From: Pedosphaera parvula Ellin514
Lineage (GTDB): Bacteria; Verrucomicrobiota; Verrucomicrobiia; Limisphaerales; Pedosphaeraceae
NCBI RefSeq assembly: GCF_000172555.1
Contig: NZ_ABOX02000025.1
Location: forward strand, 1 to 64,000
Direction: 5' to 3'
Length of the DNA stretch: 64,000 nucleotides
The notes below the pieces were generated by a model. The model was not told the origin of the DNA. It saw nothing but the letters and a program-made list of their open reading frames with translations, and did not search any database. The position numbers were made by a program, and so were the translations under genes. Shown here piece after piece: positions 1-64,000 of the stretch. Every line of letters begins with the position of its first letter. Positions within the stretch are counted from its first letter, which is position 1.

Positions 1-824
1 CCTTGCGCAGAAGGATCTTCCAGGCGTTGCCCCAGGTTCAGGCCCATCTGCAAGGCGGCTTGTGCCGACGCTTCATCGCCAGCTTGCCGGTAGGAATTTG
101 CAAGCTCACCCAGGTTTCGACCCAATCCCTTTAATTCCGCCAACTGCGGAAGCGGCTGTCCCATCACCGCTGCCGCCTTGGCTTCAGCCTCTGAATAACC
201 CGCAGCGCGATAGGCTTCCTCGGCATTCTGCATTGAATCCATTGAATAATCCTGCCACTTCGATTTTCCGGAAGCAGCCACAAGGTCCTGGACTGCCTGA
301 TCTGTTTGACCGGATTTGAAATGATCGAATGCGGAGACGTAATCTCCCAATGCGTTATCGGGGGCGGATTGTTTTAAATTATCGATCCACTGGCGACGTT
401 CCTCGGGAGAGCCGTTCTGGTAAATGGCGACGAAAGCCACCCGTGGGTCATTAGGAAATTTTTCCCTCGCTTCCTGCAACAACGATGCATCGCCCGTGGC
501 GCGGAAGGCAGCAAGGAGACTTGCCGCACTTCGATGGTTCGCATCGAGGTAAGTTTGGAGCTGGGAAAGGTTCAGCTTTGGCAGTTCCTTCCCGGCACGC
601 AAGAGAGCAACTATATTGGTCGGCTGCAACTCCTCCGGCTGAGATCCTGTAACTGGCGCGGTGACGAGCATCCGCGGCGCGGGCAGGCGTGGAGTGAGAT
701 TGGTTTTTGAAGAAAGCAACGCAACCGGTTCGACTGGCGCTGGTGCAGGTTGCCGCGAATACTTGAAGATGATGAGCCCTGCAGCGGCCATTATAAGTAG
801 TATGGCAACCAACCTTGCTTTCAT
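1..824 (-). CDS. Membrane-anchored TPR-like protein, 3' end cut by window
   Basis: The reading frame is open from an ATG at 824 to the left edge, so the C-terminus is missing; about 274 codons are present. A GTGAGG Shine-Dalgarno-like stretch sits just before the ATG and supports this start. Residues 1-20 (MKARLVAILLIMAAAGLIIF) form a signal anchor, followed by a Pro/Ala-rich linker. The rest is helical and TPR-like, with phrases such as KFPNDPRVAF and ALGDYVSAFDHFKSGQTDQA that resemble stacked two-helix repeats. It lies 36 bases downstream of the 510-aa membrane protein gene on the same strand and is probably the last visible member of that sigma-factor operon. No catalytic motif is seen; a scaffold or protein-interaction role in the envelope is inferred. 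Confidence 0.8.
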   Translation of the reverse strand, partial: MKARLVAILLIMAAAGLIIFKYSRQPAPAPVEPVALLSSKTNLTPRLPAPRMLVTAPVTGSQPEELQPTNIVALLRAGKELPKLNLSQLQTYLDANHRSAASLLAAFRATGDASLLQEAREKFPNDPRVAFVAIYQNGSPEERRQWIDNLKQSAPDNALGDYVSAFDHFKSGQTDQAVQDLVAASGKSKWQDYSMDSMQNAEEAYRAAGYSEAEAKAAAVMGQPLPQLAELKGLGRNLGELANSYRQAGDEASAQAALQMGLNLGQRLEDPSAQ

Positions 825-860
825 GCCTCACTATAACTCGCAAGCCACAGGAAAAAAGAT

Positions 861-2393
861 TTATTTGACCGGATATTGCGGCCAGGCCCAGTCGCCTTCC
901 TTCAGTTCAACACTTGGAGTGGACCCTTTGGTGAATGCGATCGTTCCCCCGTCGTCCATTTGGTTCCAGCCCACTGAATAAAAGATGAAGTGCTGATTAT
1001 CCATGCGCCGATAATGAAGTGGTTCCCCATTGACCACATCATGCGGGATTTTGGCAATGAATTGCGGCTTCAGTTCCTCCAGCGAAGACGGGAATTGATG
1101 GTGTGCCAACCGATACCGCTCCAAGGCACAGGCCAGAGCTGCAAGGTCGACTGCATTCTGCGTGTAGCCAATTTTCATGGTAGCTTTTTCAACCGCTGGA
1201 AAAAGCAGTTTGGCAAAGACCTGGTATGGGAAGGGATACTTTCTCATTTCCAGGTCCAATGCGTTCGTTTGATTCAGTTCAGGATGAACCCGAGTCTGTT
1301 CTGGTGAAAACATTGGCATCGAGACATCCTGGTAGAGGTGATTTACAGTCAGTTGATTTTGGTAAAAGAAGAAACTCGGCACCAGATGGGAAGGCATCGG
1401 TCCAATCCCACCGATGGCTTGCAATTCACCCGCGTTTCGTTTCGTTCTGATCGCGTCCATAAATTCATTTCCTAAAGCTCTTTCGCCCCGGATGGCATCG
1501 GCACCTTCGGAAATCAGATCGTATTTGCTAAACGCCTGTCCCAACTCAGCCAATTGAGCATCGGTCCACTTCTGTTCTCCCAACCCTTCCCAGACAGGCT
1601 GAAGTGCTAACTGCACGATCGCGATACGGACCAATTTGGAGATGAGGAGCGGCTCATCTTTGATGGCATCCGCGAGATATAACGTCATGCGAATATCCGC
1701 GAGAGCGTTGTCGGTGTGCCCCAGCGCCAGTTCGGCAGAAGCCCGGACCGAATATATCACAGCGAACTTTCTAAGAGGCGCAAGATGCGGCAGAAGCGCC
1801 GCAAAATTGTCTTCATAGCGTATTTTGAACCTTGAATTGGGCCGTTTGCTGGCCTCCTGTAACTCGTTTAATACCGACTGGTACTTTTCCACACGCTTCA
1901 GTATCTCTTCCGCCGCCTGGGTACGGGACAACACAGGCTTCTCAGCTTCCGAATTCTTGTTCGTATTGAAACCCGCGGCCAGCTTTGGCAGGTCTGTGAC
2001 ATGCCCCTCCTGCCAGCCCTTGCGCTCCTTGAGCACGGGAGAATCATTGGCAAACTGTTGAACCCGATTCACGGCGTTCGTATCCGCCCAAGCTGATTCA
2101 CCCGGCTTCCGATTAGGATTCAATTCGAACAGTGGTGCGAGAAACGGCGTCTGTGCAAAGTTTTGATCGTCTGGCACCGGTGCTGGAATCAACCCGCCGA
2201 TACCTAGTTTCTCACCTTTAGCCTCCAATTCCGCCTTATAACTTTCCCATGCACGTTTGGCCCGCCAGTTCTCTTCCACGACCAGCAAGGCCACGAGTGT
2301 TACAATCCAGAGCAGCCCAATGATGCCGTAGCGCAACACGCGACGACGAAGGGATTTTTTTGGAGCTGGTGATTCGGCACTGCTGTTTTGCAT
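861..2393 (-). CDS. Membrane-anchored protein of the sigma-factor module, copy A (510 aa)
   Basis: A single hydrophobic segment at about residues 18-40 follows a short basic N-terminus, so most of the protein is expected outside the cytoplasmic membrane. The C-terminal ~90 residues contain LERYRLAHHQFPSSLEELKP, then NGEPLHYRR and FYSVGWNQMDDGG. This pattern recalls the C-terminal part of type II secretion pseudopilins (a helix followed by FP.sLeeL and a small beta sheet ending in GxNxxDDGG). The protein is a clear paralogue of the one at 6470-8041: both share VENWR.K.AWE near the N-terminus, the P-P-V-P-D-[ED]-Q-N-F-A block and an ending WPQYP. It lies downstream of an ECF sigma factor and a small membrane protein. 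Function unknown; similarity to pseudopilin folds is only a visual impression. Confidence 0.85.
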   Translation of the reverse strand: MQNSSAESPAPKKSLRRRVLRYGIIGLLWIVTLVALLVVEENWRAKRAWESYKAELEAKGEKLGIGGLIPAPVPDDQNFAQTPFLAPLFELNPNRKPGESAWADTNAVNRVQQFANDSPVLKERKGWQEGHVTDLPKLAAGFNTNKNSEAEKPVLSRTQAAEEILKRVEKYQSVLNELQEASKRPNSRFKIRYEDNFAALLPHLAPLRKFAVIYSVRASAELALGHTDNALADIRMTLYLADAIKDEPLLISKLVRIAIVQLALQPVWEGLGEQKWTDAQLAELGQAFSKYDLISEGADAIRGERALGNEFMDAIRTKRNAGELQAIGGIGPMPSHLVPSFFFYQNQLTVNHLYQDVSMPMFSPEQTRVHPELNQTNALDLEMRKYPFPYQVFAKLLFPAVEKATMKIGYTQNAVDLAALACALERYRLAHHQFPSSLEELKPQFIAKIPHDVVNGEPLHYRRMDNQHFIFYSVGWNQMDDGGTIAFTKGSTPSVELKEGDWAWPQYPVK

Positions 2394-2399
2394 AAAAAT

Positions 2400-2831
2400 T
2401 TAAACGATGCGGATGTATTGCTTTACCTCGCTACGCGGACGGCGTTCGAGCAACGCGGGATCGACGGGTTGGGGGCTTTCAGGAGAACCAATGAGTTGGG
2501 TAAAGAGTTGCTTCTGCTCCTTCAAAGTGGCGATCACTTCAGGCGAAGGTGCAGGCGCCTCCGCAAGCATGGGCGAGGAGTCTCGCGTGGCGAAATGTAC
2601 TCCCAGAATAATGAGCCAGACTCCCGTCAAGCCAACGAAATGAGGCCGCAACGATTGCAGGAATTCACCGAACCATGAAAGGGTCTGAGGCTTCTGCATT
2701 AAGGCGTCCGGATGGGCAGCGCATTTCGATTTGCCATCGCAAACCTCGGCGAGTGCTTCGGCACGGACTGCATCGAGCTTCGACTCGATTCCTTGATGTT
2801 TTTCAAACAAGACTTCACGGGGGGTTTTCAT
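2400..2831 (-). CDS. Small single-span membrane protein, candidate anti-sigma factor, copy A
   Basis: This 143-aa protein has a soluble N-terminal part (about 75 residues), one transmembrane segment (VGLTGVWLIILGVHFA, about residues 87-102) and a ~40-residue C-terminal tail. Its start codon overlaps the stop of the ECF sigma factor gene by four bases, so the two are translationally coupled. That placement, and the topology of a cytoplasmic head plus one span, fit an anti-sigma factor. The classical zinc anti-sigma HxxxCxxC motif is not present; there is only CDGKSKCAAH at about residues 31-40. The paralogue at 8062-8520 keeps the features around the span (WLI.L.V.F.T.D), the following SPE.I..LKEQ stretch and a PRSE sequence near the C-terminus. 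The anti-sigma role is inferred from context. Confidence 0.75.
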   Translation of the reverse strand: MKTPREVLFEKHQGIESKLDAVRAEALAEVCDGKSKCAAHPDALMQKPQTLSWFGEFLQSLRPHFVGLTGVWLIILGVHFATRDSSPMLAEAPAPSPEVIATLKEQKQLFTQLIGSPESPQPVDPALLERRPRSEVKQYIRIV

Positions 2832-3382
2832 GATGTCCTTTCTTCAATTAATTTACGCAGCGCCTTCTTAGCGTAGTGAATGCGGGACTTCACTGTTCCA
2901 ATCTGTGTGCCGGTGATGCCTGCAATTTCCTCCAATGAAAATTCCTCCACGAAGTGCAGCAACAACACGGAGCGATGCGCAAGTGGCAGTTGATTCATCA
3001 GTGCCATGAATTGTTCCTCCTCCTCCTTGCGAATGAGCAGCGCTTCCGGCCCGTCCTCATAGTACAAATCGTTTTCCTGCTGTTCCTCGATGGGCACCTC
3101 GCTCTCCCGACGTCTTCGCCAGTGTTGAATGCACTTTTGATGTGCGATGCTGAAAAGCCAGGAACCAAACTTCTCGTCCTTTTGCAAACTGCCGATGTGC
3201 CGAACCGCGTTGATAAACGTTTCCTGCACAATGTCCAGGCTGGTTTGTTCATGATGAACGAGTTCAAAAACATAGACGTAAAGAGGCATTTGGTAGCGGC
3301 GGAAAAGGGTGTCCCACGCATCCGGTTTCCCGGCTCTGGCATCCTGAACGGGCAGTTGTTTGTCGTCGGCCACCACTAGCAT
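2828..3382 (-). CDS. ECF RNA polymerase sigma factor, copy A
   Basis: A 184-aa sigma-70 family protein of the extracytoplasmic function type. Region 2 (about residues 20-90) shows DIVQETFINAVRHI and FGSWLFSIAHQKCIQHWRRR, the core-binding and -10 recognition helices. Region 4 (about 125-180) contains QLPLAHRSVLLLHFVEEFSL followed by EEIAGITGTQIGTVKSRIHY, a typical helix-turn-helix for -35 recognition. The acidic linker between the regions (EEQQENDLYYEDG) is unremarkable for the group. It is the first gene of a minus-strand operon with the putative anti-sigma and the 510-aa membrane protein, and is divergent from the 932-aa secreted protein across a 262-base gap, which should hold promoters for both. 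Target genes are unknown; autoregulation of the operon is likely by analogy. Confidence 0.93.
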   Translation of the reverse strand: MLVVADDKQLPVQDARAGKPDAWDTLFRRYQMPLYVYVFELVHHEQTSLDIVQETFINAVRHIGSLQKDEKFGSWLFSIAHQKCIQHWRRRRESEVPIEEQQENDLYYEDGPEALLIRKEEEEQFMALMNQLPLAHRSVLLLHFVEEFSLEEIAGITGTQIGTVKSRIHYAKKALRKLIEERTS

Positions 3383-3644
3383 CTATACAGGGTAGAATGC
3401 CGAGGGCGAGAAAAGGTTCAATTGCTTGAGTAAAATATTGGACGCTTGATCGACGACAATGGTCAGCAAACTTGCAATCGGTTCAGTGGAAGCCCCGTCG
3501 AACCATTCATTTAATCGATTGCCGACACAATTTTATCAATTACCATCCCAGCGGTATCACGGCATAAGCTCGCCGAGTGAAAAATAAATTTTATTCAAAT
3601 CTACAAGGAAAGTCGCCCCTCCTCATCCTCCTTGCGAACACACT

Positions 3645-6443
3645 ATGAAATTGAACCGTCTATCCTTTGTCTGCGTAATTATCAGCATTTCACTGGTGAA
3701 GTCCGCGCTGGCGGAAGACGCTTATTATCGAATGCGCTGGTCGGAGATTCAGTTTACTGAAGGCGAATTGCCAAAAAACGTGCCCTTCTCCATCTCTTAC
3801 CAGGCTTGGAACCAGAGTGAAGCAATGGAACCCTATGCCACGCTCGACGGCCAAGGGGAAGTATTTCTGGCCGGATATGAAACCCTGAACCGTTGGACCA
3901 AGCCGTCGGAGATTTACAACCAAGGATTTCTGAACGTATGCGGCCCGAAAGATCAGCTTATTTCAGGACATCTCTACCTGCCCAAACCGGACCAGCGTGG
4001 CATGGTTTCCCTGGCTTTTAAAGTCACCCCGTCCGCCACAACCTCAGAAGCGAGACAGGAATTTCTCAAAGCAAAGCAAAGTCATTACCATCGATTGCTG
4101 CAACGTGACGTTCCGGGAGCAGCCTGGTTTCGTCATCAGCAACTGGAGGCCAGCAAGGCCCTCAAAGTCAGCCCCGACGCCACTTCCGTCAGACCCACAA
4201 GATTCAATCGACGCTCCGATTTTGAACCAGACGATACCTACGCCCTCTTTACCGGTGGGCGCGCAATTAGTGAGAATCTGCAACTCGACAGACTTTTGAT
4301 CGAGACCAAACCGGGAGAACTCGCAGTGGATTTAACCAACATAACCGGCATCACCGTACAGGAGATGGACTGGAAACCATTGATCAAGGATGTTAAAATT
4401 GAATGCGATCCGCTGGCAGCTTCAATTCCCGCCGACCAGCATGCATTATTCTTTCCTTCTTTTACCGCCATGACACAGGTGATGGATGAGGCGGATGCTC
4501 ATGGAACGCCCTTGCTGCAAATGTTTGAATCACGCTCCATCGACACGGATTCGCGCGGGCGTTATGAGAAACAATTGTGCCTGGGCCTGAATGAGCTGTC
4601 GCGGCGCTTTGGACCGCAGGTAATCCGCAGCATTGCCTTCACTGGATCAGACCCTTATCTACGGACCGGAACGGACATTGGTATAGTTTTTGAGGCCACC
4701 CAACCGGAAATGTTGAAAACCTTTCTGCTGGCGAGACAGGGTGCCGTTGTGCAGGGAGACATCAAGCCTGTCCGGGGCGAAATTCTGGAAGCGAGTTATT
4801 CCGGCGTAGTTTCACCGGACCGGAGCATCTGCTCTTATGTTGCCAGCGTTGGAAATGTTGTTTTCGTCAGCAACTCCCAGTACCAACTCGGTCGGTTGAT
4901 CGAAACAACCAAAGGAAAACGGGCCAGTCTGGGTTCGCAGGATGAGTACCTCTTTTTCCGCAATCGTTATCCCCGCGGAGACAAGAAGGAATCCGCTTTT
5001 CTGGTCTTGAGCGACGCCACCATCCGGCGCTGGTGCAGTCCGCAATGGCGCATTGCCACCGCCCGACGCACCCGTGCCTTGGCGGGCATGACTGAAGCTC
5101 AGGCCACCTCGCTTGATGCATTAGTAAAAGGAACGGTGAAGCCCGGCAAAGTTGAAACAAGTTTGACGACGGCGGATTCGGAAGGCTTGACCGTCAATTC
5201 GCAAGGTGTGCTTTCGAGCACCTATGGGACCCTGTCATTTCAAACTCCGATCGCTGAGATGCCAATGACCAGGGTTACACAAGCAGAAGCGGACGCCTAT
5301 AAGCGCTGGCGAGATACCTACCAGCAGAACTGGAGCCAATATTTTGACCCTATTGCCGTCCGCTTATCGGTATCTCCCGAGCGCATTGGCGCCGAGGTGA
5401 CGGTGATGCCATTGATCACCCGCAGTGACTACGCTGAATTGGTACGGCTGAGCAGCGGAGCCAGTATTCCGCCAGGAGCAGGAGATCCTCATTCAGGGAC
5501 GCTGGCTCATCTGGTAATGGCGCTTAACCCACAATCCGAACCAGTCGTGCGTGCCAGCAGTTTTGTTGGGACGATGGCCCCCAACATAAAGGCAAATCCT
5601 CTGGGTTGGCTGGGCCATGCTGTGTCTTTGTATGCGGACGAGGATCCCTTCTGGGAAGAACTTGCCCAGTCGGAAAAGCCCGAGGACTTTTTGGAGCATG
5701 AATATCATCAATTGCCTGTAGCGCTGCATTGTGACGTGAAGAATCCACTGGGGCTGGCTGCTTTTCTGACCGCCTTGCACGCCTACGCAGATCAATCGGC
5801 ACCCGGAATGACTCTCTGGGAAAACCGCGAGTATAACGGACAGACGTATGTCAAAATCACCCCTTCAAAGTCGATGCGCGAGGAAAACGAATTGGACAAA
5901 CTGGCTGTTTATTATGCAGTCACGCCAAAGTCGTTGGTGCTGACTTTGAACGAATCGGTGTTAAAACGAGCTGTTGACCGACAAGCAGCACGCAGTTCAA
6001 CCAATGCAGTTGCCACGGCATCTGAAGCAGCGATTGCACCTTGGTTGGGCACCAATTTATGCCTGCAGGTGCAGCAACATTTCCTGAAGACACTCGAGGG
6101 CGCAGCCAGGGAGGAATATCAGATCAAAATGCAGAATCTTGCCTGGAGCAACCTGCCCATCCTTAACGAATGGAAGCATCGGTTTCCCAATGAAGATCCA
6201 GTGAAGCTCCATGAACAATTCTGGCAGACGAAGTTAATCTGCCCGGCCGGAGGTTCGTATGTGTGGAACGAAAAATGGCAGACGATGGAATCGACCGTTT
6301 ATGGCCATCCGGGCGAACCAAAAAGGGGACCCTCTGAAATTGGCCCATTCGCGGCTATCACCAGCGCAAATCTGGGATTGAGCTTCGAGACAAATGGACT
6401 TTCCGCCAAGGCAGTTCTTAACCGAACAACAGGCAAGCGTTAA
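3645..6443 (+). CDS. Secreted protein of unknown function, 932 aa
   Basis: The N-terminus is a good Sec signal peptide, hydrophobic over about residues 6-23 and ending KSALAEDA. The remainder is soluble, rich in charged and aromatic residues, with no recognised motif, Cys pair pattern, repeat or membrane segment. Phrases such as IAFTGSDPYLRTGTDIGIVF and YYAVTPKSLVLTLNESVLKR recall secreted DUF3352-like proteins of planctomycetes and verrucomicrobia, but that assignment is only an impression. The gene sits alone on the plus strand between two divergently or convergently arranged sigma-factor modules and shares the 262-base divergent region with sigma factor A. It could be a regulon member or the protein monitored by the modules; this is inference. 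No terminator is evident before the convergent gene ending at 6470. Confidence 0.85.
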   Translation: MKLNRLSFVCVIISISLVKSALAEDAYYRMRWSEIQFTEGELPKNVPFSISYQAWNQSEAMEPYATLDGQGEVFLAGYETLNRWTKPSEIYNQGFLNVCGPKDQLISGHLYLPKPDQRGMVSLAFKVTPSATTSEARQEFLKAKQSHYHRLLQRDVPGAAWFRHQQLEASKALKVSPDATSVRPTRFNRRSDFEPDDTYALFTGGRAISENLQLDRLLIETKPGELAVDLTNITGITVQEMDWKPLIKDVKIECDPLAASIPADQHALFFPSFTAMTQVMDEADAHGTPLLQMFESRSIDTDSRGRYEKQLCLGLNELSRRFGPQVIRSIAFTGSDPYLRTGTDIGIVFEATQPEMLKTFLLARQGAVVQGDIKPVRGEILEASYSGVVSPDRSICSYVASVGNVVFVSNSQYQLGRLIETTKGKRASLGSQDEYLFFRNRYPRGDKKESAFLVLSDATIRRWCSPQWRIATARRTRALAGMTEAQATSLDALVKGTVKPGKVETSLTTADSEGLTVNSQGVLSSTYGTLSFQTPIAEMPMTRVTQAEADAYKRWRDTYQQNWSQYFDPIAVRLSVSPERIGAEVTVMPLITRSDYAELVRLSSGASIPPGAGDPHSGTLAHLVMALNPQSEPVVRASSFVGTMAPNIKANPLGWLGHAVSLYADEDPFWEELAQSEKPEDFLEHEYHQLPVALHCDVKNPLGLAAFLTALHAYADQSAPGMTLWENREYNGQTYVKITPSKSMREENELDKLAVYYAVTPKSLVLTLNESVLKRAVDRQAARSSTNAVATASEAAIAPWLGTNLCLQVQQHFLKTLEGAAREEYQIKMQNLAWSNLPILNEWKHRFPNEDPVKLHEQFWQTKLICPAGGSYVWNEKWQTMESTVYGHPGEPKRGPSEIGPFAAITSANLGLSFETNGLSAKAVLNRTTGKR

Positions 6444-6469
6444 CGGCATTCATTGATTGTTGGTACAAC

Positions 6470-8041
6470 TCATTGACTGGGATACTGTGGCCAAACCCAA
6501 TCTCCCTGGGTAGGATCGATAGACTTGCCATCCTTGCTGTTAATTGTTTTGCCGCCATCGTCTTTTTCGTTCCAGCCAACGGAGTAGAGCTCAAATTGGC
6601 GGTCATTCGTGCGCTGATATTTGAAGGGTTCTCCATTCACCGTCTCACGGGGAATATTCCCTATGAACTGCGGCACCAGGAGTTCAAGCGAATCGGGGAG
6701 TTCGCCACGAGCGAGTCGATACCGCTCCAACGCACCGGCGAGCACGGCGAGATCAACGTCAGTTTGACCCTTGGCGATTTTGGCGGAAAGCATATCAACC
6801 GTCGGAATCAGCAAAACCGTAAATATCCTGTGATGCCAAAGCGTGGAAAAGGGGTTTGCCCCTAAATCAGCAACATATTTTGAAGAATTGTTCAATGCCT
6901 GTGGATTGACCCTTTTGCTTTCCGGGGTAATGAACGGTAAAATCTTCTCGTTAAAAGTGCGAAGGTAAGAGAGCTGCTCCTGGTAAAACCACCCCTTCGG
7001 ACTCCATTTGTAAAGGACCCCAATGGCTTTTGGACTATTCTGGTCCAAAGTAACGGGGAGTTCCGAGCCATGATTGCGCATGTACTCGAACAACTGATTG
7101 CCGAATGCCGCAGCTTCTGCGTGCAATGTCCGGTCAAAGTGCTTTATCAGAGACTGCTTTTCCAACCCGTCCTGAAAACTTTTAAGCTGATTATCGGACC
7201 ATTGATGGGCGGCCAATCCCTCCCAGACGACCTGCAACGCATTTTTTGTGATGATGTTCCGAACGAGCACCGAGATTACCGTCGGCTCATTTTCGATGGA
7301 GTCTGACAGATGCAAAAGCAGGTTAACGTCTTCGGCGGCGGCATCCGTTTTACCGGAAGCGAGTTCTGCCTCGGCACGCATTTTCAGCACCTGACTCGTG
7401 TGATTGAGAACTCCTAGATGCGGAAGCAGGATGGCTGCAGGATTCTCTTCGTCATATCGCAGGTTGAACCGGGAGTAAGGCCGGCGACTCGCCAAACGCA
7501 CCTCCTCCAGCACCGGTCCGTATTTCTCAAGGTATTTTAAAATCTCGGAAGCCTCCTTTGCGTTGGCCGTTGAATTCAAACCAGCGGAGGTCTTTGAATT
7601 GGCTTTCGAATCCGAAGGCGCATCCTGAAGGCTGGTCCTTTTAGCTTCACTCCATTTGACGTATTCATGATCCAGATCTGTTCCAAACTGGGTCGCCCGG
7701 TTGTAAGCATTCGTATCTTTCCAGCGTGATTGCCCAGGCTGCAACGGCTCCGGATTAAAATCATACAAAGCAGCTAAAAACGGAGTCATGGCAAAATTCT
7801 GTTCGTCCGGCACGGGCGGCGGTATGAATTGATGCCAATCCATGTTGATTCCCCTGGCGGTCAGCTCGCGTTTGTATTGTTCCCAGGCGTGTTTGCCCCG
7901 CCAGTTTTCCACCGCATAGAATAAAGCGACCAGGGTTGCCAAACAGGCGAGACAAAAGAGGTAACGCCGAATCATTCTCCAACTAAAGAGACAACGGAGA
8001 AATCCACGTTTTTCAATACTGGTTGGCTGATGGTCTGTCAT
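6470..8041 (-). CDS. Membrane-anchored protein of the sigma-factor module, copy B (523 aa)
   Basis: Paralogue of the 510-aa protein at 861-2393. I start it at the ATG at 8041 because AAGGA lies 8 bases upstream; an in-frame TTG at 8065 would overlap the previous stop. A transmembrane anchor (YLFCLACLATLVALFYAVENW) lies at about residues 27-47, followed by a long periplasmic part. The C-terminal block has LERYRLARGELPDSLELLVP, NGEPFKYQR and LYSVGWNEKDDGG, as in the paralogue and reminiscent of pseudopilin C-termini. The middle region carries a Ser/Lys/Asn-rich stretch (SKANSKTSAGLNSTANAKE) that is less conserved. It is third in an operon with an ECF sigma factor and a small membrane protein. 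Function unknown. Confidence 0.85.
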   Translation of the reverse strand: MTDHQPTSIEKRGFLRCLFSWRMIRRYLFCLACLATLVALFYAVENWRGKHAWEQYKRELTARGINMDWHQFIPPPVPDEQNFAMTPFLAALYDFNPEPLQPGQSRWKDTNAYNRATQFGTDLDHEYVKWSEAKRTSLQDAPSDSKANSKTSAGLNSTANAKEASEILKYLEKYGPVLEEVRLASRRPYSRFNLRYDEENPAAILLPHLGVLNHTSQVLKMRAEAELASGKTDAAAEDVNLLLHLSDSIENEPTVISVLVRNIITKNALQVVWEGLAAHQWSDNQLKSFQDGLEKQSLIKHFDRTLHAEAAAFGNQLFEYMRNHGSELPVTLDQNSPKAIGVLYKWSPKGWFYQEQLSYLRTFNEKILPFITPESKRVNPQALNNSSKYVADLGANPFSTLWHHRIFTVLLIPTVDMLSAKIAKGQTDVDLAVLAGALERYRLARGELPDSLELLVPQFIGNIPRETVNGEPFKYQRTNDRQFELYSVGWNEKDDGGKTINSKDGKSIDPTQGDWVWPQYPSQ

Positions 8042-8061
8042 AAGTAGTTCCTTGGTAATTC

Positions 8062-8520
8062 TCAAACTACAATCACCGTGATACGACGCTCGCTGCGAGG
8101 CTTTGGCGGAACAGACTTCGGCAGGTCAACCGGCTCGATATCATGACGATCAACAAGTTCGGCCAGTTCACGCCGCTGTTCCTTGAGTGCCATGATGATT
8201 TCTGGTGAAGGTGTTGCGACCTTTGCGACGACTTCTGTCCGGTCTGCAGTTGTGAAATTAACGGCCAGGACGATGAGCCAAATTGCAGCCAACCCTGCCC
8301 AGGCTTGCGGACATGGCCAAAGAATGGCTGAGAGTTGATGGTTGAGAGTTGAGAGAAAGGAGGGAGACTTGCTCGTGTCGTGTTGCTTTGGAGCAGCGCT
8401 CTTTGCTGCATCAAGAATCTCATTGCGCCACTCGCCGGGAATGGCTCGCATCGACTGTTGCTGCAGTTGTTTTTCGAAATCGTCTGGTTTCATAGCGTTG
8501 AGATCATTTGATTTCTTCAT
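8062..8520 (-). CDS. Small single-span membrane protein, candidate anti-sigma factor, copy B
   Basis: This 152-aa protein parallels the one at 2400-2831: soluble N-terminal head, one span (WAGLAAIWLIVLAVNFTTAD, about residues 74-93), then SPEIIMALKEQ and a C-terminus with PRSERR. Its start overlaps the end of the sigma factor gene by 17 bases. Just before the span it contains the residues LSTLNHQLSAIL, encoded by a low-complexity stretch (8326-8355) built from TTGAGAGT-type direct repeats; the paralogue lacks an equivalent. No zinc-binding anti-sigma motif is present. The anti-sigma function is inferred from gene order, coupling and topology. Confidence 0.72.
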   Translation of the reverse strand: MKKSNDLNAMKPDDFEKQLQQQSMRAIPGEWRNEILDAAKSAAPKQHDTSKSPSFLSTLNHQLSAILWPCPQAWAGLAAIWLIVLAVNFTTADRTEVVAKVATPSPEIIMALKEQRRELAELVDRHDIEPVDLPKSVPPKPRSERRITVIVV

Positions 8521-9016
8521 AGAGAGGACGCAGTTGCTCGCGCAGTTTGTCTAAACCGTAGCGATATCGGCTGGCCGCAGTGTTAGGTGAAAGGTCCAGG
8601 GCTTTCGCGATTTCCTCGAAGGTCAATCCTTCCCACAATTTGAGGTGAACAACCGCACGTTGTTCCGCAGGCAGTTCGCCCAATGCTTTACTCAGCGCAA
8701 CGCGAAAAGCGGCTTCATCGCGGTCGGTAGCAGGCAAGAAAACCGAATTTATCTCCAAAGCAAGCTGATCGTAATTCTTTTCGCGAGTTCCACGGCGACG
8801 AACAAGATCGATGGCAAGGTTGTGCGCCAGATGCAGAAGGAAAGCGCGTTCATCACGAACCCCTTTGAGCAATTCAGGGCGTCGTGCCAGTTTTATAAAG
8901 AGTTCTTGCAGGAGATCGCGTGTATCCGCCTCGTTGTGGGTAAAATTGAGCAGGAATGCAAAAAGCGCCTGGGCGTGTTCATCATAGAGGCGCTCAAGAT
9001 TGCTTTCTGCCGGCAT
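8504..9016 (-). CDS. ECF RNA polymerase sigma factor, copy B
   Basis: About 170 aa from the ATG at 9016 (an in-frame TTG at 9040 is a less likely start). Region 2 shows LYDEHAQALFAFLLNFTHNE followed by ADTRDLLQELFIKLARRPEL and AFLLHLAHNLAIDLVRRR. Region 4 shows LGELPAEQRAVVHLKLWEGL then TFEEIAKALDLSPNTAASRY, a clear helix-turn-helix. It belongs to the same broad class as the sigma factor at 2828-3382 but is not close in sequence, so the two probably read different promoters. It heads the second module and is separated by 55 bases from the oxidoreductase gene upstream on the same strand, so read-through from that gene is possible. Confidence 0.92.
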   Translation of the reverse strand: MPAESNLERLYDEHAQALFAFLLNFTHNEADTRDLLQELFIKLARRPELLKGVRDERAFLLHLAHNLAIDLVRRRGTREKNYDQLALEINSVFLPATDRDEAAFRVALSKALGELPAEQRAVVHLKLWEGLTFEEIAKALDLSPNTAASRYRYGLDKLREQLRPLYEEIK

Positions 9017-9071
9017 GTTCAAAGAGAAGACGCTGATCAACCGGCAAATTGTCTAAAATTCAAAAAAAAAA

Positions 9072-10127
9072 TTAGCTCAACCGAACTTCCCTGCCTGTCG
9101 CCGCCGAAGTGTAAATGGCATCCAGAACTTGTTGCACTTTCAAGGATTCTTCAACAGTAACCGCAGGCTTTTTGTCGTCTAACACACAATTCACGAAGTG
9201 TTGTATGCGATCTTCCGGCAGGGGGACCTTGGGTGCTGAGAGCTGAATGGTTTCGTATCCCAGCGGACCATTGCGGAAGAGCTTGGCGGGATAGAGTGAC
9301 AGACCGGCCGAGGTGCCCAGGAGGTCCACTCCATAATCCCGCCCTTCCGTCGGTTGATGGGCGGCCCAACTGACTTCGAAGTTGACGGTGCGGCCGCTTT
9401 TCATCTTCAGCAAAGCCACGCTGTAGTCGTCCACATCGAAAGGTTTTTTGGGATCGATTTCACTTTTGCCCCAGGTGCCGTCGCCCAAGCCCCGATTGCC
9501 GAACTTGGCAAAGGTCTGCCCCGAGACACTGGCGACGTCGAACTCGCCAAGCAAGTGCAGACAAGCATCCAACATGTGGACGCCAATATCCAGAGTCGCG
9601 CCACCACCGGACAATTTCTTTTGAGTAAACCAGGAGCCGGTGCGGGGAATGCCGCTACGCCGCAGCCAGAAGCAACGAGCATGATAAACTTCACCGAGAT
9701 CACCGCGTTGCACCGCCATTTTGGCCAGTTGCGTTTGGCGATTGAACCGAAAATTCTGTCCCACCATGATGGTGCGCCGCATTTTAGCGGCAGCATCCAC
9801 AATCCTGGCTGCCTCTTTGGCGTTCAATGCCATCGGCTTTTCAAGGAACACATGTTTACGCGCCTTAATCGCCTCCAGTGCAACCGGGGCATGCAGGTGA
9901 TTCGGCAACGCAATCGTAACGGCATCTATGTCCACCTGCTCCAGCAGTTCACGATAATCCGAGTATATCCTGGGGACACGATAGAGTTCGCCCGCTTCGC
10001 GTGCACGCGCAGGATTGCTCTCGGCGATGGCCACTGCGCCACCGCGGTGGCAATGCGAAAAGCTCTTCAGATGTTCCAAACCGATGGCGCCAGTTCCGAT
10101 CACGGCGCAGCGAAGTCTCTCAGCCAT
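9072..10127 (-). CDS. Gfo/Idh/MocA family NAD(P)-dependent oxidoreductase
   Basis: A 351-aa protein with an N-terminal Rossmann fold beginning RCAVIGTGAIGLEHLKSF and the family signature HVFLEKPMAL (about residues 92-101), whose Lys is the usual catalytic residue. The C-terminal alpha/beta substrate domain contains GGGATLDIGVHMLDACLHLL, giving the conserved Asp/His pair. Family members oxidise sugars, inositols or related polyols, or hydrolyse glycosides by an NAD-dependent route; the substrate cannot be told from sequence. No signal peptide is seen, unlike many verrucomicrobial secreted members, so it is probably cytoplasmic. It is not obviously in operon with sugar genes. Confidence 0.9.
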   Translation of the reverse strand: MAERLRCAVIGTGAIGLEHLKSFSHCHRGGAVAIAESNPARAREAGELYRVPRIYSDYRELLEQVDIDAVTIALPNHLHAPVALEAIKARKHVFLEKPMALNAKEAARIVDAAAKMRRTIMVGQNFRFNRQTQLAKMAVQRGDLGEVYHARCFWLRRSGIPRTGSWFTQKKLSGGGATLDIGVHMLDACLHLLGEFDVASVSGQTFAKFGNRGLGDGTWGKSEIDPKKPFDVDDYSVALLKMKSGRTVNFEVSWAAHQPTEGRDYGVDLLGTSAGLSLYPAKLFRNGPLGYETIQLSAPKVPLPEDRIQHFVNCVLDDKKPAVTVEESLKVQQVLDAIYTSAATGREVRLS

Positions 10128-10280
10128 AAGTGTGCGCTGTTGATGATTATTGTTGGTGCTACTCTTGGACGAGGGCTTTTTAAGGCTTTTTACTGCCAGA
10201 GGTCAATGGTCTTCTCCTAAAAACGCGCTTAGGAATTGGCGCTTGCGGAACTTTCCCCTTATCTCTAGGAAAAGAGCCGC

Positions 10281-11408
10281 GTGGTTACGGTTTTAGCCAT
10301 AATGGCCCTCTTAAGTGTGTTACTCGCTTGCTGGCAATGGGTTGCAGCATGGCGATTCCCTTTGCACACGCGCTTGCCGAACCCTTCCTTTCAACCGCCG
10401 GTGACCTTGCTGAAGCCGCTGAAAGGGTGCGATACAAAAACGGTGGAATGCCTGAAAAGCTGGCTACAACAGGATTACAAAGGCCAAGTTCAAATTTTAT
10501 TCGGAGTTGCTGCCGCAGAAGACCCTGCGTGCGAAGCAGTTAGGAAATTGATTAGCGATCATCCGGGAAGCTACATCCAACTCGTTATCTGCAAAGAGGC
10601 TCTGGGTTTTAACGCTAAAGTATCCACTCTCATCCAACTATCTCGACTCGCCAGGCACGAAATTATTAGCGTCAGTGACGCAGATGTGTTGGTTTCCACC
10701 GATTTTCTGAAAAATGCGGTGGCTCCTTTGGAAAATGCGAACACGGGCCTGGTGAACTGCTTTTATCGTCTCGCGAATCCTTCCAATCTGGCGATGCATT
10801 GGGAGGCGATTGCCATCAATGCCGATTTCTGGAGTCAGGTGTTGCAGGGCCAAAATCTGCAGCCACTCGATTTTGCTTTGGGAGCCGTGATGACCACACG
10901 TCGAGCGCAGCTAAAGAGTATAGGGGGTTTCGAGGCTTTGGCTGATTATTTGGCGGATGATTTTCAACTTGGCAACCGAATCGCCAAGACCGGAAAAGAA
11001 ATAGTGATCAGTCCCATCGTCGTTGATTGCCTGTCGCATCCCATGGGCTGGAAGGAAGTCTGGGCACATCAACTCCGCTGGGCACGAACCATTCGAGTCA
11101 GTAAGCCCGCACCCTATGCGATGAGCATCATCAGCAATCCCACTTTGTGGCCTCTAGCCTGGTACATCATGCAACCAACACACCGAGTGCTGCTTTTTCT
11201 CGCCATCTCCCTGCTGGCCCGCATTCTTATGGCGGAAACGCTTCAGAGCAGATTTAACAAGGATGGCCAGCGAAATCACTGTTGGCTGGCACCCATCAAA
11301 GATATCCTTCAGTTTGGCATTTGGATGCAGGCATTTTTTGGCAATAGCATTCTTTGGCGCGGACAGAGGTATCACCTCCAAAAAGACGGTACACTACAGA
11401 AGGTGTAG
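10281..11408 (+). CDS. hpnI: HpnI-like membrane glycosyltransferase (ceramide-glucosyltransferase type)
   Basis: A 375-aa GT2/GT21-type enzyme starting at GTG 10281 with AGGAAAAGAG upstream. An N-terminal span (about residues 1-23) is followed by VTLLKPLKGCD, then the nucleotide-sugar metal site SVSDADVLVSTDF (D-x-D), the acceptor region with DDFQLGNRIA, and the late motif HQLRWARTIR (the Q..RW signature of processive and GT21 enzymes). C-terminal hydrophobic segments lie around residues 290-320. In hopanoid producers HpnI transfers N-acetylglucosamine to bacteriohopanetetrol. Assignment to HpnI rather than to a ceramide glucosyltransferase rests on the presence of hpnH and hpnJ about 20 kb away; HpnK is not seen here. 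Confidence 0.78.
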   Translation: MVTVLAIMALLSVLLACWQWVAAWRFPLHTRLPNPSFQPPVTLLKPLKGCDTKTVECLKSWLQQDYKGQVQILFGVAAAEDPACEAVRKLISDHPGSYIQLVICKEALGFNAKVSTLIQLSRLARHEIISVSDADVLVSTDFLKNAVAPLENANTGLVNCFYRLANPSNLAMHWEAIAINADFWSQVLQGQNLQPLDFALGAVMTTRRAQLKSIGGFEALADYLADDFQLGNRIAKTGKEIVISPIVVDCLSHPMGWKEVWAHQLRWARTIRVSKPAPYAMSIISNPTLWPLAWYIMQPTHRVLLFLAISLLARILMAETLQSRFNKDGQRNHCWLAPIKDILQFGIWMQAFFGNSILWRGQRYHLQKDGTLQKV

Positions 11409-11585
11409 ATGCCGAAGGAGCTTCACAAGTATTATTACGCGTCCGTACAGTTGGGCGTAAAATCCAATTTTTCACAAGGCTACAGTGCTATTTATATTGC
11501 TTTTCTTAGAGCGTTAACCTAGAAGATGGATTCAATTTTTACATGAAAGCCAGGGTAAATTTCCCATAAAACCTTTAAACAAAGT

Positions 11586-14500
11586 ATGAGCCCAACCAAA
11601 AGCCTAAATACCAAGGGAGTCGTGCAAGTGCTGGCAATCACGCTGGCATTAGCAGGACTGCAACCATCCGCGAAAGCCGTCCCGTACGCTTCCGGTATTA
11701 TCAACAACTCAGGAACCATCTCATTCATCTTGAATGAGGATGCCGATAATGTGAAGGTTATTTTCAACAACGCTACCAGCACCAACGATCTGGGAGCGCT
11801 GAGCAAAGGCACACAGTCCTTCAACTTGGGTGCTGCCACGAATTTTCAAATTGTGGTCAAAAAAGTGAGCACCCAGGGATTCGTCACCGCTAATGGAACT
11901 AACGCCCCTGTGTTCCAAACCAGCAAGGATACAAATGCGCTGCTAAACTTTTCAACACCTCGAGGACTTGCGATTAATCAGAATCCAAGCAGTCCCTACT
12001 TCGGCCGGGTTTACGTGGCTAACTCTTCCACCACCACCACCACCTCCAACAATGTTTCCCGAGTAACAGGTGACGGGATTTACATGTTGAATGCGGACCA
12101 AACGGATGCTCTGGGCTTGGGAGATACAGCCAGCACGGGCGGACTGGATTTCACTAGTGGCGCCCTGGCAGCACCTTGGAAATTAATGGTGGGACAGGAT
12201 GATACTCTTTATGTCGCCGACTGGAGTGATGCCACAGGTAACCTGTATTACACCGACCCGAATGTGATTTCAGGGGGACCAGTGCTGAGACCGCTCTCTG
12301 CGCTGGGAACAGCCGCCGTCCCAGTCGGCACAGCGAATACCCATGGCAGCATCGGAGCAACCTTCGTCGAAGGCTCTCTTGCGGCGGGGAATATGAAGGT
12401 ATACACAATCGACGAAGATCTCCAGTCGGACAAAACAACCACGACCAAAAACCAGGAACAGAGTCTCTGGCGTTACGACGTGTTAGGCGGTCCACTGCCC
12501 TATGACTCTGATGCTACACGCGTTTGGACCCCGACCTCCAAGGAAGGCATCACCTTTACCGGTACAATCTATGTGGACATGGACAGAGGCGCAGATGGCA
12601 AATTTTATACTTCCACATACCGCATCAACGGACTTGAAGGCGGCGTTATTGTTCATGATTCAACTGGGAGCACCACCCTTTTTAACTCCTATTTTGTGAG
12701 CACAAACCTCCTGGCAAGCACTTCGGCCGCCGACCTGCTCAGACAAACCATGGCAGTGGCCGTATCAGCCGACCAGAAATTTTTGGCAGTTGTACGCGAT
12801 GACAGCAGAACATGGATTCTGCCGTTAACCAACGGGGTGCCGGACCTCTCCAAACGTCTGTGGTTAAATTCATTCAGCTCCATCCTTTATGCGCGCGCCT
12901 TGAAGTTCGATGCAGCTGGGAACCTTTACATTCTCAGCGGCTGCACCGGGAGTAGTCCCTCATCAAGCACGGGCCCAGGCACGGGTGCACAAGTCTTGCG
13001 CATTTTCTCACCTGGCGGGACCACGATCGCAACCACGGGTAATGATATCACCGGCACAAACGGGACCTTCTCCGTTTCAAGAATCGATCCCGACATCGCC
13101 ATCCAGCCGCAAAATGTTACTGTCAATGCAGGCGTTAATGCGACCTTTTCAGTCAACGCTACCGGCGTCGGTACACTCAAATACCAATGGACATTTAATG
13201 GAGCAAACATAGCCGGAGCAACAGCCAGCACCTTTACCCGCACAGCGGCTCAGAATAATGCAGCTACTGTGGGCAATTACTCGGTGATCATTACCAACGC
13301 TGCTGGAACAACCTCCATCACCAGCTCGGTGGTATCTCTGACGGTGGTCGATACGGCACCTCTTATTACATTGCAACCTGTTGGACTTACCAACGCTGCC
13401 GGCACCCCTACCGCTCCCAAGCTCACGGTCACCGCCACTGGAACAACGAACATCACTTATCAATGGCGCTTGAACGGAACCAACCTTTCTGGAGCAACTA
13501 CCACAGCCCTGACGCTCAGCAATGCACAGGCCGAGCAATCCGGACCTTACACGGTTGTATTGACGAACCCGCTTGGCACCACAACCAGCTCAGTGGCCAA
13601 CGTGCTCATTACCAATACGCCTCCCGTATTTAATCTCCAACCCAAGAGTCAGACGGTGAATGCTGGTGTCAACGTCACATTTACAGCGTCACTTACCCAG
13701 GCTTCATCCAATAACCTTGCCTTCCAATGGACCCTGAATGGGACGGACATCGCCGGCGCCACTGGCACCAGCTATGTCCTCAATGACGTGCAAGTCATAA
13801 GCTCAGGCACCTATACCGTGACAGTTACCAACCTCTTCGGCCCCATCACTTCCACAAATGCAGTGCTGACGGTGAATGACACGGCACCAATCCTATCGAC
13901 CCAACCCAAGAGCCAGAGCACCGGTGCTGGCTCCAGTGTTACGTTTACGGTGACCTCGTCCGCCGGAACCGACCCCCGCGTCTACCAGTGGCTATATGAA
14001 GGGGTCAGTATTACTGACGCAACCAACAGTTCCTTGACATTGACGAACATCCAGTTCAGCGATGCCGGCAACTACAGTGTCTATGTCGCTAATCCGATCA
14101 ACTTTACATTCAGCACCAATGCCCTTCTCACGGTGACCAATCGGGCTCCGATCATCACGGCGGCACCAGTGGGTGTCTCCACAAACATTGGTAGCAGTGG
14201 AAGCTTCACCATCTATGCCAATGGCGCGACCAATCTGACTTACCAGTGGTCGTTCGCCGGCAATGACCTCGCTGGAGCGACGGATTCCACGCTCAATCTG
14301 AGCAATGTCCAGCTCGCAGATGCTGGCTTCTACACTGTGGTTGTGGGCAGTGGCGCTGGAACTTACTTCACCACCAATTCGGCCGCGCAATTGGCGGTAA
14401 CCATTCCCGCAACCCCGGGCACAGGTACTGGTTTGCGCGGTGATTACTACACCATCCAGGCACAAACCTTCACCAACGCGCCGACGTTGACCCGGATCGA

Positions 14501-15065
14501 TACCAATATCGACTTCAACTTCGGCACCGGTTCACCTGACCCGAGCATCTCTGTGGATCGCTTCACTGTCCGCTGGACGGGCAAAGTGCAGCCGCTCTAC
14601 AGCCAGGATTACACCTTCTACACCCGTTCGGATGATGGGGCGAGATTGTGGATCAATGGACAACTGGTGGTGAACCACTGGGCCAGCCAGTCCGTCACCG
14701 AATGGGCAAGTGCTCCAGTAACACTGACAGCGGGCCAGAAGTATGACCTACTGATGGAATACTTCGAAGGCACGAGCACGGCGGAAGTCCATCTAAGCTG
14801 GTCCAGCACCAGTCAGTTAAAGTCAGTCATTCCGATGACTCAGCTGTATCCCGCAGCCACTGGTTCGGCTCTGACTCCGACATTAAGCTCCAGTTTCAAC
14901 GGCACCAACTCGGTGTTTAACTGGACTGGATCATACACCTTACAGACTGCCATCAGCGTTGCTGGCCCCTGGACCAACGCAGCGGCGCTGGGTGCTGGGC
15001 CCTTTACCTACACCAACTCGCAATCGGCTGACACCCAGCGGTTTTTCCGTCTGAAAGCCAATTAA
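11586..15065 (+). CDS. Large secreted Ig-like/PA14 domain protein, 1159 aa
   Basis: Signal peptide at about residues 1-31 (hydrophobic run VVQVLAITLALAGL, cleavage near AKA). Residues ~120-490 read as a propeller-like region with strands such as GRVYVANSS, TLYVADWSD and GNLYILSG. Five Ig-like repeats follow from about residues 505 to 940; each opens with a QP...VNAG-type stretch, has a central YQW and ends with G.Y.V.VTN. A PA14 domain (about 945-1090; RGDYYT, SDDGARLWINGQLV, HLSW) suggests carbohydrate binding. The last ~70 residues contain an S...W.N segment and end FFRLKAN, like the ends of two other local proteins. It is probably an adhesin or glycan-binding surface protein; no enzymatic centre is visible. 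Expression is monocistronic, closed by a strong terminator. Confidence 0.88.
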   Translation: MSPTKSLNTKGVVQVLAITLALAGLQPSAKAVPYASGIINNSGTISFILNEDADNVKVIFNNATSTNDLGALSKGTQSFNLGAATNFQIVVKKVSTQGFVTANGTNAPVFQTSKDTNALLNFSTPRGLAINQNPSSPYFGRVYVANSSTTTTTSNNVSRVTGDGIYMLNADQTDALGLGDTASTGGLDFTSGALAAPWKLMVGQDDTLYVADWSDATGNLYYTDPNVISGGPVLRPLSALGTAAVPVGTANTHGSIGATFVEGSLAAGNMKVYTIDEDLQSDKTTTTKNQEQSLWRYDVLGGPLPYDSDATRVWTPTSKEGITFTGTIYVDMDRGADGKFYTSTYRINGLEGGVIVHDSTGSTTLFNSYFVSTNLLASTSAADLLRQTMAVAVSADQKFLAVVRDDSRTWILPLTNGVPDLSKRLWLNSFSSILYARALKFDAAGNLYILSGCTGSSPSSSTGPGTGAQVLRIFSPGGTTIATTGNDITGTNGTFSVSRIDPDIAIQPQNVTVNAGVNATFSVNATGVGTLKYQWTFNGANIAGATASTFTRTAAQNNAATVGNYSVIITNAAGTTSITSSVVSLTVVDTAPLITLQPVGLTNAAGTPTAPKLTVTATGTTNITYQWRLNGTNLSGATTTALTLSNAQAEQSGPYTVVLTNPLGTTTSSVANVLITNTPPVFNLQPKSQTVNAGVNVTFTASLTQASSNNLAFQWTLNGTDIAGATGTSYVLNDVQVISSGTYTVTVTNLFGPITSTNAVLTVNDTAPILSTQPKSQSTGAGSSVTFTVTSSAGTDPRVYQWLYEGVSITDATNSSLTLTNIQFSDAGNYSVYVANPINFTFSTNALLTVTNRAPIITAAPVGVSTNIGSSGSFTIYANGATNLTYQWSFAGNDLAGATDSTLNLSNVQLADAGFYTVVVGSGAGTYFTTNSAAQLAVTIPATPGTGTGLRGDYYTIQAQTFTNAPTLTRIDTNIDFNFGTGSPDPSISVDRFTVRWTGKVQPLYSQDYTFYTRSDDGARLWINGQLVVNHWASQSVTEWASAPVTLTAGQKYDLLMEYFEGTSTAEVHLSWSSTSQLKSVIPMTQLYPAATGSALTPTLSSSFNGTNSVFNWTGSYTLQTAISVAGPWTNAAALGAGPFTYTNSQSADTQRFFRLKAN

Positions 15066-15102
15066 TCCAAAGCACCTTCAAAGGTGCAGTGCTTAAATCT
15101 AA

Positions 15103-15132
15103 GGACGCCGGCAACGGCGTCCTTTTTCTTTT
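15103..15132 (+). terminator. Rho-independent terminator of the Ig/PA14 gene
   Basis: GGACGCCG (15103-15110), a GCAA loop of the GNRA type, and CGGCGTCC (15115-15122) form a perfect 8-bp stem, followed by TTTTTCTTTT. It lies 38 bases past the stop codon. A weaker hairpin, GCACCTT/AAGGTGC at 15072-15087, precedes it. Confidence 0.9.
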
Positions 15133-15527
15133 AAATAATATGGCGATTCATTACAAAATGGCATAAGTAACTTAGGAAGCTTCAAACGTGCGACCACGAT
15201 TGCCTCTCGCGAACCTCCATTGGAACAGGCCGAAATCCGGCTCTCAGTTTACCAGCCAGTTTCGATGAACCAGCAGGAGAACCGCGCAGAACCGCTCAAA
15301 GTCTGACGCTAATTATTACACCCATCAGCGTCCCAGTTGTAATCCAACCTTACATGCAAGAATTACACAAATATGTAGTAGTAATTAAGGCGAGTAAGAG
15401 GGTTTACTGTTATGAGTATTGGGAACCGGAGATGTAATAAGTCGGCTAAGACTGGTGTTTACGATTTATTAAAGAAAATCGGAAGACAAGCTGGAAGCCG
15501 CAAAACAAAAAAATTTAACCTGTTACT
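15133..15527. other. Intergenic region without a supported gene
   Basis: This stretch holds no convincing coding frame. The region just before 15528 is AT-rich and contains AATTAC and GTAATT as a short inverted pair around 15360-15385; it probably carries the promoter of the small basic protein. No clear -35/-10 pair can be fixed by eye. Confidence 0.5.
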
Positions 15528-15914
15528 ATGTCAAATTCAATTGCCACTTTGTCCTTGGAACAGCTCAAACGAGCTGTCCATGTGCGGGAGCAGATCGAAA
15601 CGCTGACTCTCGAGCTAAACCAGATTCTGGGTTTGTCTCCGCTAACATACACTCGCGGTGGAAACCGTGGGAGTCAGAATGGCCTGCATGGGCTGAATGG
15701 CAGTAAAAGAAATCTCAGCCCAGCTGCCCGGGAAAGAATTGCAGCCGCCCAACGTATCCGCTGGGCCAAGTACAACGCCGCCAAGCCCCAAAAGGCAGTC
15801 GCGGCCGGAAAGAACCGTCTCTCTGCCGCCGGAAGGGCGAAGGTCGCAGCGGCAGTCACTGCGCGTTGGGCCAGGTTTCGCGCCATGAAAGCGAAATCAA
15901 ACCAGCCCAATTGA
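15528..15914 (+). CDS. Small basic protein with helical RWAK repeats
   Basis: A 128-aa, strongly basic protein. The N-terminal third contains a helix (LEQLKRAVHVREQIETLTLE) that could be a short coiled coil. It is followed by a Gly/Asn-rich linker and two similar basic helical units, SPAARERIAAAQRIRWAKYN and SAAGRAKVAAAVTARWARFR, about 50 residues apart. The pattern A..R...A...R.RWA suggests nucleic-acid binding, like small histone-H1-like or DNA-compacting proteins, but no named domain is recognised. It is monocistronic and closed by its own terminator. The role is inferred only from composition and repeat pattern. Confidence 0.75.
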   Translation: MSNSIATLSLEQLKRAVHVREQIETLTLELNQILGLSPLTYTRGGNRGSQNGLHGLNGSKRNLSPAARERIAAAQRIRWAKYNAAKPQKAVAAGKNRLSAAGRAKVAAAVTARWARFRAMKAKSNQPN

Positions 15915-15939
15915 TTATTTAGTTTATTAGACTCGTGGT

Positions 15940-15977
15940 ATCGGCCAGTTCCTAAAACGAACTGGCCGATTTTACTT
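15940..15977 (+). terminator. Rho-independent terminator after the small basic protein
   Basis: ATCGGCCAGTTC (15940-15951) and GAACTGGCCGAT (15959-15970) form a perfect 12-bp stem with a 7-base loop, followed by TTTACTT. The stem is symmetric and could also stop transcripts from the minus-strand remnant next to it. Confidence 0.85.
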
Positions 15978-15988
15978 CGCAGGCCTTG

Positions 15989-16440
15989 TTACGGAGCAGT
16001 AACACGGTAAAAATGCAGCGGATTATTGGTGTAAACCGCTTCGTTGAATTGCAGCGCTCCATCACTGCTATTCAAAGTCGCCAGAGGAGTCCAATTCATC
16101 AGGTTCGTCGAAGTTTGGACAACATGGTTTGTCCCGGGCGCACCGTTCGCCGTAAGATTCATCATCCTGTTGGCCAGCAACAAGTCCGCAATCTTTAGTT
16201 GAGTTACTGTGAGCATGGCCCCTGCACTGGCGACACTGCCGGCAGCATTGGTTACCTGCACAGAATAATTGCCCGCATTGCCGTCAAAACGTTTGATAGA
16301 GTAAAGGTGCTGTTTGTGGCACCTATAATACTGGAATTATTATATCGCCACTGACAGGCGAAAGGAGCTGTTCCGCTCACCCCAGCTGCAAAAGAGGTGC
16401 TGGCCCAACATTGTTTGTTCAAGTTGGGGTTGAACCGTGA
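15989..16440 (-). pseudogene. Frameshifted remnant of an Ig-like domain secreted protein
   Basis: The minus strand from about 16440 to the stop at 15989 encodes the end of an Ig-type protein in three different frames. One frame gives VTVQPQLEQTMLG, the next gives ASTSFAAGVSGTAPFACQW and continues to STFTLSNV, and the third resumes at DGNAGNYSVQVTNAAGSV and runs to the terminal HFYRVTAP. Read across two frameshifts (near 16400 and 16290) this is one Ig domain plus a C-terminal module, matching the domain style of the intact gene at 11586-15065. No upstream part of the gene is visible beyond about 16440, so it is a 5'-truncated and frameshifted remnant. The 90-residue open frame at 15989-16261 alone should not be taken as a gene. 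Confidence 0.7.
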
Positions 16441-16548
16441 CCAAAGGTGGATTTACCTGGTCAAGACTCGAGGATTATCAACGATGCAGGCTGGAACACG
16501 CTAAATCTTTCGCCTTTGCTTGCGCCACCAAACTGATACAAATCCGGC

Positions 16549-17364
16549 ATGTCTGCGAAACTGACAATTGGCTTTCTGGGTGCCGGCAAGATGGGGACCG
16601 CTTTGGCGAAAGGTTTTATTCAAGCCGGACTGGTATCGGCCGAGCAAATAATCGCGAGCGATCCAATCGAAGCGGCCGGCAAGTCCTTCGCCAAAGAAGT
16701 TGGAGCCAAAGTCACTTCGTCCAACGTTGAAGTTGCCAGATTTGCCAACGTCCTGCTGCTGGCCGTCAAACCGGATCAGGTCAGCGGAGTGCTCGCGGAA
16801 ATTCGGGATCAATTTACCAAAGATCACCTGATCATCTCCATAGCTGCTGGTGTGCCTTTGGCGAAGATTGAAGCGGGACTTCCCGCAAATTCACGGGCCA
16901 TCCGCGTAATGCCCAACACCCCGGCAATCGTCGGCCAATCGGCCACTGCCTACGCCTTCGGTAAATCCACCACTCCGGAGGATGGACAATTGGCCCAGAA
17001 ACTTTTTTCGGCGGTTGGCGTTGCTTTCCAAGTTAAAGAAGCGTTGCTCGATGCGGTGACGGGGTTGAGCGGCAGCGGACCTGCTTATGTGTATATGATC
17101 ATTGAAGCGCTGAGTGATGGCGGAGTTGCTTCAGGCTTGCCGCGTGATATTGCGACGAAATTGGCGGCCCAAACCCTTCTGGGCGGCGCGAAGATGGTGC
17201 TTGAGACTGGCATGCATCCCGGTGCGCTCAAGGACATGGTTACGAGTCCGGGTGGGACTACGATCGAGGGTGTGCACGAACTCGAGAAGGGTCAGTTGCG
17301 CGGCACCTTGATGAACGCTGTCCGTGCCGCTACGGAAAAGTCAAAAAAATTAGGTCAGGGATGA
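16549..17364 (+). CDS. proC: Pyrroline-5-carboxylate reductase
   Basis: A 271-aa enzyme of the usual length that reduces 1-pyrroline-5-carboxylate to L-proline with NAD(P)H in the cytoplasm. The N-terminal dinucleotide fold begins IGFLGAGKMGTALAKGF. Further signatures are VLLAVKPDQV, the RVMPNTPA loop, and the C-terminal dimerisation domain with DAVTGLSGSGPAYVYMIIEA and the family signature DMVTSPGGTTIEGVHELE. It begins just after the Ig-gene remnant, and the next gene follows 161 bases downstream on the same strand. Confidence 0.96.
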   Translation: MSAKLTIGFLGAGKMGTALAKGFIQAGLVSAEQIIASDPIEAAGKSFAKEVGAKVTSSNVEVARFANVLLLAVKPDQVSGVLAEIRDQFTKDHLIISIAAGVPLAKIEAGLPANSRAIRVMPNTPAIVGQSATAYAFGKSTTPEDGQLAQKLFSAVGVAFQVKEALLDAVTGLSGSGPAYVYMIIEALSDGGVASGLPRDIATKLAAQTLLGGAKMVLETGMHPGALKDMVTSPGGTTIEGVHELEKGQLRGTLMNAVRAATEKSKKLGQG

Positions 17365-17525
17365 GGCTCCTTCCATGTGAACTCAGCGAATGTGGAGCAT
17401 TGCGGAGTTACAACACCGAGGGTGTTGGTAAGCGCAGGTCGCGTTGCGAGATAGTCTTTTAGAAACGCGCATGGTTCGTCCTCAGCCAGGCAGAAATTCG
17501 AATTATAAAGCAGACGCACAGGAAT

Positions 17526-18836
17526 ATGAACTTTCCCCCTCCCACTCCAAGACAGGCGCAAGTTTTATGGTTCGCCCTCACCGCGGCGGCAATCACCGTC
17601 GTAATGTGTCTGCTGGTCATGCTGGTCTGGTCGGTCGGATGGATCGTTAATGCCTTGTCTGGCGTACTGCTGCCGGTCGCGGTCGCCCTGGTTCTTGCTT
17701 ATATACTTGATCCGGTTGTGGAATTTTTTGTTCGCCGGAGAATCCCCCGGCTCTTTTCCATCCTGCTGGTTTTTCTGCTGGGAGTGGTGATTGTGACGGC
17801 ACTTCTTGGTTCAGTTGTGCCGGGGCTTGTTCGTGAGACGCGCAAGCTGGTTAAAGATTTTCCAGATACCACCCACAAGTTGCAGTCGCGTTTTGATCAT
17901 TTCTTACAAACACCCTTGGGCCACAGGTTGGCAATGGTCTGGCAGCATGAGGCAAGCCAGGGCATCGCGCACGCTGGAAAACCCGGAACCGAATCTTCGA
18001 GTTCTGCGACCAATATGGTGGCGGTCACGGGCACAAATAACGTTGAAAGCCCAACCAATAATGCAGCGCTGGGAAAACCGAAGACGATTGCGAATTCGCC
18101 AGTCGACGAGGTAATTATCCCTGCACTAACCAAGGCTGGCATGTGGACATTGGAATGGATTACCAATCAACTTAGCAAAGTAACCACATGGGTGGAGTTT
18201 TTAATTGGTTTCGTCCTCGTGCCCGTTTATCTCTTCTATTTTCTTTTGGAGAAGAAGGGCATTACGCGCCGTTGGACCGACTACCTCCCCATTCACGAAT
18301 CCAAAGCGAAGCAGGAGATCGTTTTTATCCTCAGCTCGTTCAATGACTGCATGATTGTTTTCTTCAGAGGGCAGGTATTGGTGGCTTTGTGTGTGGGTGG
18401 GTTGATGACGATTGCTTATTTGATCATGGGCCTGAACTACGCGGTGCTTTTGGGAGCGGTGATCGCAGTTCTAGGTATTGTGCCGTATCTGGGCACCATA
18501 ACGGGACTGGCGCTGGCCTTGATCGTGGCGGCTGTTCAATACGGTGACTGGGGCCATCCGTTGGCAGTTATCGCCATCGTGGCCTCGGTGAAACTGCTGG
18601 AAGATTTTGTCATCATTCCGAAAATCATCGGTGACCGCGCAGGATTGCATCCGCTCACCATCATGGTAGCCGTCATGGTAGGCACCACCTTGTTGGGAGG
18701 ATTTATCGGAGCCGTGTTGGCCATTCCCTTGACTGCGCTGTTGCGCACGCTCATGTTCCGTTACATCTGGAAACGACGACCGGCAACAATCACGGCACCA
18801 GAGCAAGCACTCGAAACTGAGGAGATAGCTTCCTAA
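17526..18836 (+). CDS. AI-2E family (PerM-type) membrane permease
   Basis: A 436-aa polytopic membrane protein; AGGA lies just before the ATG at 17526. Spans near the N-terminus (about residues 12-38, 40-65 and 75-95) are followed by a variable loop with a Thr/Asn-rich segment (SATNMVAVTGTNNVESPTNN), then a five-span C-terminal domain. This carries LIGFVLVPVYLFYFLLEKKG, GLNYAVLLGAVIAVLGIVPY and KIIGDRAGLHPLTIMVAVM, hallmark stretches of the AI-2E/UPF0118 family. Members export small molecules or act as ion/H+ antiporters; the substrate is unknown, and autoinducer-2 transport should not be assumed. It is convergent with the HAD gene across 13 bases. Confidence 0.9.
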   Translation: MNFPPPTPRQAQVLWFALTAAAITVVMCLLVMLVWSVGWIVNALSGVLLPVAVALVLAYILDPVVEFFVRRRIPRLFSILLVFLLGVVIVTALLGSVVPGLVRETRKLVKDFPDTTHKLQSRFDHFLQTPLGHRLAMVWQHEASQGIAHAGKPGTESSSSATNMVAVTGTNNVESPTNNAALGKPKTIANSPVDEVIIPALTKAGMWTLEWITNQLSKVTTWVEFLIGFVLVPVYLFYFLLEKKGITRRWTDYLPIHESKAKQEIVFILSSFNDCMIVFFRGQVLVALCVGGLMTIAYLIMGLNYAVLLGAVIAVLGIVPYLGTITGLALALIVAAVQYGDWGHPLAVIAIVASVKLLEDFVIIPKIIGDRAGLHPLTIMVAVMVGTTLLGGFIGAVLAIPLTALLRTLMFRYIWKRRPATITAPEQALETEEIAS

Positions 18837-18849
18837 GTATTATTTCGTA

Positions 18850-19452
18850 TCAGGCCGACTTCTTACCGTTCGCGGATAGTAAGTGGCGGACATCAACTGC
18901 TTCCATGCCCGCTGCGCGAATGGCCTGCATGCCCAGGTCGGTATCTTCGTAAGCACGGCAATGTTGCGGCGGCACGCCAATGCGATGAGCAGCTTCCACG
19001 AAAATGTCCGGAGCCGGTTTTTGGTTGGCCACATCCTCGCTCGTCACCACTGCGTTGAACAAATGCCGGATGTTTAGATGCTTAAGCACCTCTTCAATCA
19101 CGTGACGCGTCCCGCCCGATGCAACGGCCATGGGGATTTTACCGTGGTTCGCATGGGCCACATCTGCGACGATGTGAATCGGCTCAACCTGGGCGATCAA
19201 CGGCCAGTATTCAGCCTCTTTCTCGCGCGCGACGGCCAGATGGTCGAGAGCAATCTTTTGTTCTTCTCCCAGCATCTTCAAAATGTCACGGGACGGAACG
19301 CCTCCGAGGGAGTAAAAACGGTCTTCAGGAAAATGCAATTGATAGCGCCGGCTGATGGTCTGCCAGGCTTGCCAATGCAACGGCATGGTATCAGCGAGAG
19401 TGCCATCGCAATCGAAGACGATTCCTTGGGGAAAGCTTTTGGAAGAATTCAT
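18850..19452 (-). CDS. HAD-superfamily phosphatase, beta-phosphoglucomutase-like
   Basis: A 200-aa haloacid-dehalogenase hydrolase with all four motifs: FDCDGTLADT (catalytic Asp pair), VASGG (motif II), the Lys in NQKPAPDIF (motif III) and AYEDTDLGMQAIRAAGM (motif IV). The cap between motifs I and II starts MPLHWQAWQTISRRY, as in the YqaB/PGMB subgroup that acts on sugar phosphates such as fructose-1-phosphate or beta-glucose-1-phosphate. The precise substrate is not determined. It lies 37 bases downstream of prfA on the same strand and may be co-transcribed. Confidence 0.9.
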   Translation of the reverse strand: MNSSKSFPQGIVFDCDGTLADTMPLHWQAWQTISRRYQLHFPEDRFYSLGGVPSRDILKMLGEEQKIALDHLAVAREKEAEYWPLIAQVEPIHIVADVAHANHGKIPMAVASGGTRHVIEEVLKHLNIRHLFNAVVTSEDVANQKPAPDIFVEAAHRIGVPPQHCRAYEDTDLGMQAIRAAGMEAVDVRHLLSANGKKSA

Positions 19453-19489
19453 TGGATGAATAGAAACATAGAAACGTACGGGATTTTGA

Positions 19490-20569
19490 TTACAACTTTA
19501 GAGCCGCCAACTTTTCATTCAGATCGTTGGTCATGAGCGGCTCGATGATCGAATCAATTTCTCCTTCGACAAAAGTTGGAAGATTGTAGAGCGTCACCTC
19601 GATCCGGTGATCGGTAACACGGTTTTGCGGAAAATTGTAGGTGCGAATGCGCTCGTTACGCTCACCGGTGCCGACCTGCTCTTTTCGTTGCGCGGCGTAC
19701 TTGGCATTTTCATCGGCAATTTTTTTCTCCAACAGGCGGGAACGAAGGACGGTCATCGCCTTGGCCTTGTTTTTATGCTGGGAACGTTCATCCGCACAAT
19801 AAACAATCAAGCCGGAGGGTATGTGGTGAAGTCGCACTGCTGAATCCGTGGTGTTCACGCCTTGCCCGCCTTTGCCGGATGCGCGGCAGCGATCAACGGA
19901 CAAATCCTCGGGTCTGATATCGATGTCCACTTCTTCAGCCTCAGGCAATACTGCAACGGTGCAGGTGCTGGTATGGATGCGGCCCTGCGCTTCGGTAGCC
20001 GGCACGCGTTGCACACGATGCACACCGCTTTCGTACTTCAGCCGCTTGTAGACATCCGATCCGGTGATACCGAAAATGACTTCCTTAAATCCACCCAGAT
20101 CGGAAGGACTGGCATCAATCGATTCCACTTTCCAGCCTTGGGACTCGGCATAGCGGGTATACATCCGGTAGAGATCCGCAGCAAACAGGGCAGACTCGGA
20201 ACCGCCAGCTCCGGCACGAATTTCAACGATCGTATTGCGGGAATCAGTTGGATCAGGCGGCAGAACTCCGGCCTGCACCTCCAAGCCAAGCTTTTTGACC
20301 ACTTCTTCCAAACGGGTGACTTCTTCCTTCGCCATCAAGGCCATCTCAGAATCAGCAGGTTCGGCAGCCAGCAAGGTCTTGTTCTCTTCCAGATCCGCCA
20401 CCGCCTTTAAATAAGCACTCCCACCGGCCACCAGCCCCTTTAAGCGTGAGTACTCCTTCGAAAGTTCCTGAAAGCGTTGAGCATTTTCAAAAGCTTTCGG
20501 ATCGCTTAACGAAGCTTCAACTTCGGAAAAGCGGCGGGCGAATTTATCAATATGTGGGCGTAAATCCAT
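19490..20569 (-). CDS. prfA: Peptide chain release factor 1
   Basis: A 359-aa class I release factor that recognises UAA and UAG in the ribosomal A site and triggers peptide hydrolysis. The stop-codon reading PxT tripeptide occurs in RVQRVPATEAQGRIHTS, which marks RF1 rather than RF2 (SPF). The catalytic GGQ lies in SGKGGQGVNTTDSAVRLHHI, and DERSQHKNKAKAMTVLRSRL follows as usual. Length and domain order are typical. No prmC methyltransferase gene, often adjacent, is seen; downstream is the HAD phosphatase, upstream rpmE with an intervening terminator. Confidence 0.97.
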   Translation of the reverse strand: MDLRPHIDKFARRFSEVEASLSDPKAFENAQRFQELSKEYSRLKGLVAGGSAYLKAVADLEENKTLLAAEPADSEMALMAKEEVTRLEEVVKKLGLEVQAGVLPPDPTDSRNTIVEIRAGAGGSESALFAADLYRMYTRYAESQGWKVESIDASPSDLGGFKEVIFGITGSDVYKRLKYESGVHRVQRVPATEAQGRIHTSTCTVAVLPEAEEVDIDIRPEDLSVDRCRASGKGGQGVNTTDSAVRLHHIPSGLIVYCADERSQHKNKAKAMTVLRSRLLEKKIADENAKYAAQRKEQVGTGERNERIRTYNFPQNRVTDHRIEVTLYNLPTFVEGEIDSIIEPLMTNDLNEKLAALKL

Positions 20570-20604
20570 GTAACAAAGAGTTGGGACCGTTTAAAAGAGA
20601 AGAT

Positions 20605-20671
20605 CCCGGCGGCAAAGCGCCGGGCCATATAAAAACAGTCCGCCCGCGTGGCGATAAAACCAAGCGGGCGG
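20605..20671 (-). terminator. Terminator of rpmE followed by a second hairpin
   Basis: In minus-strand direction, CCGCCCGC (20671-20664) and GCGGGCGG (20647-20640) form an 8-bp stem with a 16-base loop; after GACTG comes TTTTT (20635-20631). A second GC-rich hairpin, CCCGGCG/CGCCGGG around a 6-base loop (20605-20624), follows directly and is trailed by ATCTTCTCTTTT. The pair separates rpmE from prfA. Confidence 0.75.
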
Positions 20672-20686
20672 ATCTGGAGAAATAAG

Positions 20687-20929
20687 CTACTTCTTCTTTT
20701 TCTTGGTCGCAGCGGCAGCTTGGGCGGCCTGAGTCTTGGCCATACGCTGCTGGAACTTATCCACGCGACCGGCGGTATCAACGAACTTCTGCGTACCAGT
20801 ATAAAACGGGTGGCAGGCGTTGCAAATACCTAACAAAAGAGAATTTCTGGTGGAACGGGTCTTAATAATGTTGCCGCAGGCACAACGCAGTTCCGATTCC
20901 TGATATTTTGGATGTAAATCAGCTTTCAT
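20687..20929 (-). CDS. rpmE: 50S ribosomal protein L31
   Basis: About 80 aa starting [14 protein letters not shown] at 20929; an in-frame extension to 20977 is unlikely because family members begin at this MK.DLHP motif. Cysteines in CACGN (about residues 17-19) and CNACHPF (about 36-39) form the zinc site of the Zn-containing L31 type. [18 protein letters not shown] is the family core. The C-terminus ends with an Ala/Lys tail (TKKKKK), common in this phylum. It encodes a large-subunit protein that binds near the central protuberance. It is monocistronic, with its own terminator before prfA. Confidence 0.96.
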
Positions 20930-21041
20930 AACAAAGGCCCGATAACCTACCAACGACTGGGAATTTGACAAGAGCAAATTTTACCAATAATAACGCCTTT
21001 ACGCCAAGCGACTTCGGGGCAAAATCCACCTAATCTTATTA

Positions 21042-22517
21042 TTATGTGAAAAGCTTCGGCACCAACTCGCCTTCCACGTCGGTCAGGCGGAAATCGCGCC
21101 CCTGGAAATGATAGGTCAGTTTGGTGTGATCGAAGCCCATCAGGTGCAGAAGCGTGGCGTGCAGGTCATGCACATGAACCCGGTCTTCCACAATGTGGAA
21201 ACCAAAGTCATCGGTCTGCCCCAGAGTAATTCCAGGCTTGATGCCGCCGCCAGCCATCCACATCGTGAAAGCCTGCGGATGATGGTCGCGCCCCATTTTG
21301 CGTCCAGCTGCCTCATTGGTTTCGACCATCGGAGTGCGGCCAAATTCCCCCCCCCAAACCACCAGAGTGTCTTCCAACAGGCCGCGTTGTTTTAAATCCT
21401 TGATCAGCGCCGCAGCCGGCTTGTCTGTCACCCCACATTGATTCTTAACCCCGTTGATTACCTCACTATGATGGTCCCACGCTTCATGGTAAAGCTGAAC
21501 AAAACGAACACCACGTTCGACTAGGCGTCGGGCGAGTAAACAATTGTTCGCGAACGAACTCTTCCCCGGCTCAGCGCCGTACATTTCGAGGGTGTCTTTT
21601 GATTCCTTGGAAATATCCATCAACTCGGGAGCGCTGGCCTGCATGCGATAGGCCATCTCGAATGCATTGATGCGCGTGGCGATTTCAGGGTCACCCACCA
21701 CGTCGAGATGGTGTTGATTGAGTTCTTTCAGAACATCGAGCGAGTCGCGCTGCATCTGCTTCGTGACGCCATTTGGATTGGAAAGGCTCAAAATGGGGTC
21801 ACCGCTTCGACGGAAGGGCACACCTTGATAGACCGTGGGAAGGAATCCGCAACCCCAATTCGAAGCTCCACCGCTGGTGCCGCCAGCAGAACTTAAAACG
21901 ACGAAGCCAGGCAGAGATTGCGATTCGCTGCCCAATCCATAAGTCACCCACGAACCCATGCTGGGACGACCAAACTGCGTCGCCCCCGTGTTCATGAATA
22001 TCTGCGCGGGCGCGTGGTTAAAAGCATCTGTCGTCATCGATTTGACGATGGCAATGTCATCGACGATTTCACCGAGATGGGGAAGAGTTTCGGAAAGCTC
22101 GGCCCCGCATTTGCCGTGCTTTGAAAACTTCAGCGTGGTCGCGAACAACGCCGCATCACGCGGAATGAAGGCGTAACGCTGGTCCTTTACCAGTTCAGCC
22201 GGCACGGGATGTCCGTCATATTTCGCCAGCGTGGGCTTGTAATCGAACATGTCCAACTGACTCGGAGCCCCGGCCATGAACAGGTAGATGACGCGCTTGG
22301 CTTTGGGGGTAAAATGCGGGGCTTTCGGCAGTAGAGGATCAGCTTTAGCCTGCGCGCGTGCTGCGGTGGCAGCCAGCAGCTTGTCACCATTCAGCAACGA
22401 AGCCAGGGCAATGGACCCAAGACCAACGCCGCAGTCGCGAAAAAAATGACGCCGGGTCAGAAGTTTTTTCGCTTCCATTTCCATTTCCTGCCGGAAATTA
22501 ATTCTGGGTTGTTTCAT
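21042..22517 (-). CDS. DUF1501 sulfatase-like exported protein
   Basis: A 491-aa protein with a twin-arginine leader: [20 protein letters not shown] at about residues 19-38. The DUF1501 fold (alkaline-phosphatase/sulfatase superfamily) is shown by [55 protein letters not shown] and [20 protein letters not shown], then [21 protein letters not shown]. Proteins of this kind are nearly always encoded next to a PSD1 cytochrome-type partner in planctomycetes and verrucomicrobia, as here with 8 bases between them. Their substrate is unproven; degradation of complex polysaccharides has been proposed. Export through the Tat system links it to tatA/tatC at 38.4-39.7 kb. Confidence 0.93.
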
Positions 22518-22525
22518 AACGTCAT

Positions 22526-25500
22526 TTATTCCTTCGTAATGGTCTCATCCATGTTCAACAACACGCGGGAGGCGAGCGTCCACGCGGCCACCTGGTGCAA
22601 ATTCACATTTGCAGGCGGGTTCTTGGGATCTTCTGAGGCCACCTGAATGGCCTCGGTCGAGCGATTCTCAAAATATTCCTCCTCATCCTTGAGCATGCCA
22701 AGGAGAGCTTTCAATTCGGTTTCGTCAGGCTGACGTCCTGTGCAAAGACGGAAACCATAAATGGCACGCTCACGATCGGTCTTGCCGCCTTCCTTCCAGA
22801 CGCGCATGGCCATTGCTTGAGCCGCTTCATGAAAGACGGAGTCATTCAAGGTCGTGAGAGCCTGAAGTGGAGTATCAGACATGACACGGCGGACACACAC
22901 CACATCGGCATTGGGCGAATCAAAGATCGAAAGTGCGGGATACGGTGCGGAGCGCTTCCAAAAAGTATAAAGCGCGCGACGATAGCGGTCTTCGCCTTTG
23001 CTGACCTCCCATTTCATGGGCGCACCATAAGCCAAACCAAGCACACCGTCTGGAATTGGCGGATACACACTCGGCCCGCCGATTTTGTCGCTTAACAGGC
23101 CGGCCGTCTTCAGCGCGATATCATGAATGGTTTCAGATTCAACACGGAACCGTGGTCCACGTGCAAGAAGACGATTGTACTGATCAATCTTATAAAGCTC
23201 GGGTGTAACTTTGGAAGCCTGGCGGTAAGTGGCTGATTCAACAATCAGGCGGTGCATGGCTTTCATATCCCAGCCTTTATCCATGAACTCGCAAGCGAGC
23301 CAATCCAGCAATTCAGGATGCGAAGGCTTGTCGCCTTGTGTACCGAAATCCTCGGAGGTGGTGACAATGCCGCGGCCAAAATAGGCTTGCCAGAAACGGT
23401 TGATAGTCACCCGGGCCGTTAAAGGATTATTTCTGTCCACCAGCCACCGTCCCAAAGCCAGCCGGTTATGCGGCACATTCTTGGGCAACGCGGGCATGAA
23501 AGCTGGCACGTCGGGCTTTACTTCTTCCAAGGGTTTGCGGAAATCACCGCGTTTGAAGATATGGGTTTCGCGGGGTTCCGGACGCGCGGCCAGCACCATC
23601 GTGGTATCTGCCAGCGGCCATTCATCCATGATCTTACCGATCTTTTGATTGCCTTCCTCACACTTGGAATCCAGCTTTCGATAGATGCTGAACAATTCAC
23701 GCTGCTGTTCCGCTGTACGCTTCTCGAGCGGAGTGTTGAGCACTTTCCGAATGGCCGGCATGAAAGGATCAGCAACAATCGGATGTTGCGTGCGGGTTGT
23801 CGCTGAAAGACGGAAGCGCCCCAGCGTGTGTTGGCCACCGAAAAGCTGCTTCAACGTGAATATCAACGTGGTGCCTTCGGGGAAACCAACTGGTTCCCTG
23901 GTTTCGAATGCCGCCCGATGATCTACATTGATGCGGCCAGGACCACCATCGACTGCCCATCCAACCTTCCCTTTTCCATTTCCATTTAAAACGTTGGTGA
24001 TTGAAAAACCAGGCTGCGAGTAATCAGCCGTTGCATTTTCAAGTTTTACATGATTGGTGGCCTTTCCATCCGCCGAAATCGCATCGATCTTAAAGTCAGT
24101 TAATACATAGTTGCCGTTGTCCGCTCGTCCAGGACCGTTGTGCGGCAGATTGGGATCGGTGATCGCCTCCAACCGAAACGCGGTAATATTATTGAGCTTC
24201 GTTTTGGTGGTGACGGTGTAGGTTGAGCTCCCAGGATTCGACGCAGTGGCCAGCAACGACTTGTCGTCTTCCTCAGTAAACTTGGTTCCCACAGCGCCAA
24301 AATATGATTCTGGATCAAGCACTGTCCACTCGACCGCATCGGCACGCTGTTTCTCTTCCCATGCAGCTTGCCGGTTCGCCAAATCCGAATCCTTGGCCAG
24401 CATCTCGTCTTCCACGGCGGCAACCCGCTTCTTGATCTCGGCGCGCTTTGCCTGTTGTTCTTTGCTGGGCACTTCGAGCATTGGCTCGTCATCATTATTT
24501 AAGAGAGCGAACAACTGGTAATATTCCTTGTGTGAGATGGGATCGTATTTGTGCGTGTGACACTGGGCGCAATTAACAGTTAATCCCAGCCAGGCTTTGC
24601 CGGTAGTTTCGACACGATTAATGATGGCAGCCACACGGAATTCCTCAGGGTCCACCCCACCCTCTTCGTTAATCATCGAATTGCGATGAAAGCCGGTGGC
24701 AATTTTTTGTTCGGTGGTCGCATTCGGTAAAAGATCACCAGCCATCTGTTCGATGGTGAATTCATCGAACCGCATGTTCTTGTTAAACGCATTGATTACC
24801 CAGTTGCGATAGAGCCAGATGGAGCGCGGCACATCCTTCTCATAACCGTTGGTATCCGCATATCGGGCAGCATCCAACCACTGACGTCCCCAGCGTTCAC
24901 CATAATGGGGTGAGTCCAGCAGGCGTTCCACCAGCTTCTCATAGGCGTCAGGGCTTTTATCTGCAACGAAATCGTCGATCTCCTTGATCGTCGGGGGGAG
25001 ACCGGTGAGGTCGAGGCTGAGTCGACGGATGAGTGTGACGCGATCGGCTTCGGATGAAGGATGCAATTTCTCCTTCTCCAGCCGGGCGAGTACAAAAGCA
25101 TCAATGGGATTGCGCACCCATTTCTTGTCTTTAACGGCAGGAATGGGTGCTTTTACGGGGGCTTTGAAAGACCAATGCGATTTCTTCTCGGTGTAACTTT
25201 TCGGGTCGAGTCCTTCAGGCCATTTGGCGCCTTGATCGATCCAGGCTCGCAGCAGGCTGACTTCCTGTAATGTCAACCGGTCACCCTTTTGCGGCATGAC
25301 CATGTTCGGGTCGATACCTGAAACCAAAACTATCATCCGACTTTCAGCGCTCTTCCCCGGCACAATCACAGGACCATGTTCGGTTCCCTTGAAGGCAATC
25401 TCCTTTACATCCCAACGCAAGTCGGCCTTTTGGCGGGCAGGCCCATGGCAGGAGTAACAGTTCTTTTCCAGAATGGGTTGAATGTCTTTGACAAAATCGA

Positions 25501-25651
25501 CCTTGGTGTTCGCAGGTGGAGGAAGCTTGGACAGATCGAGTTCTGCTGCGCGGATGCAAGCCGAATTGAGAAAAAAACTCCCGACAACCACACGAGCGAG
25601 GCTTCGCACGGAAGTTTTGAAAGACTGCCGACTCATGAGACACAAAGACAT
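22526..25651 (-). CDS. PSD1 family protein with cytochrome c, DUF1549 and DUF1553 domains
   Basis: A ~1040-aa exported protein. I use the ATG at 25651; an in-frame GTG at 25675 and an ATG at 25636 are alternatives, and the signal peptide [20 protein letters not shown] fits all three. A PSCyt1 domain with heme motif CYSCHG follows [17 protein letters not shown]1549 (about residues 180-400) includes [35 protein letters not shown] and a second C-x-x-C-H in [14 protein letters not shown] long insert of ~300 residues with jelly-roll-like phrases precedes DUF1553 (about 740-1010; [37 protein letters not shown]). It is presumably periplasmic and partners with DUF1501 in a two-gene operon; the electron-transfer role is inferred from the CxxCH motifs. 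Confidence 0.93.
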
Positions 25652-25782
25652 AATCTTATTCTGCTTTGAACGCACCTCCGCACGAAATGCGGAGGTTTGC
25701 GAAACAGGTGCATTTTATGGACGATTCTAGAGCAAATATTATTCAGCCCGGACGGGCAGACAAGAATTATAAAATGAAAATA

Positions 25783-25804
25783 GCATCACCCGAAGGGGTG
25801 ATGC
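25783..25804. repeat. Short perfect hairpin upstream of the SBBP gene
   Basis: GCATCACCC (25783-25791) and GGGTGATGC (25796-25804) enclose a GAAG loop. No T-run follows in either direction, so a terminator is doubtful. It lies between the divergent PSD1 and SBBP genes, where it could be an operator or a leftover of a dispersed hairpin element. Confidence 0.5.
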
Positions 25805-25931
25805 CTCGTCGGCAAATTGGAATAATTATGCTTGATTGATTTACCATCAGAAGAAAAGCCGAAGCGTAGGGGTGGCCCATTTCGTGCTACTTCTGAGATA
25901 GGAAGTGCATTTCCTTAAATTGACAACAAAA

Positions 25932-27557
25932 ATGAATTACAAGTGTAGCTTTTCCAACCGGTTTGTCCAAAATCTAGGCACAGCTCTTTTCCTCGCCTGG
26001 AGTTTTGCTTCGGCAACCTTACATGCTCAAGCTCCAGCCTTTGCCTGGGCGAAGCAGCCTCAAGGACCGGGCATAGCTTCGGCAAGCGCCGCAGCAACCG
26101 ATGCATCAGGTAATATTTATGTAACCGGATATGTTTCCACAACGAACGTAACGTTTGGAACAATCACGCTGACCAACAGCGGAGCCTCGGATGTTTTCCT
26201 TCTCAAGTATGACCCGGCCGGAAATGTGGTTTGGGCACGACAGGCAGGTGGAAATGGTTTTACAGGCCTGAGTCTTTGCTTAGACGGCAGTGGCAACATT
26301 TTTGTGGCGGGATATTTTACCGCTGGTAACACCAGTTTTGGAAGCAGTACTTTAACGAACACAATCGGCACGCACTGTTTTGTTATGAAGTATGACAGCT
26401 CGGGTAATCCAGTCTGGGCAACTCAATCTTCCGGGAATGGAAACGAATTCGGGAAGAAGGTCACCAGCGATGTAATGGGAAATGTCTATTTAACCGGTGA
26501 GTTTACAGGCACCAATTGCACCTTTGGGGCGAATACTTTCGATACCAGTCAAAACTCGCCCTTTGGATCCGATGTCTTCGTTGCAAAGTACGATCAGCAG
26601 GGAAATCTGCTCTGGGCAAAAAGAGCCGGGGGGCAATCGGATGATCATGCTGGCGGAGTCGGGGTGGATGCAGCAGGCAACTGCTACATTGCAGGTACGT
26701 TTTCCGGTTTAACCATGAACATCGAGAATATCAGTCTGAATTCAGCGGGTTACTATGACAACATCTTCCTCGCAAAGTACAATGATCAGGGAAATCTGCT
26801 TTGGGCCAAAGGAGCTGGAGGAACTGGATTTGATTGGGGAAACGCTCTGGCGGTTGATTCGACTGGCATAAGCTATATCACGGGTGTTTTGGGCAGTTCT
26901 GTGGCAACTTTCAACACCATTACTATCACCAATCGGGGCTTGAACGATATGTTTGTGGCCAAGTATGACAATGCAGGAAACATTCTATGGGCCACGAATA
27001 GCGGCGGAACTGGATATGATGGAGCTTTCGACATCGCCCTTGATTCTGCAGAAAACGCCTACGTACTCGGGGAATTCCGCAGTCCTGTCAGCATCTTTGG
27101 AAACACCACCTTAAGGAACAGCAGCGGTAATGAGCAGATGTTTGTGGCGAAATTTGACAAAGATGGATCTCCGATTTGGGCACAACAAACCACTGGAGGC
27201 GGGAGCGTAGCCGGTCCAACAGGAATTGCGGTAGATTCCCAAGGCAACACCTACACGGTAGGCTTTTTTGAAACCAATGCAGTCTTTGGAAACACGAGTC
27301 TCGCTACCGGTGACTACACAATGTTTGTAGCCAAACTAAATGGTCCACCACTTCTGAAGATATCAGTTGCTGCAGGCCAACTGGTATTGTCGTGGCCGAC
27401 TTATCAGACAGGCTTTATCCCCGAAGGCGCTTCCGGCTTGGATGCGAATGCGACATGGACGCCTCTCACAAACAGCGTCTCGATCATGGGAGACCAGAAT
27501 GTGGTTACGAATGAGATTTCCATTACCAGTAAATTTTACCGGCTCTGGAAACATTGA
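25932..27557 (+). CDS. Secreted SBBP beta-propeller repeat protein
   Basis: About 541 aa from the ATG at 25932; an in-frame GTG at 25905 would put extra residues before a good signal peptide (LGTALFLAWSFASATLHAQA). The body consists of about seven SBBP repeats of 55-65 residues, each with DASGNIYVTG-like, FGTITLTNSG-like and DVFLLKYDPAGNVVWARQ-like blocks, which fold as propeller blades. The last ~65 residues form a separate module (LVLSWPTYQTGF, TWTPLTNSV) ending FYRLWKH, resembling the ends of the Ig/PA14 protein and of the Ig-type remnant at 16 kb. No catalytic residues are seen. It is probably cell-surface or extracellular; the role is unknown. Confidence 0.87.
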   Translation: MNYKCSFSNRFVQNLGTALFLAWSFASATLHAQAPAFAWAKQPQGPGIASASAAATDASGNIYVTGYVSTTNVTFGTITLTNSGASDVFLLKYDPAGNVVWARQAGGNGFTGLSLCLDGSGNIFVAGYFTAGNTSFGSSTLTNTIGTHCFVMKYDSSGNPVWATQSSGNGNEFGKKVTSDVMGNVYLTGEFTGTNCTFGANTFDTSQNSPFGSDVFVAKYDQQGNLLWAKRAGGQSDDHAGGVGVDAAGNCYIAGTFSGLTMNIENISLNSAGYYDNIFLAKYNDQGNLLWAKGAGGTGFDWGNALAVDSTGISYITGVLGSSVATFNTITITNRGLNDMFVAKYDNAGNILWATNSGGTGYDGAFDIALDSAENAYVLGEFRSPVSIFGNTTLRNSSGNEQMFVAKFDKDGSPIWAQQTTGGGSVAGPTGIAVDSQGNTYTVGFFETNAVFGNTSLATGDYTMFVAKLNGPPLLKISVAAGQLVLSWPTYQTGFIPEGASGLDANATWTPLTNSVSIMGDQNVVTNEISITSKFYRLWKH

Positions 27558-27586
27558 TTTGGAAGTTGAAGAGCGTGCGCGGACGA

Positions 27587-28762
27587 TTAGACCTCACCAA
27601 TCCACTTACGATCGTCCCAAACCGCTTTCAATGAAGTAATATTGCGACTGTCGAAAACGTTTTTGGCCGCAGCGATGACCTTGCCTTTTTTGAGGTTGTT
27701 ATAGGCATCGCTGGCACTGATGGCCACGAACTGCATCACGCTCGGATCACGATAACAATCGATCATGCACTTGGTGCAACCGTCGCGGATGAGCTTGGAC
27801 TGATCAAAATCGTAGATGTTGCACATCGGCGTTTCCCACGCGTGGCAACGATACAAATTCAAGTTCCAATCGAGATAAAAATATTTGTGTCCGCCGAGGC
27901 AGCCAAACTTTTCCTTTTCCTTGCGGAGATGGCGCTGCATTTCGCTCAGTGATTCCGTGGGGTTCACCACTGGGAAACCGCTGTTTGCCTTCATCTGCTT
28001 GATTTTTTCAAACACAGCGATCAATTCATCCGTCTTGTAATTCACCAGGCTGGAATCGCTGAAGCTAAGATAGCTCGAAGCTAATGAGGTTAACGGATAG
28101 CTGAAGGTGCAGCTTTCAAAGCCAAGCGTTTTGAGAAAATCAGGGAGCTTCTCGTAATCGTCGATCAGCTTGCTCGCGGTAACGCTGGCGGTGGTTTGAA
28201 TCCCCAGCTTTTTGAAAACCTCATTCGCGTACTTGATCTTGCGGCAGACATCGGGAAGGCCACGGTTTTTCTCGTGCTTGATTATATCGTGCGAATCAAT
28301 CGACATGATGACGCTGCTCAAGCCATCGCTGGCAAGATCGCGCATATTCTGATCTGTCCAGAGCGAACCGTTGGTACAAATCATCGGGTGGATGCCCGAT
28401 TCAGCACAATAACGAACCATGGCGCGCAATTCCTTGTGAACCAGCGGTTCGCCACCCACAAACAGCATGTAGCCGATGTGGTTCTTGACCGAAATATCGA
28501 TGACGTCCTTCGCCTCCTTCAAGGTCACGCTACGCCGTTTTTTGGGATCGAATTTGTCCACGGCAAAACCGCAGAAATCGCACTTGGCATTGCAAATGTT
28601 CGTGATGGCGAACTGGAGGTATCCCGGGCCACCGTGGTCCAACACTTCACCGATCAGTTTGAAAGTGCTTTTCTTCGGCTTGACCACTGGCTTGGAAAAG
28701 TCAGGAGCCGCAGCGCTTGGGGCTCCGGTGCCATTGGGACGTTCTAAGGTCGGCGTGCTCAT
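27587..28762 (-). CDS. Radical SAM enzyme with HpnH-like C-terminal cysteine motif
   Basis: 391 aa from the ATG at 28762 (MSTPTLERP); the frame is open further upstream, but those 40 residues look like untranslated leader. The radical SAM cluster motif is CNAKCDFC (C57, C61, C64), with GGEP at about 103-106. Near the C-terminus, after YRCHAWETPMCNIY, comes GCTKCMIDCYRDPS, whose C-x2-C-x3-C spacing and flanks match RCENCMVHCGYDPS in the HpnH homologue at 32.6-34.0 kb. An auxiliary iron-sulfur cluster is therefore likely. The position 2.3 kb from the hpnJ/hpnH operon and the shared motif suggest a related lipid or hopanoid modification, but this is inference; the product is unknown. Confidence 0.88.
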   Translation of the reverse strand: MSTPTLERPNGTGAPSAAAPDFSKPVVKPKKSTFKLIGEVLDHGGPGYLQFAITNICNAKCDFCGFAVDKFDPKKRRSVTLKEAKDVIDISVKNHIGYMLFVGGEPLVHKELRAMVRYCAESGIHPMICTNGSLWTDQNMRDLASDGLSSVIMSIDSHDIIKHEKNRGLPDVCRKIKYANEVFKKLGIQTTASVTASKLIDDYEKLPDFLKTLGFESCTFSYPLTSLASSYLSFSDSSLVNYKTDELIAVFEKIKQMKANSGFPVVNPTESLSEMQRHLRKEKEKFGCLGGHKYFYLDWNLNLYRCHAWETPMCNIYDFDQSKLIRDGCTKCMIDCYRDPSVMQFVAISASDAYNNLKKGKVIAAAKNVFDSRNITSLKAVWDDRKWIGEV

Positions 28763-28953
28763 TGTAACAATTCTTCTGATTATGTCGTTGAAAACCAGTC
28801 GCTGGCAAACATTTACTGAACGCTCGCCGGATGGCAATGACATTACCTTTATGATGTACCACATCAGGCACAGACACGCCATAAAGAATAGGGTAAACTT
28901 GCAAACAACACTTGTTGAGTCGGGTTCTATGGTGTTTTCTGTCAGGGTTACCT

Positions 28954-30555
28954 ATGAAAAAAGGCATTTTCCGCCCCCTTGGAAGCATACTCATGGTTTC
29001 CCTGACGCTGCAGTTCTGCCCGTCAGTTGCCAAAGCAGCGGATCAACCGCAATGGGGGCAGGCCTGGTCACGGAACATGGTTTCGCAAGAAAAGGGATTG
29101 CCGGATACATTTGATCCGAAAACCGGGGCAAACATCAAATGGAAGGTCCCGATTGGAACCGAAACACATTCCACACCGATCGTTGCCGGAGGCCGGGTTT
29201 ATATCGGCACTAATAACGAGGAACCTCGTGATCCCAATCATAAGAGCGATTCCGGAGTTTTGATGTGCTTTGAGGAAAAAACCGGTGCGTTTTTATGGCA
29301 ATTGGTTGTGCCCAAGCGTGAAGAGGATATCTACCACGATTGGCCAAAGACCGGTTGGGCGTCACCTGTCACAGTGGAGGGCGACAGAGTTTATGTAGTA
29401 AGCAATCGTGGTGAGGTGATGTGCCTGGATGCAAAGGGCATGGCGAATGGAAACGACGGTCCTTACAAGGACGAAGCCGTTCACATGCTGCCGCGCCGCA
29501 CGAATGCACCTGTTGGCAATTCTGTGCCGCAACCCACCCAAAAGGATGGCGATATCATTTGGTTGTTTGATCTCACGAAAGAAGCTGGCATATGGTCGCA
29601 CGATGGTGCGCACAGCTCGATTCTGATTCACGGAGATTACCTGTATCTCAATAGCGGCACAGGTGTGGACAATACCCACAAACGCATTCGCACGCCGGAT
29701 GCCCCGAGCCTCGTTGTACTGAACAAAAAGACAGGCAAACTCGTGGCGCGCGATAACGAACACATCGCACCCGATATTTTTCATTGCACCTGGTCGTCGC
29801 CTTCGATGGGCGTGGTGAATGGTCGAGACCTGCTGTTCTTCTGCGCAGGAAACGGAATTGTTTTTGCCTTTGAGACGTTGACCAGCAATCGCGATAACCT
29901 GAATTTGTTTCCCAGATGGCTGAACCGCAACTCCCCTGCCCCAGCCTTCAAGATGTCTCCAAACCAGGTCCAGAAGCTGAAGAAGGTTTGGCAATTTGAT
30001 TTCGATCCGACAGCGCCAAAGCAGGACATTCACCGTTACCTGAGCAATCGCAAGGAAGGCCCCAGCGATTTTTATGGCATGCCGGTCTTTTATGAGAATC
30101 GGTTGTATGTCGCGGGCGGCGGTGATTTGTGGTGGGGCAAGAACGAAGCCTGGCTCAAGTGCATTGATGCGACGAAGTCAGGCGACATCACCACCAATGG
30201 ATTGATCTGGTCATACCCACTGCAGAAACATGTTTTGCCCACCCCGGCAATCAAGGATGGGCTCATCTTTATTGCGGATTGCGGACGCACGTTTCATTGC
30301 GTTGATGCCATAACCGGAAAGGCGTATTGGACGCAGGAAATCAAAGGGGAAATCTGGGCCTCGCCGCTCGTGGCCGATGGGAAGGTTTATTTGGGAACAC
30401 GCAGTGGAGAGATGTGGGTATTTGCTGCGAGCAAGGAAAAGAAAGTGTTGAGCACAATCGAAATGGGAAGTCCCATCAGTGGCACCGCCACTGCGGCCAA
30501 TGGAGTTCTCTTTGTCGCAACGATGAAGAATCTTTTTGCAGTGCAGAAACTGTAG
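28954..30555 (+). CDS. Secreted PQQ-binding-like beta-propeller protein
   Basis: 533 aa from the ATG at 28954 (AGGG upstream). A signal peptide ends near SVAKAADQ. The body carries blade motifs of the PQQ/WD-like quinoprotein family: GGRVYIGTNNE, GDRVYVVSNRGEVMCLDAKG, GDYLYLNSGTG, DGLIFIADCGRTFHCVDAIT, and near the end DGKVYLGTRSGEMWVFAASK. It lacks the C-terminal cytochrome domain and the catalytic Asp region of true quinoprotein alcohol dehydrogenases as far as can be seen, so it is probably a non-enzymatic propeller or scaffold. It is divergent from the radical SAM gene across ~190 bases. Confidence 0.87.
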   Translation: MKKGIFRPLGSILMVSLTLQFCPSVAKAADQPQWGQAWSRNMVSQEKGLPDTFDPKTGANIKWKVPIGTETHSTPIVAGGRVYIGTNNEEPRDPNHKSDSGVLMCFEEKTGAFLWQLVVPKREEDIYHDWPKTGWASPVTVEGDRVYVVSNRGEVMCLDAKGMANGNDGPYKDEAVHMLPRRTNAPVGNSVPQPTQKDGDIIWLFDLTKEAGIWSHDGAHSSILIHGDYLYLNSGTGVDNTHKRIRTPDAPSLVVLNKKTGKLVARDNEHIAPDIFHCTWSSPSMGVVNGRDLLFFCAGNGIVFAFETLTSNRDNLNLFPRWLNRNSPAPAFKMSPNQVQKLKKVWQFDFDPTAPKQDIHRYLSNRKEGPSDFYGMPVFYENRLYVAGGGDLWWGKNEAWLKCIDATKSGDITTNGLIWSYPLQKHVLPTPAIKDGLIFIADCGRTFHCVDAITGKAYWTQEIKGEIWASPLVADGKVYLGTRSGEMWVFAASKEKKVLSTIEMGSPISGTATAANGVLFVATMKNLFAVQKL

Positions 30556-30594
30556 ACCTATTTGCTTAAGGCAGCAGCTTGAGAAGAATGCAAA

Positions 30595-30954
30595 TCATCC
30601 TTCTTGATCGGGGGATGGGCTTTGCTTCGGAGCTGGCTGACAATACTCAATAAGGCCCTGCAGCATCTCCAACAATTGCGGCCCCAATTTCTGAGAATCA
30701 AGGACTCCATGAGCCACTGCCCAAGCGACATTCAATTGTAACTCACCGTAATTGTATTTCTTGTACAGATCAAAAGCCGGGCCCCTGTCCCAATCATGTA
30801 TGCGGATGGCGAGTTCGCCGCTGCTGACTTTTCCCTGCTTCCACTCGTCAAAAAGCGCGTCAACGGGGAGCAATGCACGGCGCAACTCTTCTTCGTGGGC
30901 CTGCATCGATAGCTCGCGCAGCTTTCGTTTTTCGCTTTTCGTAGGTTCGCGCAT
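30595..30954 (-). CDS. Small soluble helical protein of unknown function
   Basis: A 119-aa, mostly helical, charged protein starting MREPTKSEKRKLRELSMQ. The central part contains FDEWKQGKVSSGELAIRIHD and GPAFDLYKKYNYGE, a pattern I have the impression is widespread in bacteria without a named function. There is no signal peptide, membrane span or metal site. It lies downstream of hpnJ on the same strand but is separated by a hairpin terminator, so it is probably an independent unit. No function is proposed. Confidence 0.8.
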   Translation of the reverse strand: MREPTKSEKRKLRELSMQAHEEELRRALLPVDALFDEWKQGKVSSGELAIRIHDWDRGPAFDLYKKYNYGELQLNVAWAVAHGVLDSQKLGPQLLEMLQGLIEYCQPAPKQSPSPDQEG

Positions 30955-30969
30955 AAGAGCTTAAAGAAA

Positions 30970-31001
30970 TCGGCACAATCTTAATGATTGTGCCGAAATT
31001 T
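30970..31001. terminator. Bidirectional-type hairpin between hpnJ and the 119-aa gene
   Basis: TCGGCACAATC (30970-30980) and GATTGTGCCGA (30986-30996) form a perfect 11-bp stem with a TTAAT loop. In minus-strand direction, the direction of hpnJ, it is followed by TTTCTTTAAG; in plus direction by AATTTTTATCC. It most likely ends the lipoprotein-hpnH-hpnJ transcript. Confidence 0.8.
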
Positions 31002-31050
31002 TTATCCAACAATGCTACTTACCCTGTTCAACAGGGAACCCATCACGCCC

Positions 31051-32502
31051 TTAAGCAGCAGAGGCAGCCTTGGAGGCGGCCAGATCAGTGCGGCGCTGGG
31101 CCATGGTGGTGAAGAATTCGTAGCCTTCGCGCAAACGGCGCACGCAGACGTTCTTGTCTTCCAACATGGTCTTGATGATGCGGAGAATCGGCTTCGGCCG
31201 AAGATAATAACGGCGATAGAATTTTTCGACCGATTCAAAAATTTCATCCTTGCTCAAGCCAGGATAGGCGAGTGTGGACTGTTGGATGCCATCATCGTGG
31301 ATGATGTCGGTCTTGTCCTTCTTCGCAAACCAGCCGTTTTGACGGGCCATTTCATACAACTCAGTGCCAGGATAAGGAGCAGCAAGCGAAACCTGGATGC
31401 TGAACACGTCGAGGTCCATCGCATAACGGATGGTTTCTTCGATGGTTTCCTTGGTTTCGACCGGCAACCCGAGAATGAAGGTGCCGTGGATGATTACGCC
31501 CAATTCCTTGCAGGCCTTGGTAAATTTCTTGGCTTCCTCAATGTTGATGCCCTTCTTGATGCGATCAAGAATCTGCTGATTGCCTGATTCATAACCGACA
31601 AGGAACAGGCGGAGACCGCAATCCTTCATCAGCTTAATGGTCTCGTAATTGACGTTCGCGCGACTGTTGCACGACCAGGTCATGCCGAGAGTCTTGAGTT
31701 TCTGTGCGATCTCACGAGCGCGAGGCAGGTTCGCGGTAAAGGTGTCGTCATCGAAGAAAAACTCCTCCACTTGCGGGAACAATTTCTTGGCATGAGCCAT
31801 TTCAGCGGCAACGTTCTCAGGGGAACGGACGCGATATTTATGACCGCCAATGGTTTGCGGCCAGAGGCAGAAAGTGCATTGTGCCGGGCAACCACGACCG
31901 GTGTAGAGCGAGAGATAAGGATCCTTCAGATAGCCGATGGAATATTTCTCGATCTGCAAATCGCGCTTATAAACGTCGGTCACCCAGGGAAGCGCGTCCA
32001 TGTCCGGAATCAATTCACGTTCCGGATTGTGAACAATCTTGCCCTCTTTCCAGAAGGAGAGACCGTTGACTTCGGATAGCGGGCGGCCTTCGGCAACTTC
32101 CTTGCAAGTAAAATCAAACTCTTTGCGGCCAACCCAATCAATTGCTTGCGAGGCCTTCAACGTTTCGGTCGGCAAAACCGCCGCGTGGGCGCCGACAAAG
32201 CCGATGGTGGTGCCAGGCCTTTGCGATTTGATGGCTTCGGCCACCTTGGAGTCGTTTTTCAACGACGGGGTGGAGGTATGGATGATGACGTGGTCGTAAT
32301 TCTTCGCCTCGGCCAGACAGGCTTTGACATCGATGTCATGCGGTGGGCAATCCATCAATTTGCTGTTCGGAACCAGAGCGGCGGGCTGAGCCAGCCAGGT
32401 TGGATACCAGAACGAGCGGATTTCGCGTTTGGCTTGGTAGCGCGCGCCGGCGCCACCGTCGAAACCATCAAATGATGGAGGGCTTAAGAACAGGGTCTTC
32501 AT
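31051..32502 (-). CDS. hpnJ: Hopanoid radical SAM protein HpnJ
   Basis: A 483-aa B12-binding-type radical SAM enzyme. The N-terminal ~140 residues form the cobalamin-binding-like domain (MKTLFLSPPSFDGFDGGAGA, GTTIGFVGAHAAVLPTETLK). The iron-sulfur motif is CPAQCTFC (C205, C209, C212) within YTGRGCPAQCTFCLWPQTI. The C-terminal half carries VEEFFFDDDTFTANLPRARE, LVGYESGNQQILDRIKKGI and IIHGTFILGLPVETKETIEE, typical of HpnJ. In hopanoid producers HpnJ converts the glucosaminyl-type head group of bacteriohopanetetrol to the cyclitol ether by ring contraction. It follows hpnH by 90 bases on the same strand. The C-terminal Ala/Ser tail is unremarkable. Confidence 0.92.
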   Translation of the reverse strand: MKTLFLSPPSFDGFDGGAGARYQAKREIRSFWYPTWLAQPAALVPNSKLMDCPPHDIDVKACLAEAKNYDHVIIHTSTPSLKNDSKVAEAIKSQRPGTTIGFVGAHAAVLPTETLKASQAIDWVGRKEFDFTCKEVAEGRPLSEVNGLSFWKEGKIVHNPERELIPDMDALPWVTDVYKRDLQIEKYSIGYLKDPYLSLYTGRGCPAQCTFCLWPQTIGGHKYRVRSPENVAAEMAHAKKLFPQVEEFFFDDDTFTANLPRAREIAQKLKTLGMTWSCNSRANVNYETIKLMKDCGLRLFLVGYESGNQQILDRIKKGINIEEAKKFTKACKELGVIIHGTFILGLPVETKETIEETIRYAMDLDVFSIQVSLAAPYPGTELYEMARQNGWFAKKDKTDIIHDDGIQQSTLAYPGLSKDEIFESVEKFYRRYYLRPKPILRIIKTMLEDKNVCVRRLREGYEFFTTMAQRRTDLAASKAASAA

Positions 32503-32592
32503 TCGTAATTAAAATTGTGCTTCTGATTGCAGTTAACTTGTTGAGCAATTACGCCCAAGTATGGAAATCCAATACCGCCAACATGGCGCGGC

Positions 32593-34008
32593 TTAAGAAT
32601 CCTTCTTAATCTTCGCCAGCAACTCATCCCGCTGAGTTGTGTCGCCAGTGCCGCAGCTTCCACCGCCAGCAGCATGGTCATGATTATGCGGTTCTTCACG
32701 ACGCGAGAAAACGGATTGGGCTCCGTTCATTGCGGCACGAGGCGAATTGATGGCGGCCTTGGCTTCGGCCAGATGGCCTTTGCCGATGGACGTGCCGTTG
32801 AAAGCGTTTACCTTCGCACCTTCACGGTAAGGCTTGGGCTTGGCACCGAAATTATATTTAATGTTCTTCCAGGTGTCGCCCTTTTGATAGTTGGTGCCGA
32901 GTGCGCCGCTGGGATCGTAACCGCAATGAACCATGCAGTTTTCACAGCGAGGATCACGGGCCACACCGTCCACCACACCGTATTTGTTCCACTCGACCTT
33001 CTCCAACATTTCCTGGTATTTCGGATAATGACCATCGGTCATCAAATAGCAGGGAGCTTTCCAACCGCGGATGTTGCGGGTGGGAATGGCCCAGGCAGTG
33101 CAGGTCAATTCACGTTTGCCAGCGAGGAACTCCTGATAAACTGGGGTCCCGAAGATGGTGAAGCGTTCGCCCCATTCCTGGATTTTCTTGAATTTCTCGC
33201 GAGTCATCGCGCGGGTCAGGAAGAAATCTTCCGGCTGCCGACCGAGGCGCTTGACCATGTCCTTCTTCGCCGCATCGTAATCGTAGCCTGGAGAAATGGT
33301 ATGACCATCGACTTCGAGCGAAGAGAAATACTCGAACATATTTTCGAGTTCCTTGACTTCGGTTTCCTTATAGACGGTGGTGTTGGTGGCGACTTGATAG
33401 CCAAGAATCTTGGCCATCTTGATGGCTTCGACGCATTCCTTGAAGACGCCTTCACGTTCAACGATCAAGTCATGAGTATATTCCAAACCGTCGACATGGA
33501 CATTCCAATACTGCCAGGTGCTTGGGCGGATGACAGGCTTGCCGTCGTTCTTGCCCTTGCGAATGGTTTCCGCATCCTTTTCAGTGATGAGCTTTTCCAC
33601 CAGCAGCTTTACGACCTTTGTCTCGATTTCCGGACTATACGCAGCGGCAAGGTAATCGCGCATTTTCTTCCGCATGAACATGCCGTTCGTGCAGATGTAA
33701 ACGATGCGGCCTTGCTTGAGGATGCCGTCGACCAACTCTTCGATCTTGGGATAGATCAGGGGTTCGCCACCACAAATGGAAACCATGGGCGCATCACACT
33801 CCTGAGCCGAGCCAAGACAATCCTCCAAGGACATCATGTCCTTAAGACTGGTGGAGTACTCGCGAATACGACCGCACCCAGTGCAGGTCAGATTGCAGGT
33901 ATGAAGTGGTTCGAGTTGCAGCACCATGGCGAACTTTGGGGTGCGCAACATCTTATGTTTAATGATATGCCTGGCGATTTTAGCCGTCAGGGCTAAAGGA
34001 AAACGCAT
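32593..34008 (-). CDS. hpnH: Adenosylhopane-forming radical SAM protein HpnH, extended form
   Basis: HpnH joins a 5'-deoxyadenosyl group to diploptene to give adenosylhopane, the first step of C35 hopanoid synthesis. The radical SAM motif is C38-x3-C42-x2-C45 (HTCNLTCTGCGR), with GGEP at 80-83. Other family signatures are WNVHVDGLEYTHD, GYQVATNTTVYK, SPGYDYDAAK, AIPTRNIRGWKAPCYLM and the C-terminal C355-x2-C358-x3-C362 (RCENCMVHCGYDP). At 471 aa it is longer than the ~330-390 aa I expect. A charged insert of about 45 residues lies at 120-167, and a ~80-residue tail beyond 389 carries HNHDH and a nearby Cys (SCG), a possible metal site. It is the second gene of the lipoprotein-hpnH-hpnJ unit. 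Confidence 0.92.
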   Translation of the reverse strand: MRFPLALTAKIARHIIKHKMLRTPKFAMVLQLEPLHTCNLTCTGCGRIREYSTSLKDMMSLEDCLGSAQECDAPMVSICGGEPLIYPKIEELVDGILKQGRIVYICTNGMFMRKKMRDYLAAAYSPEIETKVVKLLVEKLITEKDAETIRKGKNDGKPVIRPSTWQYWNVHVDGLEYTHDLIVEREGVFKECVEAIKMAKILGYQVATNTTVYKETEVKELENMFEYFSSLEVDGHTISPGYDYDAAKKDMVKRLGRQPEDFFLTRAMTREKFKKIQEWGERFTIFGTPVYQEFLAGKRELTCTAWAIPTRNIRGWKAPCYLMTDGHYPKYQEMLEKVEWNKYGVVDGVARDPRCENCMVHCGYDPSGALGTNYQKGDTWKNIKYNFGAKPKPYREGAKVNAFNGTSIGKGHLAEAKAAINSPRAAMNGAQSVFSRREEPHNHDHAAGGGSCGTGDTTQRDELLAKIKKDS

Positions 34009-34016
34009 AGTTATTT

Positions 34017-34226
34017 CTATTGGGCTAGAGCCACTTGCTGAACTGGCTCAGATAAGGGAACAGTACTATCTGGCGTAGGCTTTTGCGGTTCGACCTTGAG
34101 CAAACCGGGTAAAAAGAATGAAGCGGGTGATACACTATGGGACGCACTAAAGCCACCGCATCCCGAAGCCAGCAGTAAAACCGCGGGCAGAATAACGAAA
34201 ATCGAATATTTACATTTAAACTTCAC
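34017..34226 (-). CDS. Small putative lipoprotein upstream of hpnH
   Basis: A 69-aa protein with a basic start (MKFKCKY), a hydrophobic core (SIFVILPAVLLLAS) and a lipobox LLASGC followed by GG, so signal peptidase II processing is predicted after Ser-Gly. The mature part is ~45 residues, Pro/Ser/Val-rich, without a domain. It ends 8 bases before the hpnH start and is probably the first gene of that operon. Its 5' part overlaps an open frame on the opposite strand (34096 onward); I place that neighbour's start at 34255, which removes the overlap. A role in the envelope, possibly with hopanoids, is inferred only from position. Confidence 0.65.
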   Translation of the reverse strand: MKFKCKYSIFVILPAVLLLASGCGGFSASHSVSPASFFLPGLLKVEPQKPTPDSTVPLSEPVQQVALAQ

Positions 34227-34254
34227 TCAGTACTCCAGTATAGATTCTGTCTTT

Positions 34255-35130
34255 ATGTTAGCAACACCTAATTCTTTGGGTAGAGCACCTACCCTAAAGG
34301 CTTCAAACGTTTCCAAAACCCATGGTTTGAACACCATCGGGGTGTGCTGGTTGCTAACCGTTTGCCTGTTGAACGCCGCTTTTTCTAAAAATTGCTTCGC
34401 TGAAACCAACTCCGCTGCAATCGTCACAGAGGAAACAACAGCAGACTTTGCAAGAAGAGCTCAAACCATCTATGAAGATGCAAAGGCTCATTATCATTCC
34501 TCCCCGAATGATCTGGAAGCCGCGTGGCAGTTCGGGCGCGCCAGTTATGATTGGGCGGATTACGCGAAGTCGAAACGTCAACGAGCAGAGATTGCGCAGG
34601 AAGGCATCGCTGCCACTCAAAAAGTGGTGGACCACCAGCCTGATTTGGCACAAGGACATTATTACCTGGCGATGAATCTGGGCCAGTTGGCACAAACGAA
34701 GGAACTTGGGGCATTGAGGCTGGTGTCCAGGATGGAGGGAGAGTTCAAGACCGCTTTGAGTCTGAACCCTGATCTGGATTACGCAGGACCGGATCGCAAC
34801 CTTGGGCTGCTTTATCATGAAGCACCGGGTTGGCCGGCGAGCGTCGGCAGTAAGAGCAAGGCGAAGTTGCATTTGACTGCAGCTGCCAAGCGAGCACCAC
34901 AATATCCCGAGAACCTGCTGAATTTGATCGAAGCTTATCTGAGTTGGGGAGACCGAAGCGGTGCGTTGCGCGAGCTCAAGGTTTTGGATCAGAACTGGGA
35001 TGATGCCAGAAAGCAATTTACTGGTGAACAGTGGAATTCCAGCTGGGTGGATTGGAAGAAGCGCCGCGAAGTCGACGCTCGAAAGGCAAATGATCTTCCC
35101 CGGAATACTTCACCGCACGAGAAGCCGTAA
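34255..35130 (+). CDS. Exported TPR-like protein
   Basis: 291 aa from the ATG at 34255 (MLATPNSLG), chosen because it gives a signal-like segment (TIGVCWLLTVCLLNAAFS) and avoids overlap with the lipoprotein gene on the other strand; the frame is open to 34096. No clear ribosome-binding site is seen. The mature part has helical repeats of TPR type: LEAAWQFGRASYDWADYA, QPDLAQGHYYLAMNLGQLAQ, NPDLDYAGPDRNLGLLYHEA, YPENLLNLIEAYLSWGDRSG. Similar proteins carry TPR solenoids used for protein binding. It is convergent with ispE and divergent from the hpnH operon, so the 28 bases between 34226 and 34255 plus nearby coding sequence must hold both start regions. Confidence 0.8.
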   Translation: MLATPNSLGRAPTLKASNVSKTHGLNTIGVCWLLTVCLLNAAFSKNCFAETNSAAIVTEETTADFARRAQTIYEDAKAHYHSSPNDLEAAWQFGRASYDWADYAKSKRQRAEIAQEGIAATQKVVDHQPDLAQGHYYLAMNLGQLAQTKELGALRLVSRMEGEFKTALSLNPDLDYAGPDRNLGLLYHEAPGWPASVGSKSKAKLHLTAAAKRAPQYPENLLNLIEAYLSWGDRSGALRELKVLDQNWDDARKQFTGEQWNSSWVDWKKRREVDARKANDLPRNTSPHEKP

Positions 35131-35175
35131 TCTCCGTCGCCATGTCAGCGGCGATCTGCGACGTCGAAAATCATT

Positions 35176-36054
35176 TTACACCGGAACTACTGCCGTCCAA
35201 ACAGCGGCGCCGAATTTCACTTTAAATCTTTCCAGCAATTTTTCGGCTGCGGATTGGCTGTTGATCAGGGCGAAGGTGGTTGAACCACTGCCCGACATCA
35301 AAGTGGCGGCAGCGCCATGCTCACGCAAAAATTCCTGATACAGCGCGAGGATGGGATATTTGTCCAGGGCCGGAGCTTCCAGTGAGTTATAGAACTCCCT
35401 GCCCGCAGTCTGCAAATCGGATGTTTGCAGGAGTTGAATCAACTTTTCGGCACGACCGGGCTGGCCATTCAACGCGGCCGGAAAACGCGCCAGATTCTGA
35501 TAGGCCCAAGGTGTGGAAATGCCAAAACCGGGATGAATCAGGATAAAAAATGATCCACGCATCGCAGGAAAAAAATCGAGCGAGGTGACTTTTTCACCAC
35601 GTCCCTTGGCCAGGGCAGGTTTCGCCTGGAGAAAGAAGTTGATGTCTGAACCCAGGCTGGCAGCCAGGGTATCGAGCTTTTCGGGCGAAAGCGGATTATC
35701 GAAGAGTTCGTTCAATCCGAGCAAGGTCGTTGCGGCATTGCCACTGCCGCCACCGAGGCCGGCGGCCTGGGGAATCCGTTTTTCCAAATGAATCCGGACC
35801 CCTTCGGAGATCCCGGTTGCCTGGAGGAAGGCTGTGGCAGCGCGGTGAACCAGATTTTGCGAATCTGTGGGCAATGTGGCATCACTGCAGGTTAATTCGA
35901 GTTGCTGACCGGTGCGGGAAAAATCGAGGCGATCAAAAAAATTGACCGGATGCATCAAGGTTTCCAACTCATGAAAGCCATCGGGACGCTTGCCGAGAAT
36001 GCTCAGCAGCAGATTCACCTTGCAGGGAGATTGTTTTTGCAGCAGTGCAGGCAT
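35176..36054 (-). CDS. ispE: 4-diphosphocytidyl-2-C-methyl-D-erythritol kinase
   Basis: A GHMP kinase of 292 aa from the ATG at 36054. It phosphorylates CDP-methylerythritol in the MEP pathway to isopentenyl diphosphate. Signatures are CKVNLLLSILGKRPDGFHEL at the N-terminus, the ATP-binding glycine loop PQAAGLGGGSGNAATTLLGL, and the C-terminal MSGSGSTTFALI. The TTG at 36069 that would lengthen it lies in a hairpin and is improbable. Upstream, a terminator-like stem with its T-run ends directly at the start codon, so the leader is unusual and no Shine-Dalgarno sequence is visible. It supplies isoprenoid precursors, including those for the hopanoids modified by HpnH and HpnJ. Confidence 0.95.
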   Translation of the reverse strand: MPALLQKQSPCKVNLLLSILGKRPDGFHELETLMHPVNFFDRLDFSRTGQQLELTCSDATLPTDSQNLVHRAATAFLQATGISEGVRIHLEKRIPQAAGLGGGSGNAATTLLGLNELFDNPLSPEKLDTLAASLGSDINFFLQAKPALAKGRGEKVTSLDFFPAMRGSFFILIHPGFGISTPWAYQNLARFPAALNGQPGRAEKLIQLLQTSDLQTAGREFYNSLEAPALDKYPILALYQEFLREHGAAATLMSGSGSTTFALINSQSAAEKLLERFKVKFGAAVWTAVVPV

Positions 36055-36086
36055 AAAAAAAAGCGCCAACAGAAAAATGTTGGCGC
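36055..36086 (-). terminator. Terminator-like hairpin touching the ispE start codon
   Basis: In minus-strand direction GCGCCAAC (36086-36079), an 8-base loop and GTTGGCGC (36070-36063) form a perfect 8-bp stem, followed by TTTTTTTT (36062-36055) and immediately the ATG of ispE. It can end the transcript of the upstream lipoprotein gene or act as an attenuator of ispE. The plus-strand copy is followed by GTTTTAGG. Confidence 0.82.
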
Positions 36087-36104
36087 GTTTTAGGAAAAGG
36101 TTTC

Positions 36105-36545
36105 TTAATTGTCAAAGATTGTAAAACGGCTGCCCGGGAACCACGGAGCCACCTCACCACCACTGAAACCACTGTAATGGTCAGTGGCATTAAATGATTC
36201 GCTCCAAAGGCGGGGACGGTAGCTGTCTGGATACATCGGGTGGGGGCTCATGTAATCAGTGAAAACCGGGCCGTAGGGAGGAAATGGCGCGGTCACAATT
36301 TCGTAGATGCCGACACCAGTGCGGGCCAAACTCTTGTTCACACCGCGGAAAAAACCAGTGGCAAACCCTGCATCCGGGCCTTCAAAGACTCCGCCCTGTT
36401 CCAGTGCACGATTCATTTCGCCCATGCGGGGAATTTCGGTGACATTGGCAATTCCACGGCCCATTTTGGCTTCAGGACCGGCGCAACCGACAGCTAGAAC
36501 AGCAACCAAGGCTAGTGCGCTCAGAAGAGAAAGAGTTTTACGCAT
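36105..36545 (-). CDS. TIGR04073-like exosortase-system lipoprotein
   Basis: A 146-aa lipoprotein: basic start, hydrophobic run LSALALVAVLAV and lipobox VLAVGC, so the mature protein begins at about Cys21. The mature part has GRGIANVTEIPRMGEMNR and a segment GFFRGVNKSLARTGVGIYEI followed by VTAPFPPYGPVF. This order (RG..N...E.P, then GVxKSxxRxGVGxYE, then T.PFPPY) matches what I know of TIGR04073, a family found in verrucomicrobia and associated with exosortase genomes. No exosortase or PEP-CTERM gene is seen here, so the link is only by family. It is followed by the hairpin that touches ispE. Confidence 0.8.
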   Translation of the reverse strand: MRKTLSLLSALALVAVLAVGCAGPEAKMGRGIANVTEIPRMGEMNRALEQGGVFEGPDAGFATGFFRGVNKSLARTGVGIYEIVTAPFPPYGPVFTDYMSPHPMYPDSYRPRLWSESFNATDHYSGFSGGEVAPWFPGSRFTIFDN

Positions 36546-36718
36546 ATGTTTCGTCTGAATATTGGAGAAAGACTACCGCGATTTGTGCACTTGTAAAGTG
36601 CTTTTCGGTGTCACTGGCGTTGTATCAAGTGCACGGTGCCCTGGTAAAACCAAAAGCAGCGCCCACCAGAAGCAACTTGCGCATCGGTGACTGCACGTCT
36701 ATCGTCGGGCGCACACCT

Positions 36719-38275
36719 ATGAGTTTGCGCTCACAGCAAATTGTTCCTCAAAATAGCTTGTCCGCATTGCATACCCAGACAAAACAATGCATCGCTCGAT
36801 ACGACTATCCGGGGGCTATTCAAGTCCTGCAGCGCGCCCATAAGCTGGATCCCGATAACGACAGAATCCTGGCTGATCTAGGCTCCGCCCAGGCGAAGGC
36901 TTATGATTTTGCCGCCGCGGAGCAAAGTTTCGAACACGCCGTACGCATTTCGCGCATGAAACCCGATGCCCTGCTGGCCGTCGGTCATTATTGGCTGGAA
37001 GTCCGGCACTACGAGGCGGCCATCAAATATTTCCAACAAATTTTAAAGGAAAGCCGGATTCCGGTCCTGACGTTCGTGCGATTGGGGGAGATTTTCATCC
37101 GCATGCGCCGGTTGGACGATGCGGTTGCAATCGCGGAACGGGCGTTGCGTCTGTACAGCCAAAATGAAAGCGCTTTGTTGCTGCGCGCAAAGGTTCATCG
37201 CGAACAGAAGCAATTGGCAGATGCGGAGAGGCTCCTGCGGATGGTGACGGCCAAAATCGGCGACAATGCCGAAGTGCGCGCGGGAGCCTGGTATGAACTG
37301 GCGGCGATTCTCGACCAGCAGGGCCAGTATGACCAGGCGATGGCGGCCTTGCTCGAAGCCAAGGCACTGATGCGTCTGACGGCCGGTCAGGCCATGAAAA
37401 TCCTGCGAACGAAGCAGGGTCATCTAAAACAGATGCAGGAAAATGTCAGCGCAACCATGGTGCAACGTTGGCGCCAATTTGGGACGACGGACTTGCAACC
37501 CTCGCGCCGGCTCGCCCTGCTCTGCGGCCATGCACGCTCCGGCACCACCCTGCTCGAGTATGTGCTGGATTCGCATCCGCAAATCGTTTCGGCAGACGAA
37601 ACCTCGGTCTATCACAACACGGCTTACAATCCCATCGGCCGCGCGGTTTCGTCGAACAGCTCCTTCGTGTCCGCTCTTGAGTGGATACCGGCCCGGAACA
37701 TGCGCCAGATCAGAACCGATTATTTCCGTGGGATTGAATCATTTTTAGGTCAGCCGATTGGGGATCGTTTACTCGTTGATAAGAATCCGGCAAATACTTT
37801 CGATATTCCCTCCATCGCCCGCATTTTTCCTGAGCAAAAATTTTTGGTGGCTTTGCGCGACCCGCGCGATGTTTGCCTCAGCTGCTTCATGCAACCGGTC
37901 GCCATCCTGCCGGATACTGCGTCGTGGCTGACTTTAGAAGGGACGATGGAGCATTACGCCTTGATCATGGGTCTCTGGCAGGCCTGGAAACCTTGTCTGG
38001 GTGCGGGAGCAATTGAGGTTCGTTATGAGGATATGGTTGAAAATCTGGAGGCGACAACGCGGCCAGTGCTTGATTTTCTTGGCCTGCCTTGGGACGAGCG
38101 CCTCCTGCGCTTCAACGAACATGCGAGTGGCAAAATTGTGCGTTCACCGACGTTTGCGGAAGTAACCAAGCCGATTTTCAAAAGCGCGCTCGGACGCTGG
38201 CGGAATTATCAGAAGTATTTCGAGCCGCATTTAGAGAAACTCAAGCCATCCTTGAAGGCATTTGGATACGCGTAA
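36719..38275 (+). CDS. TPR-sulfotransferase fusion protein
   Basis: 518 aa starting at the ATG at 36719 (MSLRSQQ); the frame is open to 36515, but the extra 68 residues are not protein-like. Residues ~20-250 are TPR repeats (AIQVLQRAHKLDPDNDRILA, AAIKYFQQILKES, DAVAIAERALRLYSQNESAL, QYDQAMAALLEAKALMR). Residues ~260-515 form a sulfotransferase: LALLCGHARSGTTLLEYVLD carries the 5'-PSB (P-loop-like, RSGTT) PAPS-binding site, and LVALRDPRDVCLSCF is the 3'-PB motif. It transfers sulfate from PAPS to an unknown acceptor. The fusion is a known architecture in bacteria. No signal peptide is seen. It stands alone between divergent and convergent neighbours. Confidence 0.88.
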   Translation: MSLRSQQIVPQNSLSALHTQTKQCIARYDYPGAIQVLQRAHKLDPDNDRILADLGSAQAKAYDFAAAEQSFEHAVRISRMKPDALLAVGHYWLEVRHYEAAIKYFQQILKESRIPVLTFVRLGEIFIRMRRLDDAVAIAERALRLYSQNESALLLRAKVHREQKQLADAERLLRMVTAKIGDNAEVRAGAWYELAAILDQQGQYDQAMAALLEAKALMRLTAGQAMKILRTKQGHLKQMQENVSATMVQRWRQFGTTDLQPSRRLALLCGHARSGTTLLEYVLDSHPQIVSADETSVYHNTAYNPIGRAVSSNSSFVSALEWIPARNMRQIRTDYFRGIESFLGQPIGDRLLVDKNPANTFDIPSIARIFPEQKFLVALRDPRDVCLSCFMQPVAILPDTASWLTLEGTMEHYALIMGLWQAWKPCLGAGAIEVRYEDMVENLEATTRPVLDFLGLPWDERLLRFNEHASGKIVRSPTFAEVTKPIFKSALGRWRNYQKYFEPHLEKLKPSLKAFGYA

Positions 38276-38362
38276 AGTCTGGGTGCCGCCAGCTAATTGC
38301 TCAACACAGAAACATTGTCTGCAATGATTGTTTGAGCCAATCAACGTGACCGCCACGGTTTT

Positions 38363-39394
38363 TTATTTGGCATCAATGATGCCAGCGGCAGCTTCTTCTT
38401 TTTTGCGTTCCTTACGTTCCCAATACCAGGTAATCAGGAGGCTGATTTCGAAGAGAATTTGCAGCGGAACAGCCATCAATACCTGAGTCACAACTTCAGG
38501 AGTAGTAAGCACTGCTCCCAAAATCAAGTTGATGACGATCATGTACGGGCGGGCCTTCTTCAGAATGGCATAATTAAGAAGCCCAAGTTTTACCAATACC
38601 AGGATGACGACTGGCATCTCAAAGCCGAGCCCCATGCCGAGCATAAATTTACAAACGAAGCCGATATACTCGTCCGCCTGCCAGATGGCTGCGGAAAAAC
38701 CCATCCAGTTTGCATACATCTGTGCAGCGGCCAACGCCACTGGCATCAGTACAAAATAGCAGAACAAAACACCCGTAATGAAAAGCCCGAAGCCGAAACC
38801 CAGTCCTCGATAAATGTACCGCTTTTCATTCATTTTCAGGGCCGGAAAAATAAACTGCGCTAAAAAATAGAAAATGAAAGGAGATGAAACCGCGATCCCC
38901 GCGTACATCGCGACATGGAAGGCGGTCATGAACGCTCCGGCTGGACTTAAAATGGAAAGCTGGGCGGTAACCCGTCGTGCTTCCCTAGCCGCATCTCTCG
39001 TGGTATCTGGGCTGAAGGCCAACACCTGAATTTGGTTGGTCCCCACGGTTATGGGAACAGGCGCCAACTGGTAGACGTAATAGCGATTGGTACCAAGGTT
39101 GAGATCCTTTTCCTGGGCTTTGTCCAATTCAAAGCTGCCCAAGCGGTTGGTTCCGAAGAAGAGCGAAACCACCTGATTATTCCCCTCACGTTTGACTACG
39201 GCCCGCTCCAAAGGCCACATCAAAACTTTGACTACATAGTTCCCTGCGATCAGGCAAACAATAACGGCGACTGCGAGGACGGCAGAGCTCTTGATGAGCA
39301 TCCAACGGAGATCCTCCAGATGCTCAAGAAAAGATTTTACCGGCCCGCCTTCCTCGTCCTCGGGGAGACGACCCTCTTCGGGCTCATTTGCCAT
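38363..39394 (-). CDS. tatC: Twin-arginine translocase subunit TatC, with periplasmic insertion
   Basis: A 343-aa polytopic protein, longer than the ~250-aa E. coli type. The N-terminal signature is FLEHLEDLRWMLIKSSAVLA, and the conserved core includes SPFIFYFLAQFIFPALKMNE, ending KARPYMIVINLILGAVLTTP. Between the first two spans lies an extra ~80-residue, polar periplasmic segment (from about VVKREGNN to RRVTAQLSILS). TatC with TatA forms the pore that exports folded twin-arginine proteins. It is the last gene visible of the tolQRAB-pal-tatA-tatC series on this strand and follows tatA by 22 bases. Local substrates include the DUF1501 and molybdopterin proteins. Confidence 0.95.
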   Translation of the reverse strand: MANEPEEGRLPEDEEGGPVKSFLEHLEDLRWMLIKSSAVLAVAVIVCLIAGNYVVKVLMWPLERAVVKREGNNQVVSLFFGTNRLGSFELDKAQEKDLNLGTNRYYVYQLAPVPITVGTNQIQVLAFSPDTTRDAAREARRVTAQLSILSPAGAFMTAFHVAMYAGIAVSSPFIFYFLAQFIFPALKMNEKRYIYRGLGFGFGLFITGVLFCYFVLMPVALAAAQMYANWMGFSAAIWQADEYIGFVCKFMLGMGLGFEMPVVILVLVKLGLLNYAILKKARPYMIVINLILGAVLTTPEVVTQVLMAVPLQILFEISLLITWYWERKERKKEEAAAGIIDAK

Positions 39395-39416
39395 GATTTA
39401 AACCTGCTACCGAAGA

Positions 39417-39704
39417 TCAGGCTTTCTGCCCGGGAGCTGATTGGTGAGGAACAGAGTGGTCCGTCGTGTCAGAAGCTACGGTCTGGGAAGGAGGCAAACG
39501 TTTCGCCGGAGGAGCTGGAGTTTCATCCATGGCACTCTGCATTTCATCCGTGACGTCGCGCGTTGCTTTCTTAAATTCCTTGATACCCTGGCCCAGGCCT
39601 TTGGCCAATTCGGGCACTTTCTTCGCGCCGAACAGGATAAGTACGACGGCAAGGATGACTACCATTTCCCAACCACCGATAATTCCAGCTAACATAATAT
39701 TCAT
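39417..39704 (-). CDS. tatA: Twin-arginine translocase subunit TatA/TatE
   Basis: A 95-aa protein with one N-terminal span ([20 protein letters not shown], residues ~12-31) followed by the amphipathic helix [19 protein letters not shown]. The [17 protein letters not shown] signature is complete. The C-terminal 40 residues are Pro/Ser/Thr-rich and variable, as usual. It forms the ring-like pore with TatC, encoded 22 bases downstream. A hairpin lies between it and pal (39734-39775), so its transcription may be separate from the tol operon. Confidence 0.95.
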
Positions 39705-39733
39705 AAGACTAGTTTGGTTCTATCAAAGTTACG

Positions 39734-39775
39734 GCAGGGGACGGTATTAGTAAAGCGCCAAATACCGGCCCCTGC
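39734..39775. terminator. Imperfect hairpin between pal and tatA
   Basis: GCAGGGG (39734-39740) pairs with CCCCTGC (39769-39775), and the inner ACGGTATT (39741-39748) pairs with AATACCG (39761-39767), giving a long, slightly mismatched stem with a ~12-base loop. The plus-strand copy is followed by TTTTC; in the direction of the tol-tat genes only a weak run (CGTAACTTT) follows. Partial termination or mRNA 3'-end stabilisation of the tol transcript is possible. Confidence 0.55.
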
Positions 39776-39806
39776 TTTTCAGTATAACTGCTTGTCAATG
39801 TACCGC

Positions 39807-40451
39807 TTACTTGGGCGGATTGAGCACTACAAATTCGTCGCGGCGATTCTTCGCGTAAGCTGATTCGTCATGGCCTGGAACAGCGGGCTTGTCTTCACCA
39901 AAGCTGACCGTTTCAACAAGAGTGGGATCCACACCCATAGTAGCCAAGGCTTCACGAGCTGCCAACGCACGGCGTTCACCTAATGAACGATTGTATTCTT
40001 CCGTGCCGCGTTCGTCACAATTGCCTTCCACTCTGACGGCAGTACCTGGATGACTCTTCAAATAATTGGCAACTTCGCTGAGCTTGGATTGGTCACTGGA
40101 GCGGATGGAAAACTTATCGAAGTCGAAGTAAACCGTGGCCCCTGCCAAGGCTGCTCGGTCGGGGATATAAGTGGAGAAATCCCGATTTGAAAGAGGAATG
40201 ATGTCGTTGGGGTTCCGCGGGGGAAGATTGTTACCATTGTTGGGATTGTTAACATCTCCATTTGGTGGAGCCGGGGGAATAAATGTGGGCTGAGGTAAAT
40301 TATTATCAATGGTTTTCTCGCCACCGCCAACGTGAGTAGTTCCGCCTCCCGGTATGTCTGTAATACCGGTTGGTCGTTTTTTGCAACCGGCAGCACTGAT
40401 TGTCAGGGCGAGCCCTAACACCATCAAATTAGAGAATTTCGTGAGTTTCAT
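39807..40451 (-). CDS. pal: Peptidoglycan-associated OmpA-family lipoprotein (Pal-like)
   Basis: A 214-aa lipoprotein: hydrophobic run MVLGLALTISAAGC with lipobox SAAGC, a Pro/Asn/Gly-rich linker (about residues 30-90), and a C-terminal OmpA domain (about 105-214). The latter shows TVYFDFDKFSIRSSDQSKL and VRVEGNCDERGTEEYNRSLG with ERRALAAREAL and the final KNRRDEFVVL, which includes the residues that grip meso-DAP of peptidoglycan (the N..DxRG...YN and R..R pattern). It anchors the outer membrane to the wall and is contacted by TolB. It lies 25 bases downstream of tolB in the tol operon. Confidence 0.94.
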   Translation of the reverse strand: MKLTKFSNLMVLGLALTISAAGCKKRPTGITDIPGGGTTHVGGGEKTIDNNLPQPTFIPPAPPNGDVNNPNNGNNLPPRNPNDIIPLSNRDFSTYIPDRAALAGATVYFDFDKFSIRSSDQSKLSEVANYLKSHPGTAVRVEGNCDERGTEEYNRSLGERRALAAREALATMGVDPTLVETVSFGEDKPAVPGHDESAYAKNRRDEFVVLNPPK

Positions 40452-40476
40452 TTTTTTGTTTTGGGAAGTTTAAAGC

Positions 40477-41655
40477 CTATCGAGCCCAACTGGGTTGTGA
40501 ATTACCTGCGCTATTTCCCGAAACCCGGGAAACATCCTTGACTTGTTTGGTTGGCACGTCAAGCAAAGAGAGCACGCGATTCCCCCCTTTACGACGAGCA
40601 AACACGACTGTTCGTGAGTTCGGCGCCCAACTCGGGTCTTCACCTTCGGTCAGGACAATTGCGGTTCCTCCTTCTGCTGGAACAACGCAAATATTAAAAC
40701 CTCTGGAGTTCTGAGAGGTGAAAACGATGTACTTACCGTCAGGTGACCAGTCGGGTTCCGAAGGGTTTGACACACCCGCAGTGGGGATGCGCTTGACGGA
40801 GCCTCCATCCACAGAAACCTTGGACAATGCGCGACGCTCACCGCCTTTGGAAGCAAAGCAAATCCACTGACCGTCAGGCGAGAAGCAAGGCGAGGATTCA
40901 TCTTCCCTCGTGTGGGTGAGCTGTTTCATCCCGGAGCCATCCAAATTACAAACATAAAGATCTGGACTGCCCGATTTGCTCAGCACCATGGCAACTTTCC
41001 CATCCTTTGAAACGGCTGGCGAAATGCCATCGCCCGGATATTGAGCAACATTGCGCCGCTCACCGGTAGCCAAATTTTGGTAAAAAACCTTTGCCGGTCC
41101 GAGCTTATAGGTCAGGTAACAAAGCGCCAATCTGCCGGGAAACCAGCAAGGAGATGCGACGATCGTATTGTCGCTAGTGACTGCCTGAGGATTGTGGCCG
41201 TCGAAGTCGGAGACGTAAATTTCACTCTGAGCACCGGTATCGACTTTGAAGGCGATGCGGGTACTGGCGATGCCATTGACGCTGGTGAGTTTGAGAACCA
41301 CATCATCAGCCAGGCGATGCGCCTGCGAACGGGTGCTGGCACCGCTGTAAGCCTTGGAGAAAAGGACAGTTTTGCCGTAGCTTAACTGGCCTTGGACGTT
41401 ACCATTGTTGCTGCCGGAAACCACAGGAACATTGGGCGTGCCGGACGGGACATTGGTAAATCCCATTACGGTCAGATCGTAATTCAGCACATGCGCCACT
41501 TCGTCGGAGAAACCGGAGATGACAATGGGCGTGGGAGGAGTAATACCGGGTTCATTACCTGGTTTAACAATTGGAATTACATGATCTTCAGCAAATAAGG
41601 TGCCTGCGCTGAGCACTAAGGCCAAAGCTGCAATTTTAAAAAAATTAATTTTCAT
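40477..41655 (-). CDS. tolB: Periplasmic TolB-like propeller protein
   Basis: A 392-aa exported protein with the signal peptide FFKIAALALVLSAGTLFAED. The N-terminal alpha/beta domain (about residues 25-145) is followed by PD40/WD40-like blades: AQSEIYVSDFDGHNPQAVTS, DLYVCNLDGSGMKQLTHTRE, SPCFSPDGQWICFASKGGER, EPDWSPDGKYIVFTSQNSRG and ending SWAPNSRTVVFARRKGG. It binds Pal and OM proteins and communicates with the TolQRA motor. Its stop and the tolA-like start overlap by 4 bases, so it is translationally coupled. The Tol machinery aids outer-membrane constriction in division. Confidence 0.95.
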   Translation of the reverse strand: MKINFFKIAALALVLSAGTLFAEDHVIPIVKPGNEPGITPPTPIVISGFSDEVAHVLNYDLTVMGFTNVPSGTPNVPVVSGSNNGNVQGQLSYGKTVLFSKAYSGASTRSQAHRLADDVVLKLTSVNGIASTRIAFKVDTGAQSEIYVSDFDGHNPQAVTSDNTIVASPCWFPGRLALCYLTYKLGPAKVFYQNLATGERRNVAQYPGDGISPAVSKDGKVAMVLSKSGSPDLYVCNLDGSGMKQLTHTREDESSPCFSPDGQWICFASKGGERRALSKVSVDGGSVKRIPTAGVSNPSEPDWSPDGKYIVFTSQNSRGFNICVVPAEGGTAIVLTEGEDPSWAPNSRTVVFARRKGGNRVLSLLDVPTKQVKDVSRVSGNSAGNSQPSWAR

Positions 41656-42599
41656 CCGATTTGTCTTTTCACGTCGAGGTTAAAGGAAATCTTAAAGGTC
41701 CGCTGTTGGTCACTTGAACCTTCAGGGAAAGCTTCAATCCAACTCACAGCGTTCAGAGCATTTTGGATGGAGTTATCCAAGCTGGAATTACCTGAGTGCT
41801 TGATGATGCGGGCACTGATCACATTGCCATCGCGTGACACCGTAATTGTAACCAATACCGGCGGTGCGCTATCACTAACATCGCCGGGAGCTGTCCACGC
41901 ATTGTAATACCTGCTCGCAAGGATGTTGTCATAATTCACCGCGGAAAAAGCGCTGCTGCCGGGTCCATCGATTTTAACCGGAGTGGCGCCTGACGTGTTC
42001 TTGCTAATACTGGTAAGGGCGGAGGAAAAGGCTCGGGCAGCGGCGCGAGATTTGGCGACTTTAGCCTCATAAGCGGCTTCCGCAGCCCGCTCATCGGAAT
42101 CATCTTTCGGCGCTGTCTTGGAATTATTTTTCGGCACCTTATGAGTGACCTTCTTCAAGCTTGCGTCGTCCAAAACGTGTTTCGTTTTGGAGGAATTTAA
42201 GGAAAAGGTAGAAACCTTGTCATTGCTGGCCTTCGTTACGGGATGCAATTCATCGTCGTTGACCTTTGGTTTCTTCTCCACAACTTTGGGAGTCTCGATA
42301 CGTTTTGGCGGCTCAGGTTTGGGCGGAGTAACTTGCTTGACCTCAGGCGGAGTGATTGGTTGGGGCGTCGGTTGAACTGGCTTTTGCACCTGAGGAGTTA
42401 CAACGGCAGTTTGCGGAGCGGGAGTGCCCTGCGTCAACGCGTCCGTCACCATGCGAGGATCATAAACCGTGATGGGATGAAACGACTTATCCACCGTGTC
42501 TTTGCGGACGAAAAATGCCGAGCCAAAAAGAATGACGCATAACAGCAGGCCGTGGAGGCTGGCTGAAACGAGATAACATTTTTTTTGCAATCGATTCAT
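41652..42599 (-). CDS. TolA/TonB-like energy transducer
   Basis: A 315-aa protein with an N-terminal span (SASLHGLLLCVILFGSAFFV, about residues 12-31), a Pro/Lys-rich extended region (KPVQPTPQPITPPEVKQVTP, PKPEPPKRIETP) that could reach across the periplasm, an Ala-rich helical stretch, and a C-terminal TonB-type domain. The last shows VTISRDGNVISARIIKHSGN and SLDNSIQNALNAVSWIEAFP. By position between tolR and tolB it is the TolA functional equivalent; the C-terminal domain looks more like TonB than E. coli TolA. It transmits the proton-motive force from TolQR to TolB/Pal. Coupled with tolB. Confidence 0.9.
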   Translation of the reverse strand: MNRLQKKCYLVSASLHGLLLCVILFGSAFFVRKDTVDKSFHPITVYDPRMVTDALTQGTPAPQTAVVTPQVQKPVQPTPQPITPPEVKQVTPPKPEPPKRIETPKVVEKKPKVNDDELHPVTKASNDKVSTFSLNSSKTKHVLDDASLKKVTHKVPKNNSKTAPKDDSDERAAEAAYEAKVAKSRAAARAFSSALTSISKNTSGATPVKIDGPGSSAFSAVNYDNILASRYYNAWTAPGDVSDSAPPVLVTITVSRDGNVISARIIKHSGNSSLDNSIQNALNAVSWIEAFPEGSSDQQRTFKISFNLDVKRQIG

Positions 42600-42608
42600 T
42601 TTTAATCG

Positions 42609-43034
42609 TTATCGCGGTGACTGCGGATCCGTGCGCAACGAGATTTTATTGATGCCAATCCGTTCACATTCATTCAAAATTTCAGCGACGAGTTTGTATT
42701 TTCCGTTCTCATCGGCCCGGATGTAGACCAGCAAATTGGGATTCGCCTTATATGCCAGTTCCAAGGTGCGGGCGATTTCCGCGAGCTTCAGAGGACGATG
42801 ATCCAGCACGTAGTAGCCTTGTGGGCTGACCTCGATCATCTTGATATCCTTCTTCTGGATGGATGGCTTGTCCGGCTGGCCAACACCGGTGGGCAGTTGG
42901 AGATTGATGCCCTTTTCCAGCAAAGGCGTGGTAATGATGAAGATGATCAGCAACACGAACGCCAGATCCAAAAGCGGCGTGATGTTGATTTCATTCAACG
43001 TTACCAGCGAATTTCTTTGTGAAAAACGACGCAT
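42609..43034 (-). CDS. tolR: ExbD/TolR family protein
   Basis: A 141-aa protein with one N-terminal span starting at NEINITPLLDLAFVLLIIFI, in which the Asp (LDLAFVLLI) is the conserved proton-carrying residue. The periplasmic part (about 45-141) ends in VYIRADENGKYKLVAEILNE and ISLRTDP, as in TolR/ExbD. It forms the stator with TolQ. It lies 30 bases downstream of tolQ and 9 bases upstream of the TolA-like gene. Confidence 0.95.
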   Translation of the reverse strand: MRRFSQRNSLVTLNEINITPLLDLAFVLLIIFIITTPLLEKGINLQLPTGVGQPDKPSIQKKDIKMIEVSPQGYYVLDHRPLKLAEIARTLELAYKANPNLLVYIRADENGKYKLVAEILNECERIGINKISLRTDPQSPR

Positions 43035-43064
43035 GCTTGTTAGTCACCCGGTGGTTAGACGGGT

Positions 43065-43799
43065 TTATTCTTCCAAATACTCGGTTTCGATTTTCGAGAT
43101 CAATTCCTGAGCAAAATTGTCCAGCTCCACGGTCAAAACACGCAAGTTGTGTACCAGCCAGTTGTAGCCAAACATCGACGGGATGGCGACGAGCAGGCCG
43201 GCGACGGTAGTGATCAAGGCTGCTGACACACCGGGTGCCATGGCGGCGAGGCTGGCACTGCCTTCGCGGGCGATGCCGCCGAAGGTACTCATTACGCCCC
43301 AGACAGTTCCGAGCAATCCCAGGAACGGTGCGCCGCTGACGGCGATGGCGAGCAGGATAAGGCCGGATTCCAATTTAAGGGATTGCTGAGCGACGGTGTT
43401 TTCCAGTGAGCGCTTAACGTGCTCAACCGCTTTGATGGAAAGATTGGACTTGCGGCCTTCACCGGCAACTCCCCGTTTCAGACGGGTATCGAGTTCGATA
43501 CTACCGGCCTGGTAGACGGCAAAGAGCGGGCATCCTTCGACCTCCAACCGGCGGTCGTACATACCGAGGACGTTCTTTTGGTTCCGGAATTCGGAATTGA
43601 AGAAGGTGTTTAGTCGTTTGGCCCGGCGCATTTGGAGCGCCTTGGAAATCATGGTGGACCAGGCGACGATGGAGAAGATGACAAGGAAGATAATGATGAT
43701 CTTCGCTTCGGGGGTGGCCTTTTGCCAAATGTAGACCAGCTCCATGGTATTGGAGCTAGCATTCGCGGCCGCTAAAAAGCTATATACAGGTACAGTCAT
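43065..43799 (-). CDS. tolQ: MotA/TolQ/ExbB proton channel family protein
   Basis: A 244-aa protein with a first span (IIIIFLVIFSIVAWSTMIS, about residues 33-51), a cytoplasmic domain with MRRAKRLNTFFNSEFRNQKN, and two further spans, GLILLAIAVSGAPFLGLLGT and SLAAMAPGVSAALITTVAGL. The GTVWGVM and APGVSAALITTVAGLLVAIP blocks are family hallmarks. It is the first gene of the Tol-Pal operon (tolQ-tolR-tolA-like-tolB-pal). Upstream is an AT-rich region (43870-43950) that should contain the promoter, though no clear -35/-10 pair is picked out by eye. Confidence 0.95.
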   Translation of the reverse strand: MTVPVYSFLAAANASSNTMELVYIWQKATPEAKIIIIFLVIFSIVAWSTMISKALQMRRAKRLNTFFNSEFRNQKNVLGMYDRRLEVEGCPLFAVYQAGSIELDTRLKRGVAGEGRKSNLSIKAVEHVKRSLENTVAQQSLKLESGLILLAIAVSGAPFLGLLGTVWGVMSTFGGIAREGSASLAAMAPGVSAALITTVAGLLVAIPSMFGYNWLVHNLRVLTVELDNFAQELISKIETEYLEE

Positions 43800-44732
43800 T
43801 CCACACGATTATTCTAACCACGTTACTTGGTCGTGAGGAATTTTATTGCGCCCAAGCGGTAGTCGGTCAACGCTTACGAAAATTTTTATCATTTGATACA
43901 AAAATTGCAAAAGAATTTTTTAAAAAATTTACGAAGTGATGTCTATCCCTAATTTGATTTTTTTTGGTTGTTCGCGACAAGAGTTCACTTTTTATAACGA
44001 TAACGGGCGAAGAATACGGGCAAACGGCGGATTTGTCATCTTCTTGTTTAACGGTAAATTGGCACGAAGCATTTTTCAGGACACAGGCGCTGAAAGAAGG
44101 CTTTGGATATAGCGTTTCGAAGGAATCGGGTGCGTGGCATTCATTTTTCGCGCCGCATGAGCCGGTTGATTCGCGCTTTCTCGATCAATATTAACTGGGA
44201 GCATACTTCAAAGGACGTCGTCTAATATTAATATGAGGGTGACTCGGAATTTCCGTGAAACGTTCAAGATGTGGAAGAGGAAAATCACCGCCGGGCCATC
44301 ATGACGTCGACACCACAACCCACTTTTATGATACCAACCCGTGTTCTAATTCTCCTTTTCCTCTCCTCACCCAAGTTAGCCACTCGCAGATCCTAACCAT
44401 GCAGCAGAACAGGAGCAAGCAGAGGGAACGGAGAGAAAGGACCGGCGAAGAACCGTTTTTCTCTCCCGATTCGAGGCACACTGAATAGCGACCAGCCAGG
44501 GATGGGCAGAGTTGAATCAAAGCCCTGAAAACACTCCGTTTCCTCCGTTTCCTCCTGTTCACTTCTGAATCGTCCGGCATAGGAATATTCCTCGATCGAA
44601 ATTTCCCCTCTTGCTACCCAGGCAGGAAGCCTTGTGGGGGGCGCGCACAGCCTATAGGCTGGCGCTCCCGCAACATGGGCTCAACCCTGCTCTGCTGGCA
44701 ATGACTGGCACGATGTTGTAAGTTTAGGGCGT
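43800..44732. other. Long intergenic region without a supported gene
   Basis: This 930-base gap separates the tol operon (minus) from the histidine kinase (plus). Positions 43870-43950 are AT-rich with A- and T-runs and probably hold the tolQ promoter. A 76-codon plus frame at 43964-44194 has no motif and an uncertain start. From about 44255 to 44590 frames are open on both strands without protein-like character. Here lies an imperfect inverted repeat of two purine/pyrimidine-rich 32-mers (44407-44438 and 44529-44560). No tRNA or other RNA gene was recognised. Confidence 0.55.
44407..44560. repeat. Imperfect inverted repeat in the 44 kb gap
   Basis: The 32 bases at 44407-44438 (starting GAACAGGAG) match the reverse complement of 44529-44560 at 24 of 32 positions by hand alignment, with 90 bases between. 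The arm at 44529-44560 also contains a CTCCGTTTC direct duplication. It might be a dispersed non-coding element; no T-run or target-site duplication is evident. Confidence 0.55.
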
Positions 44733-46955
44733 ATGGGAGGCAAGAGCCTGAACATGGGACCACGTCATTTTTTTGCATCACCGACGTTCGCAGATGAAGA
44801 GCAAACGCATCGGGCATGGATCCTGCATACTATTCTTTGGACCGTTCTGTTGGCGACGAATATGTTAGCCATCCTCCTTCTCTTCCTCCTGCCTCAATAC
44901 ACGTTGCGATGGGTGTCGAGTGTTCTGGTAATCGACTTCATGCATCCTGTGTTGATGATGCTCAATCGCCGTGGTGAAACGCGATCAGCCGGCATCATAT
45001 TGATTGTTGTGCTTTGGTTGCTGGCAACAGTGCTGGCTTTGACGGGGGGAGGTGTTCGCTCACCTGTCACGGCAGCCTACATCGCGGATACACTCATCTG
45101 CGGGCTTTTGTTTGGCGAGAATGTTGGGGTGTTCGCAGCAGCTTTTTTCTGCCTCACAGTATTTGTTTTGGCCGGGCTGGAAAATCTGGGCTATCTTCCC
45201 GCCACCAAAGTGATTCGCACATCTTTTTCACTTTGGGGTACTCAAACGTTTTATCTTGCGCTCATGGCCAGTTATCAGTTTCTGGCCAACCGCTCGATCA
45301 AGGCAGCTCTGGAGCGGGCGCGGGGAGAACTGAACGTGCGCCGACAAACTGAGGCCTCTCTGCGTGAAAGCGAACAGCGTTACCGGGAGGTGTTTGAAAC
45401 GACATCAGATCATATATTTCTGCTGGATGTCCTGCCGGACGGCCGCTTTTGCGTTGATCGTTGGAATCCCGCCGCTGAGAGAGCAGCGGGGATTTCATCG
45501 GCGGAGCTTGCCGGGAAGGCGCTCGAGGAGTTGGTTCCACCGGGGGAGGCGCGAAGGATTACCGGCAACTACAACAGGTGCATCGCTGAAAAATCTCCGA
45601 TCAGTTATGAGGAGAGCTTGACCCTCGGCGGAAAAAATTACGATTTTCACACGACCCTGATTCCGGTGAAGAATGCTGAAGGACAGATTCGACGCATTGT
45701 GGGGGTGGCTCACGACATCACCGAACGGAAGCGGGCGGTTGCCGAGCTGCAGGAAAGTGAGGATCGCTATCGGATCGTGGTCGAGCAAACAGGGCAGATG
45801 ATCTATGATTACGATGTGCCGTCGGGCGAGATCTCCTGGCGCGGGGCCGTCACGAAGCTTACAGGCTTCACCCTCGAGGAATTTCAAAAAGTGAATATTC
45901 GTCGGTGGGAGGAGATGATCCACCCAGCTGATCATGAAAAGGCCATGACCGCGTTCCATGAGGCGATGCGGACAGCCAGTGATTACGACATGGAGTACCG
46001 GTTCCGATGCAAGGATGGGAGTTATATTTACGTGAAAGATCACGGCCTTTTTCTGCCGGGTGCATCCGGAAAATCCCTCCGCCTGCTCGGGGCGATGGCA
46101 GACATCACGGCTCACAAGGAGGCCGAGATTGCCTTGCGCCGATCGCATAACGAATTGGAGGCGCGCGTTCAGGAGCGGACAACCGCTCTGCAGAGAGCGA
46201 ACAAGGAATTGGAGGCATTTACTTATACCGTGTCGCACGATTTACGCGCTCCACTGCGGGCGGTGGATGGCTTCACGGATTTATTGCAGGAAGAGTATGG
46301 CCGTGGAATGCCTGAAGATGCCCAACAACTGCTGGCCAGTATTAAAGCCGGCTCGCAACGGATGGAACATCTGGTCCAGGATCTTTTGAATTTGTCCCGC
46401 ATAGATCGTCAGCCCATGGCGCCCCGGTGCGTGGATATGAACAGGCTGGTGCGTGAGGTGTTTGAAGAACAGCGGGGACAACAACCTTCCCGCGATATAG
46501 AGTTGCGGGTGGATACATTGCCGGATTGCCTGGGGGACAGTTCCCTGCTGCGACAGGTATTCGTTAACCTGCTTTCCAATGCGATCAAGTTTACCGGCCC
46601 CCGTGAAAAAGCGTTGATTGAGGTGGGCTCGAAAACCGAAGGCGACGAGAATGTTTACTTTATTCGGGATAATGGAGTGGGCTTTGATATGAAATATGCG
46701 GGGAAGCTTTTCGGAGCTTTTCAACGCCTGCACACCGCCGAACAGTTTCCGGGAACAGGCATTGGCCTCTCGATTGTGCAGCGCATCATTCATCGCCACA
46801 GTGGACGCATCTGGGTGGAATCTGCGGTGGATCGGGGGACGACATTCTATTTTACGCTGCCGCCTTATAAGAGCAGTGATGAGTCGGGAGGCGGAGGGGT
46901 TCCAGAACCGGTTGCGAATGTGCATCCGGAAGGAAAAATGCAATCCAACCACTGA
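44733..46955 (+). CDS. Membrane sensor histidine kinase with two PAS domains
   Basis: 740 aa. The N-terminal ~205 residues contain about six hydrophobic segments (TILWTVLLATNMLAILLLFL, GIILIVVLWLLATVLALTGG, TLICGLLFGENVGVFAAAFF and more) forming a membrane sensor module. Two PAS/PAC units follow at about 212-335 and 340-460, the first ending RRIVGVAHDITERKRA and the second RLLGAMADITAHKEAE. The HisKA motif is TVSHDLRAPLRAVDGF (His ~501) and the ATPase domain (about 610-725) shows VNLLSNAIKFTG, IRDNGVGFDMKYAGKLFGAF and GTGIGLSIVQRII. It is an intact kinase without a receiver domain. The next gene on the strand is a hybrid kinase; no separate response regulator is nearby. Confidence 0.95.
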   Translation: MGGKSLNMGPRHFFASPTFADEEQTHRAWILHTILWTVLLATNMLAILLLFLLPQYTLRWVSSVLVIDFMHPVLMMLNRRGETRSAGIILIVVLWLLATVLALTGGGVRSPVTAAYIADTLICGLLFGENVGVFAAAFFCLTVFVLAGLENLGYLPATKVIRTSFSLWGTQTFYLALMASYQFLANRSIKAALERARGELNVRRQTEASLRESEQRYREVFETTSDHIFLLDVLPDGRFCVDRWNPAAERAAGISSAELAGKALEELVPPGEARRITGNYNRCIAEKSPISYEESLTLGGKNYDFHTTLIPVKNAEGQIRRIVGVAHDITERKRAVAELQESEDRYRIVVEQTGQMIYDYDVPSGEISWRGAVTKLTGFTLEEFQKVNIRRWEEMIHPADHEKAMTAFHEAMRTASDYDMEYRFRCKDGSYIYVKDHGLFLPGASGKSLRLLGAMADITAHKEAEIALRRSHNELEARVQERTTALQRANKELEAFTYTVSHDLRAPLRAVDGFTDLLQEEYGRGMPEDAQQLLASIKAGSQRMEHLVQDLLNLSRIDRQPMAPRCVDMNRLVREVFEEQRGQQPSRDIELRVDTLPDCLGDSSLLRQVFVNLLSNAIKFTGPREKALIEVGSKTEGDENVYFIRDNGVGFDMKYAGKLFGAFQRLHTAEQFPGTGIGLSIVQRIIHRHSGRIWVESAVDRGTTFYFTLPPYKSSDESGGGGVPEPVANVHPEGKMQSNH

Positions 46956-47115
46956 GGGCACCGGTAACCAGGGACGCTGCTTAAGTAGCGATAGAACAGG
47001 CATCACTCAGCAACAGCTCCATTGCTTGAGACGATCCCCCTATTGAGGTACGTTGAAACTGCTGGGGAAGGTGAATGTGGAAAAGGCAGTTTAGTGCTCC
47101 GAAGCAGAACAACTT

Positions 47116-49656
47116 ATGAATTTGCTGAGTCTCGAGAGCTCCGACCATAAGCAGTGGGAAAAGGAATTGCAACGCGTTAACCGCGCACTCCGCCTGGTCT
47201 GCGAAACGAATAAAACACTGGCTCAAAGTTCGGATGTGGGAACGTGGTTGGACCGGGTGTGCCGAACGGCCGTGGAGGTTGGCGGTTATCGGATGGCGTG
47301 GGTCGGATTTGCCGAACAAAACGAACGGCGAAGCGTGAGGCCGGTGGCATGTGCCGGGTTTGAGTCAGGCTACCTTGAATCCGCCAATATCACCTGGGCG
47401 GATGAGCCACGAGGCCGTGGCCCGGTTGGAACTTCGATCCGGACAGGAGAGTTCTGCGTTACGCGCAATATTCCGGAAGATCCGGCCTTCCACCCATGGC
47501 GTGAACAGGCCGTTTTGCGCGGGTATAACTCATCGATAGCTCTACCATTGAGAAACAACGGGCGAGTGTTCGGCACCTTAAGCATGTATGCCGAAGAGGT
47601 GGATGCGTTTGAGTCCAAAGAGGTCGAAATCCTGAAGCAGTTGGCTGAGGATCTGGCCTTTGGCCTCACGGTTGTACTGCGCACACGGGCTGAACGCCGT
47701 AGCGCCATGGAAGCATTGGAGGAAAGCCAACGCAAGCTGGAGCAAGCGCAACGGATCGCCCATGTGGGACACTGGGAGCGGGACCTTAAAACGGGCCTGA
47801 TCACATGCTCGGATGAAATTTATCGCATCCTTGGACTGGAACCGCAGCCGGGCAAACTTTATCGCTCCGAGTTTTTGAAATTGGTTCATCCCGAGGACCG
47901 GGACAGATTGGTTGCGGAGGTGGACGAGGCAACACGCCTGAGCCAGCACTTTGATGTGGAATATCGGATCATCCGCCCGGACGGTGGAGTGCGCTTCCTG
48001 CATAGCCAGGGGAGCGTGATGCGGGGGGACACGAAGAAGTCAGACCGGGTGTTCGGCATCGCACAGGACATCACCCAGCGGAAGCGCGCAATCGAGGCAC
48101 TCATGGAAAGCGAGCAAAGATTCCGGCAGGTTACCGAGAGCATCGATGAGGTCTTTTGGCTTACCAACCTGGACAGAAATGAAACCATCTACATCAGTCC
48201 AGCCTATGAGAGAATTTGGGGGCGCACTTGCGAGAGTCTTTACAAATCACCACAATCGTGGCTGGAAGCAGTTCATCCTGAGGATCAGGCACGTGTGAAG
48301 GAGGCATTCCAGAAGTTTCAGAAAACCGGGAGCTTTGAGCAGGAATTTCGCATCTTGCGACCGGACGGTGTGCAGCGCTGGATTCATGACCGCGGGTTTC
48401 CGGTCAGGGATAAGCAAGGAAACCTATACCGCCTCGCCGGCGTCGCTGAAGATATCACGGAAAGAAAGGAGTTGGAGAAACAGTTCCTGCGGGCCCAACG
48501 CATGGAGAGCATCGGGACGCTGGCCGGGGGCATTGCCCACGACCTGAACAATATGCTGGCCCCCATCCTGATGACGTGTGAACTAATGAAAATGGAACTG
48601 CCGGGCGAGGAGAATCAGCAACTTATTGCAATGATCGAGGGCAATGCCAAACGAGGATCGGAACTGGTCAAACAAGTACTCTCCTTTGCCCGTGGAGTTG
48701 AGGGGTGCTACCTCAGTTTGCAGCCCAGGCATCTGATTCGAGAAATCGCAAGCATCATCGGTGAAACCTTTCCCAAATCGATACGCATCCAGACCAGAAT
48801 CGCCGAGAACCTGTGGCCGCTCTCCGGAGATCCGACCCAACTTCACCAGGTGATGCTCAACCTGAGCCTCAACGCCCGTGATGCGATGCCGTCGGGAGGC
48901 GATTTAACAATCACAGCTGAGAATATCGAGATTGATGCGGCCAACAGGCCCATGAACCTGCAAGCAAAACCGGGTTCGTATGTGGTCATTAAAGTCACCG
49001 ACACGGGAACCGGCATAGCCCCGGAGATGCGAGAGAAGATTTTCGATCCGTTCTTTACCACCAAAGAGGTTGGCGAGGGAACCGGTCTCGGCCTTTCGAC
49101 CGCGCTCGGCATAGTCAAAAGCCACAGTGGTTTCATCAACGTTTATAGCGAGCCCGGAAAGGGATCGACTTTTGAAGTCTGGCTCCCGGCAAAAGTTGCC
49201 CGGGATTTGGCCGCGTCAGGAATTGAGGAGGCACGGATGCCGCATGGACGTGGCGAATTGCTTTTGGTCATAGACGACGAGGCATCGGTGAGGACGATCA
49301 CCAAACAAACTCTCGAAGCTTATGGTTATAACGTCCTGACCGCGGCGGACGGCGCGGATGCCGTGGCGGTGTTTGCTCAACATAAGGATGAAATTAAACT
49401 GGCGTTGACCGACATGATTATGCCAGTGATGGACGGGTCCGTGTTGATTCCGGTGCTAAAAAAGATAAATCCAGCAGTGGAGATCATCGCCGTCAGCGGG
49501 CTGTCCACCTCGGAACATCGGGCCAGGGCGATGGCCACAGGCGCAAAACATTTTTTGCCCAAGCCGTACACTGCGGAAACATTGTTGAATACGCTGGATG
49601 AGATGCTCCATACGGGAGCGAAAACTCGCGAAGATGTACCTGTTGAGGTTGACTGA
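47116..49656 (+). CDS. Cytoplasmic hybrid histidine kinase with GAF, PAS and receiver domains
   Basis: 846 aa without a membrane span. A GAF domain (about residues 20-190; [20 protein letters not shown]) is followed by two PAS/PAC units (about 205-330 and 335-460), an HisKA-like region [20 protein letters not shown] (His ~474) and an HATPase domain. The latter has [40 protein letters not shown] and [21 protein letters not shown]-terminal receiver (about 710-835; [20 protein letters not shown]) carries the phospho-acceptor Asp in [13 protein letters not shown] (Asp ~765). The layout resembles NtrB-like kinases fused to a CheY domain. It follows the first kinase by 160 bases; the fused receiver may relay to an unlinked output protein. 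Confidence 0.95.
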
Positions 49657-49762
49657 GGGACGTGGACGCCATGATAGGCAGAGGACGTTGGCGGAGCAGA
49701 CAGTCGTCTGGTTTCGGTGCCGGAAGCAGATCGCTGCTTTTTGGAGCAATTGTGCCGCTGAC

Positions 49763-51148
49763 TCAATGAGCCTTTATGGCAACTTCCACGAATCGACCCC
49801 AGATGTCGCGGTTCATTCCCTTGCTCCAGCCGCCGAGGTCGTAGGTTACAAAGAGTTTGTTGTCGGTGAGCGTTTCCTCCACGGCCATGTAGTGGGTTGT
49901 CAAAACTCCAGAGGTCATGCGGACCACGTTGCTCCAGGTTTGTCCGTGGTCGGTGCTGAAGGCGAGATAATTGCCATTCCAGGAATGTTCCGGATGTGCC
50001 CAGCAGGCTTTCTGCGGAATGCGCACTCCGAAGGCTGCGACGAGCAAGCCACTGCGTAATTCAATCAGTTCGGGATCCACCACCGCGCCCCGCAAGTCAT
50101 CGGGATTGTTTTCGTCCAGCAACCGTCCTTTCGAGCCTTTGTAATTGCGGAGCCAATCGACCCAGAGTTCGGTGCGATAGATATCTAGACCAGCGAATAC
50201 GCGCGGTTGATGCGGACTCCAAGTCACGCCTTCGTCATCGGAAATTGCTTCACGCAATTCGCGGCCCGTCCGCATGAGACAGATTAACCGCCCTGCATTT
50301 GGCCCCTTGCTCAATCGCACAATGACAGGTTCTCCAAAGCCTTCAGTGCCGATCGTTGGATCGACCGCCACTGTGGAGATCATTTTCCAATGTTGTCCGC
50401 GATCGGTTGAGCGGACCAGTATCACCCGCGACTTCATCATGGTGGGCATGTAGGTGGCGGGAGTTTTGTCGCCTTTGATCCAGCCGTAAAAAGTCGCCAA
50501 CAAATCGCCGCTGGGCAGTTCGAGAATCCGGCGATGGAGTCGTTGCGCGTCATGCGGGTGTCCACCATCGTCTTTGGAGCAATAGAAATCTGCGTTTGGC
50601 AGATCGAAGGTGACATTCTGCGGGCCTTCCAAGGTGCGCCAGTCATTCGTGGAGGTGTAAAGTTGTCCAATGCCTTCGTCGGGATGCGTGCCCGGCGAAA
50701 TATAAGTGTCGAGGGCAAGGATGGTGCCGTCCCGCAGTTGCACGATGCCGCCTTCCAGGTTCACCCCATTTTCATTCGGCTTCAGCGGGAAGAGCGTCCA
50801 GGTTTTGCCGTCGTCCCGTGAAATTCTGGTTTCCATCGCCCAGGGATAAGTCATGCGCGATGACGGGAACGGTTTCTGAGGAATTTGTGCCTGCACTATC
50901 AACGCACCGGATGCGGTGCGAAGCATCGACGGTTGCAAACCTCGAGGGAGAACCATTTTTTCGTCACCGAAGCTCAGGCGGAGTTTGCCGTCGGCCTCGA
51001 TCATCTCGGGAATGTTGGGACGCGCCTTTGCCGGTGTAACCGTGGGTGTGGGAGTCGTGGAGGGTTTGTTGATTTCGGCGGCAACGAATCGCACGCTCAT
51101 TGAAAGCATTGTCAGGGCGAGCAGCGAGATTTGACGGGTTTGGTTCAT
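49763..51148 (-). CDS. Secreted sialidase-like BNR/Asp-box protein
   Basis: A 461-aa exported protein with the signal peptide LLALTMLSMSVRFVAAEI and a short Thr/Pro linker (TTPTPTVTPAKARP). Four Asp-boxes, the S/T-x-D-x-G-x-x-W blade motif, are visible: SRDDGKTW, STDRGQHW, SDDEGVTW and STDHGQTW. This indicates a six-bladed propeller of the sialidase superfamily. An early Arg (SRMTYPWAMETR) and RLICLMRTGREL could be substrate Arg residues, but the full sialidase triad is not certain. Related verrucomicrobial proteins may be exo-alpha-sialidases or other glycosidases. It is convergent with the hybrid kinase. Confidence 0.88.
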   Translation of the reverse strand: MNQTRQISLLALTMLSMSVRFVAAEINKPSTTPTPTVTPAKARPNIPEMIEADGKLRLSFGDEKMVLPRGLQPSMLRTASGALIVQAQIPQKPFPSSRMTYPWAMETRISRDDGKTWTLFPLKPNENGVNLEGGIVQLRDGTILALDTYISPGTHPDEGIGQLYTSTNDWRTLEGPQNVTFDLPNADFYCSKDDGGHPHDAQRLHRRILELPSGDLLATFYGWIKGDKTPATYMPTMMKSRVILVRSTDRGQHWKMISTVAVDPTIGTEGFGEPVIVRLSKGPNAGRLICLMRTGRELREAISDDEGVTWSPHQPRVFAGLDIYRTELWVDWLRNYKGSKGRLLDENNPDDLRGAVVDPELIELRSGLLVAAFGVRIPQKACWAHPEHSWNGNYLAFSTDHGQTWSNVVRMTSGVLTTHYMAVEETLTDNKLFVTYDLGGWSKGMNRDIWGRFVEVAIKAH

Positions 51149-51549
51149 AGTTTAGCTCGTGGCAATGGCAGGAGATTAGACTGAATCAATGGAATTCTCA
51201 ACGTAAGCTTGGAAGAATTCCAGGGACTTACCACTGTTCCACGTTCATTTCAAAACCCTGATACTGTCCCAATGCTTCTCTGTACTCCTGTGGCTTTGAA
51301 AAGTGAGTAGAATTTTGGTTTGCGGGCTGTCGCGGAGAACACGGTGATGGGGGATCCGAGTCGTGGGGCGCGTACGCGAGTCGAGGCAATTGAGGGATTG
51401 GGACTCGGGGCAGATGGCAATACCGGTTTGGGTTCAAGCATGATCGCGGAGGCATCCTGAAGGATGGACAACATGCGCTCGTGGGCCGCATTTGCCGCGT
51501 GCGAATTGGAACGAGCAGAAATGCTCACCGGCACCGGTGTCTTCGACGA
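51149..51549. other. Intergenic region with short inverted repeats
   Basis: No gene is supported here; open frames on both strands (for example 51250-51534) have no domain. Short inverted repeats are present: GGAATTC/GAATTCC at 51191-51221 and CCGAGTC/GACTCGG at 51356-51408, the latter enclosing the palindrome CGCGTACGCG. The start region of the sialidase-like gene lies at its left end. It may be the remains of an older element. Confidence 0.45.
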
Positions 51550-52332
51550 TCACAACCCCGCGAACCAGTCGTAGCCTTGTTCGGCCCAGTAGTCGCGGGG
51601 GCGGTTGTCGGTGAAGTGAATAGTGCCGATGCGTTTGAGGTTTTTGATTCCGTACTTTGTGGGAATCAGGAGACGGAGAGGAGCGCCGTGCGAAACGGTC
51701 AATGGCTCGCCGTTGATCTCATAGCATAAAAGAGTTTGTGGATGAAAGGCACTGGGGGCATCCAGGCCGACATAATATTGTCCGTCGGGTGTGGCCAAAC
51801 TGGCGTAAGCATACTTGCGAGCGGCTGGATAAAATTTATCGACGAAGTCCGCCAGGCGTATCCCGGTCCAACGCGCCACAGTGGTCCAGCCTTCAATACA
51901 GTTCAAGGGCGTCACCTGGTTCACGGAAGGAAGTGTTTTTAAATCGTCCAGACGAAAGGACAGATTTGTACCGACGATTTGCAACCGCCAGTTGTCGAAA
52001 TCAATATCGCTGTTCAAGCCGATATCGCCGTTGACTCGAGGCCCGCCCGCCGTGACTGAATTCTCAGAGACTTCGCGAATCCGCCGATTCGGATCAAGAA
52101 CCTTGCTGGTGATCCTTTCATTCAACTGCAGCATCTTGCGAAAGGGGGATGGCAGGTTGTCGAGATGGGGACGGCTCATTAGCCAGCGCCAACCGCCATA
52201 ACCTGCACCGGCCGCCAGAAATGCTGTGATGAATGCCCGGCGGGAACGTCGGCGCATTTCGCGATGTACACGTTCGTCTTCGGTGGCCTCTGCAGAAGTG
52301 CCAGAGTGAGGGTTGGGCTCAGGGTTTGTCAT
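51550..52332 (-). CDS. Tat-exported molybdopterin oxidoreductase (sulfite-oxidase family)
   Basis: 260 aa from the ATG at 52332 (MTNPEPN); an in-frame start at 52425 is unlikely since it would lie deep in the cytochrome gene. A twin-arginine leader RRRSRRAFITAFLAAGAGYG is followed by the oxidoreductase molybdopterin-binding domain: NWRLQIVGTNLSFRLDDLKT, VNQVTPLNCIEGWTTVARWT (the Cys ligand of Mo), and DAPSAFHPQTLLCYEINGEP with GAPLRLLIPTKYGIKNLKRI. This is the YedY/MsrP- and sulfite-oxidase-type fold. It overlaps the cytochrome b gene by 14 bases. The substrate could be sulfite, methionine sulfoxide or another oxyanion and is not determined. Confidence 0.92.
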   Translation of the reverse strand: MTNPEPNPHSGTSAEATEDERVHREMRRRSRRAFITAFLAAGAGYGGWRWLMSRPHLDNLPSPFRKMLQLNERITSKVLDPNRRIREVSENSVTAGGPRVNGDIGLNSDIDFDNWRLQIVGTNLSFRLDDLKTLPSVNQVTPLNCIEGWTTVARWTGIRLADFVDKFYPAARKYAYASLATPDGQYYVGLDAPSAFHPQTLLCYEINGEPLTVSHGAPLRLLIPTKYGIKNLKRIGTIHFTDNRPRDYWAEQGYDWFAGL

Positions 52333-53014
52333 GGTCCGGTTTGGTCTCTTCGATTTCGACACCGGCCACCATGGACCGGAAATTGTTCCATCCTGCCCGC
52401 ACCACTTGAATGACGTGGATGACAAAGAACAGGACGAACCCCATGGTGAGCCAGAAGTGCTCCCAGCGCGCCCATTGATAGCCGCCTAAAAGGGCGGTTA
52501 ACCAACCCAATTGCACAGGCCGATATATGGCCAGGCCCGTCACGAGGCTGGCACCGCCCATCAAGATAATCAAGGTGTAGGCGATTCGTTGTGCGGGATT
52601 GTATTTGAGGAATGGCGGCAGAGTTTTGCGCAGATGCAGATCGTGCAGGAGAACCTGGAATGCCCCGACGAGTGCATGGCGTTGCGGAACCAGGAATCGC
52701 CATTCACCTGAGACAAGGAGGTAAATGACATATAAGAAACCATTGATGGCAAAAAACCATACGAAGAAGAAGTGCCACGCCATTCCTCGCGCGAGCTGAT
52801 ATTGCAGGCCCAAAGCACGCCAGAAAGCGTCAGGAAAAAAATGGAATAGAGTGGTCTGCCCCCAACCAATGCGGTAGACGCCGTTGGAAAACCGTGCGTC
52901 ACTTCCGGCCCAATAAATCATCAAGCCGCTCCAGATCATGAGGGTCAGGAGCGGGAAGTTGATCCAGTGGAACCAACGAATGGCCAACGGATGTTTTTTA
53001 ACGAGACGTTTCAC
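52319..53014 (-). CDS. Cytochrome b561-type membrane subunit
   Basis: A 231-aa polytopic protein with four or more spans (WINFPLLTLMIWSGLMIYWA, WHFFFVWFFAINGFLYVIYL, YTLIILMGGASLVTGLAIYR, WLTMGFVLFFVIHVIQVVRA). Conserved His residues for two b-type hemes are seen in IRWFHWINF, GMAWHFFFV and VIHVIQ, plus HDLHLRK. The architecture fits the Ni/Fe-hydrogenase/cytochrome b561 domain family that passes electrons between quinones and a periplasmic partner. Its 14-base overlap with the molybdopterin gene shows that the two form a complex. Similar pairs exist as SorAB-like or MsrPQ-like systems; this one is not clearly either. Confidence 0.9.
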   Translation of the reverse strand: MKRLVKKHPLAIRWFHWINFPLLTLMIWSGLMIYWAGSDARFSNGVYRIGWGQTTLFHFFPDAFWRALGLQYQLARGMAWHFFFVWFFAINGFLYVIYLLVSGEWRFLVPQRHALVGAFQVLLHDLHLRKTLPPFLKYNPAQRIAYTLIILMGGASLVTGLAIYRPVQLGWLTALLGGYQWARWEHFWLTMGFVLFFVIHVIQVVRAGWNNFRSMVAGVEIEETKPDHDKP

Positions 53015-53114
53015 AATTCGATCCCCGCGTTCGCGGCCAATTCAACCCGGCGGCTGAGACCGAAGAGTACGAGTCGCAATTCAAGGGCGCGATTGGAGAC
53101 CAATGAACCGCTGA

Positions 53115-53630
53115 CTATTGCTCTTTCATTTTCATCGTTTTGCCATCCATGGTGACCATCTGGCCGTCTTTTAGCGTTTTGCTTTTTCCATGCTTCGTCA
53201 TGACCGTGCCGTCTTTCATGACCTTGGTGCCGTCGGACATGGTCATGTCCTGATCCATGGGTGTGGCCTGGCCATCCTTTATGACCATCATCTTGCCGTC
53301 TTTCATCATGACGCCGTCGTGCATCATCATGTGCTCACCCTTCACCTTCATCATTTTGCCATCCATGCTGACCATCTGGCCGTCCTTGAGCGTTTTGGTC
53401 TTGCCGTCCTTCATCACGACGGTGCCGTCCTTGGTGACTTTCGTGCCGTCGGACATGGTCATGTCCTGATCCATGGGCGTGGCCTGGCCATCCTTCACGA
53501 CCATCATTTTGCCATCCTTCATCTCAACGCCATTGTGCATCGTGTCGGCTTTATCGGCATAAGCACTGAATGCTGACACGGACACAACAAGGGTGATAAG
53601 GGCGATTTTTTTTAACCAGACTGATTTCAT
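53115..53630 (-). CDS. Secreted Met-rich repeat protein with DUF6799-like units
   Basis: A 171-aa protein with a signal peptide (LITLVVSVSAFSAYADKAD). The mature part is two near-identical tandem units of about 70 residues; each contains MKDGKMMVVKDGQATPMDQ-like, DMTMSDGTKV, KDGTV and KTLKDGQMVSMDGK-like strings. The repeating DG[KTQ]xxxxKDG pattern recalls DUF6799. Met and Asp/Lys are very abundant, with HMMMHDG in the first unit, so copper or another metal may be bound; this is inference. The DNA of the units is also highly similar, pointing to a recent duplication. It lies 100 bases upstream of the cytochrome b gene on the same strand. Confidence 0.85.
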   Translation of the reverse strand: MKSVWLKKIALITLVVSVSAFSAYADKADTMHNGVEMKDGKMMVVKDGQATPMDQDMTMSDGTKVTKDGTVVMKDGKTKTLKDGQMVSMDGKMMKVKGEHMMMHDGVMMKDGKMMVIKDGQATPMDQDMTMSDGTKVMKDGTVMTKHGKSKTLKDGQMVTMDGKTMKMKEQ

Positions 53631-53899
53631 TTGAAACCTCTCTTTCGCGATTAACGTAATATTGGAACGAAGACATAAGCCCGCACATTAGCGGACCGGA
53701 GCCATTAGTGGCATCCGGGGACAGCCCGGCCTTTCTACTTCGTTATTTCCTCCGTTGGAACTTCGCATTGGTGGGTGACTAGCGAAAAATTTTTGACGGT
53801 AGGAGTTTCCCTACCAAAGAGGAGGACTTAAGCTTGGTTTTTGTCAAAGGTCGGAGAAATAATTTCCTGACGAGTGACAAATCCAATGGAGGACAAGTC

Positions 53900-53937
53900 G
53901 TCTGCCAACGGGCAGTCACGAAGGATTGTTGGCAGAC
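53900..53937. repeat. 10-bp inverted repeat upstream of the sugar ABC operon
   Basis: GTCTGCCAAC (53900-53909) and GTTGGCAGAC (53928-53937) are perfect complements separated by 18 bases. The spacing is compatible with an RNA hairpin or with a two-site operator; neither can be told from sequence. Confidence 0.55.
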
Positions 53938-54027
53938 CCAAACCAGGGCAGACGCATCCAAATGGGTTCTCCTTTCAGAATGTTTGCCGCCACACCATTT
54001 CTCTCGACACGGAGTCCAATCGTTTCT

Positions 54028-54065
54028 AAAATACCCTTATTGCTCGCTTTCAATAAGGGTATTTT
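54028..54065. terminator. Perfect 15-bp hairpin, probable bidirectional terminator
   Basis: AAAATACCCTTATTG (54028-54042) and CAATAAGGGTATTTT (54051-54065) enclose the loop CTCGCTTT. The stem's own A/T ends give T-runs in both directions (ATTTTATTTT on the plus strand, TTTTAGAAAC on the minus). No annotated gene ends immediately beside it, which is odd for a terminator. Confidence 0.65.
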
Positions 54066-54294
54066 ATTTTGCGTCACGCCAAGTCGTTTGATTATTTGGC
54101 TCAGAGTGGTTTCTCTCAGGGGGGTTTCTATTGGTGACACATCGGCCGTCGCAGAATTTCGGAGTTGCGGCAATTTCCAACACCTGGTGATTTTTGCGCG
54201 GGATTGCGACGGCATTCAGATGCGTTTCCTCGTAGGCCCAAGCGGCGGAGCCTTGCGTTGTAGACGGGGCCTTTGATAGTATAGGGCCAATCAC

Positions 54295-55434
54295 ATGAGT
54301 GCCAATAACAGCCCGGCAACACCGGTGCGCTCGCGCAGACTTCGCTTGCAAGAAGGCGGATTGCTCGTAGTGATTTTGCTTTTGGGGGTGTTGTTGACGG
54401 TTTTTGGCGGTAGTGTGAAGGTGCCCAAGTTCGAAACCAATGCCGAGGGGGAACGGGTGCGGGTCTTCCGCACGAATGAAAGCGGCGACAAAGAGCCGGT
54501 GCTGGTGGAGAAGAATAAATTCCTAAATGCTCAGAATCTGGCGCAGGTGGCCAAGGATACGAGCTTCATTGCAATCATGGCGGTGGGGGCCACCTTCGTC
54601 ATTATTTCCGGCGGGATTGATCTTTCGGTGGGTGCGATCTATGCGCTGGCGTCGGTGTTGGGGGCATTGGTGCTGCAGCGGTGCGGGCCGGAGGGAGCGC
54701 ATGCCGGACTTTCACCCTGGATAAGTGTATCGCTGGGTATGCTTGCTTGTGTGGGAACAGCGGTGCTGTGCGGATTTCTGAACGGCGGAATGATTGTGGC
54801 GCTGCGGGTACATCCATTCATCATCACACTGGGGACGATGGCGATTTTGCGCGGCGTTGCGTTCGTGATTACCAAAGGCCAATCGATTGGCGGGTTTCCC
54901 CAGGCGTTTCGCGACCTGATTCGGTGGGAAATCGGTGACGGACTCAGCCTGGTGCCGCTGGTGGTGATGATCATTGTGACAATCGTGGGCGGGATTTATC
55001 TGGCACGATTGGCGACGGGACGGAGGGTTTACGCAATTGGCGGCAATGAATTAGCCAGCAAATTCAGCGGCATCCAGGTGAACCGGGTGAAGCTGAGTGT
55101 TTACATCATTTCCGGTTTGACGGCGGGGATAGCGGCATTGCTTTCGATTGGCTATTACGGCGGCGCGACCTCCGGCGATGGCCAGGGTTACGAGCTGAAT
55201 GTGATTGCGGCGGCGGTGGTGGGCGGCGCGAGTCTGGCGGGTGGCAAAGGGTCGGCGCTGGGGGCATTGCTGGGAGCGTTGGTGATTCAACTGATTACAA
55301 CTGGCATTGTGATTTTGCAGATCGACCAGAATTACAGCCAAATAATCATGGGGATTGTCGTAATTGTGGCGGTGGTGCTGGATCAATTGAACAATTTACT
55401 GGCGAAGCGTCGGTTGCTTTCGCATTCAAAATGA
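54295..55434 (+). CDS. CUT2-type sugar ABC transporter permease
   Basis: A 379-aa polytopic protein of the RbsC/branched-chain permease family. The N-terminal span (GGLLVVILLLGVLLTVFGG) is followed by an unusual ~55-residue polar loop (KVPKFETNAEGERVRVFRTN) before the usual core: FIAIMAVGATFVIISGGIDL, SVGAIYALASVLGALVL, HPFIITLGTMAILRGVAFVI, VYAIGGNELASKFSGIQVNR, and AAAVVGGASLAGGKGSALGA. These are hallmarks of pentose/hexose/polyol permeases. It is the first gene of the operon with a small peptide, a binding protein, a GDPD and the ATPase. Confidence 0.94.
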   Translation: MSANNSPATPVRSRRLRLQEGGLLVVILLLGVLLTVFGGSVKVPKFETNAEGERVRVFRTNESGDKEPVLVEKNKFLNAQNLAQVAKDTSFIAIMAVGATFVIISGGIDLSVGAIYALASVLGALVLQRCGPEGAHAGLSPWISVSLGMLACVGTAVLCGFLNGGMIVALRVHPFIITLGTMAILRGVAFVITKGQSIGGFPQAFRDLIRWEIGDGLSLVPLVVMIIVTIVGGIYLARLATGRRVYAIGGNELASKFSGIQVNRVKLSVYIISGLTAGIAALLSIGYYGGATSGDGQGYELNVIAAAVVGGASLAGGKGSALGALLGALVIQLITTGIVILQIDQNYSQIIMGIVVIVAVVLDQLNNLLAKRRLLSHSK

Positions 55435-55478
55435 GCGAGTTATCATGCGACAAACCAAACTCCCAACAATAACTTCGC

Positions 55479-55622
55479 ATGAAAATCGTACTCTTCCTGC
55501 TCTGTTTTTTCGCAGCAGTGCTTATAGGCGGCTTTTTGACGGGCCTGATAATGAACTTCAGGGCACGGCGGCGGGCCAGGAGCCAGGGTTCGTCGCCAAC
55601 TATCAAGTCGGATCGGAATTGA
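55479..55622 (+). CDS. Small single-span membrane peptide, 47 aa
   Basis: An ATG at 55479 opens a 47-codon frame: a hydrophobic span IVLFLLCFFAAVLIGGFLTG, then LIMNFRARRRARSQG and a polar tail ending at TGA 55622. The positive-inside rule places the tail in the cytoplasm. It starts 45 bases after the permease stop and ends 46 bases before the substrate-binding protein gene, so the spacing fits an operon member. Purine-rich ACAATAAC precedes it rather than a strong ribosome-binding site. It could be a transporter-associated small protein; it has no recognised family. Confidence 0.5.
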   Translation: MKIVLFLLCFFAAVLIGGFLTGLIMNFRARRRARSQGSSPTIKSDRN

Positions 55623-55667
55623 AATACTTTTAAACCATCAGCAAACCTAAAGATAACCAAACAATTT

Positions 55668-56624
55668 ATGCTAAAGAATCTGCTCACCACCACACTCATG
55701 CTGGGCCTCGCCCTAAGCACGCACGCACAGACGAAGAAGTCTTACACAATCGGGCTCGTCGCCAAGTCGCAAGGCAACCCGGTGTTCCAGGCGGCGCGTG
55801 TTGGCGCAGTGGATGCCGCCAAGGAGCTAGGCAAAAAATACGACATTAATATCAAGATCGATTGGCGCACGCCTAACGAGGAGGATGCGCAGAAACAGGC
55901 GGAGGCAATTGAGCAGTTGGTGCTGGCGGGCGCGGACGGCATTGCGGTGAGTTGCTCGGATGCGAACAAGTTGACCGATGCGATTAATTCGGCGGTAAAG
56001 AATGGCGTGCCGGTGGCCACGTTCGATTCCGATGCGCCAGCAAGCAAGCGGTTTGTTACGTATGGCGTGGACGACATCAAGTGCGGCGAACAGGTGATGG
56101 AGGAATTGGCGAAGGTGATGGGAGGGAAAGGTGTCATTGCAATCCTGGCGGGAAACCAAAATGCGCCCAACCTGCAGAAGCGCGTTCAAGGGGTGAAGAA
56201 TGCGGCCAAAAAATATCCAGGCATCACCATTCGCGACACGTATTACCACAAGGAAACTCCGCAGGATGCGGCTGCAAAAGTCGAACAAGTGATGCAGGCA
56301 AATCCAGACATCACCGGTTGGGCAATGATTGGTGGCTGGCCCCTGTTCACCGACAACGCTTTGAAGTGGCAGGCCGGTACGATTAAGTGTGTGTCAGTGG
56401 ATGCCCTGCCCGCTGAACTGGCCTATCTTAAGAGCGGCCATGTTCAGATTTTATTGGCCCAACAGGTTTATGAATGGGGCTATCGCTCCACGGAACATCT
56501 CATCAACAAGATTCATCTGAAGAAAAATCCGGAGAATGTGAAGGATGTGAGCCCGTTGATTCCGGTCACGAAGGAAAACGTTGATGCTTTCGCCAAGAAC
56601 TGGGAAAAGTGGTTGCCAAAATAA
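55668..56624 (+). CDS. Periplasmic sugar-binding protein of the ABC transporter
   Basis: A 318-aa type I periplasmic binding protein (RbsB/Peripla_BP_4). The signal peptide is NLLTTTLMLGLALSTHAQTK. The body starts YTIGLVAKSQGNPVFQAARV and contains NEEDAQKQAEAIEQLVLAGA, DGIAVSCSDANKLTDAINSA, GVPVATFDSDAPASKRFVTY and GKGVIAILAGNQNAPN, the usual strands and hinge of the family, including the Asp of FDSDAP that typically binds the ligand. It delivers a sugar or polyol to the permease. Ligand identity is not evident; the co-encoded phosphodiesterase suggests a polyol such as glycerol or inositol. Confidence 0.95.
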   Translation: MLKNLLTTTLMLGLALSTHAQTKKSYTIGLVAKSQGNPVFQAARVGAVDAAKELGKKYDINIKIDWRTPNEEDAQKQAEAIEQLVLAGADGIAVSCSDANKLTDAINSAVKNGVPVATFDSDAPASKRFVTYGVDDIKCGEQVMEELAKVMGGKGVIAILAGNQNAPNLQKRVQGVKNAAKKYPGITIRDTYYHKETPQDAAAKVEQVMQANPDITGWAMIGGWPLFTDNALKWQAGTIKCVSVDALPAELAYLKSGHVQILLAQQVYEWGYRSTEHLINKIHLKKNPENVKDVSPLIPVTKENVDAFAKNWEKWLPK

Positions 56625-56659
56625 ATAGTTAATTCTGGAACATCGTTGAATTTATTAAA

Positions 56660-57466
56660 ATGAAGACTCTATTTAATACTGTGCTTGTTGCCAGTCTCTG
56701 TATGTCGTCGTCCACATTTGCTGCTCAGATTGTCGGTCATCGTGGCGCGTCCTTTGATGCGCCGGAGAACACGCTGTCGTCGTTCAAACTGGGGTACAAA
56801 CAAAATGCTGACGCGGATGAACTCGACATTCATCTGACCAAGGATGGCAAGGTCGTTGTCATGCATGATTATGATATGGCCCGCACCGGTGGTGAGAAGC
56901 TAAAGGTTTCCGAACATACGCTGGAGGAGTTGCGCGCCCTGGATATTGGCAAGTGGGGCAAGTGGCAGGGCAAGGGATTTTCCGAGAAGATTCCCCTGCT
57001 GGAGGAAGTGCTTGCCTTGATTCCCGATGGGAAGCGGTTGTTTATCGAAATCAAGTGTGGGCCGGAAGTTCTACCTGAATTGGCGAATGTGCTAAAAAAG
57101 GCGGGGAAGAAGCCCGAGCAAACGGTGATCATTGGTTTCGGTTATGAAACGATGCAGGCAGCCAAGGAGAAATTTCCCAATCTTGAGGTTAATTGGCTGG
57201 TGCAGGCCGACAAAAAGAAGGTGTTTCCGCCGGTGGAAGATTTGATTGCAAAGAGCAAGGCAGCCAAGCTGGATGGTCTTGATCTCAATCAGGGATTCCC
57301 GATTGACAAGCAGTTTGTGGACAAGGTTCATGCCGCCGGACTGAAGCTTTACACCTGGACAGTCGATGATCCGATCGTGGCGAAGGCTGAGGCGGAAGCG
57401 GGAGTGGATGGCATCACCACCAATCGGCCAGGCTGGATGCGCGAACAACTCGCAGCCAAATCTTAA
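56660..57466 (+). CDS. Periplasmic glycerophosphodiester phosphodiesterase
   Basis: A 268-aa exported enzyme (signal peptide VLVASLCMSSSTFAAQ). The GDPD TIM-barrel motifs are complete: IVGHRGASFDAPENTLSSFK (catalytic HR...ENT), DELDIHLTKDGKVVVMHD (E-x-D metal site and catalytic His), and later FIEIKCGPE and LKLYTWTVDDP. It hydrolyses glycerophosphodiesters to glycerol 3-phosphate plus an alcohol (glycerol, inositol, choline or similar). It sits between the binding protein (35 bases) and the ATPase (3 bases) of the sugar transporter, so its product alcohol may be the imported ligand. This link is inferred. Confidence 0.94.
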   Translation: MKTLFNTVLVASLCMSSSTFAAQIVGHRGASFDAPENTLSSFKLGYKQNADADELDIHLTKDGKVVVMHDYDMARTGGEKLKVSEHTLEELRALDIGKWGKWQGKGFSEKIPLLEEVLALIPDGKRLFIEIKCGPEVLPELANVLKKAGKKPEQTVIIGFGYETMQAAKEKFPNLEVNWLVQADKKKVFPPVEDLIAKSKAAKLDGLDLNQGFPIDKQFVDKVHAAGLKLYTWTVDDPIVAKAEAEAGVDGITTNRPGWMREQLAAKS

Positions 57467-57469
57467 TCC

Positions 57470-58966
57470 ATGGCCTATCTCGCTTTTCAAAATATCAACA
57501 AGCGATTTCCCGGCGTGCAGGCGCTTGACCAGGTGAGTTTTGAAATTGAGCGAGGCAGTTGTCATGCGCTCATCGGCGAAAACGGGGCCGGCAAGAGTAC
57601 TTTAGGAAAAATTCTTGCCGGTGTGTACACGGCTGATGAGGGCGGAATGGTGCTGGAAGGCCAGCCCATTTGCCCCACGAATCCTTTGGCGGCCCGCCAC
57701 CTTGGAATTGCGATGGTGCATCAGGAACTGGCGTTTTGTCCGAACCTGAGCGTGGCGGAAAATCTTTGCCTCGGCGATTTACCCCGCCATGCCGGCTGGC
57801 TCGATAAAACAAAGATGCGCAAACTGGCGCGAGCCATGCTGGCTGAAATTGATTGCGATATTAATGTTGATCTCCCGATCAATGAGCTTTCCACCGGTCA
57901 GGAGCAATTGGTTCAAATTGCAGCGGCGCTGGGAACGAAGGCTCAGATCATAGTGATGGATGAGCCGACGAGTTCGCTCTCATTGCACGAAAGTGAAAAT
58001 TTATTTCAACTGCTCGCAAAACTTAAAGAGCGCGGAATCACCATCATCTATGTCTCGCATCGCATGGAGGAGTTGTTCCGGTTATGTGATCACATCACGG
58101 TTTTGCGGGATGGCAAACATGTTTCGACCGAGCCGATCCCTGCGACAAATCCAGAACGCGTGATTCAGCAGATGGTTGGCCGGGAAGTGAAGCAATACAC
58201 CTCGCAGCATTTGCATAAGGACCTGGGTGAGGAGTTGCTGCGAGTGGAGAACCTGTGTTCGCCGGGGAAATTCAAGGATATCAGCTTCACGCTGCGTGCC
58301 GGAGAAATTCTTGGTTTTGCCGGATTGATTGGCGCGGGTCGCAGCGAAGTGGCACAGGCGATTTTTGGCCTGGATGAAAATGCGACGGGCAAAGTCTTCA
58401 TTCATGGGAAGGAATTGGCACTGAGATCAGTGGTCGCCGCTCTTAAGATGGGAATTGGTTTATTGCCGGAAGATCGCAAGCGACTGGGACTGGTGCTCAC
58501 GATGAACTGCCGGGAAAACACGTCGCTTACGATTTTAAACCGATTGAGCAAACTGGGTTTTGTGAGACAAGGCCAAGAACGCTCGATGGTGCAAGGCTAT
58601 GTGGACCGGTTGCATGTCAAAACGCCTTCGATTGACGCACCCGTGGCCGGCCTTAGCGGGGGAAACCAACAAAAAATTGCCCTGGCCAAATGGCTTGCCC
58701 GGCAATGCAAAGTATTGATTGTTGATGAGCCGACACGGGGCGTCGATGTCGGAGCGAAGGCTGAAATCCATCACCTGCTTGACGAACTCGCCTGCCAGGG
58801 ATTGGCCCTGATGGTGATCTCCTCCGAGCTGCCTGAGGTTATGAACCTCAGCCGCCGGATCATCGTCATGCGGCAGGGCGACATCGCGGGAGAACTTGCC
58901 CGCCAGGATTTTTCTCAGACGAATTTAATGCGTCTGATGGCAGGTATTGAGGCAAAGGCTGCGTGA
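57470..58966 (+). CDS. Sugar ABC transporter ATP-binding protein (RbsA-like, two ATPase domains)
   Basis: A 498-aa tandem ATPase. Domain 1 (about residues 1-240) has Walker A GENGAGKST, a signature-like LSTGQEQLVQIAAAL and Walker B IIVMDEPTSSLSLHE. Domain 2 (about 250-498) has a degenerate Walker A GLIGAGRSE, a signature LSGGNQQKIALAKWL and Walker B VLIVDEPTRGVDVGAKAEIH. This is the CUT2 pattern of RbsA, MglA, XylG and related proteins. It starts 3 bases after the GDPD stop and completes the transporter (permease, binding protein, ATPase). Downstream is a convergent LysR regulator. Confidence 0.96.
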   Translation: MAYLAFQNINKRFPGVQALDQVSFEIERGSCHALIGENGAGKSTLGKILAGVYTADEGGMVLEGQPICPTNPLAARHLGIAMVHQELAFCPNLSVAENLCLGDLPRHAGWLDKTKMRKLARAMLAEIDCDINVDLPINELSTGQEQLVQIAAALGTKAQIIVMDEPTSSLSLHESENLFQLLAKLKERGITIIYVSHRMEELFRLCDHITVLRDGKHVSTEPIPATNPERVIQQMVGREVKQYTSQHLHKDLGEELLRVENLCSPGKFKDISFTLRAGEILGFAGLIGAGRSEVAQAIFGLDENATGKVFIHGKELALRSVVAALKMGIGLLPEDRKRLGLVLTMNCRENTSLTILNRLSKLGFVRQGQERSMVQGYVDRLHVKTPSIDAPVAGLSGGNQQKIALAKWLARQCKVLIVDEPTRGVDVGAKAEIHHLLDELACQGLALMVISSELPEVMNLSRRIIVMRQGDIAGELARQDFSQTNLMRLMAGIEAKAA

Positions 58967-58982
58967 GTAGGCGCTTGGCCTG

Positions 58983-59912
58983 CTAGAAAAGAATGTTTTC
59001 CACGAAATTTGTTAAATACTCGGCTTGCTTTCGGTTCTTTCTAACCACGACAACCAGCTCACGAGAAAACTTTTCCTTTAGAGATATTTTTTGCACCGCA
59101 CGCCGGTTAAAATAAATCGGCAGCACCCGATGAGGCACCAGACTTACACCCATTCCGAGCGAAACCAGATTGACGATGACGTCGAAATTGTCCAGTTCCA
59201 TGGCCGGCTCAATTCGCAAGTCATTCTTTGCCAGCCAATGGTGCATGCGCTTGCCTGTATTGCACTCACGGTCAATCGATATCCAGCGTTGAGTCATAAG
59301 CAATTTCCCGGTCTTGATTAAATCGATCTGCTTTCCTTTTCGGGGCAACTGCAGTTGAGGCGGAGCAATGATTGTGAAGTCGTCATTGAATCGATGGGTA
59401 ATCTTCAAACCGCGCGGCAAGTGTGGCGGAGGTGAAAGCAGGGCCACATCCAATTCGTTCTGCTCCACGTTTTGAAGTAACGTTCTGCTGGGTTCCTGGG
59501 CCAACTGGATTTGAACTCCAGGAAACTTTCTCCGGAAGGCAAAGAAGAATCCGGGTAGGTAAGCGAATCCAATTGAGCGTGAGATGCCAACTCGTATCGT
59601 TTGAGGGACCAGTTCAAAGTCTCTTTGGAGTTCCCGTATCGTGCCGTTTACCTCTGCCAATAACGCATCCGACTTTTCAAACAATCTTGCCCCGGCTCTC
59701 GTTAACTTTACGTGGCGGGTGGTACGCTCGAATAGAGTAATTCCCAACCGATCTTCCATGCCACGGATCTGGCGGGTAATGGCGCTTTGCGTTAAACCAG
59801 CCTCCTGTCCCGCCTTGGTGAAACTGCTGCGCCGGGCAACCAGATGAAAGAGATTGAGCTCATATAAATCAAAGGGAGACTTGGCCAGAAACTCATTCAT
59901 ATAATGCATCAT
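58983..59912 (-). CDS. LysR-family transcriptional regulator
   Basis: A 309-aa protein with the N-terminal winged helix-turn-helix: LNLFHLVARRSSFTKAGQEA, GLTQSAITRQIRGMEDRLGI and TLFERTTRHVKLTRAG. The co-inducer-binding domain (about residues 95-300) has IRVGISRSIGFAYLPGFFFA and GMGVSLVPHRVLP. It is divergent from the ferredoxin gene with 83 bases between the starts, so it probably regulates that gene; regulation of the convergent ABC operon is less likely. The ligand is unknown. Confidence 0.93.
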   Translation of the reverse strand: MMHYMNEFLAKSPFDLYELNLFHLVARRSSFTKAGQEAGLTQSAITRQIRGMEDRLGITLFERTTRHVKLTRAGARLFEKSDALLAEVNGTIRELQRDFELVPQTIRVGISRSIGFAYLPGFFFAFRRKFPGVQIQLAQEPSRTLLQNVEQNELDVALLSPPPHLPRGLKITHRFNDDFTIIAPPQLQLPRKGKQIDLIKTGKLLMTQRWISIDRECNTGKRMHHWLAKNDLRIEPAMELDNFDVIVNLVSLGMGVSLVPHRVLPIYFNRRAVQKISLKEKFSRELVVVVRKNRKQAEYLTNFVENILF

Positions 59913-59995
59913 TTTAATGCCATTAATGAATTTTTAGCAAATACCTTCCACGAGTAGGCTCCAGAAGCTGGTTTGAAAACTATACAAAGAAAATT

Positions 59996-60226
59996 ATGGC
60001 AAACTTAAAAGAGCGACATCCTGAGAATGTTCCTGGCCCTTGGTATGTCGACACAAGCTGCATTCAATGTGGACTTTGCAGCGAATACGCGCCCGCGAGT
60101 TTTCGCGAAAGCCCGGACGGAACTCAGAATATTGTGCACCATCAACCCATCACCAACAACCAAATCAATGCCGCACTTGAGGTGAAAGAAGGCTGTCCAG
60201 TCGATGCAATTGGAAATGACGGCTGA
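59996..60226 (+). CDS. Small 4Fe-4S ferredoxin
   Basis: A 76-aa ferredoxin with cysteines in TSCIQCGLCSEYAPA (C-x2-C-x2-C) and a fourth in EGCPVDAIG, giving a single [4Fe-4S] cluster of the C-x2-C-x2-C...CP type. The mono-cluster form is common in bacteria. It starts with a promoter region shared with the divergent LysR gene. Its redox partner is not adjacent; the convergent threonine aldolase gene begins one base past its stop on the other strand. Confidence 0.9.
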   Translation: MANLKERHPENVPGPWYVDTSCIQCGLCSEYAPASFRESPDGTQNIVHHQPITNNQINAALEVKEGCPVDAIGNDG

Positions 60227-61279
60227 TTAGAGCTTTTCAGCCAGGCTCTTTGCATCCGCTACAAACGCATCCACGTCTTCTTCGGTGGTGTCCCAACTGC
60301 ACATGAGACGGGCATCATCGGGGCTGACGTGGGTATAAAATTTCCAGCCTTTTTCGTATAAGCCTTTGATGACGGCTTGGGGCATCCTTACAAAAACGCC
60401 GTTTGTTTCGCAGGGGAATGAAATCTTGAGTTTAGGTATCCCTGCAAGAGCTGTCTCCAGACGTTTCGCCATCGAGTTCGCATGGCGCGCGTGACGCAAC
60501 CAGGCGTCATTCTGCAACATGCCAACCCATGAAGCCGAGAGGAAGCGCATCTTGGAAGCGAGTTGGCCGGCTTGTTTGCAGCGGTAATCAAATTCCTTTG
60601 CCAGTTCTGTATCAAAGAAAACCACCGCTTCACCCACTGCCATGCCGTTCTTTGTGCCACCGAAACAGAGGACGTCCACTCCCGCCTGCCAGGTGATCTC
60701 CTTGGGGCTGACACCAAGCGAAGCAACCGCATTGGCGAAACGGGCGCCATCCATGTGCACACGCAGGCCAAAGCGTTTACCGGTATCGATGACTTTGTGC
60801 AACTCATCCAGGGAATAAATGGTTCCCATTTCGGTCGCCTGGGTGATGCTCAGAGCACGCGGTTTAGGGTAATGAACATCGGTTCGCTTCATCACGGCGC
60901 CTTCAATTGCCTTGGATTCAATTTTGCCGTCCTTCCCCGACAAAAGGAGGACCTTGCTGCCGTTGGAATAAAATTCAGGAGCACCACACTCAGCCGTTTC
61001 GACATGAGCATGCTCGTGGCAAAGGATACTGTGATAGGATTGACACAATGAAGCGAGCGCTAGGGAATTGGCGGCTGTTCCGTTAAAAACGAAAAACACT
61101 TCGCACTTGGTTTCAAATACATCCCGGATCATGTCGGAGGCCTTGGCAGTCCAGGGATCGTTGCCATAACCGGGTGCATGACCACGATTTGCTTCAGCCA
61201 GGGCGGCAAAGGCTTCGGGACAAATTCCCGAATTGTTATCACTGGCAAATTGGCGGCGTGTCTGAAATTCGGCTTTCAT
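60227..61279 (-). CDS. Low-specificity threonine aldolase-like PLP enzyme
   Basis: 350 aa from the ATG at 61279 (MKAEFQTRRQFASDNNS); an in-frame extension to 61366 lacks family similarity. It cleaves L-threonine/allo-threonine to glycine and acetaldehyde using pyridoxal phosphate. Signatures are FASDNNSGICPEAFAALAEA, VFFVFNGTAANSLALASLCQ, CHEHAHVETAECGAPEFYSN, LRVHMDGARFANAVASLGVS (Asp that holds the pyridine N), and the PLP Lys in VLCFGGTKNGMAVGEAVVFF. Length and order are typical. It is convergent with the ferredoxin and divergent from the dehydrogenase at 61406. Confidence 0.93.
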   Translation of the reverse strand: MKAEFQTRRQFASDNNSGICPEAFAALAEANRGHAPGYGNDPWTAKASDMIRDVFETKCEVFFVFNGTAANSLALASLCQSYHSILCHEHAHVETAECGAPEFYSNGSKVLLLSGKDGKIESKAIEGAVMKRTDVHYPKPRALSITQATEMGTIYSLDELHKVIDTGKRFGLRVHMDGARFANAVASLGVSPKEITWQAGVDVLCFGGTKNGMAVGEAVVFFDTELAKEFDYRCKQAGQLASKMRFLSASWVGMLQNDAWLRHARHANSMAKRLETALAGIPKLKISFPCETNGVFVRMPQAVIKGLYEKGWKFYTHVSPDDARLMCSWDTTEEDVDAFVADAKSLAEKL

Positions 61280-61405
61280 TCGAGGGCATCTTAGCGTGAC
61301 GTTCACCAGTTTAAAGCGGATTGTGACACTGATGAGTTTACTTTTTTCTTTGCCAATCCGCCGCACCTGTCATTGTGTTGGACCATTCTCATTAAGGAAA
61401 AAGAT

Positions 61406-62494
61406 ATGAAACAGATTGGCGTAGGCATGATCGGCTGTGGTGGGATTGCGTTGCAAAACCACCTTCCTGGACTGGCACTGTGTCCCGAAGCAAAACTCGT
61501 CGCCTTATGCGATACGAATGCTGAGGTGCTTCAGAAAGCAGTGCAACAAACCGGCATTTCGGCAGCCTTTACAAATTATCTCGACATGCTCAATCGGGAA
61601 GAGGTGAACGCCGTGATTATTGCGACGCCGAATTTCACCCACGCTCCGATTGCGCTGGCGGCCATCAATGCCGGCAAACACGTGCTTTGTGAAAAGCCGA
61701 TTGCCATGAATTTCGCCGAATCGAAAGCCATGCTGGATGCGGCTGAAAAAGCTGGTGTGCGACATATGACGGCTTTCACTTACCGTTTTGTTCCGGCCAT
61801 GCGTTACATGGCGCACATGGTGAAGTCAGGATTTATTGGTGAACCTTATCATTTTCGCTCCTGCCGCTTGCAGGATTGGGGGACGCGCGCTGTCGGTTGG
61901 CGTCAGATTGCCAAACTGGCAGGCACCGGTGAATTGGGGGATATGTTGTCGCATCGCATTGATTATGCGCACCTGCTGGTTGGTCCCATGACGCGCCTGG
62001 TTGCTGACATGCGGCGCTATCACGATGTGCGGGATGGACAAGTTTCAGACCTTGAGGATTGGGTGGCCATCATGGCTGAGTTTCAGCGGAACCATGCGAC
62101 GGGAGTTCTCGAAAGTAGCAAAGTGGCCACCGGTCGCGGCGAAAGCGGCAAGAGCCAGGACTACTGCGAAGTGAATGGCACTGAAGGCACCCTGGTCTTC
62201 CAATTGGAGCGTCCGCTGGAACTGCAGATTTCTAAAAAAGGTGAAACCAGTTTGCACACAGTGCCGGTTCCCACGGAATTCCTAAAGTGGCCTGGTTCGA
62301 AACGAGACCCGCATGCTGGCGATCCAATCATGACTTTCCGCTACGATCAGGATATGGAGTTCATCCAAGCCATCGTGCAACAACGTCCTTGTGTCCCTTC
62401 ATTCCTTGAAGGAGCACAGGCACAGGCCGTAATGGATGCGACCGTGGTTTCAACAAACGAAAAGCGTTGGGTAAACATTGAACAAGTCAGGTAA
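61406..62494 (+). CDS. Gfo/Idh/MocA family dehydrogenase
   Basis: 362 aa from the ATG at 61406, with TAAGGAAAAAG upstream as ribosome-binding site. The Rossmann domain starts IGVGMIGCGGIALQNHLPGL; the signature HVLCEKPIAMNFAESK provides the catalytic Lys, and GELGDMLSHRIDYAHLLVG supplies the Asp/His of the active site. It is likely to oxidise a sugar, inositol or sugar derivative with NAD(P). It is only 3 bases from the downstream SDR gene, so the two act in one pathway. The substrate is undetermined; an inositol-type substrate would fit the transporter cluster 3 kb away but is speculative. Confidence 0.93.
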   Translation: MKQIGVGMIGCGGIALQNHLPGLALCPEAKLVALCDTNAEVLQKAVQQTGISAAFTNYLDMLNREEVNAVIIATPNFTHAPIALAAINAGKHVLCEKPIAMNFAESKAMLDAAEKAGVRHMTAFTYRFVPAMRYMAHMVKSGFIGEPYHFRSCRLQDWGTRAVGWRQIAKLAGTGELGDMLSHRIDYAHLLVGPMTRLVADMRRYHDVRDGQVSDLEDWVAIMAEFQRNHATGVLESSKVATGRGESGKSQDYCEVNGTEGTLVFQLERPLELQISKKGETSLHTVPVPTEFLKWPGSKRDPHAGDPIMTFRYDQDMEFIQAIVQQRPCVPSFLEGAQAQAVMDATVVSTNEKRWVNIEQVR

Positions 62495-62497
62495 CTT

Positions 62498-63208
62498 ATG
62501 AGCAAGACAGCGGTGGTGACAGGAGCAGGCAGTGGCGTCGGTGAAGCGGTCGCTCTGGCGCTCGCCAAGGAAGGCTGGCGCGTGGCGATCATCGGACGCC
62601 GCGTGGAAACGCTGACTCAAACCATTTCCAAAGCAGGCCAGATGTCCGGCAACCTCCTCGCCATGCCTTGCGATATTGGCAACAGCACGAATGTGGAGCA
62701 GTCGGCCAGGGAGATCATGCAGAAGCTCGGCGCAGTTGAAGTTTTAGTCAACGCCGCCGGGACCAACGCACCCAAGCGCAGTCTCCAGGAGCTTTCACTC
62801 AAGGATTATCATCAGATGATCGATACCAACTTGAACGGCGCGTATTATTGCGTTCAAGCATTTCTGCCCGGAATGCGTGAGCAGAAATCCGGCACGATTG
62901 TGAATGTTGTCTCTGATGCCGCGAAGCAGGCCAGCGCCAAAGCCGGCCCGGCCTATGTAATGTCCAAGTTTGGTCTTGCCGGGTTGACGCAATCGATCAA
63001 TGCCGAGGAGCGGGCGAATGGGATTCGTGCCTGTGCGATTTTTCCGGGCGACATTGACACTCCACTGCTGGACAAACGTCCCAATCCGCCGGCAGCCGAA
63101 GCACGCGCCAGAATGTTGCATAGTGAAGATATCGCCGCCTGCGTCATGCTGGCAATCAATCTTCCCTCCCGCGCAATCGTGGAAGAAATTTTGGTTCGGC
63201 CGCGGTAA
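62498..63208 (+). CDS. Short-chain dehydrogenase/reductase
   Basis: A 236-aa classical SDR. TGAGSGVGEAVALALAKEGW is the TGxxxGxG coenzyme motif, VLVNAAGTNAP holds the NAG motif, and PAYVMSKFGLAGLTQSINAE the catalytic Y-x-x-x-K; the Ser lies in IVNVVSDAAKQASAK. It oxidises or reduces an alcohol/ketone with NAD(P). It is coupled with the Gfo/Idh/MocA gene across 3 bases. It is convergent with the FMN-dependent oxidase gene, with only 11 bases between. Confidence 0.94.
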   Translation: MSKTAVVTGAGSGVGEAVALALAKEGWRVAIIGRRVETLTQTISKAGQMSGNLLAMPCDIGNSTNVEQSAREIMQKLGAVEVLVNAAGTNAPKRSLQELSLKDYHQMIDTNLNGAYYCVQAFLPGMREQKSGTIVNVVSDAAKQASAKAGPAYVMSKFGLAGLTQSINAEERANGIRACAIFPGDIDTPLLDKRPNPPAAEARARMLHSEDIAACVMLAINLPSRAIVEEILVRPR

Positions 63209-63219
63209 GTGAACTTTGG

Positions 63220-64000
63220 TTAAAAGTGCCGGTTCGGAACCTTCACGAAGTCACGCTTGATGCTGGCGATATCGGGACAACCCGCCAGGGCCATGGCCAG
63301 ATCCAACTCTTTACGAAGCAACTCCAGGGCAGTTTGCACACCTTGCTGGCCGCCATTCGCCAGACCCCACAGCACAGGTCGGCCAATTTGAACAGCCGTT
63401 GCTCCAAGTGCCAAGGCCTTGAATACATCCAAGCCGCGGCGAATGCCTCCGTCCAACAGCACAGGCACGCGTCCAGCAACTTGTTCCGCAATGGCAGGCA
63501 GCACTTCGATGGTGGCGGGTGCGGTATCCATTTGACGAGCGCCGTGATTGGAAACGAGAACTGCACTGACTCCATGCTGAATGGCCAACTCCGCATCATC
63601 GGGGCGGCAGACCCCTTTGACGATAATCGGCAAATCAGTGATCGACCGGAGCCACTCCACATCTTTCCAGGTCAATGATGGGTCCAACATCCAGGTAAAC
63701 GCCTGGCCCATGCCCGCACCGTGTTGCCCGATAAATTCGCCGCGTTCATTGGAAGGAATCAAATTGATGGCACTCAGTCCGGGAGGTAGATGGAAGCAGT
63801 TGCGCACATCGCGTTCACGGCGGCCCCATTCCGGCGTGTCGACGGTCAGCATTAGTGCCTTGCAGCCAGCCGCTTTTACCCGGGCGACAAGATCACGAGT
63901 AAATCCACGGTCTTTGTTGATGTAGAGTTGAAACCAGACCGGGCTCTTCGCCGCGGCAGTCACTTCCTCGACCTTGGTGGTCGAGAGACTGCTCAGCGTC
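63220..64000 (-). CDS. FMN-dependent alpha-hydroxy-acid oxidase/dehydrogenase, 5' part cut by window
   Basis: The frame stays open to the right edge (TLSSLSTTKVEEVTAAAKSP before the first internal Val/Met), so the N-terminus is missing; about 260 codons are present. The (S)-2-hydroxy-acid oxidase family (lactate oxidase, glycolate oxidase) is shown by WFQLYINKDRGFTRDLVARV, ALMLTVDTPEWGRRERDVRN, LPIIVKGVCRPDDAELAIQH and VLVSNHGARQMDTAPATIEV, the last with the catalytic His. LLDGGIRRGLDVFKALALGA and TAVQIGRPVLWGLANGG bind FMN phosphate. It converts a 2-hydroxy acid to a 2-oxo acid; the precise substrate is not determined. Confidence 0.93.
   Translation of the reverse strand, partial: TLSSLSTTKVEEVTAAAKSPVWFQLYINKDRGFTRDLVARVKAAGCKALMLTVDTPEWGRRERDVRNCFHLPPGLSAINLIPSNERGEFIGQHGAGMGQAFTWMLDPSLTWKDVEWLRSITDLPIIVKGVCRPDDAELAIQHGVSAVLVSNHGARQMDTAPATIEVLPAIAEQVAGRVPVLLDGGIRRGLDVFKALALGATAVQIGRPVLWGLANGGQQGVQTALELLRKELDLAMALAGCPDIASIKRDFVKVPNRHF

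Follow-up and report, generated by a model that had tools for sequence, protein, structure and literature searches.

The window analysed here comprises 64,000 nucleotides from Pedosphaera parvula Ellin514 (contig NZ_ABOX02000025.1) and starts at a contig end. Two three-gene operons are located on its minus strand (861-3382 and 6470-9016), each encoding, in the same order, an ECF sigma factor, a small single-span protein and a membrane-anchored protein of about 510 aa, which we call LARGE. In module 1, the sigma gene (type A, 184 aa; 2828-3382) overlaps by 4 bp the gene for the small protein (143 aa; 2400-2831), which is followed by the LARGE gene (510 aa; 861-2393). Module 2 consists of the genes for a type B sigma factor (170 aa; 8504-9016), a small protein of 152 aa (8062-8520; 143 aa if the start is at 8493) and a LARGE paralogue (6470-8065), the 531-aa frame of which has a likelier start at the ATG at 8041. 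Both sigma proteins have the features by which ECF sigma factors were recognized, namely a length of about 170-200 aa and the Sigma-70 regions 2 and 4 (Pfam Sigma70_r2 and r4_2 with E 1.3e-14 and 1.4e-13 in module 1, and 1.7e-10 and 5.8e-12 in module 2), and they score above the cut-offs of PF04542, PF08281 and TIGR02937. The module 1 sigma factor shares 63% identity with the trio sigma factor of locus L020. The twin operons of identical gene order described in an earlier note on this DNA are both present, and its view of the small and large proteins as paralogous pairs with less similar sigma factors agrees with the identities of 42% for the LARGE pair (E 6e-125), 32% for the small proteins (E 4e-17) and 28% for the sigma factors.

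Two neighbouring genes had been connected with these operons as well. The gene for a 932-aa secreted protein (3645-6443) lies between the modules. Profile searches gave no family match for this protein, and its relatives occur in 3 of 115 other genomes. It was rejected as a module member because it is rare and neither sigma-type promoter lies upstream of its gene, and its supposed involvement was not borne out. The TPR-like gene (3-824), thought to extend module 1, is incomplete because the window starts at the contig end. Its homologues were found in 14 of 40 genomes, the host's own included, mostly on contigs other than those of the trios, which led us to reject it as a conserved member. One homologue does abut a trio in a single relative (G103), and the tie of the TPR-like protein to the system is at most loose.

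The small-protein family is present in 153 of the 293 genomes of the host's order and is scarce in the rest of the phylum, where 4 of 288 sampled genomes have it. In about 60 neighbourhoods read, the LARGE gene directly follows the small gene in all 70 cases and an ECF sigma gene precedes it in 64; two of the six small genes without a preceding sigma gene lie at contig ends and one lies beside a broken sigma gene. Since the trio was found in essentially all neighbourhoods examined, comparison of the genomes establishes that it is not a chance arrangement, and the co-occurrence on which the earlier note had staked its proposal does exist. Tandem modules are common among the trio loci. A 380-aa sigma-small fusion at locus L114 was rejected since the DNA shows a disrupted sigma region 4, that is, a broken gene or an assembly error; the overlong 'small' frames of L086, L081, L111 and L115 are not fusions either, but alternative-frame read-through across the sigma gene. 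No paper on this trio system was found in the open-access literature. The system appears to be undescribed, and the claim of an undescribed envelope-facing system at this locus is upheld in the form of a recurrent trio of sigma factor, putative anti-sigma factor and large protein, in which the small and large proteins belong to no named family.

The small protein is very probably an anti-sigma factor, judging from its family. The TM segment and the periplasmic tail (PRSE tail in module 1) are constant, and the cytosolic head is of four kinds, two of which are classical zinc anti-sigma domains. The zinc heads of the sister types C and D match zf-HC2 and the NCBIfam anti-sigma, ChrR and RsrA models and belong to the zinc-type class I anti-sigma factors (ASDI), which are defined by the HxxxCxxC motif or a zf-HC2 domain in the cytosolic head. 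The two small proteins of the window have neither the HxxxCxxC motif nor a Pfam domain, and stand outside the zinc-type ASDI; the lack of a classical zinc motif had been noted correctly. The further suggestion of a new kind of anti-sigma factor needs modification: absence of the zinc motif from both heads does not make the proteins wholly new, for the same type of tail bears ordinary zinc heads in sister loci. For the same reason, the zinc-free heads can be regarded as alternative domains on a common chassis. At the gene level, the small proteins show what is expected of membrane-bound anti-sigma factors in general: they adjoin a sigma gene, have one TM segment and carry a head that changes with the sigma factor. 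Both TM segments are flanked N-terminally by a net positive charge, which is consistent with an N-in topology. The assignment is based on family recurrence and on the match of head and sigma, in module 2 also on paralogy. The AlphaFold2 model of the type B protein, which is of low confidence (pTM 0.25), has helices at 3-12 and 20-33 and a third, amphipathic helix followed by the TM helix. Class I heads of any kind are four-helix cytosolic domains binding sigma2 and sigma4, and class II heads (CnrY/NepR) are short, with about two helices wrapped on the sigma surface; the helices at 3-12 and 20-33 of the low-confidence model would fit the latter, but a profile search of the PDB with the type B small protein gave no sequence match.

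The head type agrees with the sigma cluster in all 64 trios (30 of type B, 27 of type A, six of zinc type C and one of zinc type D). Heads were assigned by motif classes against sigma clusters; single-linkage BLAST clustering was dropped as it merged all types via the membrane-proximal segment. In the first 50 trios, sigma factors of one type have a mean identity of 0.63-0.68, compared with 0.19-0.29 for those of different types (0.24 for A vs B). The LARGE tree requires 18 changes of sigma type, at least 6-7 of which are forced by strongly supported branches, and the type B LARGE of the window has type A LARGEs from its own family as neighbours. In trios of different type, tail distance follows LARGE distance (r 0.21, p 0.002), a modest correlation in which species history is only partly controlled, and does not track sigma distance (r -0.02). 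This repeated interchange of sigma types on the LARGE tree indicates that, at the level of sequence, sigma and head form an exchangeable cassette fitted to an unchanging, presumed sensor pair of tail and LARGE. The lower similarity of the window's sigma factors compared with their partners follows from such swapping.

Each sigma type has its own promoter signature, nearly exclusive to the trio operons. The predicted promoter P1 of module 1 (TTGAACCTTT-N11-GCATTC; 3395-3421, minus strand) lies 12 nt upstream of the sigma start codon and is the sole exact copy in its genome, and that of module 2 is TAGACAA-N15-GCGTC (9027-9055, minus strand). A type-specific P1 signature precedes the sigma genes of type A (27/27), type B (30/30) and type C (6/6). 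The search for a common promoter motif, suggested for the sigma genes and the 932-aa gene, was successful for the former only, and in type-specific form. The exact type A motif occurs 32 times in 146 genomes vs 0 in the reversed control, and the exact type B motif 52 times vs 3. The type B motif is shared by P1 and a predicted internal promoter, P2 (8525-8553, minus strand), which in 29 of 30 type B operons lies shortly upstream of the small gene, within the 3'-terminal part of the sigma gene; all 35 type B matches examined are P1 or P2. The P2 Leu codon is TTA or CTA in 25 of 26 type B operons vs 3% elsewhere (p about 2e-37), so the predicted P2 is kept through rare codons, a codon constraint within the type B sigma gene. 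Very few targets other than trio operons were found for the motifs of types A and B. The type A motif is also found upstream of the orthologous genes for a pseudopilin-like protein in three related genomes (with one mismatch in the host's own), and no conserved gene neighbourhood was seen around this target.

The module 1 LARGE was modelled by AlphaFold2 with pLDDT 90.4 as a mainly alpha-helical protein. The C-terminal about 100 residues of both LARGE proteins give a sub-threshold match to GspG-type pseudopilins, and the profile match to GspG 2kep has E 8e-4. The pseudopilin-like outer partner proposed earlier is recognizable in this domain. A GspG or type IV pilin-like pseudopilin is defined by a profile score above the cut-off and an N-terminal GFxxxE cleavage site; LARGE reaches 20.3 bits with TIGR01710 vs a cut-off of 88.85 and has no such prepilin motif at its N-terminus. 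A weak match was found in 26 of 45 members, and a whole-fold search of the PDB gave no structural match (best E 0.38). The link to pseudopilins is suggestive only, and to call LARGE a pseudopilin or a type II secretion component would be a guess. Since the host's genome holds LARGE paralogues with no sigma gene nearby, LARGE has an existence outside the module.

Each trio is probably a self-regulating envelope-sensing module with the small protein as anti-sigma factor and LARGE as sensing partner. The cytosolic head would keep its cognate ECF sigma factor inactive at the inner membrane, and the TM segment and periplasmic tail would form a constant chassis working with LARGE, which would be anchored by its N-terminal helix, lie mostly in the periplasm and end in the GspG-pseudopilin-like domain. 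On sensing a periplasmic change, LARGE would alter the anti-sigma factor and the sigma factor would be released. The freed sigma factor would transcribe its own operon from P1 and, in types B and C, also the small and LARGE genes alone from P2 in the sigma gene, whereby inhibition would be restored. We infer sigma binding by the head, a sensor or co-inhibitor function of LARGE and the sequence of steps. Over evolution, the cassettes of sigma and head have been exchanged, and the presumed sensor of tail and LARGE has remained. More tentatively, the trios might represent an order-wide ECF architecture with interchangeable zinc and zinc-free heads on one sensor pair, a pseudopilin-derived domain monitoring a pseudopilus or secretion, and feedback written in sigma-gene codons; we regard this wider picture as possible rather than probable.

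LARGE might instead be the output of the module, which would then make a pseudopilin-like envelope or secretion component, with another agent (e.g. a protease) acting on the small-protein tail. Nearly all copies of the strict promoter motifs belong to the trio operon, which makes LARGE the main product, and both the sigma-free paralogues and the type A motif before pseudopilin-like orthologues fit this reading. P2, however, would yield LARGE and the anti-sigma factor without sigma, as expected for an inhibitory or sensing partner, and the correlation of tail and LARGE distances across sigma types suggests contact; LARGE as an output is rather unlikely in our opinion. The small protein could also be cargo or an accessory membrane protein co-expressed with LARGE, the sigma factor being controlled by transcription alone, which would explain the lack of a recognizable anti-sigma domain in types A and B. 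This is very improbable, since sisters with the same TM segment and tail bear zinc anti-sigma domains, the head switches whenever the sigma factor does, and P2 would supply the extra sigma-dependent expression of the small gene expected for an anti-sigma factor. Simple tandem duplication with faster divergence of sigma would account for the gene order and the paralogous partners of the window's modules, and tandem modules are common. We give it hardly any credence, as the conservation of sigma types A and B across the order marks them as old separate lineages and exchange or conversion of the cassette is suggested by where the type B LARGE of the window falls in the tree.

With the small protein as the probable anti-sigma factor, the trio bears on a general difficulty: zinc-free anti-sigma factors are hard to find, as profile searches fail on such divergent heads. 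The constant tail reveals at least two such putative heads, each with a defined sigma partner. Natural head swaps amount to a ready experiment on the encoding of sigma specificity and on signal passage across the membrane irrespective of the head. The P1 and P2 signatures are strict enough for direct testing, and the predicted in-gene promoter P2 illustrates plainly how regulation can constrain synonymous codons.

The CnrYXH system of Cupriavidus metallidurans consists of the ECF sigma factor CnrH, the short single-span anti-sigma factor CnrY and the membrane-anchored periplasmic sensor CnrX. The trio shares this three-gene logic, including, as predicted, a short head on the small protein, whereas its LARGE has about 510 aa and a GspG-like domain and its heads, zinc types included, are exchangeable. 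PDB profile searches with LARGE or the type B small protein found neither CnrX nor CnrY, and CnrX was not found by fold either. CnrY is the class II reference anti-sigma factor (PMC7406223). Membrane-bound ASDI of the ChrR/RsrA/RslA/RskA type resemble the trio in the order of sigma and anti-sigma genes and in the zinc heads of types C and D, in contrast to the A and B heads of the window. In ASDI groups, associated domains are typically conserved within a group and different between groups (PMC7406223), whereas in the trios a single sensor tail is common to unrelated heads. GspG is resembled by the C-terminal helix-plus-sheet region of LARGE with matching YS.G and DGG positions; unlike GspG, LARGE lacks the prepilin cleavage motif, scores far below the family cut-off and combines this region with a long alpha-helical, presumably periplasmic part. 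A close parallel to P2 is SigH-RshA of Corynebacterium glutamicum, where the sigma gene contains a sigma-dependent promoter from which only the anti-sigma gene is transcribed, and the sigH-rshA operon itself has SigH-independent promoters (PMC3489674). In the type B trios, by contrast, the predicted P1 and P2 have a motif in common; P2 is retained in nearly all such operons of the order and would drive LARGE as well.

Two minus-strand operons in the window have an identical gene order, in which an ECF sigma gene is followed by genes for a small single-span protein and a large anchored protein (LARGE). Module 1 comprises sigma (2828-3382), small (2400-2831) and LARGE (861-2393) genes, and module 2 their counterparts at 8504-9016, 8062-8520 and 6470-8065, all on the minus strand. 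Their sigma factors represent types A and B, respectively, of the four types (A to D) defined by the sigma factor and the matching cytosolic head of the small protein. The modules share 42% identity in LARGE, 32% in the small protein and 28% in sigma, and only the sigma factors belong to Pfam families. The window opens contig C25 of the Ellin514 genome (7.41 Mb, 102 contigs), in which there are 63 sigma-70 region 2 matches. Coordinates and pairwise comparison of the products agree with the earlier note as regards the two operons. The genes that it placed around the first module are also present, but the TPR-like gene among them (3-824, minus strand) is incomplete, cut by the contig end.

The co-occurrence of the three genes in other genomes, proposed in the earlier note as a test, was observed. 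A profile search for the small-protein family gave hits in 153 of the 293 genomes searched in the order, but in no more than 4 of 288 others sampled from the phylum. About 60 neighbourhoods, fetched and annotated, yielded 70 small genes; LARGE came next in 70/70 and an ECF sigma gene preceded in 64/70. Small genes lacking the preceding sigma lie at contig ends (L091, L121), behind a broken sigma gene (L114) or at L117, L118 and L119. Tandem modules are frequent (L059, L063, L072, L082, L083, L090), and a Verrucomicrobiales metagenome genome carries a type A trio orthologous to that of the window (L020). The three-gene architecture with exchangeable heads extends through the order and is apparently undescribed, its sigma core being of the ordinary ECF type. 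Further LARGE copies occur outside any trio in Ellin514 (contigs C6, C45, C47, C53 and C66); paralogues L021 to L025 have no sigma gene close by and form tandem pairs in C47 and C6. In C82 (L026:1949-3285) a sigma/zinc anti-sigma pair directly follows a gene weakly matching LARGE, in reversed order.

The transmembrane segment and periplasmic tail of the small protein are constant (W.GLAAVW...EQ..LLAEL...PRSER), and the cytosolic head is of four kinds: MKTPREILLxRHxxAxxKLDxIR (A), DDFExxLxRQPLRxxPxEWRxEIL (B) and two zinc anti-sigma heads with HxxxCxxC (C and D). The zinc heads match Pfam zf-HC2 and, in NCBIfam, anti-sigma and ChrR (C) or RsrA (D). Independent clustering of the sigma genes gave four groups that agreed with the head kind in 64/64 trios (30 B, 27 A, two of these assigned by eye, 6 C and 1 D). 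Among the first 50 trios, mean sigma identity was 0.63-0.68 within types versus 0.19-0.29 between them, without overlap of the ranges. In an AlphaFold2 model of the type B protein, of low overall confidence, short helices at 3-12 and 20-33 and a further helix at 46-58 precede the transmembrane helix (62-92), beyond which lies a periplasmic one (97-115). Since the head changes exactly with the adjacent sigma and the sister proteins are recognised anti-sigma factors, the most plausible role for it is that of binding sigma. On genomic grounds, it is close to certain that the small protein is an anti-sigma factor. The sole type D trio (L113:5647-6839, minus strand) has an RsrA-like zinc head and a sigma lineage of its own; head kinds beyond these four may exist.

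The tree of 64 LARGE proteins requires 18 changes of sigma type. If only branches with strong support are counted, no fewer than seven are forced for A and no fewer than six for B, so that A and B are not two old clades of LARGE. Module 2 LARGE (type B) groups among type A LARGEs of its own family. As judged from this tree, sigma and head have repeatedly been exchanged in front of LARGE lineages, which explains why similarity between the two modules of the window is lower for sigma than for its partner proteins. In trio pairs of unlike sigma type, tail distances follow LARGE distances (Spearman 0.21, within-type permutation p 0.002) and sigma distances do not (-0.02).

Each sigma type has a distinct upstream signature (P1) with fixed spacing: TTGAACCTTT-N11-GCATTC for A (all 27), in most cases 12 nt ahead of the start codon; TAGACAAA-N14-GCGTC for B (30/30 in relaxed form); and TTTGAACCTTT...GGGGATT for C (6/6). 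This spacing suggests that mRNAs from the predicted P1 are nearly leaderless. The exact A motif has a single copy in Ellin514, at the module 1 sigma (3395-3421), and 32 copies in 146 genomes versus none with the reversed control. Of 30 loci examined, 23 lie ahead of type A sigmas by profile and two ahead of a pseudopilin-like gene. The remaining five are a contig end or frames unassigned automatically, L161 and L167 among them being trio loci L095 and L086, respectively. The B motif has 52 copies versus 3 in the control, and 35/35 examined lie at P1 or in the 3' end of the sigma gene. At L147, L165, L190, L193 and L194 intact promoters of sigma type precede short or disrupted sigma frames, which suggests decayed modules or assembly breaks.

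A further copy of the B motif (P2) is present in 29/30 type B operons just upstream of the small gene, within the sigma codons for GLDKLRExLRP; none was found in 27 type A sigma genes. The leucine codon at P2 is TTA or CTA in 25/26 cases, compared with 3% in the remainder of these genes (p about 2e-37), Ile or Val there is encoded by ATA or GTA, and the arginine codon is CGT in 28/28 versus 11%. This bias at the predicted promoter is a constraint on DNA rather than protein. Type C sigma genes have an analogous element, in some weaker, 32-38 nt before the sigma end (6/6). P2 would raise the anti-sigma factor and LARGE but not sigma, and would thus provide negative feedback.

In the AlphaFold2 model of LARGE (45 aligned members, pLDDT 90.4) the transmembrane segment is part of a long N-terminal helix (15-58), the body is alpha-helical, and the C-terminal part consists of a long helix (392-431) with a small sheet. 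Positive charge ahead of the transmembrane segment places the bulk of the protein in the periplasm, as predicted from sequence. The whole fold had no match in the PDB. At the C-terminus both window LARGEs show a weak match to GspG-type pseudopilins. The C-terminal part of LARGE matches GspG (2kep) at E 8e-4, and TIGR01710 matches 26/45 members, all below the family cut-off. YS.G, DGG and a subsequent D are near-invariant, at positions that bind calcium in GspG. A role of LARGE as sensor or co-inhibitor is somewhat more probable than not. The exact A motif also lies upstream of a pseudopilin-like gene, with an N-terminus of prepilin type, in genomes G124 and G103, whose proteins are 69% and 48% identical to an Ellin514 orthologue preceded by a copy with one mismatch (L137, G000:C46:58933; the others L159 and L158). 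A link of the trio to pseudopilins is a lead only, because the three genomes are related members of one family and these bacteria have many proteins of this sort.

Two neighbours proved to lie outside the system. For the 932-aa secreted orphan (3645-6443, plus strand; no family match) the earlier note proposed a search for a promoter motif in common with the sigma genes; neither the A nor the B motif lies upstream of its gene, and outside the module the A score in the window reaches at most 7.4, versus 42.8. Its relatives occur in 3/115 other genomes: one in a genome of the order (G039, L126) is 52% identical, and those in the other two are distant. It was excluded as a member. The gene separates the two modules, which elsewhere are often in direct tandem. 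The TPR-like anchored protein, supposed to extend the first module, was likewise rejected as a conserved member: its homologues, in 14/40 genomes counting Ellin514, lie mostly apart from trios, with an exception in G103 (L084:5076-6218), which immediately precedes a type A trio and ends about 85 nt before its promoter. Between the homologues and the alpha-helical part of LARGE there is a weak match.

The trio resembles CnrYXH in layout, although not in sequence membership. For P2, a precedent is the promoter within a sigma gene at C. glutamicum SigH/RshA, where an internal promoter of this kind was shown experimentally (PMC3489674).
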